Program-made: the position numbers and the translations under genes | Part shown: piece after piece, positions 1 to 64,000 of the stretch | How positions within the stretch are numbered: the stretch's first letter is position 1 | How the letters are laid out: each line of letters starts with the position of its first letter | Notes under the pieces: model-generated | Databases searched by the model: none | Seen by the model: the letters and a program-made list of their open reading frames with translations, nothing else | What the model was told of the DNA's origin: nothing | Source of the DNA: Streptomyces sp. NBC_01471 | GTDB taxonomy: Bacteria > Actinomycetota > Actinomycetes > Streptomycetales > Streptomycetaceae | Assembly (NCBI RefSeq): GCF_041438865.1 | Contig: NZ_CP109450.1 | Span: 496,001-560,000 of the forward strand | Length of the DNA stretch: 64,000 nt | Direction of reading: 5' to 3'

Positions 1-1185
1 CATGTAGGGCTTGATCGGGTTGTCCGCCTCGACCGCCGCCCACCGCGGCGAGTTCGGGGTGGCCCGGCCGCGCGCCGCGCCCGCGGCCATCGCGGCCGTC
101 CCCTCCTCGCCCTTGACGACGCCCGCGAGCGTCGTCTTGTTGGGGACGTAGCTCATGGCCCGGGCCAGCTCGGTCTGCCACCTGCGTCCGGCCAGTGCTT
201 CCACGACCCCGACCGCCGCGTCACCGTGGCGGGCCTTGTCGGGAATGATCAGGTCGGAGCCGCCGGTGAAGACCGCCGACGGCTTGCCCGCCGTCCGCCC
301 GGGAATCGGGAAGAAGCCGAGCTTGCCCTTGAGCTGCGGATTGTTCTTCAGGATGGTCTGCGCCGTGCCGGGCACCGCGATGATCTGCGCGACGTCGCCG
401 TCCGCGAACACGTCGGCCTGCTGCGGATGGGCCTCGTCCGCGTTCCTGGGCCCCTTGCCGAGGCTCTGGAGCTCCTTGTAGAAGTCCATGCCTCTGATCG
501 CGGCCGGGCTGTCGAGGGCGCCGGTGAAATTACCGCCGGCCTCATCGGCCAGCTCACCACCCTCGTCCCAGATGAAGCCGGAGAGGGTGTACCAGTCCTG
601 CCCGGCGAGATAGATCCCTTGCCGGCCGTTCCCGTTCAGCTCTTCGGTGTCCTTGATCCACTGCGCCCGGGTCCTCGGCACCTTGGTGATCCCCGCCCCC
701 CTGAACAGGTCCTTGTTGTAGATGACGACCCGGTTGGCCGCGTACCAGGGGATTCCGTACTGGGCGCCGTTGATGCTTCCGGGATCCGCGAGACCGGGCA
801 GCCAGTCCTTGGAGCCGAGGTCGCGGACCGATTCGAGGGTGAGGTCACGCAGCCCGCCGCTCTCCGCGTACATCGCGACCTGGGTGTTGCCGACCTCGAT
901 CAGGTCGGGGCCGTCGCCGGTCCGGAGGGCCGCCGTGACCTTGGCACCGATGCCGCCCCACTCCTGGATCCGGACATCCAGCTTGGTGTTCTTGTGCTCG
1001 CTCTCGTACTCCCGGGTGAAGCGCTGGACGAATCCGTCGGACGCGCTGCCCTTCATCAGCCACACCGTGACCGTGGTGGTGCTGTCGCCCGTGCCGGGAA
1101 GATACCCGCAGCCGGTGAGCGCGGTGGCGGCGAGCGCGGTGGCGGCGAGCAGGGCGGCGCAGCTCAGGCCGGGACGGTTCTTCAC
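1..1185 (-). CDS. Sugar ABC transporter substrate-binding lipoprotein (partial, 3' end missing)
   Basis: Family 1 extracellular solute-binding protein that would deliver an oligosaccharide to a membrane ABC importer. The chosen GTG at 1185 has AGAGGT eight bases upstream and gives a lipoprotein signal peptide of about 23 residues ending LTGC, so the mature protein should be lipid-anchored outside the membrane. The body has the typical pattern: TVTVWLMKGS near the mature N-terminus, then GDGPDLIEVGNT, GIPWYAANRVVIYNKDLF and a C-terminal FTGGSDL. The gene runs off the left edge after about 395 codons, so permeases probably lie outside the window. A DasR-like site lies upstream, which makes chitobiose or N-acetylglucosamine oligomers a reasonable guess for the ligand (DasA/NgcE type), but this is inference. 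GTG at 1194 is an alternative start. Confidence 0.85.
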   Translation of the reverse strand, partial: MKNRPGLSCAALLAATALAATALTGCGYLPGTGDSTTTVTVWLMKGSASDGFVQRFTREYESEHKNTKLDVRIQEWGGIGAKVTAALRTGDGPDLIEVGNTQVAMYAESGGLRDLTLESVRDLGSKDWLPGLADPGSINGAQYGIPWYAANRVVIYNKDLFRGAGITKVPRTRAQWIKDTEELNGNGRQGIYLAGQDWYTLSGFIWDEGGELADEAGGNFTGALDSPAAIRGMDFYKELQSLGKGPRNADEAHPQQADVFADGDVAQIIAVPGTAQTILKNNPQLKGKLGFFPIPGRTAGKPSAVFTGGSDLIIPDKARHGDAAVGVVEALAGRRWQTELARAMSYVPNKTTLAGVVKGEEGTAAMAAGAARGRATPNSPRWAAVEADNPIKPYM

Positions 1186-1269
1186 GGAGGTCACCTCTGT
1201 CGTACGGACACGGCAGTTCATGACCCGACGTGGGGGAAGCACAGACGGCTTGAACGGGTTGGCTGGAGT

Positions 1270-1283
1270 TTGGTACAGACCAA
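1270..1283. promoter_or_regulatory. DasR-like (dre) operator upstream of the sugar-binding lipoprotein
   Basis: The palindromic core TGGTACAGACCA matches 10 of 12 positions of the dre core TGGTCTAGACCA bound by the GntR-family GlcNAc regulator DasR of Streptomyces. It lies about 85 bases upstream of the lipoprotein start at 1185 and would suit control of an aminosugar importer. The match is by eye and from memory of the consensus. Confidence 0.45.
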
Positions 1284-1409
1284 TCCTCGGGGTCAAGACC
1301 CCCGGCGCCCGCACCTGCCCTGCGCGCCCGGGGTCCCGTGACCGGCCGGCACCGCGCGGAGTACGGCTCCGTACGGCACCGTGGAGGGAGGCGACGAAAG
1401 GAGCGGGTC

Positions 1410-1625
1410 ATGACGGACCACACCTACCGGGTGACGGAGATCGTCGGCACCTCCCACGAGGGCGTGGACCAGGCCATCCGCAACGGCCTGGCGCGCGCGG
1501 CCGGCACACTCAGGGGCCTCGACTGGTTCGAGGTCACCCAGGTGCGCGGGCAGATCGTGGACGGACAGGTCGAGCACTACCAGGTCGGCCTGAAGGTCGG
1601 CTTCCGGCTGGAGGACGGCGGGTGA
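1410..1625 (+). CDS. Dodecin family flavin-storage protein
   Basis: A 71-residue protein that fits the dodecin family, small proteins forming hollow dodecamers that bind flavins (riboflavin, FMN or FAD) in the cytoplasm. It shows the family pattern: YRVTEIVGTS strand, a helix beginning DQAIRNGLARA, the WFEVTQVRG strand holding the flavin-stacking tryptophan, and a final strand ending VGLKVGFRLE. Length is normal. The ATG at 1410 is preceded by AAAGGAG at the right distance; an in-frame upstream start is less likely. It stands alone ahead of a flavin-dependent oxidoreductase gene, a suggestive but unproven link. Confidence 0.93.
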   Translation: MTDHTYRVTEIVGTSHEGVDQAIRNGLARAAGTLRGLDWFEVTQVRGQIVDGQVEHYQVGLKVGFRLEDGG

Positions 1626-1673
1626 CCCCGAGGCCCCGGGGAATGCACGGCGGGCCCGGACGTTGAACCTTTC

Positions 1674-2675
1674 GTGAGCTCTGCGATCTCCTCGACCCCG
1701 TTCTCCGTACTGGACCGCTCCCGTACCCGCGAGGGGCGCGACGGTCCGGAGGCCCTGCGTGACACCGTGCGCTTCGCGCAGCAGGCCGAGGCCCTCGGCT
1801 ACCACCGGTTCTGGGTCTCGGAGCATCACAGCGTGCCGGGGGTCGCGGGCTCCGCACCCACCGTTCTCGCCGCGGCCGTCGCGGCCGCCACCTCGACGAT
1901 CCGGGTGGGTACCGGCGGGGTGATGCTGCCCAACCACCGGCCGCTCGTCGTCGCCGAGCAGTTCGGGGTGCTCGAAGCGCTCTTCCCCGGCCGGATCGAC
2001 ATGGGGCTCGGCCGGTCGGTGGGGTTCACCGACGGAATCCGCCGGGCGCTGGGGCACGGCAGACAGGACGCCGAGGACTTCGCCGCCCAGGTGACGGAGC
2101 TGCTGGGCTACTTCTCCGGCGACCAGACCGCGCACCCCCAGGTCCACGCCCGCCCGGCGGAGGGGCTGCGGGTGCCCGCGTTCCTTCTTGCGACCGGCGC
2201 GGGAGCACGGGTGGCGGCCGCGGCCGGACTGCCGCTGGTGATCGCCGCGGTGCGCGGGGAGGACGAGATGCTGCGGGCCGTGGACGGCTACCGCGAGTCG
2301 TTCCGGCCGTCGGCCTGGGGTGAGCGACCGTACGTCGTGCTCTCGGGCACCGTGGCCGTGGCCCCCACCTCCGAGGAGGCCCGCCGGATCCTGCTGCCCG
2401 AGGCCTGGTCCACGGCCTACTCGCGCACCCACGGCACCTTCCCTCCGCTCGCCCCCGCCGAGCGGATCACCGGTCTGCGGATGACCGAACGGGAGCGTTC
2501 CCTCTTCGAGGAGGCGCAGCGCGGTCAGCTGCACGGCACCGAGGACGAGGTGGCGGACGGCCTGGAGAAGGTGCTGAGCCGCAGCGGCGCCGACGAGTTC
2601 CTGGTCACGACCAGTACGTACGACCGCACGGCGCTGCTCGACTCCTACCGGCGACTGGCGCGGATCACCGGCTGA
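1674..2675 (+). CDS. LLM-class flavin-dependent oxidoreductase (MsnO8-like)
   Basis: Luciferase-like monooxygenase family protein of 333 residues, expected to use reduced FMN or F420 on an unknown substrate. The opening SVLDRSRTREG, the helix AEALGYHRFWVSEHHSVPG, the GTGGVMLPNHRPLVVAEQFG block and FPGRIDMGLGRS are characteristic of the MsnO8 subgroup with a (beta/alpha)8 barrel. The GTG start at 1674 has no obvious ribosome binding site, so it may be translated from a short leader or the true start may differ slightly. It follows the dodecin gene by 48 bases and converges on the ArsR-fusion gene with 27 bases between the stops. The substrate cannot be told from sequence. Confidence 0.88.
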   Translation: MSSAISSTPFSVLDRSRTREGRDGPEALRDTVRFAQQAEALGYHRFWVSEHHSVPGVAGSAPTVLAAAVAAATSTIRVGTGGVMLPNHRPLVVAEQFGVLEALFPGRIDMGLGRSVGFTDGIRRALGHGRQDAEDFAAQVTELLGYFSGDQTAHPQVHARPAEGLRVPAFLLATGAGARVAAAAGLPLVIAAVRGEDEMLRAVDGYRESFRPSAWGERPYVVLSGTVAVAPTSEEARRILLPEAWSTAYSRTHGTFPPLAPAERITGLRMTERERSLFEEAQRGQLHGTEDEVADGLEKVLSRSGADEFLVTTSTYDRTALLDSYRRLARITG

Positions 2676-2702
2676 GCAGGCTGCCCGCGCCTGCCCGAGC
2701 CG

Positions 2703-3506
2703 CTATTCGGCGACCGTCCGGCCGCCCTCCAGCAGGGTCTTCAGCGCCGAGAGCATCATGACCCAGCCGTCGCTGACGCCCTCCAGCATCTTGCTGTCGG
2801 GGCTGTCGAAGCCGTCGTGCGTGATGGTCAGCCTCACCCCCGCGGACGGCACCTCGGCGGGCTCGATGTCGAAGGTGACCTTCGAGCGCTCCTGCCGTGC
2901 CGCCTCGGACTCCTCGTCCGACACCTCGTCGAACAGCTCCCGGTGCATGGACTGGAGTGTGTGCCAGGTGTACGAGAGCCGCCTGCCCGGTTCGGCCTCC
3001 AGGACCCGCTGGCCGAGGTCCTCGAAATCCCCGTCGGCCCCCATCTTCCACTCGACCACCGAACCGGGCCCCCAGTCCGAACGGGGCCCCCAGCCGCCCA
3101 TGTACCGCTTGACGAACTCCCAGTCGGTCAGGGCCTGGTAGAGCTTTTCGGGAGTGGTCTGGATGTACGTGACGTAGACGAATTCCGGCTTGTCCATGAC
3201 TGGTCCTTCCAAGGTCCGCTTGAGCTCCGAGAGCGCCGTCAGCCGCCCGCGTTCGTACCGGCCGATCCAGCGGTCGGCCATCTCCTGGATGGGCACGGGG
3301 TTGAGGTAGTGCAGCTTCTGCCTGCCGTGTCTGACGGCCGTCACCAGATGAGCCCCGGCCAGCACTGCGAGGTGTTTGCTCACCGCCTGCCGGCTCATCT
3401 CCAGGCCCTCGCTCAGCTCCCGCAGGCTCTGCCCGTTCCGGGTGTTGAGCCGGTCCAGCAGCCGCCTCCGGTTCGGATCGGCCAGGGCCCGGAACGCCTC
3501 ATCCAT
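2703..3506 (-). CDS. ArsR-family regulator fused to an AHSA1/SRPBCC domain
   Basis: A 267-residue two-domain protein. Residues 1-95 form an ArsR winged helix (DPNRRRLLDRL, then the recognition region MSRQAVSKHLAVLAGAHLV), without the cysteine motifs of metal sensors. Residues 104-267 form a START-like AHSA1 domain (YVTYIQTTPEKLYQAL, RYMGGWGPRSDWGPGS, a C-terminal helix). Such pairs usually lie as two adjacent genes in actinobacteria; here they are in one frame. An internal ATG at 3197 (Met104) is preceded by GAAGGACC, so the AHSA1 part may also be made separately. A perfect inverted repeat directly upstream is the likely self-operator. The ATG at 3506 or the GTG at 3512 is the start; longer versions would translate the operator. 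Confidence 0.88.
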   Translation of the reverse strand: MDEAFRALADPNRRRLLDRLNTRNGQSLRELSEGLEMSRQAVSKHLAVLAGAHLVTAVRHGRQKLHYLNPVPIQEMADRWIGRYERGRLTALSELKRTLEGPVMDKPEFVYVTYIQTTPEKLYQALTDWEFVKRYMGGWGPRSDWGPGSVVEWKMGADGDFEDLGQRVLEAEPGRRLSYTWHTLQSMHRELFDEVSDEESEAARQERSKVTFDIEPAEVPSAGVRLTITHDGFDSPDSKMLEGVSDGWVMMLSALKTLLEGGRTVAE

Positions 3507-3521
3507 GCTCACCCCGACAGC

Positions 3522-3545
3522 ATAGGCAACCAATCGGTTGCCTAT
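3522..3545. promoter_or_regulatory. Perfect 10-bp inverted repeat, likely ArsR-fusion operator
   Basis: ATAGGCAACC and its exact complement GGTTGCCTAT flank a 4-base centre. The repeat ends 15 bases upstream of the regulator start at 3506, where a repressor of the ArsR family would block its own promoter. Confidence 0.7.
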
Positions 3546-3597
3546 CAAGCGGAAGCTGCCCGCCCGGGCGCTGCTCGGGCTCTGCTACGGTTTCCGC

Positions 3598-3666
3598 ATG
3601 TCAGTGATCCGTTGGTATCAGCGCTATGAGCCGGCTCCGGGTGGAGCCGGAGGTCACGTGCGCTGA
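3598..3666 (+). CDS. Leader peptide of an aromatic-amino-acid attenuator
   Basis: A 22-codon frame (ATG at 3598, TGA at 3664-3666) with Trp6, Tyr7 and Tyr10 near its start, lying 130 bases upstream of a DAHP synthase gene and ahead of a strong intrinsic terminator. The arrangement is that of ribosome-mediated attenuation: stalling at Trp/Tyr codons would change RNA folding. Within and after the leader, CCGGCTCC (3631-3638) can pair with GGAGCCGG (3643-3650), while GGCTCCGGG (3633-3641) can instead pair with CCCGGAGCC (3678-3686), giving mutually exclusive stems. Trp attenuators are known in Streptomyces trp genes; this case is inferred from sequence alone. Confidence 0.6.
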   Translation: MSVIRWYQRYEPAPGGAGGHVR

Positions 3667-3689
3667 CCGACCGATCACCCGGAGCCAGC

Positions 3690-3716
3690 AAGGCAGAGAC
3701 GCGTCGTCTCTGCCTT
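3690..3716 (+). terminator. Attenuator terminator ahead of the DAHP synthase gene
   Basis: A perfect 12-bp stem, AAGGCAGAGACG against CGTCTCTGCCTT, with a 3-base loop lies between the leader peptide and the structural gene, 80 bases before its start. A strong hairpin inside a transcript leader rather than after a gene fits conditional termination. Confidence 0.7.
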
Positions 3717-3796
3717 TCGTCGTACAGGCGGGCTGGTACCGGGCGGGCGTGCACCGCACGCACAGGGCCTCCCGCCGCAGCAGAACGGGAACCCCC

Positions 3797-4891
3797 ATGA
3801 ACACCCCCACCACCGACGCGCCCGACACCGGCGACCTGCGGGTCACCGGCTTCCAGCGCCTCGTCGCACCGTCCGCCCTGCGGAACGAACTCCCCCTGGA
3901 CGCCGAGCGTGTGGCACTGGTCCGCGACAGCAGGGAGGCGGTGCGGGCCGTGCTCGCCGGGGAGGACGACCGGCTCCTCCTCGTCGTCGGCCCCTGCTCC
4001 GTCCACGACCCGGCGGCGGCGCTGGAGTACGCCCAGCGGCTCGCGGCGGCCGTCGCACCACTGAGCGGTGAGCTCTGCGTCGTCATGCGCGTCTACTTCG
4101 AGAAGCCGAGGACGACGCTCGGCTGGAAGGGGCTCATCAACGACCCCGACCTGGACGGCACCCACGACGTCGAGCGGGGACTGCGCACCGCCCGTCAGGT
4201 GCTGCTCGACGTGCTCGGCACCGGGCTCCCGGTCGGCTGCGAATTCCTGGAGCCGACCGGCCCGCAGTACATCGCGGACGCCGTGACCTGGGGCGCGATC
4301 GGCGCGCGGACGCCGGAGAGCCAGGTGCACCGCCAGCTCGCGTCCGGGGTGTCGATGCCGGTGGGATTCAAGAACGCGACGGACGGGGACGTGCAGGCGG
4401 CGGTCGACGGCTGCCGGGCGGCCGCGGGCAGCCATGTCTTCTTCGGAATCGACGGTGAAGGCCACGGCTCGGTCGTCTCGACGTCCGGCAATCCCGACTG
4501 CCATGTCATCCTGCGCGGCGGCCGCGGCGGGCCCAATTACGGCCCCCAGGACGTCAGCGACGCGCTCGCGCTGCTGGACAAGGCGGGGATGCCGGGCCGT
4601 CTGGTCGTCGACGCGAGCCACGCCAACAGCGGCAAGGACCCGGTGCGCCAGGCGGAGGTCGTCCGCGAGATCGCCGGCCGGGTGGCCGCGGGCGAGCAGG
4701 GCATCGCCGGGCTGATGGTGGAGAGCTTCTTGCTGGAGGGACGCCAGGAGCCGGGCCCGCTCAGCACACTGACGTACGGTCGGAGCGTCACCGACGCCTG
4801 CGTCGGCTGGGACGAGACCGAGCGCCTGATCGGCGAGCTGGCGGCAGCCGTCGTACGCCGGCGCGGTCGCTCGTCGCAGCAGGCCGGGTGA
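3797..4891 (+). CDS. Class I 3-deoxy-7-phosphoheptulonate (DAHP) synthase
   Basis: First enzyme of the shikimate pathway, joining phosphoenolpyruvate and erythrose 4-phosphate; 364 residues, close to the 350 usual for the AroF/AroG/AroH type. Visible motifs are VVGPCSVHD (residues 63-71), CEFLEPTGPQY, GARTPESQVHRQ, GFKN and VDASHANSGKD, which include the metal and PEP ligands of class I enzymes. Streptomycetes generally depend on a class II DAHP synthase, so this is probably a second isozyme. Its regulation is suggested by the Trp/Tyr leader peptide and terminator upstream. The ATG at 3797 was chosen because the protein then starts just ahead of conserved sequence; the leader region also lies in a long open frame but contains the hairpin. 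Confidence 0.95.
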   Translation: MNTPTTDAPDTGDLRVTGFQRLVAPSALRNELPLDAERVALVRDSREAVRAVLAGEDDRLLLVVGPCSVHDPAAALEYAQRLAAAVAPLSGELCVVMRVYFEKPRTTLGWKGLINDPDLDGTHDVERGLRTARQVLLDVLGTGLPVGCEFLEPTGPQYIADAVTWGAIGARTPESQVHRQLASGVSMPVGFKNATDGDVQAAVDGCRAAAGSHVFFGIDGEGHGSVVSTSGNPDCHVILRGGRGGPNYGPQDVSDALALLDKAGMPGRLVVDASHANSGKDPVRQAEVVREIAGRVAAGEQGIAGLMVESFLLEGRQEPGPLSTLTYGRSVTDACVGWDETERLIGELAAAVVRRRGRSSQQAG

Positions 4892-4948
4892 CGATGTGAG
4901 GGACACCGCTGCCCCTCGGCCGTGAGGGCGACCGCCCGCCGGTCACCA

Positions 4949-4986
4949 CAGACCGCAGACCGCAGACCGCAGACAACAGACAACAG
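4949..4986 (+). repeat. Five tandem heptamers just upstream of the APC permease
   Basis: CAGACCG three times, then CAGACAA twice, then CAG. The array ends 12 bases before the permease ATG at 4999 and abuts its ribosome binding site (AGGGGGATC), so copy-number change could alter the leader of that gene. No function is known. Confidence 0.75.
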
Positions 4987-4998
4987 GGGGATCCCCGC

Positions 4999-6969
4999 AT
5001 GACCGGCAGCCAGGCCGCGCCCCCGCCGGAGCCCGCGCGCCCCGCGGCACGCGGGCGGGCCTGGCTGCTGGAAGGGCTGACCGAGCAGTCGGCGCGGCAC
5101 CCGGGACCGCACGGCACACCACCCGCCGAGAACAAGGGGCATGCCTGGTGGCGGGTGATGTGCCTCACCGGTGTGGACTACTTCTCCACACTCGGCTACC
5201 AGCCGGGGATCGCCGCGCTTGCGGCCGGCCTGCTCTCGCCGCTCGCCACCCTGGTGCTGCTCGCCCTGACTCTCGGCGGCGCGCTTCCCGTGTACCGGCG
5301 GGTGGCCCGTGAGAGCCCGCACGGCGAGGGTTCGATCGCCATGCTGGAGCGGCTGCTGCCGTGGTGGGCGGGGAAACTCTTCGTCCTCGTGCTGCTCGGC
5401 TTCGCGGCGACCGACTTCATGATCACCATCACTCTGTCGGCCGCAGACGCCTCCGCCCATGTGGTGGAGAACCCGTTCGCACCGCACTGGCTCCAGGGCG
5501 CCAATCTCTGGATCACCCTGGCGCTGGTAGCCGGTCTCGGCGCGATCTTCCTCAAGGGCTTCAAGGAAGCCATCGGCATCGCGGTCGTCCTGGTCGGGAT
5601 CTACCTGGGGCTCAACCTGGTCGTCCTCGCCGACTCGGTGTGGAACGTGGCCACCCACTCGGTGGACGTGTCCAACTGGTGGCAGGCCGCGAGGGCCGCG
5701 CACTCCTCGCCGCTCGCGATGATCGGCGTGGCGCTGCTCGTCTTCCCCAAGCTGGCACTCGGCATGTCCGGTTTCGAGACCGGCGTCGCCGTCATGCCGC
5801 AGATCAGGGGTGACGCGACGGACACGTACGCGAAGCCCGCCGGACGGATCCGGGACACCCGCAGGCTGCTCACCACCGCCGCACTGATCATGAGCGGTTT
5901 CCTGCTGGTCTCCAGCCTGGCCACCACCATCCTCATCCCCGCCGCCGAGTTCAAGGCCGGAGGGCGGGCCAACGGGCGGGCGCTCGCCTATCTGGCGCAC
6001 GAGCACCTCGGCGAGGCCTTCGGGACGGTGTACGACGTCTCCACGATCGCGATTCTGTGGTTCGCCGGCGCCTCGGCCCTGGCCGGACTGCTCAACCTCG
6101 TACCGCGCTATCTGCCGCGCTACGGGATGGCGCCGGAGTGGGCGCGCGCCGTCCGGCCGCTCGTGCTCATCTTCGTGGCGATCGCCTTCTTCGTCACCTG
6201 GCAGTTCGACGCGAACGTCGACAAGCAGAGCGGCGCGTACGCCACCGGGGTGCTGGTCCTGATGCTCTCCGCGTCCTTCGCGTCGACGGTCGCGGTCCTG
6301 CACCGGGGGCGCCGGCGGGCCGCGGCCGGGTTCGGCCTGATCACCGCGGTCTTCGCGTACACCCTGGTCACCAATGTGATCGAGCGTCCCGACGGGCTCA
6401 AGATCGCTTCCCTGTTCATCGTCGCCATCCTGCTGACCTCGTTCGCCTCGCGGGTGCACCGCGCCTTCGAACTGCGCGCGGCCGACGTCACCTTCGACGA
6501 CACGGCGGCCCGGCTGGTGGACGCGGCCGCCCGGCTCGGGCCGCTGCGCGTCATCGCCAACGAGCCGCACGAACGCGACGCGGCGGAGTACCACGCGAAG
6601 GAGGGCAGCCAGCGCGAAGAGACCCACATCCCCGAGGGGAGCCCGGTCCTCTTCCTCGAAGTCACCGTGCAGGACTCGTCCGACTTCACGGTGAGCATGC
6701 CGGTGACCGGCGGTGAACGGTACGGGGTACGGATCCTGCGCGTCGTCGGGCCCGGGGTGCCCAACACCATCGCCGCGGTGCTCCTCCAGCTCAGGGACCG
6801 CACCGGCCAGGTGCCGCACGCCTACTTCAACTGGACCGAGGGGAGCCCGGTCGGCCATCTCCTGCGCTTCCTGGTCTTCGGCCACGGCGAGGTGGCCCCG
6901 GTGACCCGTGAGGTCCTGCGCCGGGCGGAACCCGATCCGGCCCGGCGGCCCCGCGTCCACGTGGGCTGA
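4999..6969 (+). CDS. APC-superfamily amino acid/cation permease
   Basis: Integral membrane transporter of 656 residues with about 12 membrane segments. After a hydrophilic N-terminus of about 50 residues come [20 protein letters not shown] and [14 protein letters not shown], typical of the large actinobacterial branch of the amino acid-polyamine-organocation superfamily. The last 180 residues after the membrane part (from about residue 490) form a soluble cytoplasmic domain, which may be regulatory. The ATG has AGGGGGATC upstream. It follows the DAHP synthase gene by 107 bases in the same direction and might share its transcript. The substrate is not evident. Confidence 0.85.
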
Positions 6970-7159
6970 CCGGCACCGGCCGGAACCGCACTCGCGCCCC
7001 GCGCCCCGCGTCAGCATCGCGTCAGTACCGGGCGGCCGCGCGTCAAGTGTCCGTCAGCGGCCCGGCGGCCACCTCCCCCTGCGGGCATAGCGTCATCGAT
7101 GCGCCCGCGATCCGACCCGGACGGGGCGCCGACCGCCTTCTTCCACCAGGAGAGCCGCC

Positions 7160-7540
7160 ATGTCCACGAGCGCCCGGGCCACCGCCACCGAACCTCCCGA
7201 ACAACCCCCGGCCGGACCTCTCTACGTCCCCGTCCGGCCGGGGCCCACAGGCTGCACGGCCCGTGTCTTCCGCACCCCTCCCGGCGTGCGCACCGCGGTC
7301 GGCTTCACCTCGGAGGCGCGGCTGCGGGACACGCTCGGCCGGAACCAGGCGTGGATCAGGCTCTCCGAACCGGCGCTGCGCGCGCTCGTGGGGCCGCTGG
7401 GGATCGCCGTGCTCACCGTCGACCCGCAGTTCTCGGCGCCCACCGCGACCCGCTCCGGCCGCGACGAGCGGAGCGCCGGGGCTCCCGGCCGCACCGGAGA
7501 GAGCGCCGTCACCACCTGTCTCGATCTGCTGATCGGCTGA
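7160..7540 (+). CDS. SAV_915 family protein of unknown function
   Basis: A 126-residue soluble protein with the pattern of the Streptomyces SAV_915 family, related to the SseB N-terminal fold: PLYVPVRPGPTGCTARVFRTP, TAVGFTSEARLRDTLG, WIRLSEPALRAL, and LTVDPQF near the middle. The ATG at 7160 follows CAGGAGAG. It ends 10 bases before the decarboxylase gene and probably shares its transcript. No catalytic residues can be named. Confidence 0.8.
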   Translation: MSTSARATATEPPEQPPAGPLYVPVRPGPTGCTARVFRTPPGVRTAVGFTSEARLRDTLGRNQAWIRLSEPALRALVGPLGIAVLTVDPQFSAPTATRSGRDERSAGAPGRTGESAVTTCLDLLIG

Positions 7541-7550
7541 GGGGAAAAAC

Positions 7551-8936
7551 ATGTCCGCTCCTGTCGCTGTATCCGCCGCCACCGCTCCCGCCTCCGCGGC
7601 CGAGACCGTGGAGCCCGCTCCCGCGGATCCCGCCGAGTCCGCCGCGCTGTCCGTCTGGCCGGCCTCCGCCCGCCCCCAGCCCGACGGCGACGTCACTGTC
7701 GGCGGGGTCTCCCTCACCGAGGCCGCCGAGGAGTTCGGCACGCCCGTCTACCTGCTGGACGAGGCCGAGGTCCGGGAGCGCTGCCGTGCCTACCGGGCCG
7801 CCTTCCCCGAGGACGACGTCATCTACGCGGCCAAGGCGTTCCTGTGCCGGGCCGTCGCCCGCTGGGTCCACCAGGAGGGCCTGGGGCTCGACGTCTGCTC
7901 CGCGGGCGAACTCGAACTGGCCGTCGGCGCAGGCTTTCCGCCCGAACGGATCGTGATGCACGGCAATGCCAAGAGCCCCAAGGACCTCGGTGCGGCGGTC
8001 CGGCTCGGCGTCGGACGGATCGTCGTCGACAGCGCGTCCGAGATCGCCCGGCTCGCCGCGACCGTGCCGCCCGGCCCGCCCCGGGCGGTCATGGTGCGGG
8101 TCGTCCCCGGCGTTTCGGCCGGCGGGCACGCGGCGGTCCGCACCGGAACGGACGACCAGAAGTTCGGTCTCTCCCTCAGCGACGGGTCCGCCGCGCACGC
8201 CGTCGCCAAGATCCTCGGCCAACCGGCGCTGGACCTCGTCGGGCTGCACTGCCACATCGGCTCGCAGATCGCGTCGGCCAAGCCCTATGCCGCCGCCGTC
8301 CGGCGCATGGTGGGGCTGATGGCCCGGATCCGGGACCAGCACGGTGTGACCCTGCGTCAGCTGGACATCGGCGGCGGCCATGCCATCGCCTACCGGCCGG
8401 GCGAGGAGAGCCTCGGCCCGGACACGCTGGCAGCGAGGGTGCGCGCGGAGCTGGCCGACGGCTGCGCACGGGCCGGACTGCCGGTACCGCGCCTCACTCT
8501 GGAGCCGGGCCGGGCAGTCACCGGACCCGCCGGGGTGGCCCTCTACCGGGTGCTGTCGGTGAAGCGCACCGGGGAGCGCACCTTCGTCGCGGTGGACGGC
8601 GGAATGAGCGACAACCCGAGGCCCGCGCTGTACGGGGCCGGGTACGCACCCCGGCTCGTGGGCCGCCGCTCCGCCACCGGGCCGGCCGAGGCCACCGTCG
8701 TGGGGCGGCACTGCGAGGCGGGCGACGTCGTGGCGGACCGGGTGCCGCTGCCCGCTGACGTACGGCCGGGCGATCTGCTGGCCGTACCGGCAGCGGGGGC
8801 CTACCACCTCTCCATGGCCTCCGGCTACAACCTGATCGGCCGCCCCCCGGTGGTCGCGGTGCGGGACGGGGCCGCCAGGGTGCTCGTGCGCCGGGAGTCG
8901 CTGGACGACGTACGGCGCCGGGATGTCGGCCTGTGA
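7551..8936 (+). CDS. lysA: Diaminopimelate decarboxylase (group IV PLP decarboxylase)
   Basis: PLP enzyme that converts meso-diaminopimelate to lysine; 461 residues. After a low-complexity Ala/Pro-rich start of about 50 residues come YAAKAF with the PLP-binding lysine, CSAGELELA, HGNAKSPKDL, GLHCHIGSQI, LDIGGGHAIAY, LEPGRAVTGPAG, and CEAGDVVAD with the active-site cysteine. These are the ordered blocks of LysA/ornithine-type fold III decarboxylases. It is probably a second LysA in this genome, because no other lysine gene lies nearby and the main lysA of streptomycetes sits beside thrA in the core (family knowledge). GAGGGGAAAAAC precedes the ATG. Confidence 0.9.
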   Translation: MSAPVAVSAATAPASAAETVEPAPADPAESAALSVWPASARPQPDGDVTVGGVSLTEAAEEFGTPVYLLDEAEVRERCRAYRAAFPEDDVIYAAKAFLCRAVARWVHQEGLGLDVCSAGELELAVGAGFPPERIVMHGNAKSPKDLGAAVRLGVGRIVVDSASEIARLAATVPPGPPRAVMVRVVPGVSAGGHAAVRTGTDDQKFGLSLSDGSAAHAVAKILGQPALDLVGLHCHIGSQIASAKPYAAAVRRMVGLMARIRDQHGVTLRQLDIGGGHAIAYRPGEESLGPDTLAARVRAELADGCARAGLPVPRLTLEPGRAVTGPAGVALYRVLSVKRTGERTFVAVDGGMSDNPRPALYGAGYAPRLVGRRSATGPAEATVVGRHCEAGDVVADRVPLPADVRPGDLLAVPAAGAYHLSMASGYNLIGRPPVVAVRDGAARVLVRRESLDDVRRRDVGL

Positions 8937-8963
8937 GAGCCGCACTGCCGGACGGCTGCCGCC

Positions 8964-8969
8964 TAGAAT
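8964..8969 (+). promoter_or_regulatory. -10 element suggesting a leaderless transcript for the UvrA-like gene
   Basis: TAGAAT ends six bases before the ATG at 8976 and there is no Shine-Dalgarno sequence. That spacing is common for leaderless mRNAs in Streptomyces. No convincing -35 hexamer is seen. Confidence 0.45.
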
Positions 8970-8975
8970 TCCGGT

Positions 8976-11318
<2,343 letters not shown>

Positions 11319-11350
11319 CCGGACGCACCCCGGCCGGCCACCCATCAGGA

Positions 11351-11368
11351 CCGCTGAGAGGTCAGCGG
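11351..11368. terminator. Small hairpin between convergent UvrA-like and sdhB genes
   Basis: CCGCTGA and TCAGCGG form a 7-bp stem with a GAGG loop. It overlaps the sdhB stop codon and lies 33 bases after the UvrA-like stop, so it could end transcription from both sides. Confidence 0.4.
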
Positions 11369-12104
11369 CCGACCTTGCGGGTGGCCCGCAGCCACTCCTT
11401 GTTCATGGCGGTGATCGACGGCAGCGGGATGCCCTTGGGGCAGGCGGTGGCGCACTCTCCGGTGAGGGTGCAGCCGCCGAACCCCTCGTCGTCCATCTGC
11501 GTCACCATGTCGAGCACCCGGGTCTCACGCTCGGGAGCCCCCTGCGGGAGCACGTTGAGATGGTTGATCTTCGCCGATGTGAACAGCATCGCCGAGCCGT
11601 TGGGGCAGGCCGCCACACAGGCGCCGCAGCCGATGCACTCGGCGTGCTCGAAGGCGTAGTCGGCGTCCGGCTTCGGCACGGGCGTGGCGTGCGCCTCGGG
11701 CGCCGCGCCGGTCGGGACGCTGACGTAGCCGCCGGACTGGATGATCCGGTCGAAGGCCGAGCGGTCCACGACGAGGTCCTTGACGACCGGGAAGGCCGAA
11801 GCACGCCACGGTTCGACGTCGATGGTGTCGCCGTCCCGGAAGGAACGCATGTGGAGCTGGCAGGTGGTGGTGCGCTCCGGGCCGTGGGCGTCGCCGTTGA
11901 TGACCAGGCTGCACGCGCCGCAGATGCCCTCGCGGCAGTCGTGGTCGAAGGCGACGGGCTGGTCGCCCTTGAGCGTGAGTTCCTCGTTGAGGGTGTCGAG
12001 CATCTCCAGGAACGACATGTCCGGTGAGATGTCTTCGACTTCGTAGGTCGTCATGGCGCCGGCGGCGGCCGCGTTCTGCTGGCGCCAGACGCGCAGGGTG
12101 AGCT

Positions 12105-12108
<4 letters not shown>
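11362..12108 (-). CDS. sdhB: Succinate dehydrogenase/fumarate reductase iron-sulfur subunit
   Basis: Subunit of respiratory complex II that passes electrons from the flavoprotein to menaquinone on the inner face of the membrane; 248 residues. Three cluster motifs are complete: CREGICGAC with a later Cys (2Fe-2S), [13 protein letters not shown] (4Fe-4S) and [14 protein letters not shown] (3Fe-4S side). The ATG at 12108 overlaps the sdhA stop as ATGA, so translation is coupled. The order sdhC-sdhA-sdhB on the minus strand is that of the type B, menaquinone-linked enzyme. Confidence 0.96.
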
Positions 12109-14054
<1,946 letters not shown>

Positions 14055-14055
14055 G

Positions 14056-14760
14056 TCAGCTCACGACTCCGGTCATGACGGCGACGGGTACCGAGATGAA
14101 GCCCACCGTCAGCACCAGCGCGAGGATGTTGGCTATGGCCTTCAGCGCCCGGTCGCGGGTGGCTTTCCCCGCGCCGAGGGTCTGTGCCGCGCTCCAGAAC
14201 CCGTGCCTGATGTGCAGGCCGAGCGCGAGCATCGCGACGATGTAGATGACGTCGCCGTACCAGGTGTGGAACGTCGCCACGACGTTCTCGTACGGGTGCC
14301 CGGGCTGGGCGTTGGTGTTCACGGTGAGGGTGGTGAAGTCCAGCAGGTGCCACACGATGAACAGCACGATGATGATGCCGCCCCAGCGCATGGTGCGGGT
14401 GGCGTAGCTGGCACGCGCGCGCTTGTGTGCGTACGCGACCGGGCGAGCGCGCAGATCACGGCGGCTGAGCTGGTAGGCGCAGACCGCGTGCAGCACCACG
14501 GCGGCGACGAGCACGACGCGGATGATCCAGAGCGCCCACTCGTAGTGCAGGAAGGGCTCGCCGATGGTGCGCAGCCAGTGCGCGTAGCTGTTGAACTGCC
14601 CGGAGCCGAAGAAGATCTTGAGGTTGCCGAACATGTGGACGACCAGGTACAGCAGCATGATCAGACCGCTCACGGCCATGATCGTCTTCTTGCCGACGGT
14701 CGATCCCCAGACCGATCGCGCCATGGACGGCCGTTGGTCCGTCTTTGTTGCCAGTGCCAT
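14056..14760 (-). CDS. sdhC: Succinate dehydrogenase cytochrome b subunit
   Basis: Single-subunit membrane anchor of type B complex II; 234 residues with five predicted membrane segments, the first at about residues 26-44 ([19 protein letters not shown]). Histidines in [24 protein letters not shown] and [10 protein letters not shown] are placed as in di-haem anchors. The ATG at 14760 was chosen because it starts a typical short cytoplasmic arm; the longer in-frame version reads into the promoter. It is the first gene of the operon and is transcribed divergently from a LysR regulator 98 bases away. Confidence 0.94.
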
Positions 14761-14820
14761 GTCAGAAGACGTTACGGCTCCGGATGGCCAGAGGTCCAAG
14801 ACATGGAACAGCTCATATCC

Positions 14821-14835
14821 ATAGGCAGTCGCTAT
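14821..14835. promoter_or_regulatory. LysR-type box between sdhC and its divergent regulator
   Basis: ATAG-N7-CTAT, which contains the T-N11-A pattern of LysR-family operators, lies in the 98-base divergent region 24 bases ahead of the regulator start. It could serve both autoregulation and control of sdhCAB. A weak -10 (TACCGT, 14846-14851) seven bases before the regulator ATG suggests a leaderless message. Confidence 0.5.
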
Positions 14836-14858
14836 CGCGATCGGCTACCGTGGCAGAC

Positions 14859-15785
14859 ATGCAGCTCCAGCAGCTCGGCTACTTCGTCGCCGTCGCCGAG
14901 ACCCGCCACTTCACCCGCGCGGCCGAGGAGCTGCATGTCGCCCAGCCCTCGCTGTCCCAGCAGATCAGGGCGCTGGAGAAGGAGCTCGGCGCCGAGCTGT
15001 TCAGCAGGGCCCGGGGCAACATCACCCTCACCGACGCCGGCGAGACCCTCCTGCCGCTCGCCCGCCGGATCCTGGCGGACGCCGAGACCGCCCGCCACGA
15101 GGTGCAGGAACTGGCCCAGCTGAGGCGCGGCCGGGTACGGCTGGGCGCGACGCCCAGCCTCTGCACCGGTCTGCTCCCCGACGTCCTGCGCACCTTCCAC
15201 GAACAGCACCCCGGTATCCAGCTGATGATCGAGGAGGGCGGCTCGCACGACCTCGTACGGGAACTGGCGCGCGGCGCGCTCGACCTCGCGCTGGTCGTCC
15301 TCCCGCTGCCCACCCCGTCGCCCGCGCTCACCACCGTCGAGCTGCTCCAGGAGGACCTGGTCGTCGTCTCGTCGCCCACTGCCGCCACGCCGCGCTCACC
15401 CCTGCGGATCACCGATCTGGAGGGCGAGCCGATGGTGATGTTCCGGCACGGCTACGACCTCCGCGACCTCACGCTGTCGGCCTGCCGCGCCGAGGGGTTC
15501 GAGCCGTACTTCACCGTCGAGGGCGGCGAGATGGACGCGGTGCTCGGTTTCGTACGGGCCGGGCTCGGCATCGCGGTGGTGCCCAGCATGATCGCGGCGC
15601 GGGCCGGGCACGGGCTGCGGGTCACCCCGCTGGCCCGGCCCGGACTGCGCCGTACGATCGCGCTGGCCCACCGCAGCGATGTGGCGCCGCCGCGGGCCGC
15701 CCGGGTCCTCCAGGACGTACTGCTCGCCAGCGCCCCGGCAGGCACCGGTTCCGGTCACACGGCGTCGGCCAGCGACAGGGTGTGA
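14859..15785 (+). CDS. LysR-family transcriptional regulator next to sdhCAB
   Basis: 308-residue LysR regulator: winged helix at the start (LQQLGYFVAVAETRHFTRAAEELHVAQPSLSQQIRALE is the usual N-terminal block, residues 2-41), then a two-lobed effector domain of the periplasmic-binding fold with RRGRVRLGATPSL opening it. Divergence from sdhC makes complex II the natural target, possibly in response to a dicarboxylate; this is inference from position. The ATG at 14859 puts the helix-turn-helix at its normal distance. Its 3' end overlaps the end of the c-di-GMP enzyme gene by 31 bases on the other strand. Confidence 0.93.
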   Translation: MQLQQLGYFVAVAETRHFTRAAEELHVAQPSLSQQIRALEKELGAELFSRARGNITLTDAGETLLPLARRILADAETARHEVQELAQLRRGRVRLGATPSLCTGLLPDVLRTFHEQHPGIQLMIEEGGSHDLVRELARGALDLALVVLPLPTPSPALTTVELLQEDLVVVSSPTAATPRSPLRITDLEGEPMVMFRHGYDLRDLTLSACRAEGFEPYFTVEGGEMDAVLGFVRAGLGIAVVPSMIAARAGHGLRVTPLARPGLRRTIALAHRSDVAPPRAARVLQDVLLASAPAGTGSGHTASASDRV

Positions 15786-17938
15786 ATCCGGTCGGGGGCG
15801 CCCGGCCTCGCGTAGTACCAGCCCTGGGCCGTGTCACAGCCCAGCTCCTTCAGCTGGTCGGCCTGCGCGCCGGTCTCCACGCCCTCGACGGTGACCGCCA
15901 GCTCCAGGCTGTGTGCCAGCGCGACGATCCCCTCGACGATCTTGAGGTCGACCGGGTCGGCCGGATGCTGCTGCATCGACTGCGTGAACGACCGGTCCAG
16001 CTTCAGCACGCTCACCGGCAGCCTGCGCAGATTGGCGAGGTTGGAGTAACCGGTGCCGAAGTCGTCCAGTGCGATGTCCACACCCATGTCGGCCAGTTGC
16101 CGCAGCGGCTTGAGCAGATCGTCGTCCGCGCCGATCAGCGCCGACTCGGTGACCTCCAGGCAGAGCGCGCCCGGATCGAGACCGGTGCGCTCCAGGACCG
16201 CCACCGTGTCGGCGACCAGGCCCGGGTGGTAGAGCTGGGTGGGCGAGAGGTTCACATTGATCCGCAGCGGCCCGCCGTCGCTGTGCGCGGGGTGCAGTCG
16301 CTGCCAGCCCCTCGCCTGCCGTACGGACTCCTCCAGGACCCAGCGGCCCAGCGGCACGATCAGCCCGGTGTGTTCCGCGAGCGAGATGAACCGGTCGGGC
16401 CCGAGTATGCCGTGCTGCGGATGCGACCAGCGCACCAGCGCCTCCGCGCCGTGCACGGTGCCGTCGCCCAGGTGCACCAGCGGCTGGTACTCGATGAAGA
16501 ACTCACCGCGCTCCAGAGCCGCGGGCAGCGCTGTGGTGAGTCCGTGCCGGGTGATGGCGCGGGCGTCCGCCTCGGCGTCGGCCAGCTGGAAGCGGTTGCC
16601 GCCCGCGGCCTTCGCCCGGTACATCGTGATGTCGGCGCTGCGCAGCACCTCGGCCGCGCTCTGCGCCCCGGACAGCCCTTCGACGACCCCGATGCTCCCC
16701 CGGACGGTCAGCTCCCGGCCGTCGATCCGGATGGGGGCCGCCAGCACCGACAGGATGCGTACGGCCAGTTCCTCGACCTCGTCGGCACACTCGTATCCCG
16801 TGGTGAGCGCGACGAATTCGTCACCGCCGAGCCGGGCCACCATCTCACCCGACGCCGTTGCGCAGCTCTGCAGCCGGTCGGCGACCTCGACCAGCATCCG
16901 GTCGCCCGCCGAGTGCCCGAGGCTGTCGTTGATCGCCTTGAAGCCGTCGAGGTCCAGGTAGCAGAGACCGAAGCGCATCGCGTCGGGTGCGGTGACCGCC
17001 TTCTCCAGCCGCTCGAAGAAGAGCGTGCGGTTGGGCAGTCCGGTCAGCGCGTCGTGCGTCGCCTCGTACCGCAACCGCAGATTGAGCAGCCGCCGCTCGG
17101 TGGTGTCCTCGATGAGCGCCAGCTGGTACTGCGGCCTGCCCTCCGCGTCCCGCAGCAGCGACACCGTGAGATTGGTCCACAGGACGGTGCCGTCGTTGCG
17201 GTAGTACGGCTTCTCGACGCGGTAGTGCTCACGGTCGCCACGCACCAGTTCGGCGTGCATCCGCCAGACGTGCGGGGCGTCGTCGGGGTGCACCCACTCG
17301 TTCACCCTGCGGCTGCGCACATGGTGGTCGACCCCGCCGAACATCCGCAGCAGGGCGCCGTTGATCTCCAGGATGTTCCCGTCGAGGTCGGCGATGCCGA
17401 TGCCGACCGCCGCGTCCTCGAACACCGCGCGGAACCGCGTCTCGGTGACATGCAGCGCCTCCTCGGCCGCGCTGCGCGCGGAGAGCGCCGAGCGGGCGAT
17501 GGCCTCCTGCTCCGCGAGCGTGCGCTCGCGGAGCGCCTGGGAGAACCCGGCGGCCAGGGAGTGCTGGAGGCGGGCGCAGCGGTTGCGGATCTCCTCGGCG
17601 GTGAGGTCGGGTCCCGTGATCCTCGCCCCGCAGTACAGCACCAGATACGAGTCGACCACCCCGAGCGTCCGGCTGAGGGCGTCCGGGTCGGTGCAGTGGG
17701 CGGCCACCAGATCGCTGCCGACCCGGTGGGCCGGTGCCGGGTCGAAGGGCCAGGCGTGCAGCGCGTCGCGGAGGCCGTGCGCGAGCGGCAGCAGGTGCTG
17801 CTCGAACTCGGGCCGGGTCAGTGAGGTGGCGGTGGACGGGAAGATGGCCCGGCTCCAGATGGTCGCGAAGCGGCCGATTCTGTCCTCGGGACTGTCCTGG
17901 TCGGCCGAGGACGCCGACTTCTGCCTCGGCACGTTCAC
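15755..17938 (-). CDS. rmdA: PAS-GGDEF-EAL cyclic di-GMP enzyme (RmdA-like)
   Basis: 727-residue soluble protein. An N-terminal region of about 165 residues without a clear family is followed by a PAS/PAC sensor domain (RFRAVFEDAAVGIGIADLDG to LIEDTTER), a GGDEF domain with intact RLGGDEF and GLPNRTLFFERL, and an EAL domain with AEALVRW, EVTESALIG and DDFGTGYS. Both output motifs look intact, so it may make and degrade c-di-GMP. Domain order, size and neighbours match S. coelicolor RmdA, which affects aerial development (from memory). The GTG at 17938 overlaps the stop of the methyltransferase gene as GTGA, so the two are translationally coupled. Confidence 0.9.
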   Translation of the reverse strand: MNVPRQKSASSADQDSPEDRIGRFATIWSRAIFPSTATSLTRPEFEQHLLPLAHGLRDALHAWPFDPAPAHRVGSDLVAAHCTDPDALSRTLGVVDSYLVLYCGARITGPDLTAEEIRNRCARLQHSLAAGFSQALRERTLAEQEAIARSALSARSAAEEALHVTETRFRAVFEDAAVGIGIADLDGNILEINGALLRMFGGVDHHVRSRRVNEWVHPDDAPHVWRMHAELVRGDREHYRVEKPYYRNDGTVLWTNLTVSLLRDAEGRPQYQLALIEDTTERRLLNLRLRYEATHDALTGLPNRTLFFERLEKAVTAPDAMRFGLCYLDLDGFKAINDSLGHSAGDRMLVEVADRLQSCATASGEMVARLGGDEFVALTTGYECADEVEELAVRILSVLAAPIRIDGRELTVRGSIGVVEGLSGAQSAAEVLRSADITMYRAKAAGGNRFQLADAEADARAITRHGLTTALPAALERGEFFIEYQPLVHLGDGTVHGAEALVRWSHPQHGILGPDRFISLAEHTGLIVPLGRWVLEESVRQARGWQRLHPAHSDGGPLRINVNLSPTQLYHPGLVADTVAVLERTGLDPGALCLEVTESALIGADDDLLKPLRQLADMGVDIALDDFGTGYSNLANLRRLPVSVLKLDRSFTQSMQQHPADPVDLKIVEGIVALAHSLELAVTVEGVETGAQADQLKELGCDTAQGWYYARPGAPDRIHTLSLADAV

Positions 17939-18747
17939 GGCCTGAGTCCCACTCCTGCGACACCCGCGAAGGCGTACGGGTCCTCCTGTTCGGCCGGGGC
18001 GTCCGGCCGCCACTCCGGCATGGCGACCAGGCCGGGCTGCACGAGCTCGTACCCGTCGAAGAACCGGGCGACCTCCTCGCGTGAACGCATCACGAGCGGG
18101 TTGCGGATGTTGCGGTAGACGCCGACCGCACCGCCCGCCTGCTCCTGGAATACGGGGATCCCCTCGTACGACGCGTGGGTGAGGATCAGCAGGCTGCCGG
18201 GCGCGAGGGCGTCGCGCAGAGCGGCGACCGCCGTGTCCGGGTCGTCGGCGTCCTCGATGAAGTGGAGTACGGCGACCAGCAGCAGCGCCACCGGGCGGTC
18301 GAGGTCGAGTACCGACCGGACCTCCGGACTGTCCAGGATCTCCCGGGGCTTGCGCAGGTCGGCGGCGGTCACGGCGGTCAGCTCGTTGCCTTCGAGCACG
18401 GCCTTGCTGTGGGCGACGGCGACCGGGTCGTGGTCGACGTACACGACCCGGGAGTCCGGATCGACGGACTGGGCGACCTCGTGCACATTCCCGAAGGTCG
18501 GTATGCCGGACCCGATGTCGAGAAACTGTGTGATTCCCCGTTCCACGGCGAACCTGACCGCGCGGCGCATGAAGGCCCGGTTCGCCTGCATCACCTTGGG
18601 AAGTCCCGGCATGAACTCCATGGCTTTGCGGGCGGCCTCGCGGTCCACCTCGAAATTGTGCGAGCCGCCCAAGTAGTAGTCGTAGATCCGCGACACGCTC
18701 GGCACCGAAAGATCGATGCCCTGCGGGGCCCAGGCAGGACGCTCCAT
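17935..18747 (-). CDS. SAV_2177-family SAM-dependent methyltransferase
   Basis: 270-residue protein of the family abundant in streptomycetes that shows SVSRIYDYYLGGSHNFEVDR near the start, QANRAFMRRAV, and the SAM-binding loop FLDIGSGIPTFGNVHE followed by VVYVDHDPVAVAHSK. Substrates of this family are unknown. The ATG at 18747 is preceded by TTGGAGAC; an upstream TTG is less likely. It is the first gene of a pair and overlaps the c-di-GMP enzyme gene by four bases, an intimate link with second-messenger signalling. A paralogue lies at 58505-59287. Confidence 0.88.
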   Translation of the reverse strand: MERPAWAPQGIDLSVPSVSRIYDYYLGGSHNFEVDREAARKAMEFMPGLPKVMQANRAFMRRAVRFAVERGITQFLDIGSGIPTFGNVHEVAQSVDPDSRVVYVDHDPVAVAHSKAVLEGNELTAVTAADLRKPREILDSPEVRSVLDLDRPVALLLVAVLHFIEDADDPDTAVAALRDALAPGSLLILTHASYEGIPVFQEQAGGAVGVYRNIRNPLVMRSREEVARFFDGYELVQPGLVAMPEWRPDAPAEQEDPYAFAGVAGVGLRP

Positions 18748-19065
18748 CAATGTCTCCAACAAGTCGGCACGACGGTCCGGCCATGTCCATGGCCACTGTT
18801 CGGGCCGAATCTACTGACCACCCGGCAAGAGAGCGAGCAAAAACGGAAATTGGCGGTCCGTTATTGGTCACACGCCGCTGGCAAGTGCTTCCGGCCTGCC
18901 GCCGCGCGCTCCGTGCGAGCGTGGCGGAGCCCATCGTAAGCACCGTCCTCCGCGGCAATTCCCGCGGGTGACACGTGAGATGGCGGGCTCAAACACAAAG
19001 ACGCAGATATCCCCCCTTCCGGCGAATCAGTGACAACGCCGGGGTGCTGCCGCGCAGGGCGGATC
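18748..19065. other. Divergent intergenic region, no gene seen
   Basis: About 318 bases between the methyltransferase and the proline-rich protein gene. It has lower GC patches (around 18835-18870 and 18995-19015) that would suit two divergent promoters. No reading frame with coding character, and no clear operator or hairpin, was recognised. Confidence 0.5.
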
Positions 19066-19629
19066 ATGCTGCTCGGCATGTACCGATCGCCGCGGACCCT
19101 CGTTCCGCTCACCGGCCGGCTGCTGGCCGTGGCGGGCCTCCTCTGGTTCCCGCTGATACCCGTACCCGCAGCCGCGGCCGACTGCTCGTACGCCTACATC
19201 TCCCAGTCGGGGCACGGTGTTTCGGGGACAGCGGTCGTCGTCTCCGGGAGCGGCAGCTGCCGGGCCGGGCACACCCATGCGCCGAAGCCCCCGCCACCGC
19301 GACCCCCGAAGCCGAAGCCCGAACCACCTCCGCCGCCACCGCCGCCACCCCCGCCGCCACGGCCGGTGTACCACCCGCCGCCCGTCCAGCACCGCGCGGC
19401 GCCTCCGCCGGCCCCCGCGCCACGGCCCGAGCCGCCGAAGCCGCCGAAGCCGCCGAAGCCCTCGGTACGCCCGCGGCCGCCCGCGCCGAAGCCCGTCGCC
19501 CTCCCGGCGTACAAGGCCCCCGTGCGGAAGAAGCCGCATACCGGGCCGCCCATCGTCACGCTGATGCTTCTGGTGACGGCTCCGGCCGTCTTCGCCGTGG
19601 CCGTGCTGCGCCCGCGCTCCTCCCGCTGA
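19066..19629 (+). CDS. Secreted proline-rich protein with C-terminal membrane anchor
   Basis: 187 residues. A signal peptide (RLLAVAGLLWFPLIPV then AAAA) is followed by a short Cys-containing segment with two cysteines (DCSYAYI and GSGSCRAG), then about 85 residues of proline-rich sequence with poly-Pro and PPKP repeats, and a C-terminal hydrophobic helix (VTLMLLVTAPAVFAVAVL) ending in a basic tail RPRSSR. It probably spans the cell wall as an extended stalk. It precedes the DUF4239 gene by 27 bases. The ATG at 19066 follows AGGGCGG; GTG 19030 and ATG 19078 are other choices. A similar secreted proline-rich protein lies near rmdA in S. coelicolor (memory). Function unknown. Confidence 0.75.
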   Translation: MLLGMYRSPRTLVPLTGRLLAVAGLLWFPLIPVPAAAADCSYAYISQSGHGVSGTAVVVSGSGSCRAGHTHAPKPPPPRPPKPKPEPPPPPPPPPPPPRPVYHPPPVQHRAAPPPAPAPRPEPPKPPKPPKPSVRPRPPAPKPVALPAYKAPVRKKPHTGPPIVTLMLLVTAPAVFAVAVLRPRSSR

Positions 19630-19656
19630 TCCGCCCGCTGACCGACGGAGACACCC

Positions 19657-20421
19657 GTGTCGGAATGGCTTGTTCTCACTCTCGCGATGGTGGCCGCCTG
19701 TGCCGTCGTCCTGACCATCACCCTGCTCAGCAACCGCCGGATCGCCGACGACGACGACCCCTCGCAGACACCCGACGTCATCGAGTACATGACGATGATG
19801 ATCGGCGTGATCTACGCGATCGTGCTGGGTCTGGCCATCGCAGGCGTCTGGGAGGGCCGCGGCGCCGCCCAGGAATCCGTACGCCTGGAGGCCCAGGCCC
19901 TGCATGAGGTCGACGCCCGCTCGGCCGTCTATCCCCCCGCGGTCCATCAGCGCATCCACACCGATGTGGAGACCTACGTCAGTTACGTTCTGGACACCGA
20001 GTGGAAGCACATGGGCGAGCACGGCGACCTCACCGACCGGGGTGCGCAACTCCTCGGTCAGGTACGCCGGGACGTCACCGACTACAAGCCGGCGAACGAT
20101 CACGAGGGCGAGGCCTACCAGCCCCTGGTCGACCAGGTCTCGGCAGCGGACGACGCCCGCAGCTCGCGGGCGCAGGCCGCGCAGGCGACGATGCCGGGGG
20201 TGGTCTGGTTCGGCCTGATCGCCGGTGCGGTGATCACCGTCGGGCTGATCTTCACTCTCCAGATCCGGCGCTCCCCGAAGGAACTGCTGCTCGCCGGGCT
20301 CTTCAGCGCACTGATCGCCTTCCTGCTGTTCCTGATCTGGGACTTCGACGCGCCCTTCGGCCGGGGCGCCATCTCCGCCACGGCCGGACCGTTCCTCGAT
20401 CTCTTCCCGCACGCGAAATAG
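19657..20421 (+). CDS. DUF4239 (bestrophin-like) membrane protein
   Basis: 254 residues with four membrane segments: one at the N-terminus (LVLTLAMVAACAVVLTITLL), one at about 48-66 after a short acidic loop, then a hydrophilic domain of about 105 residues with EWKHMGEHGDLTDRG, and two near the C-terminus (VVWFGLIAGAVITVGLIFTL and LLAGLFSALIAFLLFLIW). This layout is that of DUF4239 proteins, sometimes called bestrophin-like, of unknown function. The GTG start follows the proline-rich protein stop by 27 bases. Confidence 0.85.
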   Translation: MSEWLVLTLAMVAACAVVLTITLLSNRRIADDDDPSQTPDVIEYMTMMIGVIYAIVLGLAIAGVWEGRGAAQESVRLEAQALHEVDARSAVYPPAVHQRIHTDVETYVSYVLDTEWKHMGEHGDLTDRGAQLLGQVRRDVTDYKPANDHEGEAYQPLVDQVSAADDARSSRAQAAQATMPGVVWFGLIAGAVITVGLIFTLQIRRSPKELLLAGLFSALIAFLLFLIWDFDAPFGRGAISATAGPFLDLFPHAK

Positions 20422-20453
20422 GAGCCCGAACGCCGGAGCGATAACCTCTCGGC

Positions 20454-20915
20454 GTGACAGATCAGCAGCCTCACCAGTTCGAACGCGGTACAGACGGTCC
20501 CAAGGTGATCGTGGTCGGGATGGACGGTTCACAGCCGTCACTGCGGGCCGCCTCGTATGCCGCCGGGCTCGCCCGGCGGCAGAACGCGCTGCTCGCCATC
20601 GTGTACGTCCAGCCGGTGCTCTCCGCCGGGGTGTCCGTGGGCGCCCCGGTCGGGGACACCACCGAGGAGATCGCCGAGGGGCTCGTCGCCGAGATCCGGA
20701 CCGCCACCGAGCGGGTCAAGGAGATATTCGCCGTGCGCTGGGAGTTCCACACCTTCCGCGGTGATCCCTACAACGGTCTGGTCACCGCGGCCGACGAGCT
20801 CAAGGCGGACGCCGTGGTGGTCGGGGCCTCCGAGTCGGCCGGCCACCGGATCGTGGGATCGGTGGCCGTCCGGCTGGTCAAGTCCGGCCGCTGGCCGGTC
20901 ACCGTCGTCCCGTAG
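20454..20915 (+). CDS. Universal stress protein (UspA family)
   Basis: 153-residue single-domain Usp. VIVVGMDGSQPSLRAASYAA opens the fold and VVGASESAGHRIVGSVAVRL carries the G-2X-G-9X-G(S/T) ATP-binding pattern, so it should bind ATP. The GTG at 20454 has no clear ribosome binding site, but TAACCT lies six bases before it, as in leaderless messages. The gene lies 32 bases after the DUF4239 gene. Confidence 0.92.
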   Translation: MTDQQPHQFERGTDGPKVIVVGMDGSQPSLRAASYAAGLARRQNALLAIVYVQPVLSAGVSVGAPVGDTTEEIAEGLVAEIRTATERVKEIFAVRWEFHTFRGDPYNGLVTAADELKADAVVVGASESAGHRIVGSVAVRLVKSGRWPVTVVP

Positions 20916-21089
20916 CCGCCCCTGCCGCCCGTCCGGTACCACCGGCGCAGTCCCATGACAGGGCACGGCGGCAGGGCGCGCGCGGCACTCCGACCGCTCA
21001 CCGTGCCGTTCGTCGCACCGTTCAACCGCTCGCCGCAGAGCCCCGCCCGGCCGCTGTCCCTTCCCGCCGCGCTGCGCTCGTATACGAAG

Positions 21090-21626
21090 GTGACCTCCAC
21101 ACAGACATCCCGCGGGGCGGACGAGCGGGATCTCCTCGAACTCCAGCGCAGCCACGGCGGTGCACTGCTGCGGTTCCTGCTGCGTCTGACGTACGGCGAC
21201 CGGCAGCGCGCCGAGGACCTGGTGCAGGAGACCCTGGTGCGCGCCTGGCAGCACCCCGAGGCCTTCGAAGCCCCGTACGAGTCGATACGGCCCTGGCTGT
21301 TCACGGTGGGCAAACGGCTGGCCATCGATGCCCGCAGGTCCCGGCTGGCGCGCCCGGCCGAGGTGAGCGACCGGCTCCTGGAGTCCACCGCCGCCCACGG
21401 CGACCCCGCCGAGCGGTCGGCCGCGGCCCTCGACGTCCGCGAGGCCGTACGGACGCTCAGCCCGGAACACCGGGCGGTGCTGGTGCAGATCTACTTCCGG
21501 GGGCTGAGTGTGCACGAGGCCGCCTCGGCGCTGGGGATACCGGCGGGGACCGTCAAGTCCCGTTCGCACTACGCTCTGCGCGCCCTGGGCCGCAGCCTGC
21601 CCGGCTATCCGGACGGAGTTCGCTGA
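21090..21626 (+). CDS. ECF-type RNA polymerase sigma factor
   Basis: Sigma-70 family protein with region 2 (LLRFLLRLTYGDRQRAEDLV, ETLVRAWQHPEAFE) and region 4 (LSPEHRAVLVQIYFRGLSV, HEAASALGIPAGTVKSRSHY). From the GTG at 21090 it is 178 residues, the usual ECF size, beginning shortly before GADERDLLELQ. The frame stays open upstream to an ATG at 20955, which would add 45 residues of poorer coding character, so the start is uncertain. No anti-sigma gene with the HxxxCxxC zinc motif follows; the next gene is a protein of unknown family, so regulation is unclear. Confidence 0.88.
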   Translation: MTSTQTSRGADERDLLELQRSHGGALLRFLLRLTYGDRQRAEDLVQETLVRAWQHPEAFEAPYESIRPWLFTVGKRLAIDARRSRLARPAEVSDRLLESTAAHGDPAERSAAALDVREAVRTLSPEHRAVLVQIYFRGLSVHEAASALGIPAGTVKSRSHYALRALGRSLPGYPDGVR

Positions 21627-21846
21627 GGTCCGTGCTCGGGGGCATTGCTCAGCCTCCGTCCAGGTGTCCGTGCTCAGCCCGAGTCAAGCCGAGTCTGCCC
21701 GAACGCATGGCGCCGCTAGGTGAATCCTGGGTTTCTGGCCACGTGGGGCATCCGGCACGGGTTCAATGCTCCCTGGAGCGTCTGACGGCGCGCCTGCCGA
21801 CGTGTCGGAGAACTGCCCGGCCGAGAGATGAAAGAGGCGAGACGGG

Positions 21847-22332
21847 ATGCGTCCCGAGAGCACCAACGGGACCAGTGGTGACGAACTGCTGGTCCCGATG
21901 GACTGGATGTACGCCGAGTACATCGCGGATGAGCTGCTGCGCACCGGCGACCTCATGCCGCCGACGACGATCGAGTACCAGGCGGGGCGCGACGCGCTGG
22001 CGCTGACGGTCTTCCTCTCGGACGGCCCGGTCGGCGGGGCGCGGGTGATGGCGCGGCTCGACGAGTGGCTGTCGCTGACCGCGTACGACTCCCGCTGGCG
22101 GGAATGGGTGTGCGGCCGTATCGGGGAGCTGGTCTCGGCAGGCGGACAGGGGCCCGACCTGCCGCTGGCTCTGACGGCCTGGCGGTGGCTGGAGGACACC
22201 GAGCTGTTCGCCGCCGACCTCGACGCGGTCACGCCGGGAGCGGTGCCGGGCCAGGACGACGAGCCCCGGGTGTGGACCCCGGCCTGGCAGCTGGGCCTGC
22301 CCCTGGGCCATCTGGCGATACATCTCTTCTAG
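21847..22332 (+). CDS. Conserved-looking protein of unknown function
   Basis: 161 residues, acidic and tryptophan-rich (WMYAEYIADELLRTGDLMPP, DEWLSLTAYDSRWREWV, LTAWRWLEDTELF, WTPAWQLG), without membrane segments, signal peptide or a motif I recognise. Codon use is typical of the genome, which supports a real gene. It follows the sigma factor by 220 bases and converges on the sensor kinase gene. It is where an anti-sigma factor might be expected but it has no zinc-binding or membrane features, so that role is not claimed. Confidence 0.65.
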   Translation: MRPESTNGTSGDELLVPMDWMYAEYIADELLRTGDLMPPTTIEYQAGRDALALTVFLSDGPVGGARVMARLDEWLSLTAYDSRWREWVCGRIGELVSAGGQGPDLPLALTAWRWLEDTELFAADLDAVTPGAVPGQDDEPRVWTPAWQLGLPLGHLAIHLF

Positions 22333-22380
22333 GGCACACTCCCTTCCGGACTCCTCCGGAGCCTTCCGGTGACGGAGGGA

Positions 22381-23568
22381 TCATGAACCGTGCACGCCCG
22401 CACGGTATTTCGGGATGCGCAGGGTCACCTTCATGCCCGCGCCACGTGCAGTCTCGATCACCAGCCCGTAGTCGTCCCCGTACACCTGACGCAGCCGGAC
22501 GTCCACGTTGAGCAGCCCGACGCCGGACGAGACCCCCGCCTCGCCGCGCAGAATCCGGCGCAGCCGGTCCGGCTCCATACCGACGCCGTCGTCCTCGACC
22601 ACCACCTCGGCCTCGGCGCCCGCGTCGAGTGCGCTGATGGTGATGCGGCTCTGTCCCGCCTCCCCCTCGATGCCGTGCTTGACCGCGTTCTCGACGAGCG
22701 GCTGCAGACAGAGGAACGGCAGCGCGACAGGCAGGACCTCCGGTGCGACCTGGAGCGTGACGCCCAGCCGGTCCCCGAAGCGGGCCCGCACCAGGGCCAG
22801 GTACTGGTCGATGGAGTGCAGTTCGTCGGCGAGGGTGGTGAAGTCCCCGTGGCTCCGGAAGGAGTACCGGGTGAAGTCGGCGAACTCCAGGAGCAGTTCC
22901 CGTGCCCGCTCTGGATCGGTGCGGACGAACGAGGCGATGGCAGCGAGGGAGTTGAAGATGAAGTGCGGGGAGATCTGCGCCCGCAGCGCCTTGATCTCGG
23001 CTTCGATCAACTGTGTTCGGGATCGGTCAAGTTCGGCGAGCTCCAGCTGTACGGAGACCCAGCGGGCCACCTCACCGGCCGCCCGGGCGAGCACCGCCGA
23101 CTCGCGTGGCGCATAGGCGACGAGCGCGCCCAGCACCCGGCCGTCGACGGTCAGCGGGACGGCAACGGCCCAGCGCAGTGGGCAGTCCAGATCGTCGCAG
23201 GCGCTGCTGAACGCCTGGTCCCGGCCGGCCCCCAGGAGGACGCCCAGCTGTTCCATGACCGGGGCGCGGTGGTGTTCCCCGATGCCGTCCCAGGCGAGGA
23301 CGCGTTCTCCGTCGGTGAGGCAGAGCGCGTCGGTGCCGAGCAGGGAGCGCAGCCGTCGCGCCGCCTTGCGGGCGCTCTCCCCGGTGAGCCCGGCCCGCAG
23401 CGGCGGCGCGGCGAGCGATGCGGCGTGCAGTGTCTCGAACGTCGCGTGCTCGACCGGCGTGCCGACGCCGCTGCCGCGCGCGGGGCGGGTCCGTCGGCCG
23501 AGCAGGAACCCGGCGCCCAGCAGCAGCGGCCCGAGCACGATCAGCGCGGCCAGTGCGGCTCCGCTCAC
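22381..23568 (-). CDS. LytS/YehU-type sensor histidine kinase
   Basis: 395 residues. One N-terminal membrane helix (ALAALIVLGPLLLGAGFLLG), a GAF-like sensor region (about 60-185), then the His_kinase domain with ALRAQISPHFIFNSLAAIAS carrying the phosphoacceptor histidine, LQPLVENAVKHG as N box, and DDGVGME with GVGLLNVDVRL in the ATPase domain. Such kinases pair with LytTR regulators, and one lies three genes upstream in the same unit. The GTG start overlaps the symporter stop as GTGA, coupling kinase to transporter synthesis; the symporter may act as co-sensor. Confidence 0.93.
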   Translation of the reverse strand: MSGAALAALIVLGPLLLGAGFLLGRRTRPARGSGVGTPVEHATFETLHAASLAAPPLRAGLTGESARKAARRLRSLLGTDALCLTDGERVLAWDGIGEHHRAPVMEQLGVLLGAGRDQAFSSACDDLDCPLRWAVAVPLTVDGRVLGALVAYAPRESAVLARAAGEVARWVSVQLELAELDRSRTQLIEAEIKALRAQISPHFIFNSLAAIASFVRTDPERARELLLEFADFTRYSFRSHGDFTTLADELHSIDQYLALVRARFGDRLGVTLQVAPEVLPVALPFLCLQPLVENAVKHGIEGEAGQSRITISALDAGAEAEVVVEDDGVGMEPDRLRRILRGEAGVSSGVGLLNVDVRLRQVYGDDYGLVIETARGAGMKVTLRIPKYRAGVHGS

Positions 23569-25055
23569 CGGCCGCCGCCCCGTGCCGCGGCCAGCGCCTC
23601 GGGCAGATGGAACCGGGCCATGGCGGCGCTGGTGCCGGGCGGAATACGGCCCGGGGTGGCCAGCGACACCAGGATCATCGCGAGGAAGCCCACCGGCACG
23701 GACCACACGGCGGGCCAGGCGAGCAGGGTGTGTGCCCAGCCCGGCCGCACTCCCCCGCTCAGGGTCACCGCGACGGCGATCAGTGCGGAGCCCCCGCCGA
23801 GCAGCAGTCCCGCGACGGCGCCGGGCGGGGTGAGGCGGCGCCACCAGATGCCCAGGACCAGCAGGGGGCAGAAGGACGAGGCGGAGACGGCGAAGGCCAT
23901 CCCGACGGCGTCGGCGACCGGTAGGCCGCTGACCAGCAGGGCGACGGCGAGCGGTATGCCCATGGCCAGCAGAGTGGCCAGGCGGAAGTGCCGTACGCCG
24001 CGGGCCCCCTGGGTGAGGACCCCGGCGACCGCCATGGTCAGCCCCGAGGCCGTGGAGAGGAACGCGGCGAAGGCGCCGCCCGCGACCAGCGCGCCGAGCA
24101 GTGCTCCTCCGGTGCCGCCGATCACCCGGCCCGGCAGCAGGAGCACGGCCGCGTCGGCGTCGCCGCCGAGGGACAGCTCCGACGTGTACAGCTGTCCCAG
24201 CGCCCCGTACACCGGCGGGAGCAGATAGAAGGCGCCGAGCAGTGCGAGGACCACGACGGTCGTGCGGCGGGCGGTGCGGCCGTCCGGGCTGGTGTAGAAG
24301 CGGACGACGACATGGGGCAGGCCCATGGTGCCGAGGAAGGTCGCGACGATCAGTCCGTAGGTCGCGTACAGCGGATGGCCGGCCCGGTCGAAGCCCGCGG
24401 CGACGGCCAGTTGGGGGCCGGCGGACGGCACCCGGGGCCGTCCGTCGCCCTGCCAGGCCAGGATCAGGAAGAGCGCGGGGACCAGCAGGGCGGTGAGCTT
24501 CAGCCAGTACTGGAACGCCTGGACGAAGGTGATGCTGCGCATGCCGCCCGCGGCGACCGAGAGCAGGACGACCGCGGCGACGATCACCGGGCCCAGCCAG
24601 CCGGGCGCTCCGGTGAGGATCTCCAGGGTCAGCCCCGCGCCCTGGAGCTGGGGTACCAGATAGAGCCAACCGGCTCCGGTGACCAGGATTCCGACCAGGC
24701 CGCGGACCTGCCTCGACTCCAGCCGCCCTTCGGCGAAGTCCGGCAGCGTGTAGGCCCCGGAGCGGCGCAGCGGTGCCGCGATGAGCACCAGGAGGACCAG
24801 GTATCCGGCGGTGTAGCCGACGGGGTACCAGAGCATGTCGGGGCCGTGGACGAGGACGAGTCCGGCGACCCCGAGGAACGAGGCGGCGGAGAGGTACTCG
24901 CCGCTGATCGCCGCGGCGTTGAACCGCGGGCCCACGGTCCTCGACGCCACGTAGAAGTCGGACGTCGTACGGGAGATCCGCAGGCCGAAGCCCCCGACGA
25001 GGACGGTGGCGAGGACGACGGCGGTCACCGCCACCACGGCGTACGTCCGGCTCAC
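23565..25055 (-). CDS. Solute:sodium symporter (cation/acetate symporter-like)
   Basis: 496-residue SSS-family transporter with about 13 membrane segments. ISRTTSDFYVASRTVGPRFN, AAAISGEYLSAASFLGVAG, GYTAGYLVLL and GTMGLPHVVVRFYT are typical of the ActP/monocarboxylate branch, so acetate or a related small organic acid is the likely substrate. Its GTG start overlaps the DUF485 stop and its own stop overlaps the kinase start, both as GTGA. The DUF485 partner upstream is the usual companion of ActP. Confidence 0.92.
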   Translation of the reverse strand: MSRTYAVVAVTAVVLATVLVGGFGLRISRTTSDFYVASRTVGPRFNAAAISGEYLSAASFLGVAGLVLVHGPDMLWYPVGYTAGYLVLLVLIAAPLRRSGAYTLPDFAEGRLESRQVRGLVGILVTGAGWLYLVPQLQGAGLTLEILTGAPGWLGPVIVAAVVLLSVAAGGMRSITFVQAFQYWLKLTALLVPALFLILAWQGDGRPRVPSAGPQLAVAAGFDRAGHPLYATYGLIVATFLGTMGLPHVVVRFYTSPDGRTARRTTVVVLALLGAFYLLPPVYGALGQLYTSELSLGGDADAAVLLLPGRVIGGTGGALLGALVAGGAFAAFLSTASGLTMAVAGVLTQGARGVRHFRLATLLAMGIPLAVALLVSGLPVADAVGMAFAVSASSFCPLLVLGIWWRRLTPPGAVAGLLLGGGSALIAVAVTLSGGVRPGWAHTLLAWPAVWSVPVGFLAMILVSLATPGRIPPGTSAAMARFHLPEALAAARGGGR

Positions 25056-25414
25056 CGGGCGGAGTGCCCTTCCACGAGACGGGCGAAGTCCTCTTCGTTG
25101 CGCTCGGCCCGGCGGACGTACCACCAGGCGACGGCCACCAGCAGCGGGTAGGCGCAGAGGCCCAGGACGACCCAGACGGCCAGGTCGCTGCGGAGCGCGG
25201 CGAAGGCGAGCGGCAGGGTGCCGGCGAGGAGCGCGACGAGGGTGAAGGCGCCGAGTCCGGCGCGGAGCTGTCCGCGCATCAGGGAGCGTACGTAGGCGTC
25301 GCCGAGCGCGGTCTGTTCTTCGATCTCCGACTGCGCCCGGCGGCGGGGCAGCGGCCGCACCCGCCGGGGCTCGCCCGTCACGGTCTCGCGTCGGGGTAGC
25401 TGCTCTGCGGACAT
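25052..25414 (-). CDS. DUF485 membrane protein, symporter partner
   Basis: 120 residues with two membrane helices (LGAFTLVALLAGTLPLAFAA and VWVVLGLCAYPLLVAVAWWY) separated by a short loop and followed by RRAERNEEDFARLVE. This is the DUF485/YjcH pattern of small proteins made together with acetate-type symporters. An arginine-rich N-terminus of about 30 residues is expected in the cytoplasm. The gene overlaps the symporter gene and follows the response regulator by 66 bases. Confidence 0.88.
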   Translation of the reverse strand: MSAEQLPRRETVTGEPRRVRPLPRRRAQSEIEEQTALGDAYVRSLMRGQLRAGLGAFTLVALLAGTLPLAFAALRSDLAVWVVLGLCAYPLLVAVAWWYVRRAERNEEDFARLVEGHSAR

Positions 25415-25480
25415 GGCGCGGAGTGTACGCAGCGCGGCGAGCCGCCGGGAGGGATACGGAGAAGGAGCACTCGTGCGGGG

Positions 25481-26233
25481 TCAGGGGGCGGGCCGCCGCA
25501 TGAGACGGTCGCGCAGCGCCCTGGTATGGCGCCGGCTCACCTGGAGTTCGGCCGGGCCGACCCGGACGCTCATGGAGCCCGCGTCCAGGCGCAGTTCGTC
25601 GATGCGGTCCAGGGCGACGAGATGGCTGCGGTGGATCCGGACGAACCCGCGTGAGCGCCAGCGCTCCTCCAGGACGGAGAGCGGGACGCGGACGAGATGG
25701 CTGCCGTCGGCGGTGTGCAGTCGCGCGTAGTCGCCGTGGGCCTCGGCGTAGCTGATGTCGGCGACGGCGACGAAGCGGACGACACCGCCGAGTTCGACCG
25801 GGATCTGGTCGTTGGCCGGGTCCAGGACGGGGGCGGCCCGGTCACCGACGAGTTCGGCGACCCGGCGGACGGCCTCGGCGAGGCGTTCCCTGCGGACCGG
25901 TTTCAGTACGTAGTCGACAGCCTTGAGGTCGAAGGCCTGCACGGCGAAACCCTCGTGCGCGGTGACGAAGACGATCAGCGGGGGCCGGGTGAACCCCGCG
26001 AGCAGCTGGGCGATGTCGAGGCCGGTGAGCCCGGCCATGTGGATGTCGAGGAAGACGACGTCGACGGCCGCCGCGTCATCGGCCCCCGCGTCGAGCGCGC
26101 CACCGATGCGGCGCAGCGCATCGGTGGCGCTCAGCGCGCCCTCCGCACTGTGGACCCGGGCGTCGCTGCGGAGCAGATAGAGAAGCTCCTCAAGAGCGGG
26201 CTCCTCGTCGTCCACGGCCAGTACGCGCAGCAT
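25481..26233 (-). CDS. LytTR-family response regulator
   Basis: 250 residues: a receiver domain (VLAVDDEEPALEELLYLL, phosphoacceptor Asp63 in VVFLDIHM, conserved Lys in VLKPVRRERL) and a LytTR DNA-binding domain (about 145-245, with YAEAHGDYARLHT, RVPLSVLEERW, FVRIHRSHLVAL). It heads the unit RR-DUF485-symporter-kinase and probably activates the transporter genes, as LytS/LytTR systems do for small organic acids. An imperfect LytTR target could lie in the 26234-26294 gap but none was clear. Confidence 0.93.
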   Translation of the reverse strand: MLRVLAVDDEEPALEELLYLLRSDARVHSAEGALSATDALRRIGGALDAGADDAAAVDVVFLDIHMAGLTGLDIAQLLAGFTRPPLIVFVTAHEGFAVQAFDLKAVDYVLKPVRRERLAEAVRRVAELVGDRAAPVLDPANDQIPVELGGVVRFVAVADISYAEAHGDYARLHTADGSHLVRVPLSVLEERWRSRGFVRIHRSHLVALDRIDELRLDAGSMSVRVGPAELQVSRRHTRALRDRLMRRPAP

Positions 26234-26294
26234 GGCCCGGAGTGTACGGCCTCCCGGACATGCGGCATCCCGGGGCGCCGTGGCGGATGCGGGC

Positions 26295-27134
26295 TCAGAT
26301 CCCGTAGACCCGTGCGGCGGTGGACCCGAAGATCTGGGTGCGCTCGGCGTCGCTCAGCCGGCCGGTCAACCGGTGTGCGGTGTCGACGACTTCGCCGTAG
26401 GAGGCACCGAGGGTGCAGACCGGCCAGTCCGAGCCGAACATCAGCCGGCCGGGGCCGAAGGCTTCGAGCACCGTGTCGGCGTACGGACGGAGTCCGTCCG
26501 TCGTCCAGTCCGGGCCCGCTTCGGCGACCAGACCGGAGAGCTTGCAGACGGTGTTGGGGCGGGCGGCCAGGGCGCGTACGTCGGACGCCCAGGGCTGGAG
26601 CGCCCCGCCGGCGATGGGGGGCTTGCCCACATGATCGAGTACGAAGGTGAGTTCGGGAACCTGCGCGGCGACGGCGGCGGCGACGGGCAGCTGGTGGTCG
26701 AGGACGATCAGGTCGTAGGCCAGCCCGGCCGCCGCGACGGCGGCGAGCCCGCGCCGGACGTCGGGACGCAGCAGCCAGCCGGGGTCCGGTTCGCCCTGCA
26801 CCTGGTGGCGGATGCCCACGAGGCCCGCGCCGCCGGGCAGTTCACGCATCGCGGCGAGGGTGTCCGCGATGCCGGGGTCGGTGAGATCGGTCCAGCCGAC
26901 GACTCCGGCCACCAGGTCGTTCCGCGCGGCCAGGGCCAGGAACTCGGGGGTCTCGTCGGCGACGGTGACCGTCTGGACGAGGACGGTGGCCGCCACGCCC
27001 GCGGCCCGGGCCTGCGGCGCCAGTTCACCGAGCGTGAAGTTCCTTCGCAGCGGGGCGAGTTCAGGCCCGGTGATCCAGTCCTGGTCGCGCACGGTGAGGT
27101 CCCACACGTGGTGGTGGGCGTCGATGATCCGCAT
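26295..27134 (-). CDS. Amidohydrolase-family lactonase (L-fuconolactonase-like)
   Basis: 279-residue TIM-barrel hydrolase of the amidohydrolase_2 family. IIDAHHHVWDL holds the metal-binding HxH, LDHVGKPP gives a further histidine, and FGSDWPVC the C-terminal aspartate. The closest recognisable group hydrolyses sugar lactones such as L-fucono- or L-rhamnono-lactone. The gene lies six bases after an L-fucose-dehydrogenase-like reductase, which would make the substrate, so oxidative fucose breakdown is the best reading. No downstream dehydratase or aldolase of that route is seen here. Confidence 0.88.
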   Translation of the reverse strand: MRIIDAHHHVWDLTVRDQDWITGPELAPLRRNFTLGELAPQARAAGVAATVLVQTVTVADETPEFLALAARNDLVAGVVGWTDLTDPGIADTLAAMRELPGGAGLVGIRHQVQGEPDPGWLLRPDVRRGLAAVAAAGLAYDLIVLDHQLPVAAAVAAQVPELTFVLDHVGKPPIAGGALQPWASDVRALAARPNTVCKLSGLVAEAGPDWTTDGLRPYADTVLEAFGPGRLMFGSDWPVCTLGASYGEVVDTAHRLTGRLSDAERTQIFGSTAARVYGI

Positions 27135-27140
27135 CCGCTC

Positions 27141-28112
27141 TCAGTCCTCCCGCAGCCCGAGGAGCTCGTCCCAGAGCGCCTCCGGTATGTCGAGCCGCAG
27201 CATCTCGGCCGCGTCGCGCACCTCGGCGTCCGAGCGGGTGCCGACGAGCACGCTCGCCACCGCCGGGTGGCGCCGGGGGAACTGGAGGGCTGCGGCGCGC
27301 AGGGGAATCCCGTACCGCCCGCAGAGGGCCTGCATCCGCAGCGCCCGGTCGAGGACGCCGGCCGGGGCTGCGCCGTAGTCGTACGGAGCGCCCGGTCTGG
27401 GGTCGGCCAGCAGTCCGGAGTTGAAGACTCCTCCGACGACTACGCTCCTGCCGCGCGCCTGTGCCTCGGGCAGCAGGGCGTCGAGGGCGGACCGGTCGAG
27501 CAGGGTGCAGCGCCCGGCGCAGAGCATCACGTCGGCATCGGTGTCGCGGAGGAAGCGGGTGAGCATCGCCGTCTGGTTCATCCCCGCGCCGATCGCGCCG
27601 AGCGTCCCCTCCGAGCGCAGCTGCTCCAGCATGGGGTAGGCGTGCCGGAAGGCGTCCTCGGCGTGGTCGTCCGGGTCGTGCAGGTAGGCGATGTCGATCC
27701 GGTCGGTGCCGAGCCGGACCAGGCTGTCCTCGATGCTGCGCCGCACCCCGTCCGCGCTGAAGTCCCAGACGCGGCGATGGGTCGCGGGCACGGCGAACCC
27801 GTTTCCGAGGTCGTCGCCCTCGTCCGGTCCGGGTTCCAGCAGTCGTCCGACCTTGGTCGAGATCACGTACGCGGAGCGGGGCCGGTCGCGCAGCGCGTCC
27901 CCCAGCCGCCGCTCGGAGAGGCCGAGCCCGTAGTGCGGAGCGGTGTCGAAGTACCGGATACCCGCCTCCCAGGCAGCATCCACCGCTCTCGTGGCCTCCG
28001 CAGAGTCCACCGGGGCGAAGAGATTGCCGATCGCCGCTGCCCCGAAGGACAGTTCGGTGACGTCGACCGTGCCATTTCCGATCTTGTTGCGCCGCATGAC
28101 ACGAATATTCAT
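27141..28112 (-). CDS. Aldo/keto reductase (L-fucose / D-threo-aldose 1-dehydrogenase-like)
   Basis: 323 residues with the AKR barrel: YFDTAPHYGLGLSERRLGDAL contains the catalytic Asp and Tyr, ISTKVGRLL the lysine, and DRIDIAYLHDPDDH the histidine. The LGDALR and KVGRLL style and the long middle insertion are those of bacterial L-fucose dehydrogenases, which oxidise L-fucose to the lactone. It starts four bases after the WS/DGAT stop and six before the lactonase, so the three form a unit. Start could also be Met6 at 28097. Confidence 0.88.
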   Translation of the reverse strand: MNIRVMRRNKIGNGTVDVTELSFGAAAIGNLFAPVDSAEATRAVDAAWEAGIRYFDTAPHYGLGLSERRLGDALRDRPRSAYVISTKVGRLLEPGPDEGDDLGNGFAVPATHRRVWDFSADGVRRSIEDSLVRLGTDRIDIAYLHDPDDHAEDAFRHAYPMLEQLRSEGTLGAIGAGMNQTAMLTRFLRDTDADVMLCAGRCTLLDRSALDALLPEAQARGRSVVVGGVFNSGLLADPRPGAPYDYGAAPAGVLDRALRMQALCGRYGIPLRAAALQFPRRHPAVASVLVGTRSDAEVRDAAEMLRLDIPEALWDELLGLRED

Positions 28113-28116
28113 CGGA

Positions 28117-29571
28117 TCACTTCAGGGCGTCAACACCCGTGCGTGATCTCTCGCCCGTTGCTTTCAGCAGTTCGGCCAGCTCGTCCGAGAAACACTGGGC
28201 GAGGCGTCCCGCATCCGGCACCGCCTTGCCGTCCGCCACCAGGCCGACGTGAACCCGCCCACCGTGGGCGGAGAGCGCGACAGCGAGGGACTGCCCGTGC
28301 GCGAGCGGCGCCAGCGGATACAGCTCGCGGAGCGGGCAGCCGCCCAGCGACAGCGTCGAGCGCGGCAGCGGCACGCTGGTCACCAGGACGTCGAAGAGCA
28401 TCCGCGCCGCGTTACCGGCCAGTTGGGCGCCCACCCGGTGAGCCAGCGGGGGGAGCCGGTCCGCGAGGACGGCCACCGCACCCGCACCGCGCGCGGGTCC
28501 CGCCGCCTTGTTGCGGTCCATGGCGGCCCGGACCCGGGCGAGCCTCCGCCAGGGGTCGGGTTCGGACACCGGCAGCCCGAGCAGATAGGCGGACAGCTTG
28601 TTGCCTGAGCCGGGCAGGGAGCCCGGCCGGCGCCGGGACACCGGCACCAGGGCGCGTGGATCGGCTCCCGGCAGCCGCTCGCCGCGCTCCAGCATCCAGC
28701 GGCGCAGCCCGCCCGCGACCACCGCCAGCAGCACGTCGTTGGCGGTGCCGCCCGCCTCCCTGCGCACCCGCAGCACGTCGTGCTGGTCGAGCACGGCGGT
28801 GGCGAGCCGCCGGGTGCCGCTGGAGCTGGCGGCCAGCGCGGATCCGGCCCACAGGTCGATGCGACTGGCCCGCATGACGGAGGCCCCGATCCCCACGGCC
28901 CGGCCCAGCTCCTCGATCCGCTCCCTGGCGAATCCCGCGAACTTGCCGGGCCCCGGCACCCGTGAGCGGGGCGGCACGGGACGCACCGGCCCGCCGCCGG
29001 CGCCGCGTCCGCCCGCGATCTGGTCGAAGATCCCTGCGCCGATCGCCACGGCCCGCATCCCGTCGGCCAGCGCGTGGTGCAGTTTCACCAGGACGGCGAA
29101 CGGGTCACCGGGGCGCCCGCTCAGGACGTACATCTCCCAGGGCGGGCACCCGCGTTCGAGCGGCCGCTCCATCAGCTCGCCCGCCAGCCCGTTGGCCGCG
29201 GCGGCGAAGTCGCCGTCCGGCAGGGCGGCGTGCCGCACGTGACGGCGTACGTCGAAGCGCTTGTCCTCGGACCAGGCCGCGCCGCCGAGCGGCAGCAGCA
29301 CCGGACGTACGCACATCCGCAGCCGGGGGATCGCGGCGGCGCGCTCCGCCAGCAGGTCCATGACCTCCTTCGGGCCGGGCCCCGGGGCGGGGCCCGGCCC
29401 GAAGACCGCGAGGGCCCCGAGGTGCATGGGGTGCTCGGGGGATTCGAGGTGCCAGAACGCGAGATCAAGCGGGGCCAGCAGCTCGGAGCTCAACAGATCC
29501 TCGATGTCGTCGGGAGCCGGTGCCGCGCGATGCCATGGACAGACACCCGGGATGCAGCAGTCAGGCCCCAT
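28117..29571 (-). CDS. Wax ester synthase / diacylglycerol acyltransferase
   Basis: 484-residue WS/DGAT family acyltransferase, making triacylglycerol or wax esters at the membrane from acyl-CoA. The catalytic HHALADG (His165, His166, Asp170) and LAPLDLAFWHLESPEHPMHLGAL are present, together with LVPVSRR and NKLSAYLLGLPV in the second half. From memory, S. coelicolor carries its main DGAT (SCO0958) in this neighbourhood. Thirty extra residues before LAPLDLAFW, including three cysteines, are unusual, so the true start may lie further in. It heads a unit with the fucose dehydrogenase and lactonase genes. Confidence 0.9.
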   Translation of the reverse strand: MGPDCCIPGVCPWHRAAPAPDDIEDLLSSELLAPLDLAFWHLESPEHPMHLGALAVFGPGPAPGPGPKEVMDLLAERAAAIPRLRMCVRPVLLPLGGAAWSEDKRFDVRRHVRHAALPDGDFAAAANGLAGELMERPLERGCPPWEMYVLSGRPGDPFAVLVKLHHALADGMRAVAIGAGIFDQIAGGRGAGGGPVRPVPPRSRVPGPGKFAGFARERIEELGRAVGIGASVMRASRIDLWAGSALAASSSGTRRLATAVLDQHDVLRVRREAGGTANDVLLAVVAGGLRRWMLERGERLPGADPRALVPVSRRRPGSLPGSGNKLSAYLLGLPVSEPDPWRRLARVRAAMDRNKAAGPARGAGAVAVLADRLPPLAHRVGAQLAGNAARMLFDVLVTSVPLPRSTLSLGGCPLRELYPLAPLAHGQSLAVALSAHGGRVHVGLVADGKAVPDAGRLAQCFSDELAELLKATGERSRTGVDALK

Positions 29572-29573
29572 AG

Positions 29574-29607
29574 GTCAGTTACGATCAAGTACGATCTCTA
29601 TACTGAC
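29574..29607. promoter_or_regulatory. Symmetric repeats upstream of WS/DGAT
   Basis: GTCAGT (29574-29579) and ACTGAC (29602-29607) form an inverted repeat with 22 bases between, enclosing a direct repeat TACGATC-AAG-TACGATC (29580-29596). The segment is AT-rich for this genome and directly precedes the WS/DGAT gene on the minus strand, so it is a likely promoter and operator. Confidence 0.45.
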
Positions 29608-29626
29608 AGTTACCATCTCGTATCCC

Positions 29627-31699
29627 TCACATCGACGTCCTGTCCGGTACCGCGAATTCACTCCAGACACACTTGCCGCCACCCCGTGACTCGACCCCCC
29701 ACAGGTCCGCGAGCCGGTCCACCAGCAGCAGCCCCCGCCCGGACACCCCCGTCTCCCCCGCGTCCCGGCGGCGCGGCAGTGCGCTGGAGCAGTCGTCGAC
29801 CTCGACCCGCAGCCGGCGGTGCGGCCGGGACAGCACCCTGAGGGTGATCACTGCCCCGCCCTCCGTGTGCATCAGGGCATTGGTCAGCAGCTCGTCGGCG
29901 GTCAGCTCGATGTCGTCGGCGCGCTCCGCCGCACCCCAGGCCCCTACCGCCGCCCGGATCATCTGGCGCGCGGCCGTGAGCGCGCCGGGATCGGACTGCG
30001 CCACGTGCTGCTGGAGCCTGCCACCGCTCTGCGGCGCGTCCAGCCCCTGCCTGCGCACCAGGAGCAGCGCGACGTCGTCGGCGCCGCCCCAGTCGTCGAC
30101 CACGTCGCACAGCTGGTCGGCGAGGAGCTGGAGATCCCGGGGGCCGCTCCGGACCACCTTGGTGAGGTGCCGCATCCCGTCGTCCAGGTCGGCCCCCGGC
30201 TGTTCCACGAGCCCGTCGGTGAAGAGCAGAAGGGTGTGGCCCGGGTCCAGTTCCAGCGTGGTGACCGGATAGTCGAGCTCGGCGAACTCGGCCGAGAGCC
30301 CCAGCGGCAGCCCGCCCTCCACCGGTACCCGGCGGCAGGTGCCGTCCGGTGCCCGCAGCAGCGGATCGACGTGCCCGGCGCGGACCAGCTGGACCACTCC
30401 GGTGGCCAGATCCACCTCCGCGTACAGACAGGTCGCGAAGCGGTCGGTGTCCAGCTGGTGCAGGAAGTCGGAGGCGCGCGCGATCACGGTCGCCGGGCTG
30501 TGCCCCTCGGCGGCGTACGCCCGCAGCACGATGCGGAGCTGGCCCATCACGGCGGCCGCGTGGGTGTCGTGGCCCTGCACGTCCCCGATGATCATGCCGA
30601 ACCTGCCGCCGGGCAGCGGGATCACGTCGTACCAGTCGCCGCCGATGTCCCGGCCCATCCCGGCGGAGCGGTAGCGGACCGCGACCTGTCCGCCGGTGAC
30701 CTCGGGTATCCGGCGCGGCAGCATGGCCTGCTGGAGCCCCTGGGCGAGGTCGTGCTCCTGCTCGAAGAGCACGGCCCGCTGGAGGCTCTGCCCGATGGAG
30801 CTGCCGAGCGCGATCAGCAGATCGCGCTCGTCCGGGCTGAAGCCGACCTTGTCGCGGTAGAGCAGCCCGATCGCGCCGATCGGCCTGGCCTGCGCGATCA
30901 GCGGCAGATAGGCGGCCGAGGTGATGCCGAGGCCCTTGATGTGCGGCCACAGCCCGGGGTACGAGACCGCGAAGTCGTGCGCCGACTCGATGAAGCGGGG
31001 CGCGAAGGTCCGGATCACCTCACCCATCGGGAACTGCTCGTCCACCCGGGTGTAGCGGGTGCCGGGCACGAAGCTTCCCTCGGGCCCGTCGGCGACCAGA
31101 CGGATCCGCCCGCCGTCGATGAGCCCCACCACCAGGCTGGTCGCGCCGAGGTATTCGAGCCCCCGGGCGTCGTTGAGCACATCGATGACGTCCTGGACGG
31201 TACGGGCATGGGCCAGGGCCGCGGTGGTGCCCGCGACCACGCTGGTTCTTCGCCGGCCCTCGTCGTCCAGGGCGATACGGACCGCGGCGTCCGCGAGCTC
31301 CTGGGCCGCGTGCCTGACGATGCCGATGATCCGGTGCGGACGGCCGGAGACATCACGCCGGACGGCGCCCTGCGTATGGGCCCACCGCAGCGAACCGTCG
31401 CGGCGGCGCAGCCGGAAATACACGCCGTAGAAGGTGGCTCCGCTCTTGAGTGCCTGGGAGACCATGACATCCAGGCGGGACGACTCGTCGGGCGGCACCC
31501 GGCGGGCGAGGGTCTCCGGACGGCCGTCGTACTCGTCGGCGTAGAGGTCGAACACGTCAAGGGCGGCCTGATCGAGGTGCATCAGCCCGGTGTCGAGGTC
31601 CCAGTCGAAGCTGCCCATGCGGTTGAGGGCAAGGCTCAGATCGGGGTGGGCGGGCCAGTCCGACGGTAGGGACAGGGCGCCCTCTGCCCGTTCAACCAT
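29627..31699 (-). CDS. PAS-GAF-SpoIIE phosphatase with anti-sigma-type ATPase domain
   Basis: 690 residues. A PAS domain (about 28-135, RLRRRDGSLRWAHTQGAV), a GAF domain (about 150-310), a SpoIIE/PP2C phosphatase domain with IGGDWYDVIPLPGGRFGMI and IGDVQGHD plus LLLFTDGLVE, and a C-terminal HATPase_c domain of the RsbW type (ELTADELLTNALMHT, GRGLLLVDRLADLWGV). It should dephosphorylate an anti-sigma antagonist and may itself act as a serine kinase, in a partner-switching pathway of the kind frequent in streptomycetes. No antagonist gene is adjacent. Confidence 0.92.
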   Translation of the reverse strand: MVERAEGALSLPSDWPAHPDLSLALNRMGSFDWDLDTGLMHLDQAALDVFDLYADEYDGRPETLARRVPPDESSRLDVMVSQALKSGATFYGVYFRLRRRDGSLRWAHTQGAVRRDVSGRPHRIIGIVRHAAQELADAAVRIALDDEGRRRTSVVAGTTAALAHARTVQDVIDVLNDARGLEYLGATSLVVGLIDGGRIRLVADGPEGSFVPGTRYTRVDEQFPMGEVIRTFAPRFIESAHDFAVSYPGLWPHIKGLGITSAAYLPLIAQARPIGAIGLLYRDKVGFSPDERDLLIALGSSIGQSLQRAVLFEQEHDLAQGLQQAMLPRRIPEVTGGQVAVRYRSAGMGRDIGGDWYDVIPLPGGRFGMIIGDVQGHDTHAAAVMGQLRIVLRAYAAEGHSPATVIARASDFLHQLDTDRFATCLYAEVDLATGVVQLVRAGHVDPLLRAPDGTCRRVPVEGGLPLGLSAEFAELDYPVTTLELDPGHTLLLFTDGLVEQPGADLDDGMRHLTKVVRSGPRDLQLLADQLCDVVDDWGGADDVALLLVRRQGLDAPQSGGRLQQHVAQSDPGALTAARQMIRAAVGAWGAAERADDIELTADELLTNALMHTEGGAVITLRVLSRPHRRLRVEVDDCSSALPRRRDAGETGVSGRGLLLVDRLADLWGVESRGGGKCVWSEFAVPDRTSM

Positions 31700-31807
31700 G
31701 CGATCACTCTGTCATGGTTTGCACCATTCTTCGAGGGGTCCCACCACCGAATACGGGAATGTCTGTTCTATTTGCGAGCCGCGACCGGCGCGAGGAGCAA
31801 GGGGCAA

Positions 31808-31837
31808 GGTCCGCCGGAATCGGCACCCCGGCGGACC
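31808..31837 (-). terminator. Terminator after the alpha-L-fucosidase gene
   Basis: GGTCCGCCGG and CCGGCGGACC form a perfect 10-bp stem with a 10-base loop, starting 10 bases after the fucosidase stop codon. Confidence 0.7.
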
Positions 31838-31846
31838 CCGGACCGG

Positions 31847-34234
31847 TTACCCGCTCTGCTCGACCTTGAAGACCCAGGCGTACTCACCGGCGGAGCGCGC
31901 GCCCGCGGGCACGTCGATCACCAGCTTGTCCCCCCTTGTACGCCAGGTGAGCGGCCGCCGGTAACCGAGCATGGTCACCCGGTCCCCGCTGCGGATCGGC
32001 ACCGGCGCCTCGACGGTCAGCGCGGCACCCGGCCGGACCAGCGAGTGGATGTAGAACGCCTTGCCGGGCCGGACCGTGAACCGCAGATCCTCGCCGAGCT
32101 GCGGCATCCGCGCCCAGTAGGTGCTGCCGTGGATGGCCTCGCCGTTGACCTCCAGCCACTTGCCGGTCTGGCGCAGCCTGGTCTGCATGATCTCCGGGAT
32201 GGTGCCGTCGGCACGCGGCCCGATGTCGAGCAGGAAGTTCCCGTTCTTGCTCGACGTGTCGATGAGCGTGTGGACGATCTCCTCCGCCGACATGTACATG
32301 CTGTCCGGCGTCGCCTGGTTGTAGCCGTAGCTGTAGGGGTCGAGTCCCCGGCTGGCCTCCCACTTGTCGGTGACGATCGAGTCGTAGGTCGCGTACTCGG
32401 GGGTCGTGAAGTCGTGCGGCCCGATGCCGGACCGGTTGTTGACGGCGACCCCGATCGGCCGCGCCCGGTCCTTGGCGTTGTTGTAGTACTCGGCCAGCAC
32501 CCGGTGACTGTCGTTCGGCCCGCCGATGTCGCACCAGAGCACCTCGGGGTCGTATCCGTGGATCAGCTCCAGCATCTGCGGCGCCTGGTAGTCCTTGATG
32601 TAGTCCTTGCCCGCCGTGTAGCCGGTGTACGGAACGGGGTCGAGGGTGTACGGATTGCGCGGCGGATAGAGCTCCCCGCTCCAGGGATTGTCCGGGTTGA
32701 ACCACTCGGGCATCGAGAAGTACAGCCCCCGGTGCAGCTCCGGCGCGTACCGGCGGGAGGCGTCGAACAGCTCCTTCACCAGGTCGCGCTTCGGCCCCAT
32801 CTTCACGGCGTTGCGATCGGAGACCTTGGTGTCCCACAGCGCGAAGCCCTCATGGTGCTTGGAGGTGAGGACGTGGTACTGCGCACCGGCGTCCCGGAAC
32901 AGCTCGACCCAGGAGCGCGGATCGAACTTCTCCGCCGTGAACCTCGGGATGAAGTCGTCGTAGTTGAAGTTCTCGCCGTAGACGTCGCGGTGGTGGGCGT
33001 ATGTGGGATTGCTGGGGTCCTGCATCTGGTTCCAGTACCACTCGGCGTACTGCTTGCCGACCGGGGCCCAGGCGGGCACGGAGTAGACACCCCAGTGGAT
33101 GAAGATCCCGAACTTGGCGTCCTGGAACCAGTACGGCGCCCGGTGCGTGGAGAGCGAGGCATCGGTGGCCTCGAACTCCGGCACACCGAGGGTGAGCCTG
33201 CTCGCCGCCGCGGCCGCGTCGGAGCCGCGGCCGTGCGCCACGACGCGGCCGTCGCGCGCGGTGCCCGGCTTCACCCCGGGCTTGCTGCGGATACCGATCC
33301 GCACCCGCGCCTGATCGCCGGGGGCGAGCCGTGGCACCCGGGCGGGGACGACCGTACGGGCGCCCTGGACCTCGACGGAGAGGGTGAGCGCGTCGGAGCC
33401 GCGCACGGCGACCGTGCCCGCGTTGACGACGGTGGCCTCGACGCTCTGGGCGCCCGATTCGAGCAGGCTGGTGGTGGAGTGGGCATCCCGCACGGCCAGC
33501 GCCCGGCCCTCGGCCGCGGGCTGGAGCGAGAGGGCGAAGACGTGCAGTGCCGACTTGTCAGCCTCGGCCGGATTCGTCTTCGGCAGGGTGATCCCCACCA
33601 GTTCCCTGGTGGCGTCGACGGCCAGTTCGGACACCCCGAGAACGACCTGATGCTGATCCTTGCCGCCGGACGGGGTGTATCGGTACGGGGCGGTGAGCGG
33701 GCCGCTGCCCGCGTACCAGTCGGGTCCGCCGAGGCCGGCGCTGCCGGTGGAGCCGTCCGCGTAGTGCAGGGTCGCCTGGCCGGACACCTCCCCGTAGCTG
33801 CACGCGACGAGGAACGCCCCGGACAGATAGCGCCCCCGGGGCACGTCCAACCGCTGCCCGAGGGCGACGATGTTGTTCTTGGCACCTGCGGTCGCGGCGG
33901 GGAGATCGAATCCGATGCCGTTCAACTGCACGGTGCCGGACGGCAGTTCCTCACCGGGGAAGGTGTAGCCGGAGCCGTCGAAGTCACCGCCGCGGGCGTC
34001 AGCGGTGTCGATGCCGTCGTTGTCGAACCACTGGTCGAGCGGTACGGGGACCGCGGCCGGAACCGCTCCCCAGCCGCTCTTCGTTCGTGTGCCGGGAACC
34101 GCCGTTCCCGTACCGGGGGTCCGGGGCCCCGGGGTGCCGGTGTCCGCGTCGGCCGTGGCCGGGGCGAGCAGGGCGGCGCCGACTGCCGCCCCCGCCGTCA
34201 TTCCGAGTACATGGCGTCTTGGAAGTTCGGTCAT
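31847..34234 (-). CDS. Secreted alpha-L-fucosidase (GH29), TAT-exported
   Basis: 795 residues. LPRRHVLGMTAGAAVGAALL is a twin-arginine signal, so it is exported folded. A long N-terminal beta-rich region (about 60-365) precedes the GH29 barrel, which shows YWFQDAKFGIFIHWGVYSVPAW, YHVLTSKHHEGFALW and VLWCDIGGPND, whose aspartate should be the nucleophile. The C-terminus (about 675-795) is a beta domain. The released L-fucose could feed the fucose dehydrogenase and lactonase encoded 3.7 kb away. ATG 34234 places the twin arginines close to the start; ATG 34255 is possible. Confidence 0.93.
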   Translation of the reverse strand: MTELPRRHVLGMTAGAAVGAALLAPATADADTGTPGPRTPGTGTAVPGTRTKSGWGAVPAAVPVPLDQWFDNDGIDTADARGGDFDGSGYTFPGEELPSGTVQLNGIGFDLPAATAGAKNNIVALGQRLDVPRGRYLSGAFLVACSYGEVSGQATLHYADGSTGSAGLGGPDWYAGSGPLTAPYRYTPSGGKDQHQVVLGVSELAVDATRELVGITLPKTNPAEADKSALHVFALSLQPAAEGRALAVRDAHSTTSLLESGAQSVEATVVNAGTVAVRGSDALTLSVEVQGARTVVPARVPRLAPGDQARVRIGIRSKPGVKPGTARDGRVVAHGRGSDAAAAASRLTLGVPEFEATDASLSTHRAPYWFQDAKFGIFIHWGVYSVPAWAPVGKQYAEWYWNQMQDPSNPTYAHHRDVYGENFNYDDFIPRFTAEKFDPRSWVELFRDAGAQYHVLTSKHHEGFALWDTKVSDRNAVKMGPKRDLVKELFDASRRYAPELHRGLYFSMPEWFNPDNPWSGELYPPRNPYTLDPVPYTGYTAGKDYIKDYQAPQMLELIHGYDPEVLWCDIGGPNDSHRVLAEYYNNAKDRARPIGVAVNNRSGIGPHDFTTPEYATYDSIVTDKWEASRGLDPYSYGYNQATPDSMYMSAEEIVHTLIDTSSKNGNFLLDIGPRADGTIPEIMQTRLRQTGKWLEVNGEAIHGSTYWARMPQLGEDLRFTVRPGKAFYIHSLVRPGAALTVEAPVPIRSGDRVTMLGYRRPLTWRTRGDKLVIDVPAGARSAGEYAWVFKVEQSG

Positions 34235-34383
34235 GAGGTCCGATGATTGGAGCATGACGAGTGCCTGTCAATACACTCGACAGCCTAGAACGCAACACAG
34301 AGAAATAATCCCCCCATCAGACATCGGATGCCTGACGGGAGCCGACCCACGCCTTCGGTGGAACCTCCGCCCGCGCAACGCGA

Positions 34384-34413
34384 ACGGCCCGCTCCAGATG
34401 CGGAGCGGGCCGT
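34384..34413 (-). terminator. Strong terminator after the 56-residue peptide gene
   Basis: ACGGCCCGCTCC and GGAGCGGGCCGT make a perfect 12-bp stem with a 6-base loop. It lies 20 bases beyond the stop of the small gene at 34433-34603 and upstream of the fucosidase gene, isolating the small gene. Confidence 0.75.
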
Positions 34414-34432
34414 CAGGGCGTGCGTGCAGCGG

Positions 34433-34603
34433 TCAGTCGATCCCCTGCAGGATGTGGGGCTCGGCGAGGTCGTCCTCGTAGCCGGCCAGCCGGATCGGGG
34501 CCGACCTGGCCCAGACGTCGAGATTGAGGAGCTTCTCGGGCCGGACAGTCCCGGTACGTTCCGCCGGGCGCTGCTCGCGCTTCGTGATGGTCTCTGATGT
34601 CAC
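34433..34603 (-). CDS. Orphan 56-residue peptide, possible precursor or regulatory peptide
   Basis: GTG at 34603 is preceded by AAAGGAG with a 6-base gap, one of the best ribosome binding sites in the window. The peptide has a polar N-terminal half (residues 2-20, rich in Thr, Glu, Arg) that looks like a leader, then LLNLDVWARSAPIRLAG and an acidic tail YEDDLAEPHILQGID. There is no signal peptide, membrane helix, cysteine or zinc motif. A 12-bp terminator follows, so it is expressed alone. The leader-plus-core look and an NLDV motif recall peptide natural-product precursors, but no modifying enzyme of a known class lies beside it. I do not recognise the family. Confidence 0.6.
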   Translation of the reverse strand: MTSETITKREQRPAERTGTVRPEKLLNLDVWARSAPIRLAGYEDDLAEPHILQGID

Positions 34604-34930
34604 CGCGCACTCCTTTGTGTCGCGTAACCGCATGGACAGGGGCAGTTCGGACGCGGTGGCGCCGGTTTCCTGGCGGGACCGCGGCCGTGGTGCGTGCCTG
34701 TCCCAGGACGGGACGAGAGATTTGGTGGGACCTCATCGACTGTCCGTCTGCATCAGAGTAACCAAATGAGCGGGGTTCCGCTCGATAGGGGCCCCAGTCC
34801 GATGGCCAAGTTTTCTTTGCCTTCTGTTCAGAAGGCCTTCCATCCGGCCATGATCCGCTCGAATCCGCCCGACGGCACTCCGGGGAAGGACAGACCGGTG
34901 GCGTCGGCCGACGGATCGGAGCCCGCGCCC
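34604..34930. other. Upstream region of the small peptide gene
   Basis: 327 bases between the SDR gene stop and the peptide gene start, both minus strand. It is less GC-rich than its surroundings and has no coding character. It holds an inverted repeat ATTTGGT (34720-34726) and ACCAAAT (34761-34767) 34 bases apart, which could be an operator for the peptide gene. A short symmetric TTCTGTTCAGAAGG lies near 34820-34835 and could end the SDR transcript or be part of a promoter. Confidence 0.5.
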
Positions 34931-36385
34931 CTACCAGTTCGCGGGGGCGTAGTCCTTGAGGAAGACGCTGTGCAGGTCCTCGCCCGCCTCGCCGCGCACG
35001 ATGGGGTCGTAGACCCGGGCCGCGCCGTCGATCAGATCCAGCGGGGCATGGAAGCCCTCGTCCGCGAGGCGCATCTTGTCGGGGTGCGGGCGCTCGTCGG
35101 TGATCCAGCCGGTGTCCACCGCGGTCATCAGAATGCCGTCCGACTCGAACATCTCCTGGCCGCTGGTGCGGGTCAGCATGTTCAGCGCGGCCTTGGCCAT
35201 GTTGGTGTGCGGATGGCCGGCGCCCTTGTAGCCGCGGCTGAAGATGCCCTCCATCGCGGACACGTTCACCACATAGGTGCGGCCGGCCGCCGCTGCCGCC
35301 ATGGCCGGGCGCAGCCGGCTGATCAGGATGAACGGCGCGGTGGAGTTGCAGAGCTGGACTTCGAGCAGCTCGACCGCGTCGACCTCCTCGACGGTCTGGA
35401 CCCACGTGTTGGTGTCGTGCAGGTCCGGCACGAGTCCGCCCGCGTCGATCGCGGTACCGGCCTCGATCCGGGCTGGCGACGCGGAGCCGGTGACCAGCGC
35501 GAGCTCGGCCACGTCCTGGGCGCTCAGCCCACCGGGCCTGGCGCTGGGCAGCGAGACCTGCGCCCCGCTGCCGAAGGCGCCGATGACCTGCGACGAGGGC
35601 AGCTCACCCGCGGGCAGGGGCGCGGTCTCGGCGGCGATCAGTTCGCTGTACGCCTGCGGGGAGCGGCGCACGGTCTGCGCGGCGTTGTTGATCAGGATGT
35701 CGAGCGGTCCCTCGGCGGCGACCGAGTCGGCGAGTGCGACGACCTGGGCGGGGTCGCGCAGGTCGATCCCGACGACCTTCAGACGGTGGATCCACTCGTC
35801 GCTGTCGGGCATCGCCTTGAAGCGGCGGACCGCGTCCTTCGGGAAGCGGGTGGTGATGGTGGTGTGGGCGCCGTCGCGCAGCAGCCGCAGCGCGATGTAC
35901 ATGCCGATCTTGGCCCGGCCCCCGGTGAGCAGGGCCCGCTTGCCGGTCAGATCGGTGCGTGCGTCGCGGCGCGAGCGGTTCTCCGCAGCGCAGTCACGGC
36001 AGAGCTGGTGGTAGAAGACGTCGACCTCGACGTACCGGGTCTTGCAGATGTAGCAGGACCGGGGGCGCTGGAGTATGCCCGCGATCTCCCCGACGGCGCT
36101 CGACGACGGCAGCACCCCCTGCGTCTCGTCGTCGATGCGCTCGGCGGAGCCGGTCGCGGTGGCTTCGGTGACGGCCTTGTCGTGGGCGGTCTTCGCGGCG
36201 CGGCGCTCCTGCCTGCGGCGCTGCTTCACGGTGCGGTAGACACCGGCGGTGGCACGGCGCACCGCGATGGCGTCCGGATGATCGACGTCGATCTTGTCCA
36301 GCTCGTCGAGCACGCTGAGGCAGAGGGCAAGCCGCTCCGGATCGATGCCGGGGCCGAATGCCTGGCTGTCCTCTGTCACCGTCAT
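34931..36385 (-). CDS. Atypical SDR-family protein with N-terminal zinc ribbon
   Basis: 484 residues. Residues 1-105 are helical and basic in the middle (VKQRRRQERRAAKTAHDKA). A likely zinc site follows: C111-x2-C114 and C129-x2-C132. From about 145 a short-chain dehydrogenase fold begins with ALLTGGRAKIGMYIALRLL (glycine-rich NAD(P) loop) and DILINNAAQT. Between NNAAQ and NVSAMEG there is an insertion of about 70 residues. The catalytic YxxxK is not seen: HTNMAKAALNML has the lysine but threonine at the tyrosine position. It may therefore not be a normal oxidoreductase. GAGGAAC precedes the ATG. Its divergent neighbour is a small secreted protein. Confidence 0.85.
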   Translation of the reverse strand: MTVTEDSQAFGPGIDPERLALCLSVLDELDKIDVDHPDAIAVRRATAGVYRTVKQRRRQERRAAKTAHDKAVTEATATGSAERIDDETQGVLPSSSAVGEIAGILQRPRSCYICKTRYVEVDVFYHQLCRDCAAENRSRRDARTDLTGKRALLTGGRAKIGMYIALRLLRDGAHTTITTRFPKDAVRRFKAMPDSDEWIHRLKVVGIDLRDPAQVVALADSVAAEGPLDILINNAAQTVRRSPQAYSELIAAETAPLPAGELPSSQVIGAFGSGAQVSLPSARPGGLSAQDVAELALVTGSASPARIEAGTAIDAGGLVPDLHDTNTWVQTVEEVDAVELLEVQLCNSTAPFILISRLRPAMAAAAAGRTYVVNVSAMEGIFSRGYKGAGHPHTNMAKAALNMLTRTSGQEMFESDGILMTAVDTGWITDERPHPDKMRLADEGFHAPLDLIDGAARVYDPIVRGEAGEDLHSVFLKDYAPANW

Positions 36386-36660
36386 CGTCGTTCCTCTGTG
36401 TTCCGTAGCCCCAGGTCAGCAGTCGGCCATCGACCAACTGACGAAGATATACGCAGCCGGGCGGGATGCCAAAAACAGCGGCCGCGCACCCAGCTCGCGA
36501 CGCCGGCGGCGCACCGGTCTCCGCCGGTCAGCGAAGGCGGAATTCACCCTCACACGTTCGGCCCAACACCGCGTTTCCTGCAACTCGTTGGGCACTTTGC
36601 GGCGTAATGTCCCAGTTGCGCCAATGAGTGTCATTGCGCTTCAAGAAACAGGAGACCGTC

Positions 36661-37077
36661 TTGTCCACAACCGCTGTCCTCCGAACCGTGCGCGGCCGCA
36701 ACATCATCGCGGGCGCAGGCGCGCTCACCACGGCCGTGGCCCTCGGAGCCACGCTGATGGCCGCCGCCCCGGCCCAGGCCGCCCCGCCGCGCCCGTACGG
36801 GACGGTCACTTCCCCCACCGGCCTGATCGAGCGCCAGTTCCCGAGCACGGACTCGTCGGAGAAGGGATCCCTGCCTTACCACCGGCAGGTGGGCCTGAAG
36901 TGCAAGGTCCGCGCCCAGAACATCGACGGCAACACCGTCTGGTACCTGCTCCGTGACTCCAACGTCTGGATCTCGGCGCGCTACGTGGACAACACGGGTT
37001 ACGTGAACTACTGCAAGGACGTCCTGCGCAGCAGCCCCGACCTGATCAACTCGGTGCCGAAGGGTGCCAAGGGCTGA
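36661..37077 (+). CDS. Small secreted SH3-like protein
   Basis: 138 residues. A signal peptide with a hydrophobic core GALTTAVALGATLMAAA ends at AQAAPP, and the mature part of about 90 residues looks like a bacterial SH3 domain (GTVTSPTGLIERQFPSTDSS, QVGLKCKVRAQNIDGNTVWY, WISARYVDN) with two cysteines that may pair. Such proteins bind the cell wall. The TTG at 36661 is chosen because AGGAG lies six bases upstream; the frame extends to a GTG at 36628 without a better signal. Confidence 0.85.
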   Translation: MSTTAVLRTVRGRNIIAGAGALTTAVALGATLMAAAPAQAAPPRPYGTVTSPTGLIERQFPSTDSSEKGSLPYHRQVGLKCKVRAQNIDGNTVWYLLRDSNVWISARYVDNTGYVNYCKDVLRSSPDLINSVPKGAKG

Positions 37078-37118
37078 TCAGCCTCATGGGCGGAGCGCGT
37101 CCGGATTGCCCGGCACGC

Positions 37119-37892
37119 TCAGCACTCCGGGGCGAAGTACCCGGTGGGACTCGTACCGAGTGCACGGCGGAACATCGCGGTGAAGGCGCTCGGTGTCGCA
37201 TAACCCAGCGCGCCGGATACCGAGGTGACCGGCACCCCCCTGGCGAGAAGTGTCACCCCGTGAATGAGCCTGGCCTGCTGCACCCAGCGGGCCAGGCTCA
37301 TTCCGGTTGCGGCCGGGAATCTGCGCTGCAGGGTGCGCGGGCTCAGATGCGCGAAGGCCGCGGCCTCCGTCGTCCGCCAGATGGCGCCAGGGTCCTGTAC
37401 GACCGCCGCGCAGAGCGGGGCGAGAGCGGCGTCCGCGGGGGCGGGCAGGTGCAGCGCGGGGACCGGGTGCGGGGTCAGCTGGAGGAGCAGCAATTCCATG
37501 ACCTTGCCGTCGCGGCTCTCCGGGTCGTACTCCACCGGCAGCCGCGTGGCCTCCTCGATCAGTTCGCGCAGCAGCGGCGACACCGAGACGACGGTCGGCT
37601 CCCGGGGCAGGTCCGGCTGCGGCTCGATGTACAGGGTGCGCATCGCGACCGCCCCCGCGCAGCTCATCTCATGAGTCAGGCCGGCCGGCACCCAGACGCC
37701 GCGGGTGGCCGGGACGACCCAGGCCCCGTGGCCGGTGACCACGGTGATGGCTCCGGTCGTGCCGTAGATCAGCTGGGCGCGCCGGTGGTGGTGCGGCGGG
37801 ATGTGGTGGCCGTCGGGCAGGTCCCTGGCCATGGCCGCCAGCGGTCGGGGAACCGACTGGTAGTCGTCGCGCTGCTCGCTCTTCCCGTACAT
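37119..37892 (-). CDS. AraC-family transcriptional regulator
   Basis: 257 residues: a cupin effector domain (HHIPPHHHRRAQLIYGTTGA, VPAGLTHEM) and a C-terminal AraC/XylS pair of helix-turn-helix motifs (LSPRTLQRRFPAATGMSLAR, VSGALGYATPSAFTAMFRRA ending TSPTGY). It is divergent from an MFS exporter gene with 73 bases between, and direct repeats in that gap are its likely site. ATG 37892 was chosen; a longer frame reads into the MFS gene. Confidence 0.92.
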   Translation of the reverse strand: MYGKSEQRDDYQSVPRPLAAMARDLPDGHHIPPHHHRRAQLIYGTTGAITVVTGHGAWVVPATRGVWVPAGLTHEMSCAGAVAMRTLYIEPQPDLPREPTVVSVSPLLRELIEEATRLPVEYDPESRDGKVMELLLLQLTPHPVPALHLPAPADAALAPLCAAVVQDPGAIWRTTEAAAFAHLSPRTLQRRFPAATGMSLARWVQQARLIHGVTLLARGVPVTSVSGALGYATPSAFTAMFRRALGTSPTGYFAPEC

Positions 37893-37918
37893 TGGCGCAT
37901 TCTCGATAGACAATGGCG
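37891..37918. promoter_or_regulatory. Direct repeats, likely AraC-family operator
   Basis: ATTGGCG (37891-37897) and AATGGCG (37912-37918) lie in the same orientation with centres 21 bases apart, two helical turns, as AraC-type proteins prefer. They sit at the regulator start and would cover its promoter and face the MFS promoter. Confidence 0.45.
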
Positions 37919-37965
37919 TAGCGGAGAAAGTATGCCATCGGGTGCCCGCCCTAACGTCGATCCAT

Positions 37966-39288
37966 GTGATCGAACCCAACGTTTCAGCAGGCCAGAGCCG
38001 CGCGAGCGGCAACCGGGCCCGGCGGCTGACCCTGCTGCTCACGGCCACCAGCGCCGTCACTGCCGCCAATGTCTATCTCAGTCAGCCGCTCATGGGAGCG
38101 GCGGCCGCGTCGCTCGGGGCCCGGCCCGACGCGCTCGCGGCCGTACCCGTGGCCACCCAGCTCGGCTACGCGGCAGGGATCCTGCTGCTCGTACCGGCCG
38201 GCGACAGCCATGACCGGCGGAAGCTGATCCTCGGACTCGGCACGGCCTCCGCCGTCGCGCTCGCCGGGTGCGCGCTGGCCCCTTCGGTGGGCTGGCTCGT
38301 CGTCGCGTCGTTGGCCGTCGGTCTGCTGTCGCCGGTCCCGCAGCTGGTCACTCCGCTCGCCGTGGCGCTGGCGGGTGACGGGCGGACCGGACCGGGTGCC
38401 GGGCGGATCGTCGGCACGGTGCAGGGCGGCCTGCTGATGGGCGTGCTCGCGTCCCGCGCCTACTCCGGCTCCCTCGCCGAACTGGCGGGCTGGCGTGCCG
38501 TGTTCGGATGCTCCTGCCTGCTGACCCTGCTGCTGGTGCTCGTGCTGCGCCGGGCCCTGCCGTACGTCCCGGTCTCCAGCGGCGGGGCCTCGTACCGGGC
38601 CACCCTCTCCTCGCTGCCGCGGCTGTTCCTGGCCCATCCGCTGGTCCGGCGCATCACCGTGTCGGGGGCGCTGGTCGGTATCGCGTTCGGCGCTTTCTGG
38701 ACCACGCTGACCTTCCTCCTTGAGCAGCACTACCGCGTCGGGCCGACCGGCGTCGGGCTGTTCGGTCTTGTCGCGGCGGCCAGTGCTCTCCTCTCGCCGT
38801 TCGCCGGGCGGCTGGCCGACCGGATCGGCCGTCGCGGTGCGCTGGCCGCCCTGATCGGGCTGGTCGTCGCGGGGTGGCTGGTCCTGTTGCCGGGCGGCAC
38901 CCGGTTCTGGTGGCTGGTGGCCGGGGTGGTCGTCCTCGATGTGGGGGTCTGGGGCGGTCAGGCGGTCAGCCAGACCGTGCTCTTCACCCTGGACCCGCGT
39001 ATCCACAGCCGTCTCAACACCCTCTACTTCACCTTCCGTTTTCTCGGGATCGCGCTCGGATCGCTTGCGGGTTCGCTGGCATGGGCGGGCGGCGGCTGGG
39101 CCGCCGTGGTGGCCACAGGAGTCGTCGCGGCCGTGGCCGGTCTGATCGTCGGTGTCCTGCCCGCACGCGAAGGAGACCGCCCGCCCCCTGGTGCGGGAGC
39201 GGGCGGTCCCGGTCGGCCGGTCAGTGAACGGCGGGCGGGGCTGCGGAGGCGTCCGTACCCCAGTCGGACGGCTTGGCTCCGACGGTGA
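37966..39288 (+). CDS. MFS transporter, probable drug/metabolite exporter
   Basis: 440 residues with 12 membrane segments. ANVYLSQPLMGAAAASLG, LLVPAGDSHDRRKLILG (motif A loop between helices 2 and 3) and GRLADRIGRRGALAAL mark a major facilitator of the DHA1-like type. The GTG at 37966 has no clear ribosome binding site. The last 37 residues after VGVLPARE are Pro/Gly/Arg-rich, run through the terminator hairpin of the opposing gene and overlap the GH92 gene by 68 bases, which suggests the original stop was lost. Expression is probably controlled by the divergent AraC protein. Confidence 0.88.
   Translation: MIEPNVSAGQSRASGNRARRLTLLLTATSAVTAANVYLSQPLMGAAAASLGARPDALAAVPVATQLGYAAGILLLVPAGDSHDRRKLILGLGTASAVALAGCALAPSVGWLVVASLAVGLLSPVPQLVTPLAVALAGDGRTGPGAGRIVGTVQGGLLMGVLASRAYSGSLAELAGWRAVFGCSCLLTLLLVLVLRRALPYVPVSSGGASYRATLSSLPRLFLAHPLVRRITVSGALVGIAFGAFWTTLTFLLEQHYRVGPTGVGLFGLVAAASALLSPFAGRLADRIGRRGALAALIGLVVAGWLVLLPGGTRFWWLVAGVVVLDVGVWGGQAVSQTVLFTLDPRIHSRLNTLYFTFRFLGIALGSLAGSLAWAGGGWAAVVATGVVAAVAGLIVGVLPAREGDRPPPGAGAGGPGRPVSERRAGLRRRPYPSRTAWLRR
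39175..39208. terminator. Hairpin at the convergent MFS / GH92 ends
   Basis: GACCGCCCGC and GCGGGCGGTC pair over 10 bp. The hairpin lies 12 bases past the GH92 stop on the minus strand and inside the 3' part of the MFS frame. Confidence 0.65.
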
Positions 39289-41563
39289 AGGAGAGGGTGC
39301 GGCCCGAGCGGATCTCGTCGGTGGTGAGATACGTCTTCGCGTGGACGGCGCCGTCCACGGCGGCCGACTGGATGTACCGGTCGGTGTCGGAGGCTCCCGG
39401 CGCCTTCACCGTGAAGCCGCCGTTCGGGTAGTAGCGGCGGTCGAGCTTCAGATCGACGCGCTGGAAGGCGGGCGTCGACAGACCCCAGGTGTCGGTGCCG
39501 GGCTGGACCGGGAAGACACCGATGGAGGACAGGACGTTCCAGGCGGACATGGTGCCCAGGTCGTCGTTGCCCGTCATACCGGTCGGAGCGTCCGTGAAGA
39601 GCGTCAGCGCGGCGTGGACCACATCGGTCGTCTTCCACGGCTGGCCGGTGGAGAGATAGGTGTACGGGGCGATCAGGTCGGGCTCGTTCTGCGGGTTGTA
39701 CTTGTCCGCGTTGTAGTAGTCGTACGGGCCGTTGACCCACACGTCGGTGGCCGTCTTCGCCGGGTCGGCGAGCAGCTGGTCGTAGGCGAAGAAGGAGTCG
39801 AGGCGCTTGTTGGCCGCGTCCTTGCCGCCGATCAGGTCCACCATGCCGGACAGGTCCTGCGGGACCATCCACTGGTACTGCCAGGCCGTGCCCTCGTGGA
39901 AGCCCTCGCCCTGCGCCGGGTCGGCGGGTCCGGTGAAGTTCCCCTTCTCGTCACGGGCCCGGAAGAATCCGGTCGAGGGGTCGAAGATGTTGCGGTAGCT
40001 CTGAGCGCGGGCCGCGTAGCGCATGGCGTCCGCCTTGTGTCCGAGGTCGCCCGCCATCTGACCGAGCATGGCGTCGGAGAGCGCGTACTCCAGGGTGGCC
40101 GATGCACCGTGGTCGAAGTCCGAGTCGCCGGGCTTCACATGGGTGCGGTCCTTGATGTACGGCGCGAAACCGTCCTTCAGATACTGGACGTTGGCCTCAC
40201 GGCCGACCGCCGGGGAATCGGCCGGCGGGGTCCCGTCGGCGTTCTTCTTGAGGGCGCGGTAGGCCTGCTCCTCGTACCCCTTGAGCAGCCCCTGCCGGTA
40301 GGCGTTGGTGAGGAAGGGGGTGACCGGGTCACCCGTCATGATGTTCGTCTCGACCGTGCCGTAGCCCCACTTGGGCAGCCAGCCGCTCTGCTCGTCGATC
40401 TTCAGTACGGAGATCGCCATGTTCCTCTCCTCGCGCGGGGCGAGGAGGGAGAGCAGCTGGGTCTGGGTGCGGTAGGTGTCCCACAACGACCAGTTCTGGT
40501 AGTAGTCGAACCCCTTGGCCCGGTGGATCTTCTGGTCCCAGCCCGTGTACCGGCCGTCGGCGTCGCTGCCGATGTTGGGCGCGAGGAACGACCGGTAGAG
40601 CGAGGAGTAGAAGGTACGGCGCTGGGTGTCGCTGCCGCCCTGCGCCCGGACGTCGTCGAGCCGGTCCTCCCAGCTCGTCTGCGCCGCGCGCCGGACACGG
40701 TCGAAGCTCTTGCCGCCCTCGGCGCGCAGATTGCGGGCCGCGCCCGTCGCGTCGACGTAGCTGATGGCCGTGGTGGCTTCGACCGTGCGGTCCTTCGACG
40801 TGTCGAAGCGCACCCAGGCGCCGTTGCCGCCGGTCCCGGTGGACTTCCGTGAGCCCTTGGTGACGGTGCCGTCCTTCCAGGTGCCCGAGGTGGTGAAGGG
40901 CCGGTCGAAGTGCGTGACGGTGTACAGGGTGTACGGCTTGGTGTCCTGGCAGAATCCGCTGCCCGTGATGGCGGTGCGGATGGTGCGCGAGTCGAGGACC
41001 TCGACGGAGGTGGAAACCGTCTTGTGCAGCGACTGGCCCGCGTTCAGCAGGACGTTGGCCTTGTCGGTGGCGGGGAAGGTGTAGCGCTGCACCCCGGTGC
41101 GCCTGGTCGCGGTGAGTTCGGCGGTGATGCCGGAGTCGAGGCCGACCTTGTAGTAGCCGGGGCTCGCCTTCTCGGTGTCGTGGCTGAACTTCGCCGCGTA
41201 CTTGGCGTAGTCGGTCTCGGTGACGTCGCCGGTGGTCGGCAGGGTGGGCAGATCACCGCCGAGGCCGCAGCCCACCCCCGAGATGTGCACGCTGGAGAAG
41301 CCGCGGATCTCGTTCTGGGCGTGGTCGTAGCCGGTGTTGTGCCCGGTGTCCGGCGAGAGCTGGACCATCCCGAAGGGCACCGCCGCGCCCGGGTAGGTGT
41401 TCCCTTCGTTCTCCGTGCCGATGAACGGGTTGACGAGATCGGTCAGTTGACCGCCGTGACGGGCGCCGGCGGCCCCGGCCGCCGGCACGGCGAGAACCCC
41501 GCCGATGAGCGCGGCGGCGGCAACGGCCGTCCCTGCGCCGCGCAGCCGTTGTGTCCAGTACAT
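39221..41563 (-). CDS. Secreted alpha-mannosidase (GH92)
   Basis: 780 residues with a Sec signal (GTAVAAAALIGGVLAVPAAG). GH92 hallmarks: DLVNPFIGTENEGNTYPGAA and PFGMVQLSPDTG at the mature start, GFSSVHISGVGCG, then YYQNWSLWDTYRTQTQLLSLL, a late GNDDLGTMSAWNVLSSIGVFPVQPG and ending in a beta domain. These calcium-dependent exo-enzymes trim alpha-1,2/1,3-linked mannose from N-glycans and fungal mannans outside the cell. GGAGGTCTCC precedes the ATG. It stands beside other glycan-active genes but no CAACGTTG operator was found before it. Confidence 0.94.
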   Translation of the reverse strand: MYWTQRLRGAGTAVAAAALIGGVLAVPAAGAAGARHGGQLTDLVNPFIGTENEGNTYPGAAVPFGMVQLSPDTGHNTGYDHAQNEIRGFSSVHISGVGCGLGGDLPTLPTTGDVTETDYAKYAAKFSHDTEKASPGYYKVGLDSGITAELTATRRTGVQRYTFPATDKANVLLNAGQSLHKTVSTSVEVLDSRTIRTAITGSGFCQDTKPYTLYTVTHFDRPFTTSGTWKDGTVTKGSRKSTGTGGNGAWVRFDTSKDRTVEATTAISYVDATGAARNLRAEGGKSFDRVRRAAQTSWEDRLDDVRAQGGSDTQRRTFYSSLYRSFLAPNIGSDADGRYTGWDQKIHRAKGFDYYQNWSLWDTYRTQTQLLSLLAPREERNMAISVLKIDEQSGWLPKWGYGTVETNIMTGDPVTPFLTNAYRQGLLKGYEEQAYRALKKNADGTPPADSPAVGREANVQYLKDGFAPYIKDRTHVKPGDSDFDHGASATLEYALSDAMLGQMAGDLGHKADAMRYAARAQSYRNIFDPSTGFFRARDEKGNFTGPADPAQGEGFHEGTAWQYQWMVPQDLSGMVDLIGGKDAANKRLDSFFAYDQLLADPAKTATDVWVNGPYDYYNADKYNPQNEPDLIAPYTYLSTGQPWKTTDVVHAALTLFTDAPTGMTGNDDLGTMSAWNVLSSIGVFPVQPGTDTWGLSTPAFQRVDLKLDRRYYPNGGFTVKAPGASDTDRYIQSAAVDGAVHAKTYLTTDEIRSGRTLSFTVGAKPSDWGTDASAAPPAVH

Positions 41564-41644
41564 GGGTGGAGACCTCCACGAGTAGGAAGGGCGAACCAGG
41601 CGTGTCCGGGTCTGGGGGGGGCGGTCGGGATGGAGAGCGCGGGA

Positions 41645-43409
41645 TCAGGAGACGCTGAGCGAGACGAGCGTCGCGTCGCCGTGGCGCCAGCCGGGGACGG
41701 CAAGGGCAACATAACGGGCGGAACCGTCCGTGCTCAGTCCGCTCTCGTGACCACGGCGGGTGAGTTCACCCGCCGGCCGGTAGCCGGTACCGTCGGCGCT
41801 CAGCTCCGCGTGCGCGACCGGTGTCCGGCCACCGGTCCACGCGGCCCGCACCGCGCTCACCCGCCGCACGGAACCGAGGTCGACCACCATCCGGCCGCCG
41901 GGCCCCGGCGTCCACGACGTGTGGCGTGCCCCGTCGACCGCGGCCGCCGGGTCCGACATGCCCGGCGGGAGCGGAGCGGTCGGGAAGGTGGTCCGGCCCA
42001 GCGCGGCATCGGTGAGCGGGTACGGGATGACTCCCGCGACCCTGACCTCGTACCGGCGTCCGGAGCGCAGGGTCACCCGGGCACTTCGGCCGCCGGGAGC
42101 GGTGACGGTGTAGCGGGCGCACCGGGGCGCCGGTGCGGGCGCGCCACTCGTGCAGCAGATAGCTGATGGCGATCTCGGCGCGGGCCTCGGGCTCGTACTT
42201 GGGCTCCCCGGAGAACTTCGCCATCCGGTACTGCGGCGGATACGCCTGGTACGCCAGGAGCCGGCCGGCCAGCGCGGCTTCCGCGCGGGCCGCAGCCCGG
42301 TCCCCGGCGACCTGGGCGAGGAAGGCGAGCGGAATGACATCGCGTCCGTACAGGTGCTCGCGGTCCTCGACCATCGGCATCAGCGGTTCGCCCGCGTCGC
42401 TCATCACCATGAGCAGGGTCTCCCAGAGCGGGCCGGCGTTCGGCTGGGCGGTGAGGACCTCGGGCAGCGGTTGTCCCGCGGTGATGAAGTGGGCGGCGTT
42501 GCGGCCCGATGTGCGCCACAGTTCGGCCTGGTAGTGCGGCCCGAACGAGCCGTGGTTCTCGACGATGAAGGTGTCGTACAGGTTCTGCGCGGTGTTGTCG
42601 CCGACCGGGACGCCGTCCACCCGGGCCGGGTTGGCGAGGTCGGCGGCGGGCAGCCCGGCCTCGTTGCGGCTCCAGCGGCCGAACGCGGCGCGCCAGTCGT
42701 CCCGTTGGGGGTCGCCGGGTGCCCAGGCGATTCCCGGTGCGAGCGACTGGGCGTAGACGCCCATCTCCTCCAGTTTGGTGTCGCCCTGGAAGCCACCGGA
42801 GGCACCGTGCGGGGTCCAGCTGCCCGACCCGGGGTCGTCGCCGGTGCCGAGGGCGGTCGTGTACCGGGCCTGGGCACGGGCGATGGTGTCGACGTTGCGC
42901 CGGGTCTCCGCGTCGAGGCTTGTCCAGAGCAGCCGGGCGGCGAGGATGAAGTACGACTGGAAGGTGGTGTCGAAGAAGAGCGTGCGACCCCATTCGGTGC
43001 CACCGGTGAGCCGGTTGGACGCGGCGAAGTGCCGGATCGTGGCGAGGGTCCGCGTGCGCAGGGTCTCCCGGTCCGTCCCGGCGGCGTCGGCATCGTAGTG
43101 TCCGCGCGTCAGCAGGACCGCGTTGCCCAGGACGACGGCGAAGCCGAAGTCGGTGGCGGTGTAGTGGCCGGACTGCGCGTCCCACTGGGTCTCGGACCAG
43201 CGGGTGTGGGCGAGCAGGACCCGGTAGTAGGTGCCGGCCACCGCGTCGGGGGGATCCGGGTGCCCGGGCTGTGCGCCCCGGGCGGGCCGGCCGCTGTCCG
43301 CTGCGGCGGGTGGCGCGCCCGTGACCAGCGGAGCGGCCGCCAACGCGGCCGACAGGCCGAGCAGTTGGGCGAATCGGCGTCGGCTCGGTTCGTACGGGTG
43401 GTGCGACAC
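41645..43409 (-). pseudogene. Frameshifted secreted protein with C-terminal discoidin domain
   Basis: The gene begins at GTG 43409 (GGAGGCGGAG upstream) with a twin-arginine signal (RRRFAQLLGLSAALAAAPLV), then about 390 residues of a helical domain (HTRWSETQWDAQSGHYTATD, TEWGRTLFFDTTFQSYFILA, NHGSFGPHYQAELWRTSGRN) that resembles alpha/alpha-barrel glycan enzymes. Near 42115-42140 the frame shifts by one base; the other frame continues with RYTVTAPGGRSARVTLRSG, SWTPGPGGRMVVDLGSVRRV and ends at 41645 as a discoidin (F5/8 type C) sugar-binding domain. A GGGG run at 42124-42127 is a candidate site. Either a sequencing error or a true lesion. Confidence 0.75.
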
Positions 43410-43426
43410 GCCGCTCCGCCTCCCTG

Positions 43427-43438
43427 GACAACGTTGTC
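43427..43438. promoter_or_regulatory. CAACGTTG operator before the discoidin-domain gene
   Basis: GACAACGTTGTC is a perfect 12-bp palindrome 17 bases upstream of the GTG at 43409. Related sites precede the GH2 gene and the sugar importer, pointing to the LacI-family regulator at 47357-48406. Confidence 0.65.
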
Positions 43439-43473
43439 AGAACGCGATCATTGTTGGTTCCTGTCGGGCTCGC

Positions 43474-43701
43474 GTCAAGAGTTCCGACCGGACCACGCTG
43501 GAGATGACCAATCCCGAGATGGCGATGGCTCTCACCGCCGACATGCTCATCGGCTCGCTCGCCGTACCCGTCGACGGGCCACGCGCGTGGGACGAGAAGC
43601 TCTCGATGACCTGGAACGTCACCGACGAGGGCCGCACCTGGCACCTGCTGCTGCCCAACGGGGCCCTCACCCACCGCAGCACCGACACCGCGTCAGCAGC
43701 C
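43474..43701 (+). pseudogene. Remnant of an alkyl sulfatase C-terminal domain
   Basis: An open stretch of about 75 codons without a start reads TTLEMTNPEMAMALTADMLI, GSLAVPVDGPRAWDEKLSMT, WNVTDEGRTWHLLLPNGALTHRS, which is the SCP2-like C-terminal domain of metallo-beta-lactamase-fold alkyl sulfatases (SdsA1/BDS1 type). Those enzymes are over 600 residues; the catalytic part is absent and the remnant is cut at the start of the TRIC-like gene. It is a relic of a deletion. Confidence 0.65.
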
Positions 43702-43705
43702 GGCG

Positions 43706-44532
43706 ATGGGGCCCGTCGGCTTCGGATCCTTCGCATTCACCGGTGGGGGCACGTTCATCAACCTGGTCGCTGCCACCACCAACGCCCTCAACGGCGCGCT
43801 GCTCGCCCGCCGCCCGGACCACTACAAGAACTTCACGGTGGTCGGCATCCTGCTGATGGCGCTGCTCGGCGGCATCGGTGGCGGAGTGAGCCGCGACGTA
43901 CTGGTGGGTCGCGTCCCTGCGGCGCTGACCAACTCGTCGCACATCGCCCTGTGCCTGCTCGCCGGGTTCGTCGGCTACCACCTGGCCTACGACAAAGGGC
44001 AGCTGTTCCGCGAAGGGCTCTTCCAGTTCGTCACCTCCTTCGCGCTGCCCTGGTACGCCATCGTCGGCGCGCAGACCGGCGTGGATGTCGGCCTGCCGGT
44101 CCTGGGATCCCTCGCCCTCGCCGTCGTGGGCCCCACCACCGGGCGCTTCCTCATCGACATCTCCTGCGGTGTCCCGCCCAAGCAGTTCGTCCGGGCGAGT
44201 GGTCCGTGGCCATCGCCGCGCTGACCGGAGCGGTGTGGATCGCCCTCGACCAGGCGGGGCTGCCGCGCGCCGCGAGCGCGCCGCTCGCCTTCCTGGCGGG
44301 TTTCACGATCCGCCTCACCGCCCTGTACCGGGCCTGGGAGGAACCGCTGGCCGCCGAACCGGTCGGCGTCTACCGCCACGACGACGGCCGCCCGCTCCTC
44401 GGCCGCAAGATCGCGGGCAGATCCACCCGCGAACTGCGGCTGCTCGGTCTGACGGTCGAACCCCACGAGGAGCCCGGCGCCGGCGCACCGTCCGGCAGGC
44501 CGGCACAGAGCGACCGTCACGACCAGTCGTGA
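43706..44532 (+). pseudogene. Frameshifted TRIC-type (UPF0126) cation channel gene
   Basis: From ATG 43706 the product reads FINLVAATTNALNGALLARR, GILLMALLGGIGGGVSRDVL and DISCGVPPKQFVR, a glycine-rich membrane protein of the trimeric intracellular cation channel family. At about 44191-44195 one base appears lost in a CCGGG run: the frame then ends at 44224, while the next frame continues with GEWSVAIAALTGAVWIALDQ, LAFLAGFTIRLTALYRAWEE and ends at 44532 after a hydrophilic tail. Restoring one base would give about 275 residues. The start may also be abnormal, since it lies directly after the alkyl sulfatase relic. Confidence 0.75.
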
Positions 44533-44558
44533 CATGAGCGGCCGGGCAGGCTCCAGGA

Positions 44559-44584
44559 GCCCCGGACCACACGCGGTCCGGGGC
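44559..44584. terminator. Bidirectional terminator between TRIC-like and GH2 genes
   Basis: GCCCCGGACC and GGTCCGGGGC pair perfectly over 10 bp around a 6-base loop, between two convergent stop codons at 44532 and 44596. Confidence 0.75.
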
Positions 44585-44595
44585 CCCCGGACCGG

Positions 44596-47223
44596 TCAGG
44601 AGGCCGGGCACCCTGCCGGAACCGCCTGTGACGCGTCGTGGATCAGCGCGTCCTGGGCGGCCTTGACCCGCTTCACATCGGGCTTGACGATCTTCCGGTC
44701 GTAGGTCATCAGCCCGTTCAACTCGCCCTCCACATCGGAGATCTGGGTGTAGACGGCGCCGTTGCTGCCCTGGCAGGCGAGCTTGCGCACCTCGTCGAGC
44801 TTGGCGAGGTAGTCGTCGGTGTACGTGGCCGGGTCGACCGCGACGTACGACTGCTGCACCGCCCAGGCGTGCCCGGGAACGGCCAGCCCGAGTCCGCCGT
44901 ACTCACCGCTGACCAGCGCGCGTCTCCCGTCGGGCGCCGGCAGGGCCGGGCTCGGATAGCCGTGCTCGTCGATGATGTCGCCAGTGCCGCCGTCGGCTCC
45001 CAGGTTGATGCCGGACATGCTGTTGACCAGCCGCGTCGGGTCCCACGCCTTGGCCTGGTCGGCGATGCGCGCCATGTCGTACTGGCCCCAGCCCTCGTTG
45101 AACGTCACCCACATGACGACCGACGGGTGACTGCTGTGCTGGTCGATCATCTGCTTCATCTCGTGCTCGTACTCGGTGCGGGCGGCCGGGGACGGGTTGG
45201 TGCCCGCCTCCATGGCCGGCATGTCCTGCCAGACCATCAGACCGAGCTTGTCCGCCCAGTAGAACCAGCGGTCCGGTTCGACCTTGATGTGCTTGCGGAC
45301 CGCGTTGAAACCCATCGCCTTGTGCATCTTGAGGTCGTACGCGAGGGCTTCGTCGGTCGGCGCGGTGTGCAGGCCGTCCGGCCAGAATCCCTGGTCGAGG
45401 GTGGCCATCATGAAGACCGGCTTGCCGTTCAGGACGGTGCGCGGGGTGCCGTTCACCTTCTCGACCGCGATCGAGCGCATTCCGAAGTAGCTGCCGACCC
45501 GGTCGGATCCCACGGTGACCTTGAGCTGGTAGAGGTGTGGATCGTCCGCGGACCAGAGGTGCGGCTTGGGCACGGGTACGTCCAGTGCGGCGCCGGTACG
45601 GCCGGTGGCGGTGCCCACCTTGCGCTTCCCGTCGTATGCCGTGGCCGTGACGGGCACCCCGCTGCGGACGCCCTGCACATCGACGGCCACCTTCTGCGCC
45701 GTGATGTCCGGGGTGAGCTTGAGCGAGTCCGCGTGGTCGGCAGCGACCGGCTCCATCCACACGGTCTGCCAGATGCCGGACGACGGCGTGTACCAGATGC
45801 CGCTCGGGTCGAGGCGCTGCTTGCCCATGGGCGGATTCTCGCCGCCCTTGGCGTCGGTCGGGTCGTAGACCCCGACGATCACTTCCTGAGTGCGGCCCGG
45901 CTTCAGCGCGTCGGTGATGTCCGCGCCGAACTTGTCGTAGCCGCCCTTGTGTTCGGTGACCTTCGTGCCGTTGACGTACACCTCGGCCTGCCAGTCGACC
46001 GCCCCGAAATTGAGCTGGAGCCGCTTGCCGGAGCCGACCTTCCAGCCCTTGGGCACGGTGAACGTACGCCGGTACCACATCCGGTCCTCGTGCCGCTCCA
46101 CCCCGGAGAGCTGCGACTCCACCGGGTACGGAACGAGGATCTTCTCCGCGAGCTTCTTCCCGACCGGCGGCTTCTCGCCCGCCTTCGCGGCGGCGAACTG
46201 CCAGCTGCCGTTGAGGTTCCGCCAGTCGTCACGGGTGAGCTGGGGCCTCGGGTACTCGGGGTGGGCGTTGGAGGGGCTGACGTCGTCGGCCCACTTGGTG
46301 CGCAGTTCGTACTCGGAGTTGTTGGCACCGCTCGACCAGAAGGCTCCGACCGCCTTGCCGTCCTGGCCCTTCAGCGCACCCTGTCCGTCGTAGCTGACGT
46401 CCGCGAGACCATTGGCTCCGCCGCCCTTCTTGCCGACGACGGGTTGCCTGAGTGCGACCGTGAGGCTGTGCGCGTCGGCGGGGTCCGCCTTGACGGCGCC
46501 GAGCGGCCAGGTCGCGCCGCCTATGACGGCATCGAGATGGCCCGCCAGCCGGGCGGGCGGGGGCGCGAGCTTCTGCGCGAAGTCCAGCTTGAGGGTGCGG
46601 CCGGACTTCAGGACGGTGGCGGCGATGGCACCGTCGTAGTCGTACCCGTCCGGCAGCCGGAACGCCGACTGCGGGACCGGCGTCTTGGTGCCGCCCGGCG
46701 GGGTCCACTTCAGATGGAGATCGGAACCGCCCTCGTGCTCGAAGTACTCGATCTTGATGTCGTAGGCCTTGCCCGCGGTCAACTCGACTGGCTGGGAGGT
46801 CTGTTCCTTCTCCCAGTCGTCGACCCAGTGGTCGATGACGGGTTTCCCGTCGATCCAGAGCCGGAAGCCGTTGTCGCCGATCATCGAGAACGTGTGGGCG
46901 CCGGACTTCTCCGGGACGATCTTCCCCGTCCAGCGGACGCTGTCGTTGTCCGACTGGCCGGTGGCGGACTGGAGCCGTGACTCCAGGGTGGGGAAGTCGA
47001 TGTCCGGATCGAATCCGGTGGCCTTGAGCTGCGCGAAGTCGAAGGCTCCCGGGGCCGATTGGGTGTAGTACTCCCCCTTGAGCCCGTGGGCGGTGACGGC
47101 GGGGCTCGGGTGTGCGGGAGCGGCGGACGCGGCGGGAGCGGCGGACGCGGCCGGTATCGCGGAGAGCCCCGCGAAGCCGGTGACGGCGGCGAGAAGTAGG
47201 GCCAGATTTCTTCTGGTGCGCAC
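44596..47223 (-). CDS. Secreted PA14-GH2 glycoside hydrolase
   Basis: 875 residues. The GTG at 47223 has AAAGGAGGATCC directly upstream, so longer frames are rejected. After a Sec signal ending in an Ala/Pro-rich stretch comes a PA14 carbohydrate-binding domain (about 47-190: GLKGEYYTQSAP, MIGDNGFRLWIDGKPVIDHW, LHLKWTPPGG), a linker domain, then a GH2 enzyme: sugar-binding jelly roll (RMWYRRTFTVPKGW, VYVNGTKVTEHKGGYDKF), Ig-like domain, and barrel with GFNAVRKHIKVEPDRWFYWAD and VTFNEGWGQ, whose Glu is the acid/base, and SGEYGG as probable nucleophile. Beta-galactosidase, glucuronidase or mannosidase activity cannot be told apart. Divergent from the LacI gene, with operators between. Confidence 0.92.
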   Translation of the reverse strand: MRTRRNLALLLAAVTGFAGLSAIPAASAAPAASAAPAHPSPAVTAHGLKGEYYTQSAPGAFDFAQLKATGFDPDIDFPTLESRLQSATGQSDNDSVRWTGKIVPEKSGAHTFSMIGDNGFRLWIDGKPVIDHWVDDWEKEQTSQPVELTAGKAYDIKIEYFEHEGGSDLHLKWTPPGGTKTPVPQSAFRLPDGYDYDGAIAATVLKSGRTLKLDFAQKLAPPPARLAGHLDAVIGGATWPLGAVKADPADAHSLTVALRQPVVGKKGGGANGLADVSYDGQGALKGQDGKAVGAFWSSGANNSEYELRTKWADDVSPSNAHPEYPRPQLTRDDWRNLNGSWQFAAAKAGEKPPVGKKLAEKILVPYPVESQLSGVERHEDRMWYRRTFTVPKGWKVGSGKRLQLNFGAVDWQAEVYVNGTKVTEHKGGYDKFGADITDALKPGRTQEVIVGVYDPTDAKGGENPPMGKQRLDPSGIWYTPSSGIWQTVWMEPVAADHADSLKLTPDITAQKVAVDVQGVRSGVPVTATAYDGKRKVGTATGRTGAALDVPVPKPHLWSADDPHLYQLKVTVGSDRVGSYFGMRSIAVEKVNGTPRTVLNGKPVFMMATLDQGFWPDGLHTAPTDEALAYDLKMHKAMGFNAVRKHIKVEPDRWFYWADKLGLMVWQDMPAMEAGTNPSPAARTEYEHEMKQMIDQHSSHPSVVMWVTFNEGWGQYDMARIADQAKAWDPTRLVNSMSGINLGADGGTGDIIDEHGYPSPALPAPDGRRALVSGEYGGLGLAVPGHAWAVQQSYVAVDPATYTDDYLAKLDEVRKLACQGSNGAVYTQISDVEGELNGLMTYDRKIVKPDVKRVKAAQDALIHDASQAVPAGCPAS

Positions 47224-47256
47224 GGATCCTCCTTTGGTGAGGAAGGGTGGCGGCTC

Positions 47257-47280
47257 GTTGCAACAGTCTGTACAACGTTG
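47257..47280. promoter_or_regulatory. Paired operators between GH2 and LacI genes
   Basis: GTTGCAAC (47257-47264) and CAACGTTG (47273-47280) are two 8-bp palindromes 16 bases apart, in the 133-base divergent region. The second shares its core with sites at 43427 and 48466. Confidence 0.6.
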
Positions 47281-47356
47281 GAAGGAACGGCAGTTGGCAT
47301 GAGAGCACGACTCCTGCCTGCTGTCCAGCGGCAGGACCACTCGGAGGGGAGACTCA

Positions 47357-48406
47357 GTGGGCGTAAGCCTCAAGGACGTCGCCGGGCTCGCGGGCGTCTC
47401 GATCAAGACCGTCTCGAACGTGGTGAACAACTACCAGCACGTCACTCCGGCGATGCGGGCGAGGGTGCAGGCGGCGATCGACGAGCTCGGTTACGTACCG
47501 AACCTCACCGCCCGCCACCTGCGGAAAGGCCGCACGGGAATCCTCGCGCTGGCCGTGCCCGAACTGGGCAACCCCTACTTCGCTGAGCTCGCCGGGGCCG
47601 TCATCGACGCGGCGGCCGAGCACGACTACACCGTGCTGCTCGACCACACCCGGGGCGAGCGCGAACAGGAGATCCTGGTCAGTCAGGGGTTCCGGGGGCG
47701 GGTGATCGACGGCCTGATCCTCTCCCCCATCGAGCTGGAGGCCGACGACCTGCGCAGCCGGATCCACGACGCCCCGCTGGTGCTGCTGGGCGAGCGCGAG
47801 TACGACCTCCCGTACGACCACATCGCGATCGACAACATCGCGGCATCACGCAGGGCGGTGCGGCACCTGATCGGACTCGGCCGCACCCGCATCGCGTACC
47901 TCGGCGCACGCACCGACCGCATCAACAGGCCCGCCCAGCTGAGGCTTCGCGGCTGGCGCGACGAGCTGACCGCCGCCGGACTGCCGGCGCCCGACGCGCT
48001 GGTGGCCCCCACCAGCGGCTGGGACCGCGGCGACGGAGCGCAGGCGATGGCCTGGCTGCTGGACTCGGGCCAGCGTCCGGACGCCGTCTTCGCCTACAAC
48101 GACCTGGTCGCGGTCGGTGCGATGCGGGTGCTCTCGGAGCGGGGGTTGCGGGTGCCGTGGGACGTGGCGGTGGTGGGCTTCGACGACATCGCTGAGGGCA
48201 GATTCGGCGCGGTCACCCTCACCACCATCGCGCCGGACAAGCAGTCGATCGCGCGGCTCGCGGTGGAGTCGGTCATCGGCGGTCTCCAGAGCACCGAAAG
48301 CGGTCCCGACCAGCAGCCGGAACACGTGGCCGGCACACCGGCAGGTCGTGAACTCATCGCGGAATTCCGGCTGGTGGAGCGGGAGAGCACGCTGGGGCGC
48401 CGGTGA
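47357..48406 (+). CDS. LacI-family transcriptional regulator
   Basis: 349 residues: LacI helix-turn-helix (SLKDVAGLAGVSIKTVSNVV at about 4-23), hinge helix (NLTARHLRKGRTGILAL), and a sugar-binding core ending VPWDVAVVGFDDIAEGRFGA. The GTG at 47357 follows GGAGGGGA. It lies between the divergent GH2 gene and the downstream importer, all preceded by CAACGTTG-type palindromes, so it most likely represses both until the sugar is imported. The inducer is unknown. Confidence 0.94.
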   Translation: MGVSLKDVAGLAGVSIKTVSNVVNNYQHVTPAMRARVQAAIDELGYVPNLTARHLRKGRTGILALAVPELGNPYFAELAGAVIDAAAEHDYTVLLDHTRGEREQEILVSQGFRGRVIDGLILSPIELEADDLRSRIHDAPLVLLGEREYDLPYDHIAIDNIAASRRAVRHLIGLGRTRIAYLGARTDRINRPAQLRLRGWRDELTAAGLPAPDALVAPTSGWDRGDGAQAMAWLLDSGQRPDAVFAYNDLVAVGAMRVLSERGLRVPWDVAVVGFDDIAEGRFGAVTLTTIAPDKQSIARLAVESVIGGLQSTESGPDQQPEHVAGTPAGRELIAEFRLVERESTLGRR

Positions 48407-48465
48407 CGCGGTATCGGGAGCGGTATCGGGTTGTCAGGTACGCGGAGGGTTTACAGGACCCTTCT

Positions 48466-48473
48466 AACGTTGT
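48466..48473. promoter_or_regulatory. CAACGTTG-type site upstream of the sugar importer
   Basis: TAACGTTGTAA around AACGTTGT matches the half of the palindrome seen at 43427-43438; it is also framed by TTACA (48451 region) and TGTAA. It lies 89 bases before the lipoprotein start, in the 155-base gap after the LacI gene. Confidence 0.5.
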
Positions 48474-48561
48474 AAAAAGTGGCCCGGAACGCTGAGTCGA
48501 CTCGTACGAGCCCGCCTCCCGTGCCTCGTTGCCACGGGCCTGCGCCAAATCTGGGGACGCC

Positions 48562-49662
48562 ATGAATCCGAGCATGCTCCTTCGACGTACCACCAGCAAA
48601 GCCCTTCTCGCCACCGGCCTCGCCGCGAGCCTCGCGCTCGCGTCCGGCTGCGCCAAGTCCGAGGACGACGGCTCGAAGGACACCTCCGCATCGTCCGGCA
48701 AGGGCGATTCGGGCCAGGTCGTCGCCACCCCGTCGGCCGGCGACACCAAGACCTGCACCATCGGTCGGTTCGGCGGCAAGAAGCTCGACATCAAGAGCGC
48801 CACCATCGGCTTCTCGCAGTCGGAGAAGGAGGCCAACCCCTTCCGGATCGCGGAGACCGCGTCCATGAAGGCCGAGGCCAAGAAGCGCGGCCTGAAGCTG
48901 CTCACCGCCAACGCCCAGTCGCAGTTCTCCAAGCAGATCAGCGATGTCCAGGACCTCATGGCCAAGGGCGCGGACCTGCTGGTCATCGCCCCGCTGAACT
49001 CGGACGGCTGGGGCCCGGTGCTCCGTACGGCGGCCGCGAAGCACATCCCGATCGTCACCGTGGACCGCAAGATCAACGCGACGCCGTGCAAGGACTACGT
49101 CAGTTTCATCGGATCCGACTTCGTCCAGCAGGGCAAGCGGGCGGCCGACCAGATGATCGCGTCGACCGGCGGCAAGGGCAAACTCGCCATCCTGCTGGGC
49201 TCCGCGGGCAACAACGTCACCACCGAACGCACCAAGGGCTTCAAGGACGAGATCAAGGCCAAGGCCCCCGGGCTCAAGGTGGTCTTCGAGCAGACCGGTG
49301 AGTTCGTCCGCGAGAAGGGCCAGCAGGTCACCGAGCAGCTGATCCAGTCGAATCCGGACATCGCAGGGATCTACGCGGAGAACGACGAGATGGGCCTCGG
49401 TGCCGTCAACGCGCTCAAGGGTGCGGGCAAGAAGGCCGGTGCGGTGAAGATCGTGACCGTGGACGGCACGCGCAACGGCGTCCAGCAGATCGTGGACGGC
49501 TGGATGAGCGGTGACGTGGAGTCCAACCCGCGCTTCGGACCGCTCGCCTTCGAGACGCTCGACAACTTCACCAAGGGCCAGAAGGTCGCGCAGGACATCA
49601 TCATCCAGGACAGCGAGTACAGCAAGGACAACGCCAAGTCCGACATCGGCAAGGCGTTCTGA
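48562..49662 (+). CDS. Ribose-type sugar-binding lipoprotein
   Basis: 366-residue periplasmic-binding-protein-like lipoprotein of the CUT2 class. ALLATGLAASLALASGC gives the lipobox LASGC. The mature part has IGFSQSEKEANPFRIAETAS, LLTANAQSQFSKQISDVQDL, MAKGADLLVIAPLNSDGWG and VTVDGTRNGVQQIVDG, close in style to YtfQ-type (galactofuranose) and ribose-binding proteins. It is the first gene of a four-gene importer. Start ATG 48562 follows GGGGAC; the upstream in-frame GTG lacks a signal. Confidence 0.93.
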   Translation: MNPSMLLRRTTSKALLATGLAASLALASGCAKSEDDGSKDTSASSGKGDSGQVVATPSAGDTKTCTIGRFGGKKLDIKSATIGFSQSEKEANPFRIAETASMKAEAKKRGLKLLTANAQSQFSKQISDVQDLMAKGADLLVIAPLNSDGWGPVLRTAAAKHIPIVTVDRKINATPCKDYVSFIGSDFVQQGKRAADQMIASTGGKGKLAILLGSAGNNVTTERTKGFKDEIKAKAPGLKVVFEQTGEFVREKGQQVTEQLIQSNPDIAGIYAENDEMGLGAVNALKGAGKKAGAVKIVTVDGTRNGVQQIVDGWMSGDVESNPRFGPLAFETLDNFTKGQKVAQDIIIQDSEYSKDNAKSDIGKAF

Positions 49663-49664
49663 GC

Positions 49665-51197
49665 ATGGGGGCGCCCGCACCGCCGGTGCTGTCCGTCACC
49701 GGTCTGACCAAGACGTTCCCGGGTGCCCGTGCGCTCGACGGGGTGGACTTCGCGGTACGGCCCGGCGAGGTGCATGCGCTGATCGGTGAGAACGGCGCCG
49801 GGAAGTCCACCCTCATCAAGGTGCTGACCGGCGTCTACCGCCCCGACGACGGCCAGTTGACCTACCGTCAGGAGTCAGTGGGCTTCGCCACCCCGCTCGC
49901 CGCGCAGCACGCCGGCATCTCCACGATCTACCAGGAGGTGAATCTGGTCCCGCTGCTGAGCGTGGCCCGCAACCTCTTCCTCGGCCGCGAACCCCGCAAC
50001 CGCATCGGCCTGATCGACTTCCGCCGGATGCACCGCGAGGCGGAGGAGGCACTCCGCTCGCTGGGCGTCCGGACCGACGTCCGCAAGCCGCTGCGTACGC
50101 TCGGCGTCGGCACGCAGCAGATGGTGGCGCTCGCCCGGGCGGTCTCGGTCGACGCGCGGGTGGTCATCATGGACGAGCCGACATCCTCGCTCGAACCGGC
50201 CGAGGTCCAGACCCTGTTCGGGGTGATCCGGATGCTGCGGGAGCGCGGGATCGCGGTGATCTACGTCAGCCACCGCCTGGAGGAGCTGTACGAGGTCTGC
50301 GACACCGTGACCGTGCTGCGGGACGGCGAGGTCGTGCACACCGGTCCGATCGCCGGGCTCGACCGGCTGCGGCTGGTCTCCATGATGCTCGGGCGCGAGA
50401 TGGGTGAGGTGCGCAGCGAGGGCCTCACCAAGTTCACCGGCGGTCACGCCGACGATGCCGCACCTGTGCTGAGCGCTGAAGGACTGTCGGTCCGTCATGC
50501 TCTGCACGATGTATCGATCGCCATCCGGCCGGGCGAGGTGGTCGGTCTCGGCGGGCTGCTCGGCTCGGGCCGCAGCGAGACGGCCAAGGCCATCGCCGGA
50601 GCGCTGCCGCCCGAAGCGGGGCGGGTGCTGGTCGCGGGCGGCACTGTCCGAACCGGCTCCACTCCGGCGGCCATCCGGGCGGGCATCAGCCTGCTGCCGG
50701 AGGACCGCAAGGCCGAGGGCATCGTGCCGGGGCTCTCGGTCCGGGAGAACATCGCACTCGCCGCGCTGCCGGGGCTCTCGCGGTTCGGCCTGGTCGACGA
50801 GAAACGTATCGACAGCATCGTGGCGACCTTCATGGCGCGGCTGCGGATCAAGGCCGCGGGTCCGCATCAGAAAGTGGGCGAACTCTCCGGCGGCAACCAG
50901 CAGAAGGTGCTGCTCGCCCGCTGGCTCGCCATGCAGCCCAAGGTGCTGCTCCTGGACGAGCCGACCCGGGGCATCGACGTCGGCGCCAAGGCCGAGGTCC
51001 AGAAACTGATCGACGAACTCGCCGAGGACGGGCTGGGCGTGCTGCTGATCTCCTCCGACATGGAGGAGCTGATCGAGGGCTCCGACCGGGTGGTCGTCCT
51101 GCGCGACGGCGCCGTCGTCGCGGAGCTGTCCGGTGACGCCGTCACCGGGGAGCGGTTGCTGCGGGCCATCGCCGCGAAGGGCGGGGACCATGACTGA
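49665..51197 (+). CDS. Sugar ABC transporter ATP-binding protein (double ATPase)
   Basis: 510 residues with two ABC modules of the RbsA/XylG/YtfR type. The first has GENGAGKSTLIKVLTGVYRP and MDEPTSSLEPAE; the second has the usual degenerate Walker A GLLGSGRSETAKAI, then LSGGNQQKVLLARWL and LLDEPTRGIDVGAK. It supplies energy to the two permeases that follow. It begins two bases after the lipoprotein gene and overlaps the first permease gene by eight bases. Confidence 0.95.
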   Translation: MGAPAPPVLSVTGLTKTFPGARALDGVDFAVRPGEVHALIGENGAGKSTLIKVLTGVYRPDDGQLTYRQESVGFATPLAAQHAGISTIYQEVNLVPLLSVARNLFLGREPRNRIGLIDFRRMHREAEEALRSLGVRTDVRKPLRTLGVGTQQMVALARAVSVDARVVIMDEPTSSLEPAEVQTLFGVIRMLRERGIAVIYVSHRLEELYEVCDTVTVLRDGEVVHTGPIAGLDRLRLVSMMLGREMGEVRSEGLTKFTGGHADDAAPVLSAEGLSVRHALHDVSIAIRPGEVVGLGGLLGSGRSETAKAIAGALPPEAGRVLVAGGTVRTGSTPAAIRAGISLLPEDRKAEGIVPGLSVRENIALAALPGLSRFGLVDEKRIDSIVATFMARLRIKAAGPHQKVGELSGGNQQKVLLARWLAMQPKVLLLDEPTRGIDVGAKAEVQKLIDELAEDGLGVLLISSDMEELIEGSDRVVVLRDGAVVAELSGDAVTGERLLRAIAAKGGDHD

Positions 51198-52152
51198 CCT
51201 GGCGCTCCGGCGCACTTCCTACGACCGTGACCGGCTGCTGCGGCTCCTCCAGGAGTACGGGGTGTACGCCGGGGTGGCCGTACTGATCCTGGCCAACATC
51301 GCCTTCACCCCGCACTTCCTGTCCGCCGAGAACTTCCGAACCCAGGCCGTACAGGTCGCGCCGGTCCTCATCGTGGCGCTCGGAATGGCGCTGGCGATCG
51401 GCAGCGAGGGCGTCGACCTCTCCGTGGGCTCGGTCATGGCCCTCTCGACCTCGCTGGTCTCTCTCTATCTCGGCTACGGGGTGTGGATCGCGCTCATCAC
51501 GGCCGTCATCGGCGGGATCGTGGTGGGGGTGGCCAACGGCTCGCTGATCGCGTTCATCGGTGTCCAGCCGATCGTCGCGACACTCGCCCTGATGGTGGCG
51601 GGACGCGGGGTCGCCCTGGTCCTGCTCCCTCAGCTCAAGGACATCCACGACCCGGGCATGGCGTCGCTGGGCTCGGGCGACGTGCTCGGCATCCCCTATC
51701 TGGTGCTGATCGCGGCCGCCCTCGCCCTGGTCGTCGCGTTCACCGTGCGGCGTACGACCTTCGGCAGGCAGTTGCTCGCCATCGGCGACAGCAGACCGGC
51801 CGCGCAACTCGCGGGCCTTCCGGTCCGGCGGGTGCTGATCCTGGTCTATGTCTGTTCCGGGGTGCTGGCCGCCTTCGCGGGTGTCCTCGCGTCGGCACGT
51901 CTGCAGGCCAGCGATCCGACCTCGCTGGGCAGTCTGATGGAACTCTCCGCGATCACCGCGGTGGTCGTGGGCGGCACGCCGCTGAGCGGCGGCCGCATCA
52001 GGATCGGCGGCACCGTGGCGGGGGCCGTCCTCATCCAGCTGCTCACCGCCACGCTCATCAAGCACGATCTGCCTCCGTCCTGGACGCAGATCGCCCAGGC
52101 CGTGGTGATCGTGCTCGCGGTGTACGCGGCACGGGAACGGGGGAAGCGGTGA
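51190..52152 (+). CDS. Sugar ABC transporter permease 1 (CUT2)
   Basis: 320 residues with about nine membrane segments of the BPD_transp_2 family. IGSEGVDLSVGSVMALSTSL and NGSLIAFIGVQPIVATLALM are the family blocks, and MELSAITAVVVGGTPLSGGR the C-terminal one. The ATG at 51190 lies inside the end of the ATPase gene. Together with the next permease it probably forms a heterodimeric channel, as YtfT/YjfF do. Confidence 0.94.
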   Translation: MTDLALRRTSYDRDRLLRLLQEYGVYAGVAVLILANIAFTPHFLSAENFRTQAVQVAPVLIVALGMALAIGSEGVDLSVGSVMALSTSLVSLYLGYGVWIALITAVIGGIVVGVANGSLIAFIGVQPIVATLALMVAGRGVALVLLPQLKDIHDPGMASLGSGDVLGIPYLVLIAAALALVVAFTVRRTTFGRQLLAIGDSRPAAQLAGLPVRRVLILVYVCSGVLAAFAGVLASARLQASDPTSLGSLMELSAITAVVVGGTPLSGGRIRIGGTVAGAVLIQLLTATLIKHDLPPSWTQIAQAVVIVLAVYAARERGKR

Positions 52153-53168
52153 CCGCCGTGCAGACCATCGGGACCGGTCGTTCGACCGGAGGGGACGAGC
52201 CGGCCGGCCCGACCCGCGGCGAGCGGATCAGCGCCCTCGCCCAGCAGCACGGCGCCCTGGTGACACTGGTCGTCGCCGTGATCGCGGCCTCGCTGAGCTT
52301 CGGCACCTTCCTCACCACCGACAACCTCGGCAACATGGCCGTCTCCTCGGCCTTCCTCGCCGTCGTGGCCCTCGGTATGACCTTCGTGATCATCACGGGC
52401 GGAATCGACCTGTCGGTGGGCTCGCTCTTCGCGCTGGGAGGCGTGCTCGGAGCCTGGGGCTCACGGTACGGGACCCTGGTGGCCCTGCTTCTCCCGCTGG
52501 CGGTCTGCGGGCTGATCGGCCTGGTCAACGGGCTGCTCATCGCGAGGGCCAGACTGGCGCCGTTCATCGTGACACTCGCGTCCCTGCTCGCCGCGCGCGG
52601 CATTCTGCTGGCGATCACCCATGAGGGGGCGACGACCTACCTGGTCGACGACACGTCGTTCTTCGCCCATCTCGGCCAGGACAAGCTGCTCGGCGTCGGG
52701 GTACCCGTCTGGATCACCGTCGCGCTCTTCGTACTGGGCGCGGTGGTTCTGCGCCGCAGCCGCTTCGGCCAGTACGTGTACGCGGTCGGCGGGAACGAGG
52801 ACGCGGCCGCGCTGATGGGCGCCCCCGTCGCCCGTACGAAGACGGCCGTGTACGCGCTCTCCGGGGTCTGCGCGGGGCTCGCGGGAGCGCTCAACGCGGC
52901 CTGGCTCGTCTCCGGGGTCACCATCCTCGGCTCGGGCATGGAGCTGGAGGCCATCTCGGCGGTGGTCATCGGCGGCACCCTGCTGACCGGCGGATTCGGC
53001 TTCATCAGCGGCTCGCTCGTCGGTGTGCTGCTGCTGAAGGTCATCCAGAACGTCATCAACCAGATCGGCTCGCTGGACTCGGCGTATCAGCAGGTGGTCA
53101 GCGGCGCCTTCCTGGCGGCCGTGGTCATCGCCCAGACCTGGCTGGGCAGGCGCCGCAGGATGCTGTGA
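52149..53168 (+). CDS. Sugar ABC transporter permease 2 (CUT2)
   Basis: 339 residues, same family as the preceding permease but distinct (TFVIITGGIDLSVGSLFALG, NGLLIARARLAPFIVTLASL, MELEAISAVVIGGTLLTGGF). The GTG start overlaps the stop of permease 1 as GTGA. A 45-residue hydrophilic N-terminus precedes the first membrane segment. It ends the importer operon; 174 bases without coding character follow, which contain the inverted pair GTACTAC (53245) and GTAGTAC (53278). Confidence 0.94.
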   Translation: MTAVQTIGTGRSTGGDEPAGPTRGERISALAQQHGALVTLVVAVIAASLSFGTFLTTDNLGNMAVSSAFLAVVALGMTFVIITGGIDLSVGSLFALGGVLGAWGSRYGTLVALLLPLAVCGLIGLVNGLLIARARLAPFIVTLASLLAARGILLAITHEGATTYLVDDTSFFAHLGQDKLLGVGVPVWITVALFVLGAVVLRRSRFGQYVYAVGGNEDAAALMGAPVARTKTAVYALSGVCAGLAGALNAAWLVSGVTILGSGMELEAISAVVIGGTLLTGGFGFISGSLVGVLLLKVIQNVINQIGSLDSAYQQVVSGAFLAAVVIAQTWLGRRRRML

Positions 53169-53342
53169 GAGCCGGGCCCGCCCCGCACGGGCTGCGGCTG
53201 CCGTCGCAGCGGGCGGATCCCGGCCTGTCGCACGACCACCGCGAGTACTACGTCCCGCGCAGCCGCGTACTGCTCTGGTAGTACGAAGGATTCGGTGCCT
53301 GGGTACGACGACATTCCGGCCGAAAGGAGAGATCGTTGATAC

Positions 53343-58439
<5,097 letters not shown>

Positions 58440-58504
58440 GCGCCGCGGCTCCGCCGCCCGGCCCGCCCGTTTCCTCGCCATGTTCGGACCGCAACGGAGC
58501 ACCC

Positions 58505-59287
58505 ATGACGGCAGGCACCCCCAAGCACCAGATCGACACCAGCAAGCCGCACCCCGCGCGCGTCTACGACTATCTGCTGGGCGGCAAGGACCACTACCTC
58601 GTCGACCGGGAACTGGGCGAGAAGCTGGCCGACTTCATCCGGGTCGGCGCGGAGCAGAACCGCGCGTTCATGCACCGCGCCGCCGCCTGGGCCGCGCACC
58701 AGGGCATCGACCAGTACCTGGACATCGGCACCGGGATTCCGACCGAGCCGAACCTCCACCAGATCGTCCAGGAGATCATTCCGGCCGCGCGCATCGTCTA
58801 CGCGGACAACGACCCCATCGTGCTGCGCCACGCCGAGGCCCTGCTCGTCAGCAGCCCGGAGGGCGCCACGCACTACATCCAGGCCGACGTCCGCGAACCG
58901 GAGCTGATCCTCGAACACGCGCGTACGTTCCTGGACTTCAGTCGGCCCGTCGCCCTGTCGCTCATCGCGATCATGCACTTCATCCTCGACGAGGAGGACC
59001 CGGGCGCGATCGTGCGGGAGCTGGTCGGCCACCTGCCGTCCGGCAGCTGCCTGATCCTCGCGCAGGCCAGTCTCGACGCGTTCCCGGAGGCCGAGGAGCA
59101 TGTGGCCAGCACCTATTCCAGCAAGATCTCCTTCCGGCCCCGGTCACGCGCCGAGATCGTGCGGTTCTTCGACGGGCTCGATCTGGTGGAGCCCGGCGTG
59201 GTGACGGGGCCCGAGTGGTTCAAGGACACACCCGCGCCCGAGCTGACGCCGTATCCGGGCTATGTCGGCGTGGGGCTCGTGCCGTAG
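58505..59287 (+). CDS. SAV_2177-family SAM-dependent methyltransferase (second copy)
   Basis: 260 residues, same family as the protein at 17935-18747: HPARVYDYLLGGKDHYLVDR, GAEQNRAFMHRAA, YLDIGTGIPTEPNLHQIVQE and YADNDPIVLRHAEAL. ATG 58505 follows ACGGAGCACCC. A GTG at 58436 that overlaps the GH3 stop as GTGA would add 23 residues and is a possible coupled start. Its substrate is unknown. Confidence 0.88.
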   Translation: MTAGTPKHQIDTSKPHPARVYDYLLGGKDHYLVDRELGEKLADFIRVGAEQNRAFMHRAAAWAAHQGIDQYLDIGTGIPTEPNLHQIVQEIIPAARIVYADNDPIVLRHAEALLVSSPEGATHYIQADVREPELILEHARTFLDFSRPVALSLIAIMHFILDEEDPGAIVRELVGHLPSGSCLILAQASLDAFPEAEEHVASTYSSKISFRPRSRAEIVRFFDGLDLVEPGVVTGPEWFKDTPAPELTPYPGYVGVGLVP

Positions 59288-59362
59288 GCGGACAGCCCGG
59301 CAGACGGGCGGACACCCGGCGAACGCCGTCGGTGCGGCGCGCGGACACTCACCCTCTCGCTA

Positions 59363-59381
59363 TATATCGGAAGCCGATATA
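59363..59381. promoter_or_regulatory. PadR operator
   Basis: TATATCGG and CCGATATA form an 8-bp inverted repeat with a 3-base centre, ending 11 bases before the PadR ATG at 59393. It is strikingly AT-rich for this genome and would also serve as promoter core. Confidence 0.7.
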
Positions 59382-59392
59382 ACCTGACCCTC

Positions 59393-59782
59393 ATGGCTTC
59401 CCGAGGCATGACCCAGGCCGCGTTCTTCATACTGACCGCGCTGATCGACGAGCCGAGACACGGCTACGGCATCGTGCGCGAGGTCGAGGAGCTCTCCGAC
59501 GGCGAGGTCCAGCTCCGGGTCGGGACGCTGTACGGCGTCCTGGACCGGCTGGCGGCGGACGGGCTCATCGAGCTGGACCGCGAGGAGGCCCAGCAGGGCC
59601 GGCTCAGGCGGTACTACGCGCTCACCGACGACGGCGCCGCCGCGCTCTCGGCCGAGGCGGAGCGAATGGCGGCCGGAGCGCGTACCGCGACCCGCCGGAT
59701 GGCCGCGCACCGCCCGGCGGACGCCCACCCGCAGCCCACCGCCCGGCCGGGACGCCCGGGCCTCGCCGGAGGTGCCGCGTGA
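59393..59782 (+). CDS. PadR-family transcriptional regulator
   Basis: 129 residues. Winged helix of the PadR type: AAFFILTALIDEPRHGYGIV, RVGTLYGVLDRLAADGLIEL, RRYYALTDDG; then a short helical tail rich in Ala, Arg and Pro. The stop overlaps the start of the next gene as GTGA, a common PadR/membrane-protein pair. The inverted repeat upstream suggests autorepression. Confidence 0.93.
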   Translation: MASRGMTQAAFFILTALIDEPRHGYGIVREVEELSDGEVQLRVGTLYGVLDRLAADGLIELDREEAQQGRLRRYYALTDDGAAALSAEAERMAAGARTATRRMAAHRPADAHPQPTARPGRPGLAGGAA

Positions 59783-60831
59783 CCACCCTGCTCGAACAGC
59801 GCTACCGCACGGTGCTGCGGCTGCTGCCCGCTTACTACCGTGCCGAGCGGGAGGAGGAGATGGTCGAGACCTATCTGGACGACATGGACGAGGCCGACCA
59901 GGATCTCTCCCGCCCGGCCTGGGGAGAGGTGGCGAGCATTGCCGCCCTCTCGGTCCGCACCAGGCTCGGCAGCTCGGGCGCTCCGCCCCGCTACGCGGCC
60001 ATCGGGTCGGCCGTGCGCCTCTTCGCCCTGCTGAGCGTGGCGTTGCTGGCAGCCGACGCCCTCACCGAACGGGCCCTCCCGGCGGCCTGGCTCACGGGCG
60101 CGGGCCCCAGGGACCGGGCGGACTACCTGAGGACGTTCACCGGCGACGGAGTGCTCATGGGGGTGGTCCAGGCCCTGCTCTGGGCGCTTCCGCTCGCCTG
60201 GCCGGTGGCGTACGCGGCGCTGCTGCGGGACCGCCGGCGGGCGGCATCCGTACTCGCCCTGCTCGCGGCGGCACCCTGGCTGTCGTATCTCGTCGGGTGG
60301 CCGACGGGACAGGGGCCCGGCGTGGCCCCGTCCGCACTGACGGTCGTGGCGGCGGCGACGGCGTGGCTGACGGTCGCGGCCGTGCGGTGCGGGTACCACT
60401 CGGACGCCCCGCCCGCCCGGCTGCCCTTCGCCCCGGCGGGCCCCGCGCTCCTGGGTGCCTGCGTGCTCATGGGCGCCTCGATGGTGGTGTGGCCGCAGGG
60501 TGCGGACTCGGTCTGGGGCAGCGGCACCGCTGTCGTCGCGGCGGGGGCCGCCTGGTGGGTCGTACGGATCCGGTCGGCCCGGAGCGGTGCGGGGGCCGCC
60601 GAGCCCGCCCTGCCGCTCGCGCTGGCGGCGCTCTCCGCAGCCGTGCTGGCCCAACGGTGCGCCCTTCAGGACCTGTTGGCATCGGCGCAGGCACCGCGTG
60701 CCCTCGTCCTCGGCGGCTGGATCCAAGCAGCGGCCCTGACCGTGCTGGTGGTGACGCTGGCGGTCAGCGGCACCCGCGGTCTGCTCGCACGGACGACGGC
60801 CACCGCCGCCCGCCCCGTCCCGCGCGCCTGA
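59779..60831 (+). CDS. PadR-linked integral membrane protein
   Basis: 350 residues. The N-terminal 65 residues are helical and acidic (LEQRYRTVLRLLPAYYRAER, EEEMVETYLDDMDEADQDLS), like the short HAAS-type signalling domains of PadR-linked membrane proteins. About eight membrane segments follow, starting VRLFALLSVALLAADAL and ending VLGGWIQAAALTVLVVTLAV. No transport motif is seen. The GTG start overlaps the PadR stop. Function unknown; the PadR protein is its likely regulator. Confidence 0.83.
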   Translation: MTTLLEQRYRTVLRLLPAYYRAEREEEMVETYLDDMDEADQDLSRPAWGEVASIAALSVRTRLGSSGAPPRYAAIGSAVRLFALLSVALLAADALTERALPAAWLTGAGPRDRADYLRTFTGDGVLMGVVQALLWALPLAWPVAYAALLRDRRRAASVLALLAAAPWLSYLVGWPTGQGPGVAPSALTVVAAATAWLTVAAVRCGYHSDAPPARLPFAPAGPALLGACVLMGASMVVWPQGADSVWGSGTAVVAAGAAWWVVRIRSARSGAGAAEPALPLALAALSAAVLAQRCALQDLLASAQAPRALVLGGWIQAAALTVLVVTLAVSGTRGLLARTTATAARPVPRA

Positions 60832-60840
60832 CGCCTCGCC

Positions 60841-60865
60841 CGCCCGGCGGCGGGGCGGCCGGGCG
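60841..60865. terminator. Terminator between the membrane protein and ROK genes
   Basis: CGCCCGGC and GCCGGGCG form an 8-bp stem with a 9-base loop between convergent stops at 60831 and 60872. Confidence 0.55.
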
Positions 60866-60871
60866 CAGCAC

Positions 60872-62197
60872 CTACCGCCGCTCGACCACTACGGGCCGCC
60901 AACTCCCCTGCCGCAGCAGGGCGGCAGGGTCGGCCCCCGGGTCCGGAGCATCGTGTCGGCGGTGCCTGCCGCCGCGGGCGAGGAAATCGGCGAGCGGCAG
61001 GGTGGCCGCCCCCAGCGTCACCGCGTCGGCGCCCAGCGTGCCCAGGTCGATGGTGACGTGCTCGGCCGGGTGGCGCATCGCGTACTCCTTCGCGTACCGG
61101 CGCACGGCGGGCAGCAGCGCGGGCCCGAGGAGCAGGCCGGCCCAGCCGCCCACCAGGATCCGTTCGGGGCGGAACAGGTTGATCAGGTCCGCGATGCCCG
61201 CCCCCAGGTACTCGGCGGTCTCGTCCAGGAGTCCGGCAGCGGCCGTGTCACCCGTGAGGCCCCCGGCAGCGGGCAGCGCGGCGGCGAGCAGCGTGGCGAG
61301 CGCCGTCTCCTCGTCGGCCGCTTCCGCCGCCGGGCCGCCCGACTCCAGCCACCGTTCCCGGATGGCCTCGGCGCCCACGTACGCCTCAAGGCAGCCGGGC
61401 GAACCGCAGCGGCAGCGCCGCCCGCCGACCCGCATGGTGGTGTGGCCCCACTCGACGGCCCTGCTGTCCGCGCCGCCGTAGAGCTCACCGTCGACGACGA
61501 TGCACGCGCTCACTCCGGAGCCGAACAGCACCACGACGGCGTCGCTCGTCCCGCGCCCGCCACCGAACCACATCTCCGCCTGACCGAGGGTCTTGGCCCC
61601 GTTGTCGATGAAGAACGGTACCCAGGAGGGGAGTTCGGCCGACTCCCGGAGCATCGCCTCCAGCGGGACGGCGTCCCAGCCGACGGTCTGGCCGTGCACG
61701 ACGACCCCGTCGGGCCCGCCGCGGTCGATGATCCCCGGTACGCCGACTCCGACACCCACGAGCCGGCCCGCGCTCACGTCCGCGTCCCGCAGCACATCGG
61801 CGACGGCTTCGCGGATATGGCCGACGATGCGGCCGACGTCATAGCCGTGGTGCACCAACGGGCGCTCTGCGCGCGCCAGTTCGCCGAGCGCGAGGTCGAA
61901 GAGCTCGACCCGGACACGGGTCTCCCCCACGTCGATACCGATCAGATGGCCGCTGGCGGGGGCGACGCGCAGCAGGGTGCGCGGCCGGCCGCCCTCCGAG
62001 TCGACCACCCCGGCCTCTTCGAGCAGTCCGTCCGCGGCCAGTTCAGCGACCACGTTGCTGATCGAACCCGAGCTCAGACCGGTGGCCGAGCCGAGCTCCT
62101 GGCGACTGAGCGGCCCGTCGAAATACAACCGTTGCAATACCTCAGCGCGGTTGCCGCGCCGCAGGTCACGCACAGTTCGTCTGCTCTGTTCAGCCAT
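60872..62197 (-). CDS. ROK-family transcriptional repressor
   Basis: 441 residues. A MarR-like winged helix at the N-terminus (RLYFDGPLSRQELGSATGLS, SGSISNVVAELAADGLL) is followed by a ROK sugar-kinase-like fold: GIDVGETRVRVELFDL (phosphate loop region), WVPFFIDNGAKTLGQAE, and the zinc signature CRCGSPGCLEAYVGAEAI. It is divergent from a sugar-importer gene 142 bases away and should control it in response to a sugar, as NagC/XylR proteins do. Confidence 0.93.
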   Translation of the reverse strand: MAEQSRRTVRDLRRGNRAEVLQRLYFDGPLSRQELGSATGLSSGSISNVVAELAADGLLEEAGVVDSEGGRPRTLLRVAPASGHLIGIDVGETRVRVELFDLALGELARAERPLVHHGYDVGRIVGHIREAVADVLRDADVSAGRLVGVGVGVPGIIDRGGPDGVVVHGQTVGWDAVPLEAMLRESAELPSWVPFFIDNGAKTLGQAEMWFGGGRGTSDAVVVLFGSGVSACIVVDGELYGGADSRAVEWGHTTMRVGGRRCRCGSPGCLEAYVGAEAIRERWLESGGPAAEAADEETALATLLAAALPAAGGLTGDTAAAGLLDETAEYLGAGIADLINLFRPERILVGGWAGLLLGPALLPAVRRYAKEYAMRHPAEHVTIDLGTLGADAVTLGAATLPLADFLARGGRHRRHDAPDPGADPAALLRQGSWRPVVVERR

Positions 62198-62259
62198 GTG
62201 ACTCCTTCCCGGTAGGCAACATACCCCTGTGAAAGCTCTTGACGCGACCTTCTCTCACT

Positions 62260-62289
62260 ACTTAACTCACGATCTGAATTAAGTCGTGA
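62260..62289. promoter_or_regulatory. Overlapping inverted repeats between ROK and importer genes
   Basis: ACTTAA (62260-62265) with TTAAGT (62279-62284), and TCACGA (62267-62272) with TCGTGA (62284-62289), form two interleaved inverted repeats in the divergent region, 51 bases before the lipoprotein start. The AT-rich core suits a promoter and a ROK operator. Confidence 0.6.
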
Positions 62290-62339
62290 AGGCCGTTCGA
62301 ATCCTGAACGCAGCCCTCCCCGGGAAGGGGCCAACGCAC

Positions 62340-63665
62340 ATGCGCAGTATCAGAGCCGCAGCAGCAGTCGCCGTCACCATCTCCACGCTCGCCGGCGCCA
62401 CGGCGTGCGGAGGAGGCGGTGATTCCAGTGGCGGGGGCAGCAACACATCCCCCAAGACGCTCACCTACTGGGCGTCCAACCAGGGACCGAACATCCCCGC
62501 CGACAAGAAGATCCTCACGCCCGAGCTGAAGAAGTTCGAGCAGCAGACCGGGATCAAGGTCAACCTGGAGGTCGTGCCCTGGGCCGACCTGCTGAAGCGG
62601 ATCCTCGCGGCGACGACCTCGGGCCAGGGCCCCGATGTGCTCAACATCGGCAACACCTGGTCGGCCTCGCTGCAGGCCACCGGCGCTCTGCTGCCCTGGA
62701 ACAAGGCCAACTTCGACGCGATCGGCGGCCGCGACCGGTTCGTCGACGCGGCGGTCGCCTCGGCGGGCGCCGCGAAGAAGGACCCCGCGGCCGTCCCGCT
62801 GTACTCCCTCTCGTACGCGCTCTACTACAACAAGAAGATGTTCGCCGACGCGGGCATAGCCAAGCCCCCGGCCACCTGGGACGAACTGGTCGCCGACGGA
62901 CAGAAGATCTCCAAGAACGGCACCAGCGGGAAGTGGGGCCTCGGCGCCGAGGGCGGCAACCTCTCCGAGAACATCCACCAGGCGTTCGTACTCGCCCAGC
63001 AGCACGGAGCCGACTTCTACGACGCGTCCGGCAAGCCGACCTTCACCTCACCCGGCGCCGTGGCCGCCGTGAAGCAGTACGTCGACCTCATGGGCAAGGA
63101 CAAGATCATCGCTCCGGGCAACGCGGAGTACAGCCAGAACCAGTCGCTCAGCGACTTCTCCAAGGGCAAGACCGCCATGGTGCTCTGGCAGGCGGCCGCG
63201 TCCACCTTCGCCTCGCAGGGGATGAAGCCGCAGGACTGGGGGGCCGCTCCGGCGCCGGTCGCCTCCGGGACCCCGGGGCAGGGCAAGAACGTCAACTCCA
63301 TGGTCGCGGGCATCAACATGGCCGTCTTCAAGAACACCAAGAACACCAAGGGCGCGCTGAAGTTCGTGAAGTTCATGACCAGCGACGACGAGCAGAAGAT
63401 CCTCAACAAGGCCTACGGCGCCGTGCCGCCCGTCACGGCCGCCCAGTCGGACCCCGCCTTCAACGTGCCCGGTGTGAAGGTCCTGAAGGACACGCTGATC
63501 AAGAGTGCGGCGCCACTGCCGCAGGTGGCTTCGGAGTCGCAGTTCGAGACGACCGTCGGGACGGCCATCAAGGACCTCTGGGCCGACGCCGCAGGCGGCA
63601 AGCCCATCACGACGGCTTCGGTCAAGGACGAACTCACCAAGGCGCAGCAGCAGATGACCGAGTGA
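62340..63665 (+). CDS. Sugar ABC transporter substrate-binding lipoprotein (CUT1)
   Basis: 441 residues, family 1 extracellular solute-binding protein. The signal AAAVAVTISTLAGATAC gives a lipoprotein cysteine followed by a flexible Gly/Ser stretch. Mature motifs: LTYWASNQGP, TGIKVNLEVVPWADLLKRIL, GQGPDVLNIGNTWSASLQAT, YALYYNKKMFADAGI, GKTAMVLWQA. It differs from the lipoprotein at 48562, which is of the ribose type. The ATG at 62340 follows GGAAGGGG; a GTG at 62286 would add 18 residues that read through the operator. Confidence 0.93.
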   Translation: MRSIRAAAAVAVTISTLAGATACGGGGDSSGGGSNTSPKTLTYWASNQGPNIPADKKILTPELKKFEQQTGIKVNLEVVPWADLLKRILAATTSGQGPDVLNIGNTWSASLQATGALLPWNKANFDAIGGRDRFVDAAVASAGAAKKDPAAVPLYSLSYALYYNKKMFADAGIAKPPATWDELVADGQKISKNGTSGKWGLGAEGGNLSENIHQAFVLAQQHGADFYDASGKPTFTSPGAVAAVKQYVDLMGKDKIIAPGNAEYSQNQSLSDFSKGKTAMVLWQAAASTFASQGMKPQDWGAAPAPVASGTPGQGKNVNSMVAGINMAVFKNTKNTKGALKFVKFMTSDDEQKILNKAYGAVPPVTAAQSDPAFNVPGVKVLKDTLIKSAAPLPQVASESQFETTVGTAIKDLWADAAGGKPITTASVKDELTKAQQQMTE

Positions 63666-63678
63666 GGCACTGATTCCG

Positions 63679-64000
63679 ATGACCTCCCACCCGTCACCCG
63701 ACCACCACTCCCTCACGAGAGGCCCGGCCTCACCCGTCCTTCTGGAGGCCACGTCCCAGGTGCCCCCGGCGGCCGGCGGTGACGTTCTGAAGTCCGGGGG
63801 TGCGCGGCCACGTGTCCCGCGCATCCCCGACCGGATCCGCCGCGGCGGCCTGCCGTATCTGCTGCTCCTGCCCGCGCTCGTGCTCGAACTGCTCATCCAC
63901 ATCGTGCCGATGGCCATCGGTATCGTGATGAGCTTCCGCGGCCTCACCCAGTTCTTCATCCGCAACTGGGGCCAGGCCCCCTGGACGGGGCTGCACAACT
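63679..64000 (+). CDS. Sugar ABC transporter permease, MalF type (partial)
   Basis: Starts at ATG 63679, 13 bases after the lipoprotein gene, and runs off the right edge after 107 codons. A hydrophilic N-terminus of about 52 residues is followed by a membrane helix (LPYLLLLPALVLELLIHIVP) continuing MAIGIVMSFRGLTQFFI, the usual first segment of CUT1 permeases. The second permease presumably lies beyond the window. Confidence 0.85.
   Translation, partial: MTSHPSPDHHSLTRGPASPVLLEATSQVPPAAGGDVLKSGGARPRVPRIPDRIRRGGLPYLLLLPALVLELLIHIVPMAIGIVMSFRGLTQFFIRNWGQAPWTGLHN

Follow-up and report, generated by a model that had tools for sequence, protein, structure and literature searches.

The small open reading frame at 34433-34603 on the reverse strand of the window (the whole 64,000-nucleotide stretch of Streptomyces sp. 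NBC_01471 DNA analysed here) is the near-universal Streptomyces member of an undescribed protein family that has so far been seen only in Streptomycetaceae. That it is a real gene, and that the family is a real one, is very likely. None of the libraries searched contains a family model for the encoded protein, which has relatives inside polyketide and other biosynthetic operons. The reading that we favour, with somewhat less than even confidence, is that it serves specialised metabolism as an accessory protein and docks, through its free C-terminal tail, to one common, putative partner.

The features of the locus, in window positions, are as follows.

34384-34413, reverse strand: hairpin resembling an intrinsic terminator, with a perfect 12-bp stem, a 6-nt loop and no T-run
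34433-34603, reverse strand: coding sequence of the 56-aa peptide, stop included, with a GTG start; the conserved tail is codons 27-56
34610-34616, reverse strand: Shine-Dalgarno sequence AAAGGAG, 6 nt before the GTG, in the conserved context ACGCGACACAAAGGAGTGCGCG
34604-34748, reverse strand: probable 5' leader of the transcript, its predicted start placed from the -10-like block
34648-34663, reverse strand: conserved leader element GGCGCCACCGCGTCCG, which contains the 12-mer GGCGCCACCGCG at 34652-34663
34755-34760, reverse strand: -10-like TACTCT within the conserved block GCTCATTTGGTTAnnCT; the block pattern occurs in 117 of 159 leaders
34768-34783, no strand assigned: inverted repeat GAGCGG/CCGCTC upstream of the -10-like block, present in part of the relatives
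34931-36385, reverse strand: SDR-type protein of 484 aa with an N-terminal extension of about 140 aa, linked by synteny

Direct reading of the sequence places the GTG start codon at 34601-34603 and the TGA stop at 34433-34435 on the reverse strand, with the 6-nt spacer TGCGCG between AAAGGAG and GTG; this bears out an earlier note on this DNA, which had described 56 codons behind an AAAGGAG six bases upstream of a GTG. The perfect 12-bp terminator hairpin of that note is likewise there, 19 nt beyond the stop; its arms are ACGGCCCGCTCC and GGAGCGGGCCGT (34384-34395 and 34402-34413) and its predicted fold has an energy of -29.6 kcal/mol. A downstream hairpin below -20 kcal/mol is found in 115 of 171 relatives, versus 21 of 171 after one base shuffle each. 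In appearance the gene is the isolated transcription unit for which it had been taken at first reading. The ribosome-binding context ACGCGACAC-AAGGAG-TGCGCG-GTG is kept among relatives: positions -4 to -1 before the start are CGCG in 142 of 159 and the start codon is GTG in 156 of 159, where start codons were picked to maximise the RBS score. A mechanical ORF call gives 66 aa from an upstream ATG; this longer frame was rejected, the conserved start being the RBS-GTG. Four records of a plasmid collection match the peptide, two of them annotating a hypothetical protein and two carrying no gene at that place.

We searched for the peptide at several taxonomic depths. A single-sequence search at E 0.01 or better finds homologues in 176 of 199 Streptomyces genomes, that of the window included, and in a sample of the order the peptide is present in 157 of 197 genomes, all within the window's genus. 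With a small profile, 68 of the 150 genomes in a family sample match; two of these matches, in genus g3 (E 0.005), are probably due to chance, and without them the peptide spans three genera. A tail profile run against 396 genomes of the phylum matches 25, of which 11 belong to the window's genus and the other 14 have E values of 0.001-0.02 and alignments that stop at profile position 28 of 31 or earlier; the convincing matches are confined to the window's genus. Taken together, the phylum and family samples suggest that the tail family is restricted to Streptomycetaceae at this search sensitivity. Encoding stretches were confirmed in at least 531 cases in named genomes, and the best 80 of these were kept as close relatives. 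The earlier note had placed the peptide in no known family, and this holds for Pfam, NCBIfam and PDB, where a profile search of the PDB gave a best E of 0.28, which is at chance level. Among open-licence PubMed Central papers, none was found with tail strings such as SAPIRLAGYE or HIVRGID, or with a description of the family.

Selection distinguishes the two halves of the protein. Over the last 30 codons the mean pN is 0.106 and the mean pS 0.401, a ratio of 0.26 (3000 random pairs from 167 sequences, 4 of the 171 peptides having been omitted for length or insertions), versus 0.84 for the N-half (pN 0.395, pS 0.470; 915 equal-length pairs). The C-terminal half is thus the conserved part, as the earlier note had anticipated, and the grounds on which that note would have given up the gene, a lack of homologues or of synonymous bias, are contradicted by its presence in 176/199 genomes and by the ratio in the tail. 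Six different codons are used for the conserved Arg at position -19 and four for the Gly at -16, so that selection acts on the protein. The C-terminus is fixed: of 289 tblastn matches within the loci retrieved, 288 have a stop codon exactly after the query's last residue D, in a test that imposed no ending rule and in which overlapping loci are counted more than once. A separate count of 171/171 is not independent because those ORFs were selected by their ending, with a pattern requiring [IVL][DE]-stop. The window family shares the conserved tail ending in [IV]D-stop and the ribosome-binding site AAGGAGTGCGCG-GTG.

The tail reaches beyond this group. Paralogues came to light through weak second matches, and the tail alone is common to them: L-A-G, an acidic stretch and [ED]PHI[VLCF]RG[IV]D-COOH, with variants, behind N-halves that differ widely. 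A profile of six divergent members was run on 75 Streptomyces genomes, mostly chosen for having given more than one match earlier, and we fetched the 38 second copies whose match extended to the profile end. In 37 of the 38 a stop follows directly after the tail's D, to which the profile is blind, and the RBS score is 5 or more in 34 of 37 (start chosen to maximise the score). The most divergent copies are tied to the window family via the tail profile alone, at E up to 0.015. One match at E 1e-4 (G259:C12) was not a tail on inspection, and such E-values therefore need the stop-codon check; locus L336 failed it and was dropped, so that counts are out of 45 loci, except in the neighbourhood listing and the radical-SAM screen, whose denominators of 46 still include it. 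Judged by these sequences, the LAG-acidic-EPHI[VLC]RGID-COOH tail defines a larger, unnamed family. In the locus L256 (G400:C1) the peptide lies at 8657466-8657639.

The surroundings of the extra copies are biosynthetic in a majority of cases. At least one of 11 biosynthetic markers was detected by tblastn in 29 of 45 extra-copy loci, in none of 80 ordinary loci and in 1 of 15 other single-copy loci; the most frequent were KSa (14 loci), ACC beta (12), KSIII, TcmI-type cyclase and ACP (8 each), and a type II-like ketosynthase is present in 14/45 extra-copy loci versus 0/95. The corresponding Fisher p of 2e-17 is not to be taken literally, because the markers were drawn from the extra-copy loci themselves, because the search covered the whole length of these loci (13.7 kb on average, 20 kb at most) while ordinary loci were cut to +/-7 kb, some being shorter at contig ends, and because the loci come from related genomes and are not independent; the ketosynthase contrast is plain even so. 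In 16 of the 45 all 11 markers are absent, and some neighbours look ordinary (an aldehyde-dehydrogenase family member in L313, DNA polymerase III alpha in L325). Since ordinary neighbourhoods are also without the 11 markers, the window copy is tied to specialised metabolism by family only.

Among the clear homologues, an AMP-binding enzyme immediately precedes two copies (L202 and L257, E about 1e-18), with PF00501 found on the L257 enzyme, and a third copy (L214, E 1.7e-20) comes after genes for a carboxyl transferase (PF01039) and for ACC epsilon (PF13822). The divergent copies neighbour ketosynthase, ACP, TcmI-type cyclase, ABM monooxygenase, SARP (BTAD) and PPTase genes, as well as NRPS condensation, ACC, KSIII, class-II DAHP synthase, SAH hydrolase, metF and metK genes; Pfam confirms representative neighbours. 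Two plasmid operons, annotated independently, are in agreement with this. In the operon of L369, the peptide is accompanied by genes for an alpha/beta hydrolase, an ATP-binding protein, ACC beta, ACC epsilon and pyruvate dehydrogenase, and L370 has metK, the peptide (labelled 'surface protein') and DUF6059 in a cluster that also holds SARP, aromatase/cyclase, condensation and mevalonate genes. The DUF6059 gene, at 12270-12548 of L370, stands directly after the peptide on a linear plasmid. A table in a report on streptoketide and coprisidin type II PKS clusters (PMC10100984) gives small hypothetical proteins and, in a coprisidin cluster, DUF6059 beside NmrA, ACP, CLF and KS genes; the likeness to L370 is one of gene listing, and a tail protein may be among the hypothetical ones. 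An alpha/beta hydrolase family gene adjoins the tail peptide, mostly directly after it, in L261, L310, L315, L318, L321, L328, L335 and L338 (10/45 loci by tblastn), and also follows it in L369. In L316 (G046:C1, near 1019532) no stop codon separates the tail peptide from a PPTase-like ORF that precedes it in the same frame; these are probably two genes, because the same-frame ORF of the related L317 is not PPTase-like.

Most of the extra copies stand in runs of co-directional genes. The spacing within these runs bears on one alternative, that the product is a leader or ribosome-arrest peptide whose C-terminal residues stall the ribosome and so regulate a downstream gene or their own mRNA. The last residues are strictly conserved up to the stop codon, the next gene begins 5-36 nt later in several operons (L310, L316, L317, L321, L261 and L328), and a co-directional ORF starts within 250 nt after the peptide in 21 of 45 extra-copy loci. 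Against this, the peptide is often not the first ORF, because in 29 of the 45 a co-directional ORF ends 90-500 nt before its stop, and the terminator behind the window copy leaves nothing downstream to control. We regard arrest as very improbable.

Another alternative is a RiPP-type precursor, in which the tail would be a conserved core, or a follower, and the genes for the enzymes that modify it would lie elsewhere in the genome. The fixed C-terminus and small size would fit such a precursor, as would the location of copies in biosynthetic clusters and the W, S/C, R and Y positions of the tail, which are well kept in the window group. However, a conserved tail behind a variable N-half is the reverse of the usual leader and core, and W-x-R-[SC]-A-P is missing from the copies in polyketide clusters. 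No radical-SAM-like ORF (CxxxCxxC, more than 200 aa) was detected in 80 ordinary and 46 extra-copy neighbourhoods by a rough regular expression on GC-frame ORFs, which covers one maturase type, and the peptides scanned match no RiPP-type model of Pfam or NCBIfam. A precursor role is, on this evidence, unlikely, though with distant enzymes it is the chief rival of the reading that we favour. FxSxx-COOH and similar peptides with a fixed C-terminus travel with a radical SAM enzyme. They resemble the tail peptides in being short, with a variable N-half and a motif at the very C-terminus; the motif is unrelated, and by the same rough expression no radical SAM gene was detected near the tail peptides.

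We return to the reading of an accessory protein with a docking tail. An AlphaFold2 model of the peptide (mean pLDDT 57.8) has one short helix, at residues 26-33, and suggests that the peptide is mostly disordered; the suggestion goes no further because the underlying alignment is shallow (21 rows). The combination of a variable N-half with a tail that is strictly conserved and ends in a fixed, free C-terminus suggests a linear motif for a partner that depends on the terminal carboxylate. The gene would accordingly make a small, probably disordered cytosolic protein in which the N-terminal half acts as a poorly constrained spacer and the function resides in the last 30 or so residues (VWARSAPIRLAGYEDDLAEPHIL-x-G/S-I/V-D-COOH). 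From the recurrence of this tail in unrelated operons we infer one common, genome-encoded partner, into which the free C-terminus most likely docks; the protein would then act in specialised and acyl-CoA metabolism, as an accessory factor or an adaptor. Many biosynthetic operons, of the type II PKS, acyl-CoA carboxylase, NRPS and AMP-ligase kinds, have copies of their own, and the window copy, which is near-universal and stands alone with a promoter-like block, a long leader and a terminator to itself, would be the housekeeping member. A broader version of this picture is possible but rather doubtful: Streptomyces and their close relatives would possess one tail-recognising machine, into which the tail proteins of many unrelated biosynthetic operons plug, with the stand-alone copy present nearly everywhere under a structured leader. 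If this broader version is true, these proteins would be a new class of small adaptors or tags linking specialised metabolism to a common host factor. If the cluster copies matter for production, they would be a missing part when clusters are moved to other hosts, and the conserved tail would be a ready handle for fishing out the common partner.

MbtH-like proteins are small accessory proteins of NRPS clusters and are folded, with a conserved core. Like them, the tail peptides are small accessory proteins in biosynthetic operons, are present in several copies in some genomes and have no catalytic look. In contrast, the tail family is predicted to be mostly disordered and is conserved in its C-terminal tail alone, and around its members NRPS markers are less frequent than those of type II PKS and ACC. 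An MbtH-like protein is the closest functional analogue that can be named, and by Pfam the tail family is not MbtH. The Pfam models for MbtH, PF13822 and Pup gave no match to the peptides at E up to 10, where HMMER filters drop most matches above E 0.1. The ACC epsilon subunit (PF13822) is also a small protein encoded near ACC beta, and the string H[IV]VRG occurs both in the epsilon of L214 and in many tails; the peptides do not match PF13822, however, and both L214 and L261 have, between ACC beta and the peptide, an epsilon gene in its own right that PF13822 confirms.

The C-terminus of Pup is GG[EQ]. A Pup-like conjugation tag, ligated to target proteins through its C-terminal carboxylate, would likewise be small and probably disordered, with a conserved C-terminus and an invariant acidic last residue. 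The peptide tails end in GID or SVD instead, no Pup model of Pfam matches them, and many sequence-diverse copies are unlike one universal modifier; we find the idea scarcely probable. A further Streptomyces small ORF for comparison, by description, is TrpM: inactivation of this 64-codon ORF of S. coelicolor is reported to impair antibiotic production, and its product to interact with the putative aminopeptidase PepA (PMC7042404). TrpM differs in being located in the trp locus.

Upstream of the coding sequence we examined the probable leader and the promoter-like block. The leader length deduced from the -10-like block is 150-210 nt for most relatives, with some clades at about 110 nt; 12 of 171 sequences without GCGCCACC were omitted from the leader statistics and 159 used. 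Positions 34604-34760 fold better than each of 200 shuffles (z -3.0). The 12-mer GGCGCCACCGCG lies within 260 nt upstream of the peptide in 124 of 137 distinct loci. The 16-mer GGCGCCACCGCGTCCG occurs once in the window's genome, so the leader element is gene-specific; a reversed control equally gave one match, and the 12-mer was set aside as the operator of a regulon. It may be an RNA element or a DNA site, and a regulatory role of the leader may be supposed; this gene-specific leader with a nearly invariant 12-mer poses a second testable question. The earlier note had singled out an inverted repeat, ATTTGGT/ACCAAAT, which is present (34720-34726 and 34761-34767) but is not the conserved repeat; as an operator it was discarded, one arm lying within the conserved block GCTCATTTGGTTAnnCT and the other being variable. 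A known riboswitch was also considered and rejected: none reaches its Rfam 15 gathering score, and the best match below threshold, Guanidine-II with 23 of 32 bits, falls at 34414-34481, which is the 3' coding end and not the leader.

Two possible pairings involve the 12-mer or the sequence after it. Within the 12-mer, CACCGCG is the complement of CGCGGUG at the start codon, and the 12-mer may sequester the start, an attractive but weakly predicted arrangement: the mean predicted probability of this pairing is 0.17 over 62 leaders, and the variants CGCC, CGCT, CTCG and CACC are uncompensated. A candidate hairpin after the 12-mer, CG[N]CCG/[CU]GG[N']CG, was scored by the presence of the hexamer 25-75 nt further on, with 42 of 159 leaders omitted as being outside 98-128 nt and kinship ignored in the counts. 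Of the 60 leaders in class A, 39 have T as the partner and 17 have G; of the 40 in class T, 31 have A or G and 2 have T; and of the 6 in class C, 5 have G. Other hexamers occur in 11 of the 117 leaders counted. This covariation is suggestive. RNAalifold, run on 81 aligned leaders, returned no such helix after the 12-mer.

The neighbouring SDR-type protein had been named in the earlier note as a possible partner, and it is the basis of the last alternative, that the peptide is a dedicated subunit or regulator of this enzyme. Among the best 80 of at least 531 relatives, the SDR is upstream on the same strand in 77, at a distance of 0.2 to 4.2 kb and also with other genes between the two, and two of the three misses have only 2.2 and 0.4 kb of upstream sequence. 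Across 199 Streptomyces genomes, 169 have both genes, 7 the peptide only, 7 the SDR only and 16 neither (Fisher p about 3e-13, kinship ignored; three genomes per list deduced from numbering). Two of the 176 SDR matches (G042 and G053, E about 1e-127 and 1e-136) are to a distant copy, and the table then becomes 168/8/6/17. Seven Streptomyces genomes thus have the peptide without the SDR even at E 1e-40. In six divergent Streptomyces the two genes are far apart or on different contigs. Two other genera have the SDR in 36/36 peptide-bearing genomes, and it is absent from the 9/9 fetched 20-kb peptide neighbourhoods of these genera, which are among twenty 20-kb neighbourhoods of unlinked or extra copies that all lack it. 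In the family sample the SDR is found in 135 of 150 genomes (5 by the distant copy alone) versus 68 of 150 for the peptide, and the promoter-like block lies between the two genes. Neither co-occurrence nor linkage is constant, and we rejected the SDR as an obligatory partner; a subunit or regulator role is decidedly unlikely. The linkage itself is real but lineage-bound, and we read it as synteny, behind which there may be a functional link. A PDB search at E 1e-5 gave no match over the N-terminal part of the SDR. The unusual N-terminal extension carries CxxC-type pairs (CYICKTRY...CRDCAAEN), and the SDR match is interrupted. A second SDR copy near 50% identity is frequent among Streptomycetaceae genomes.
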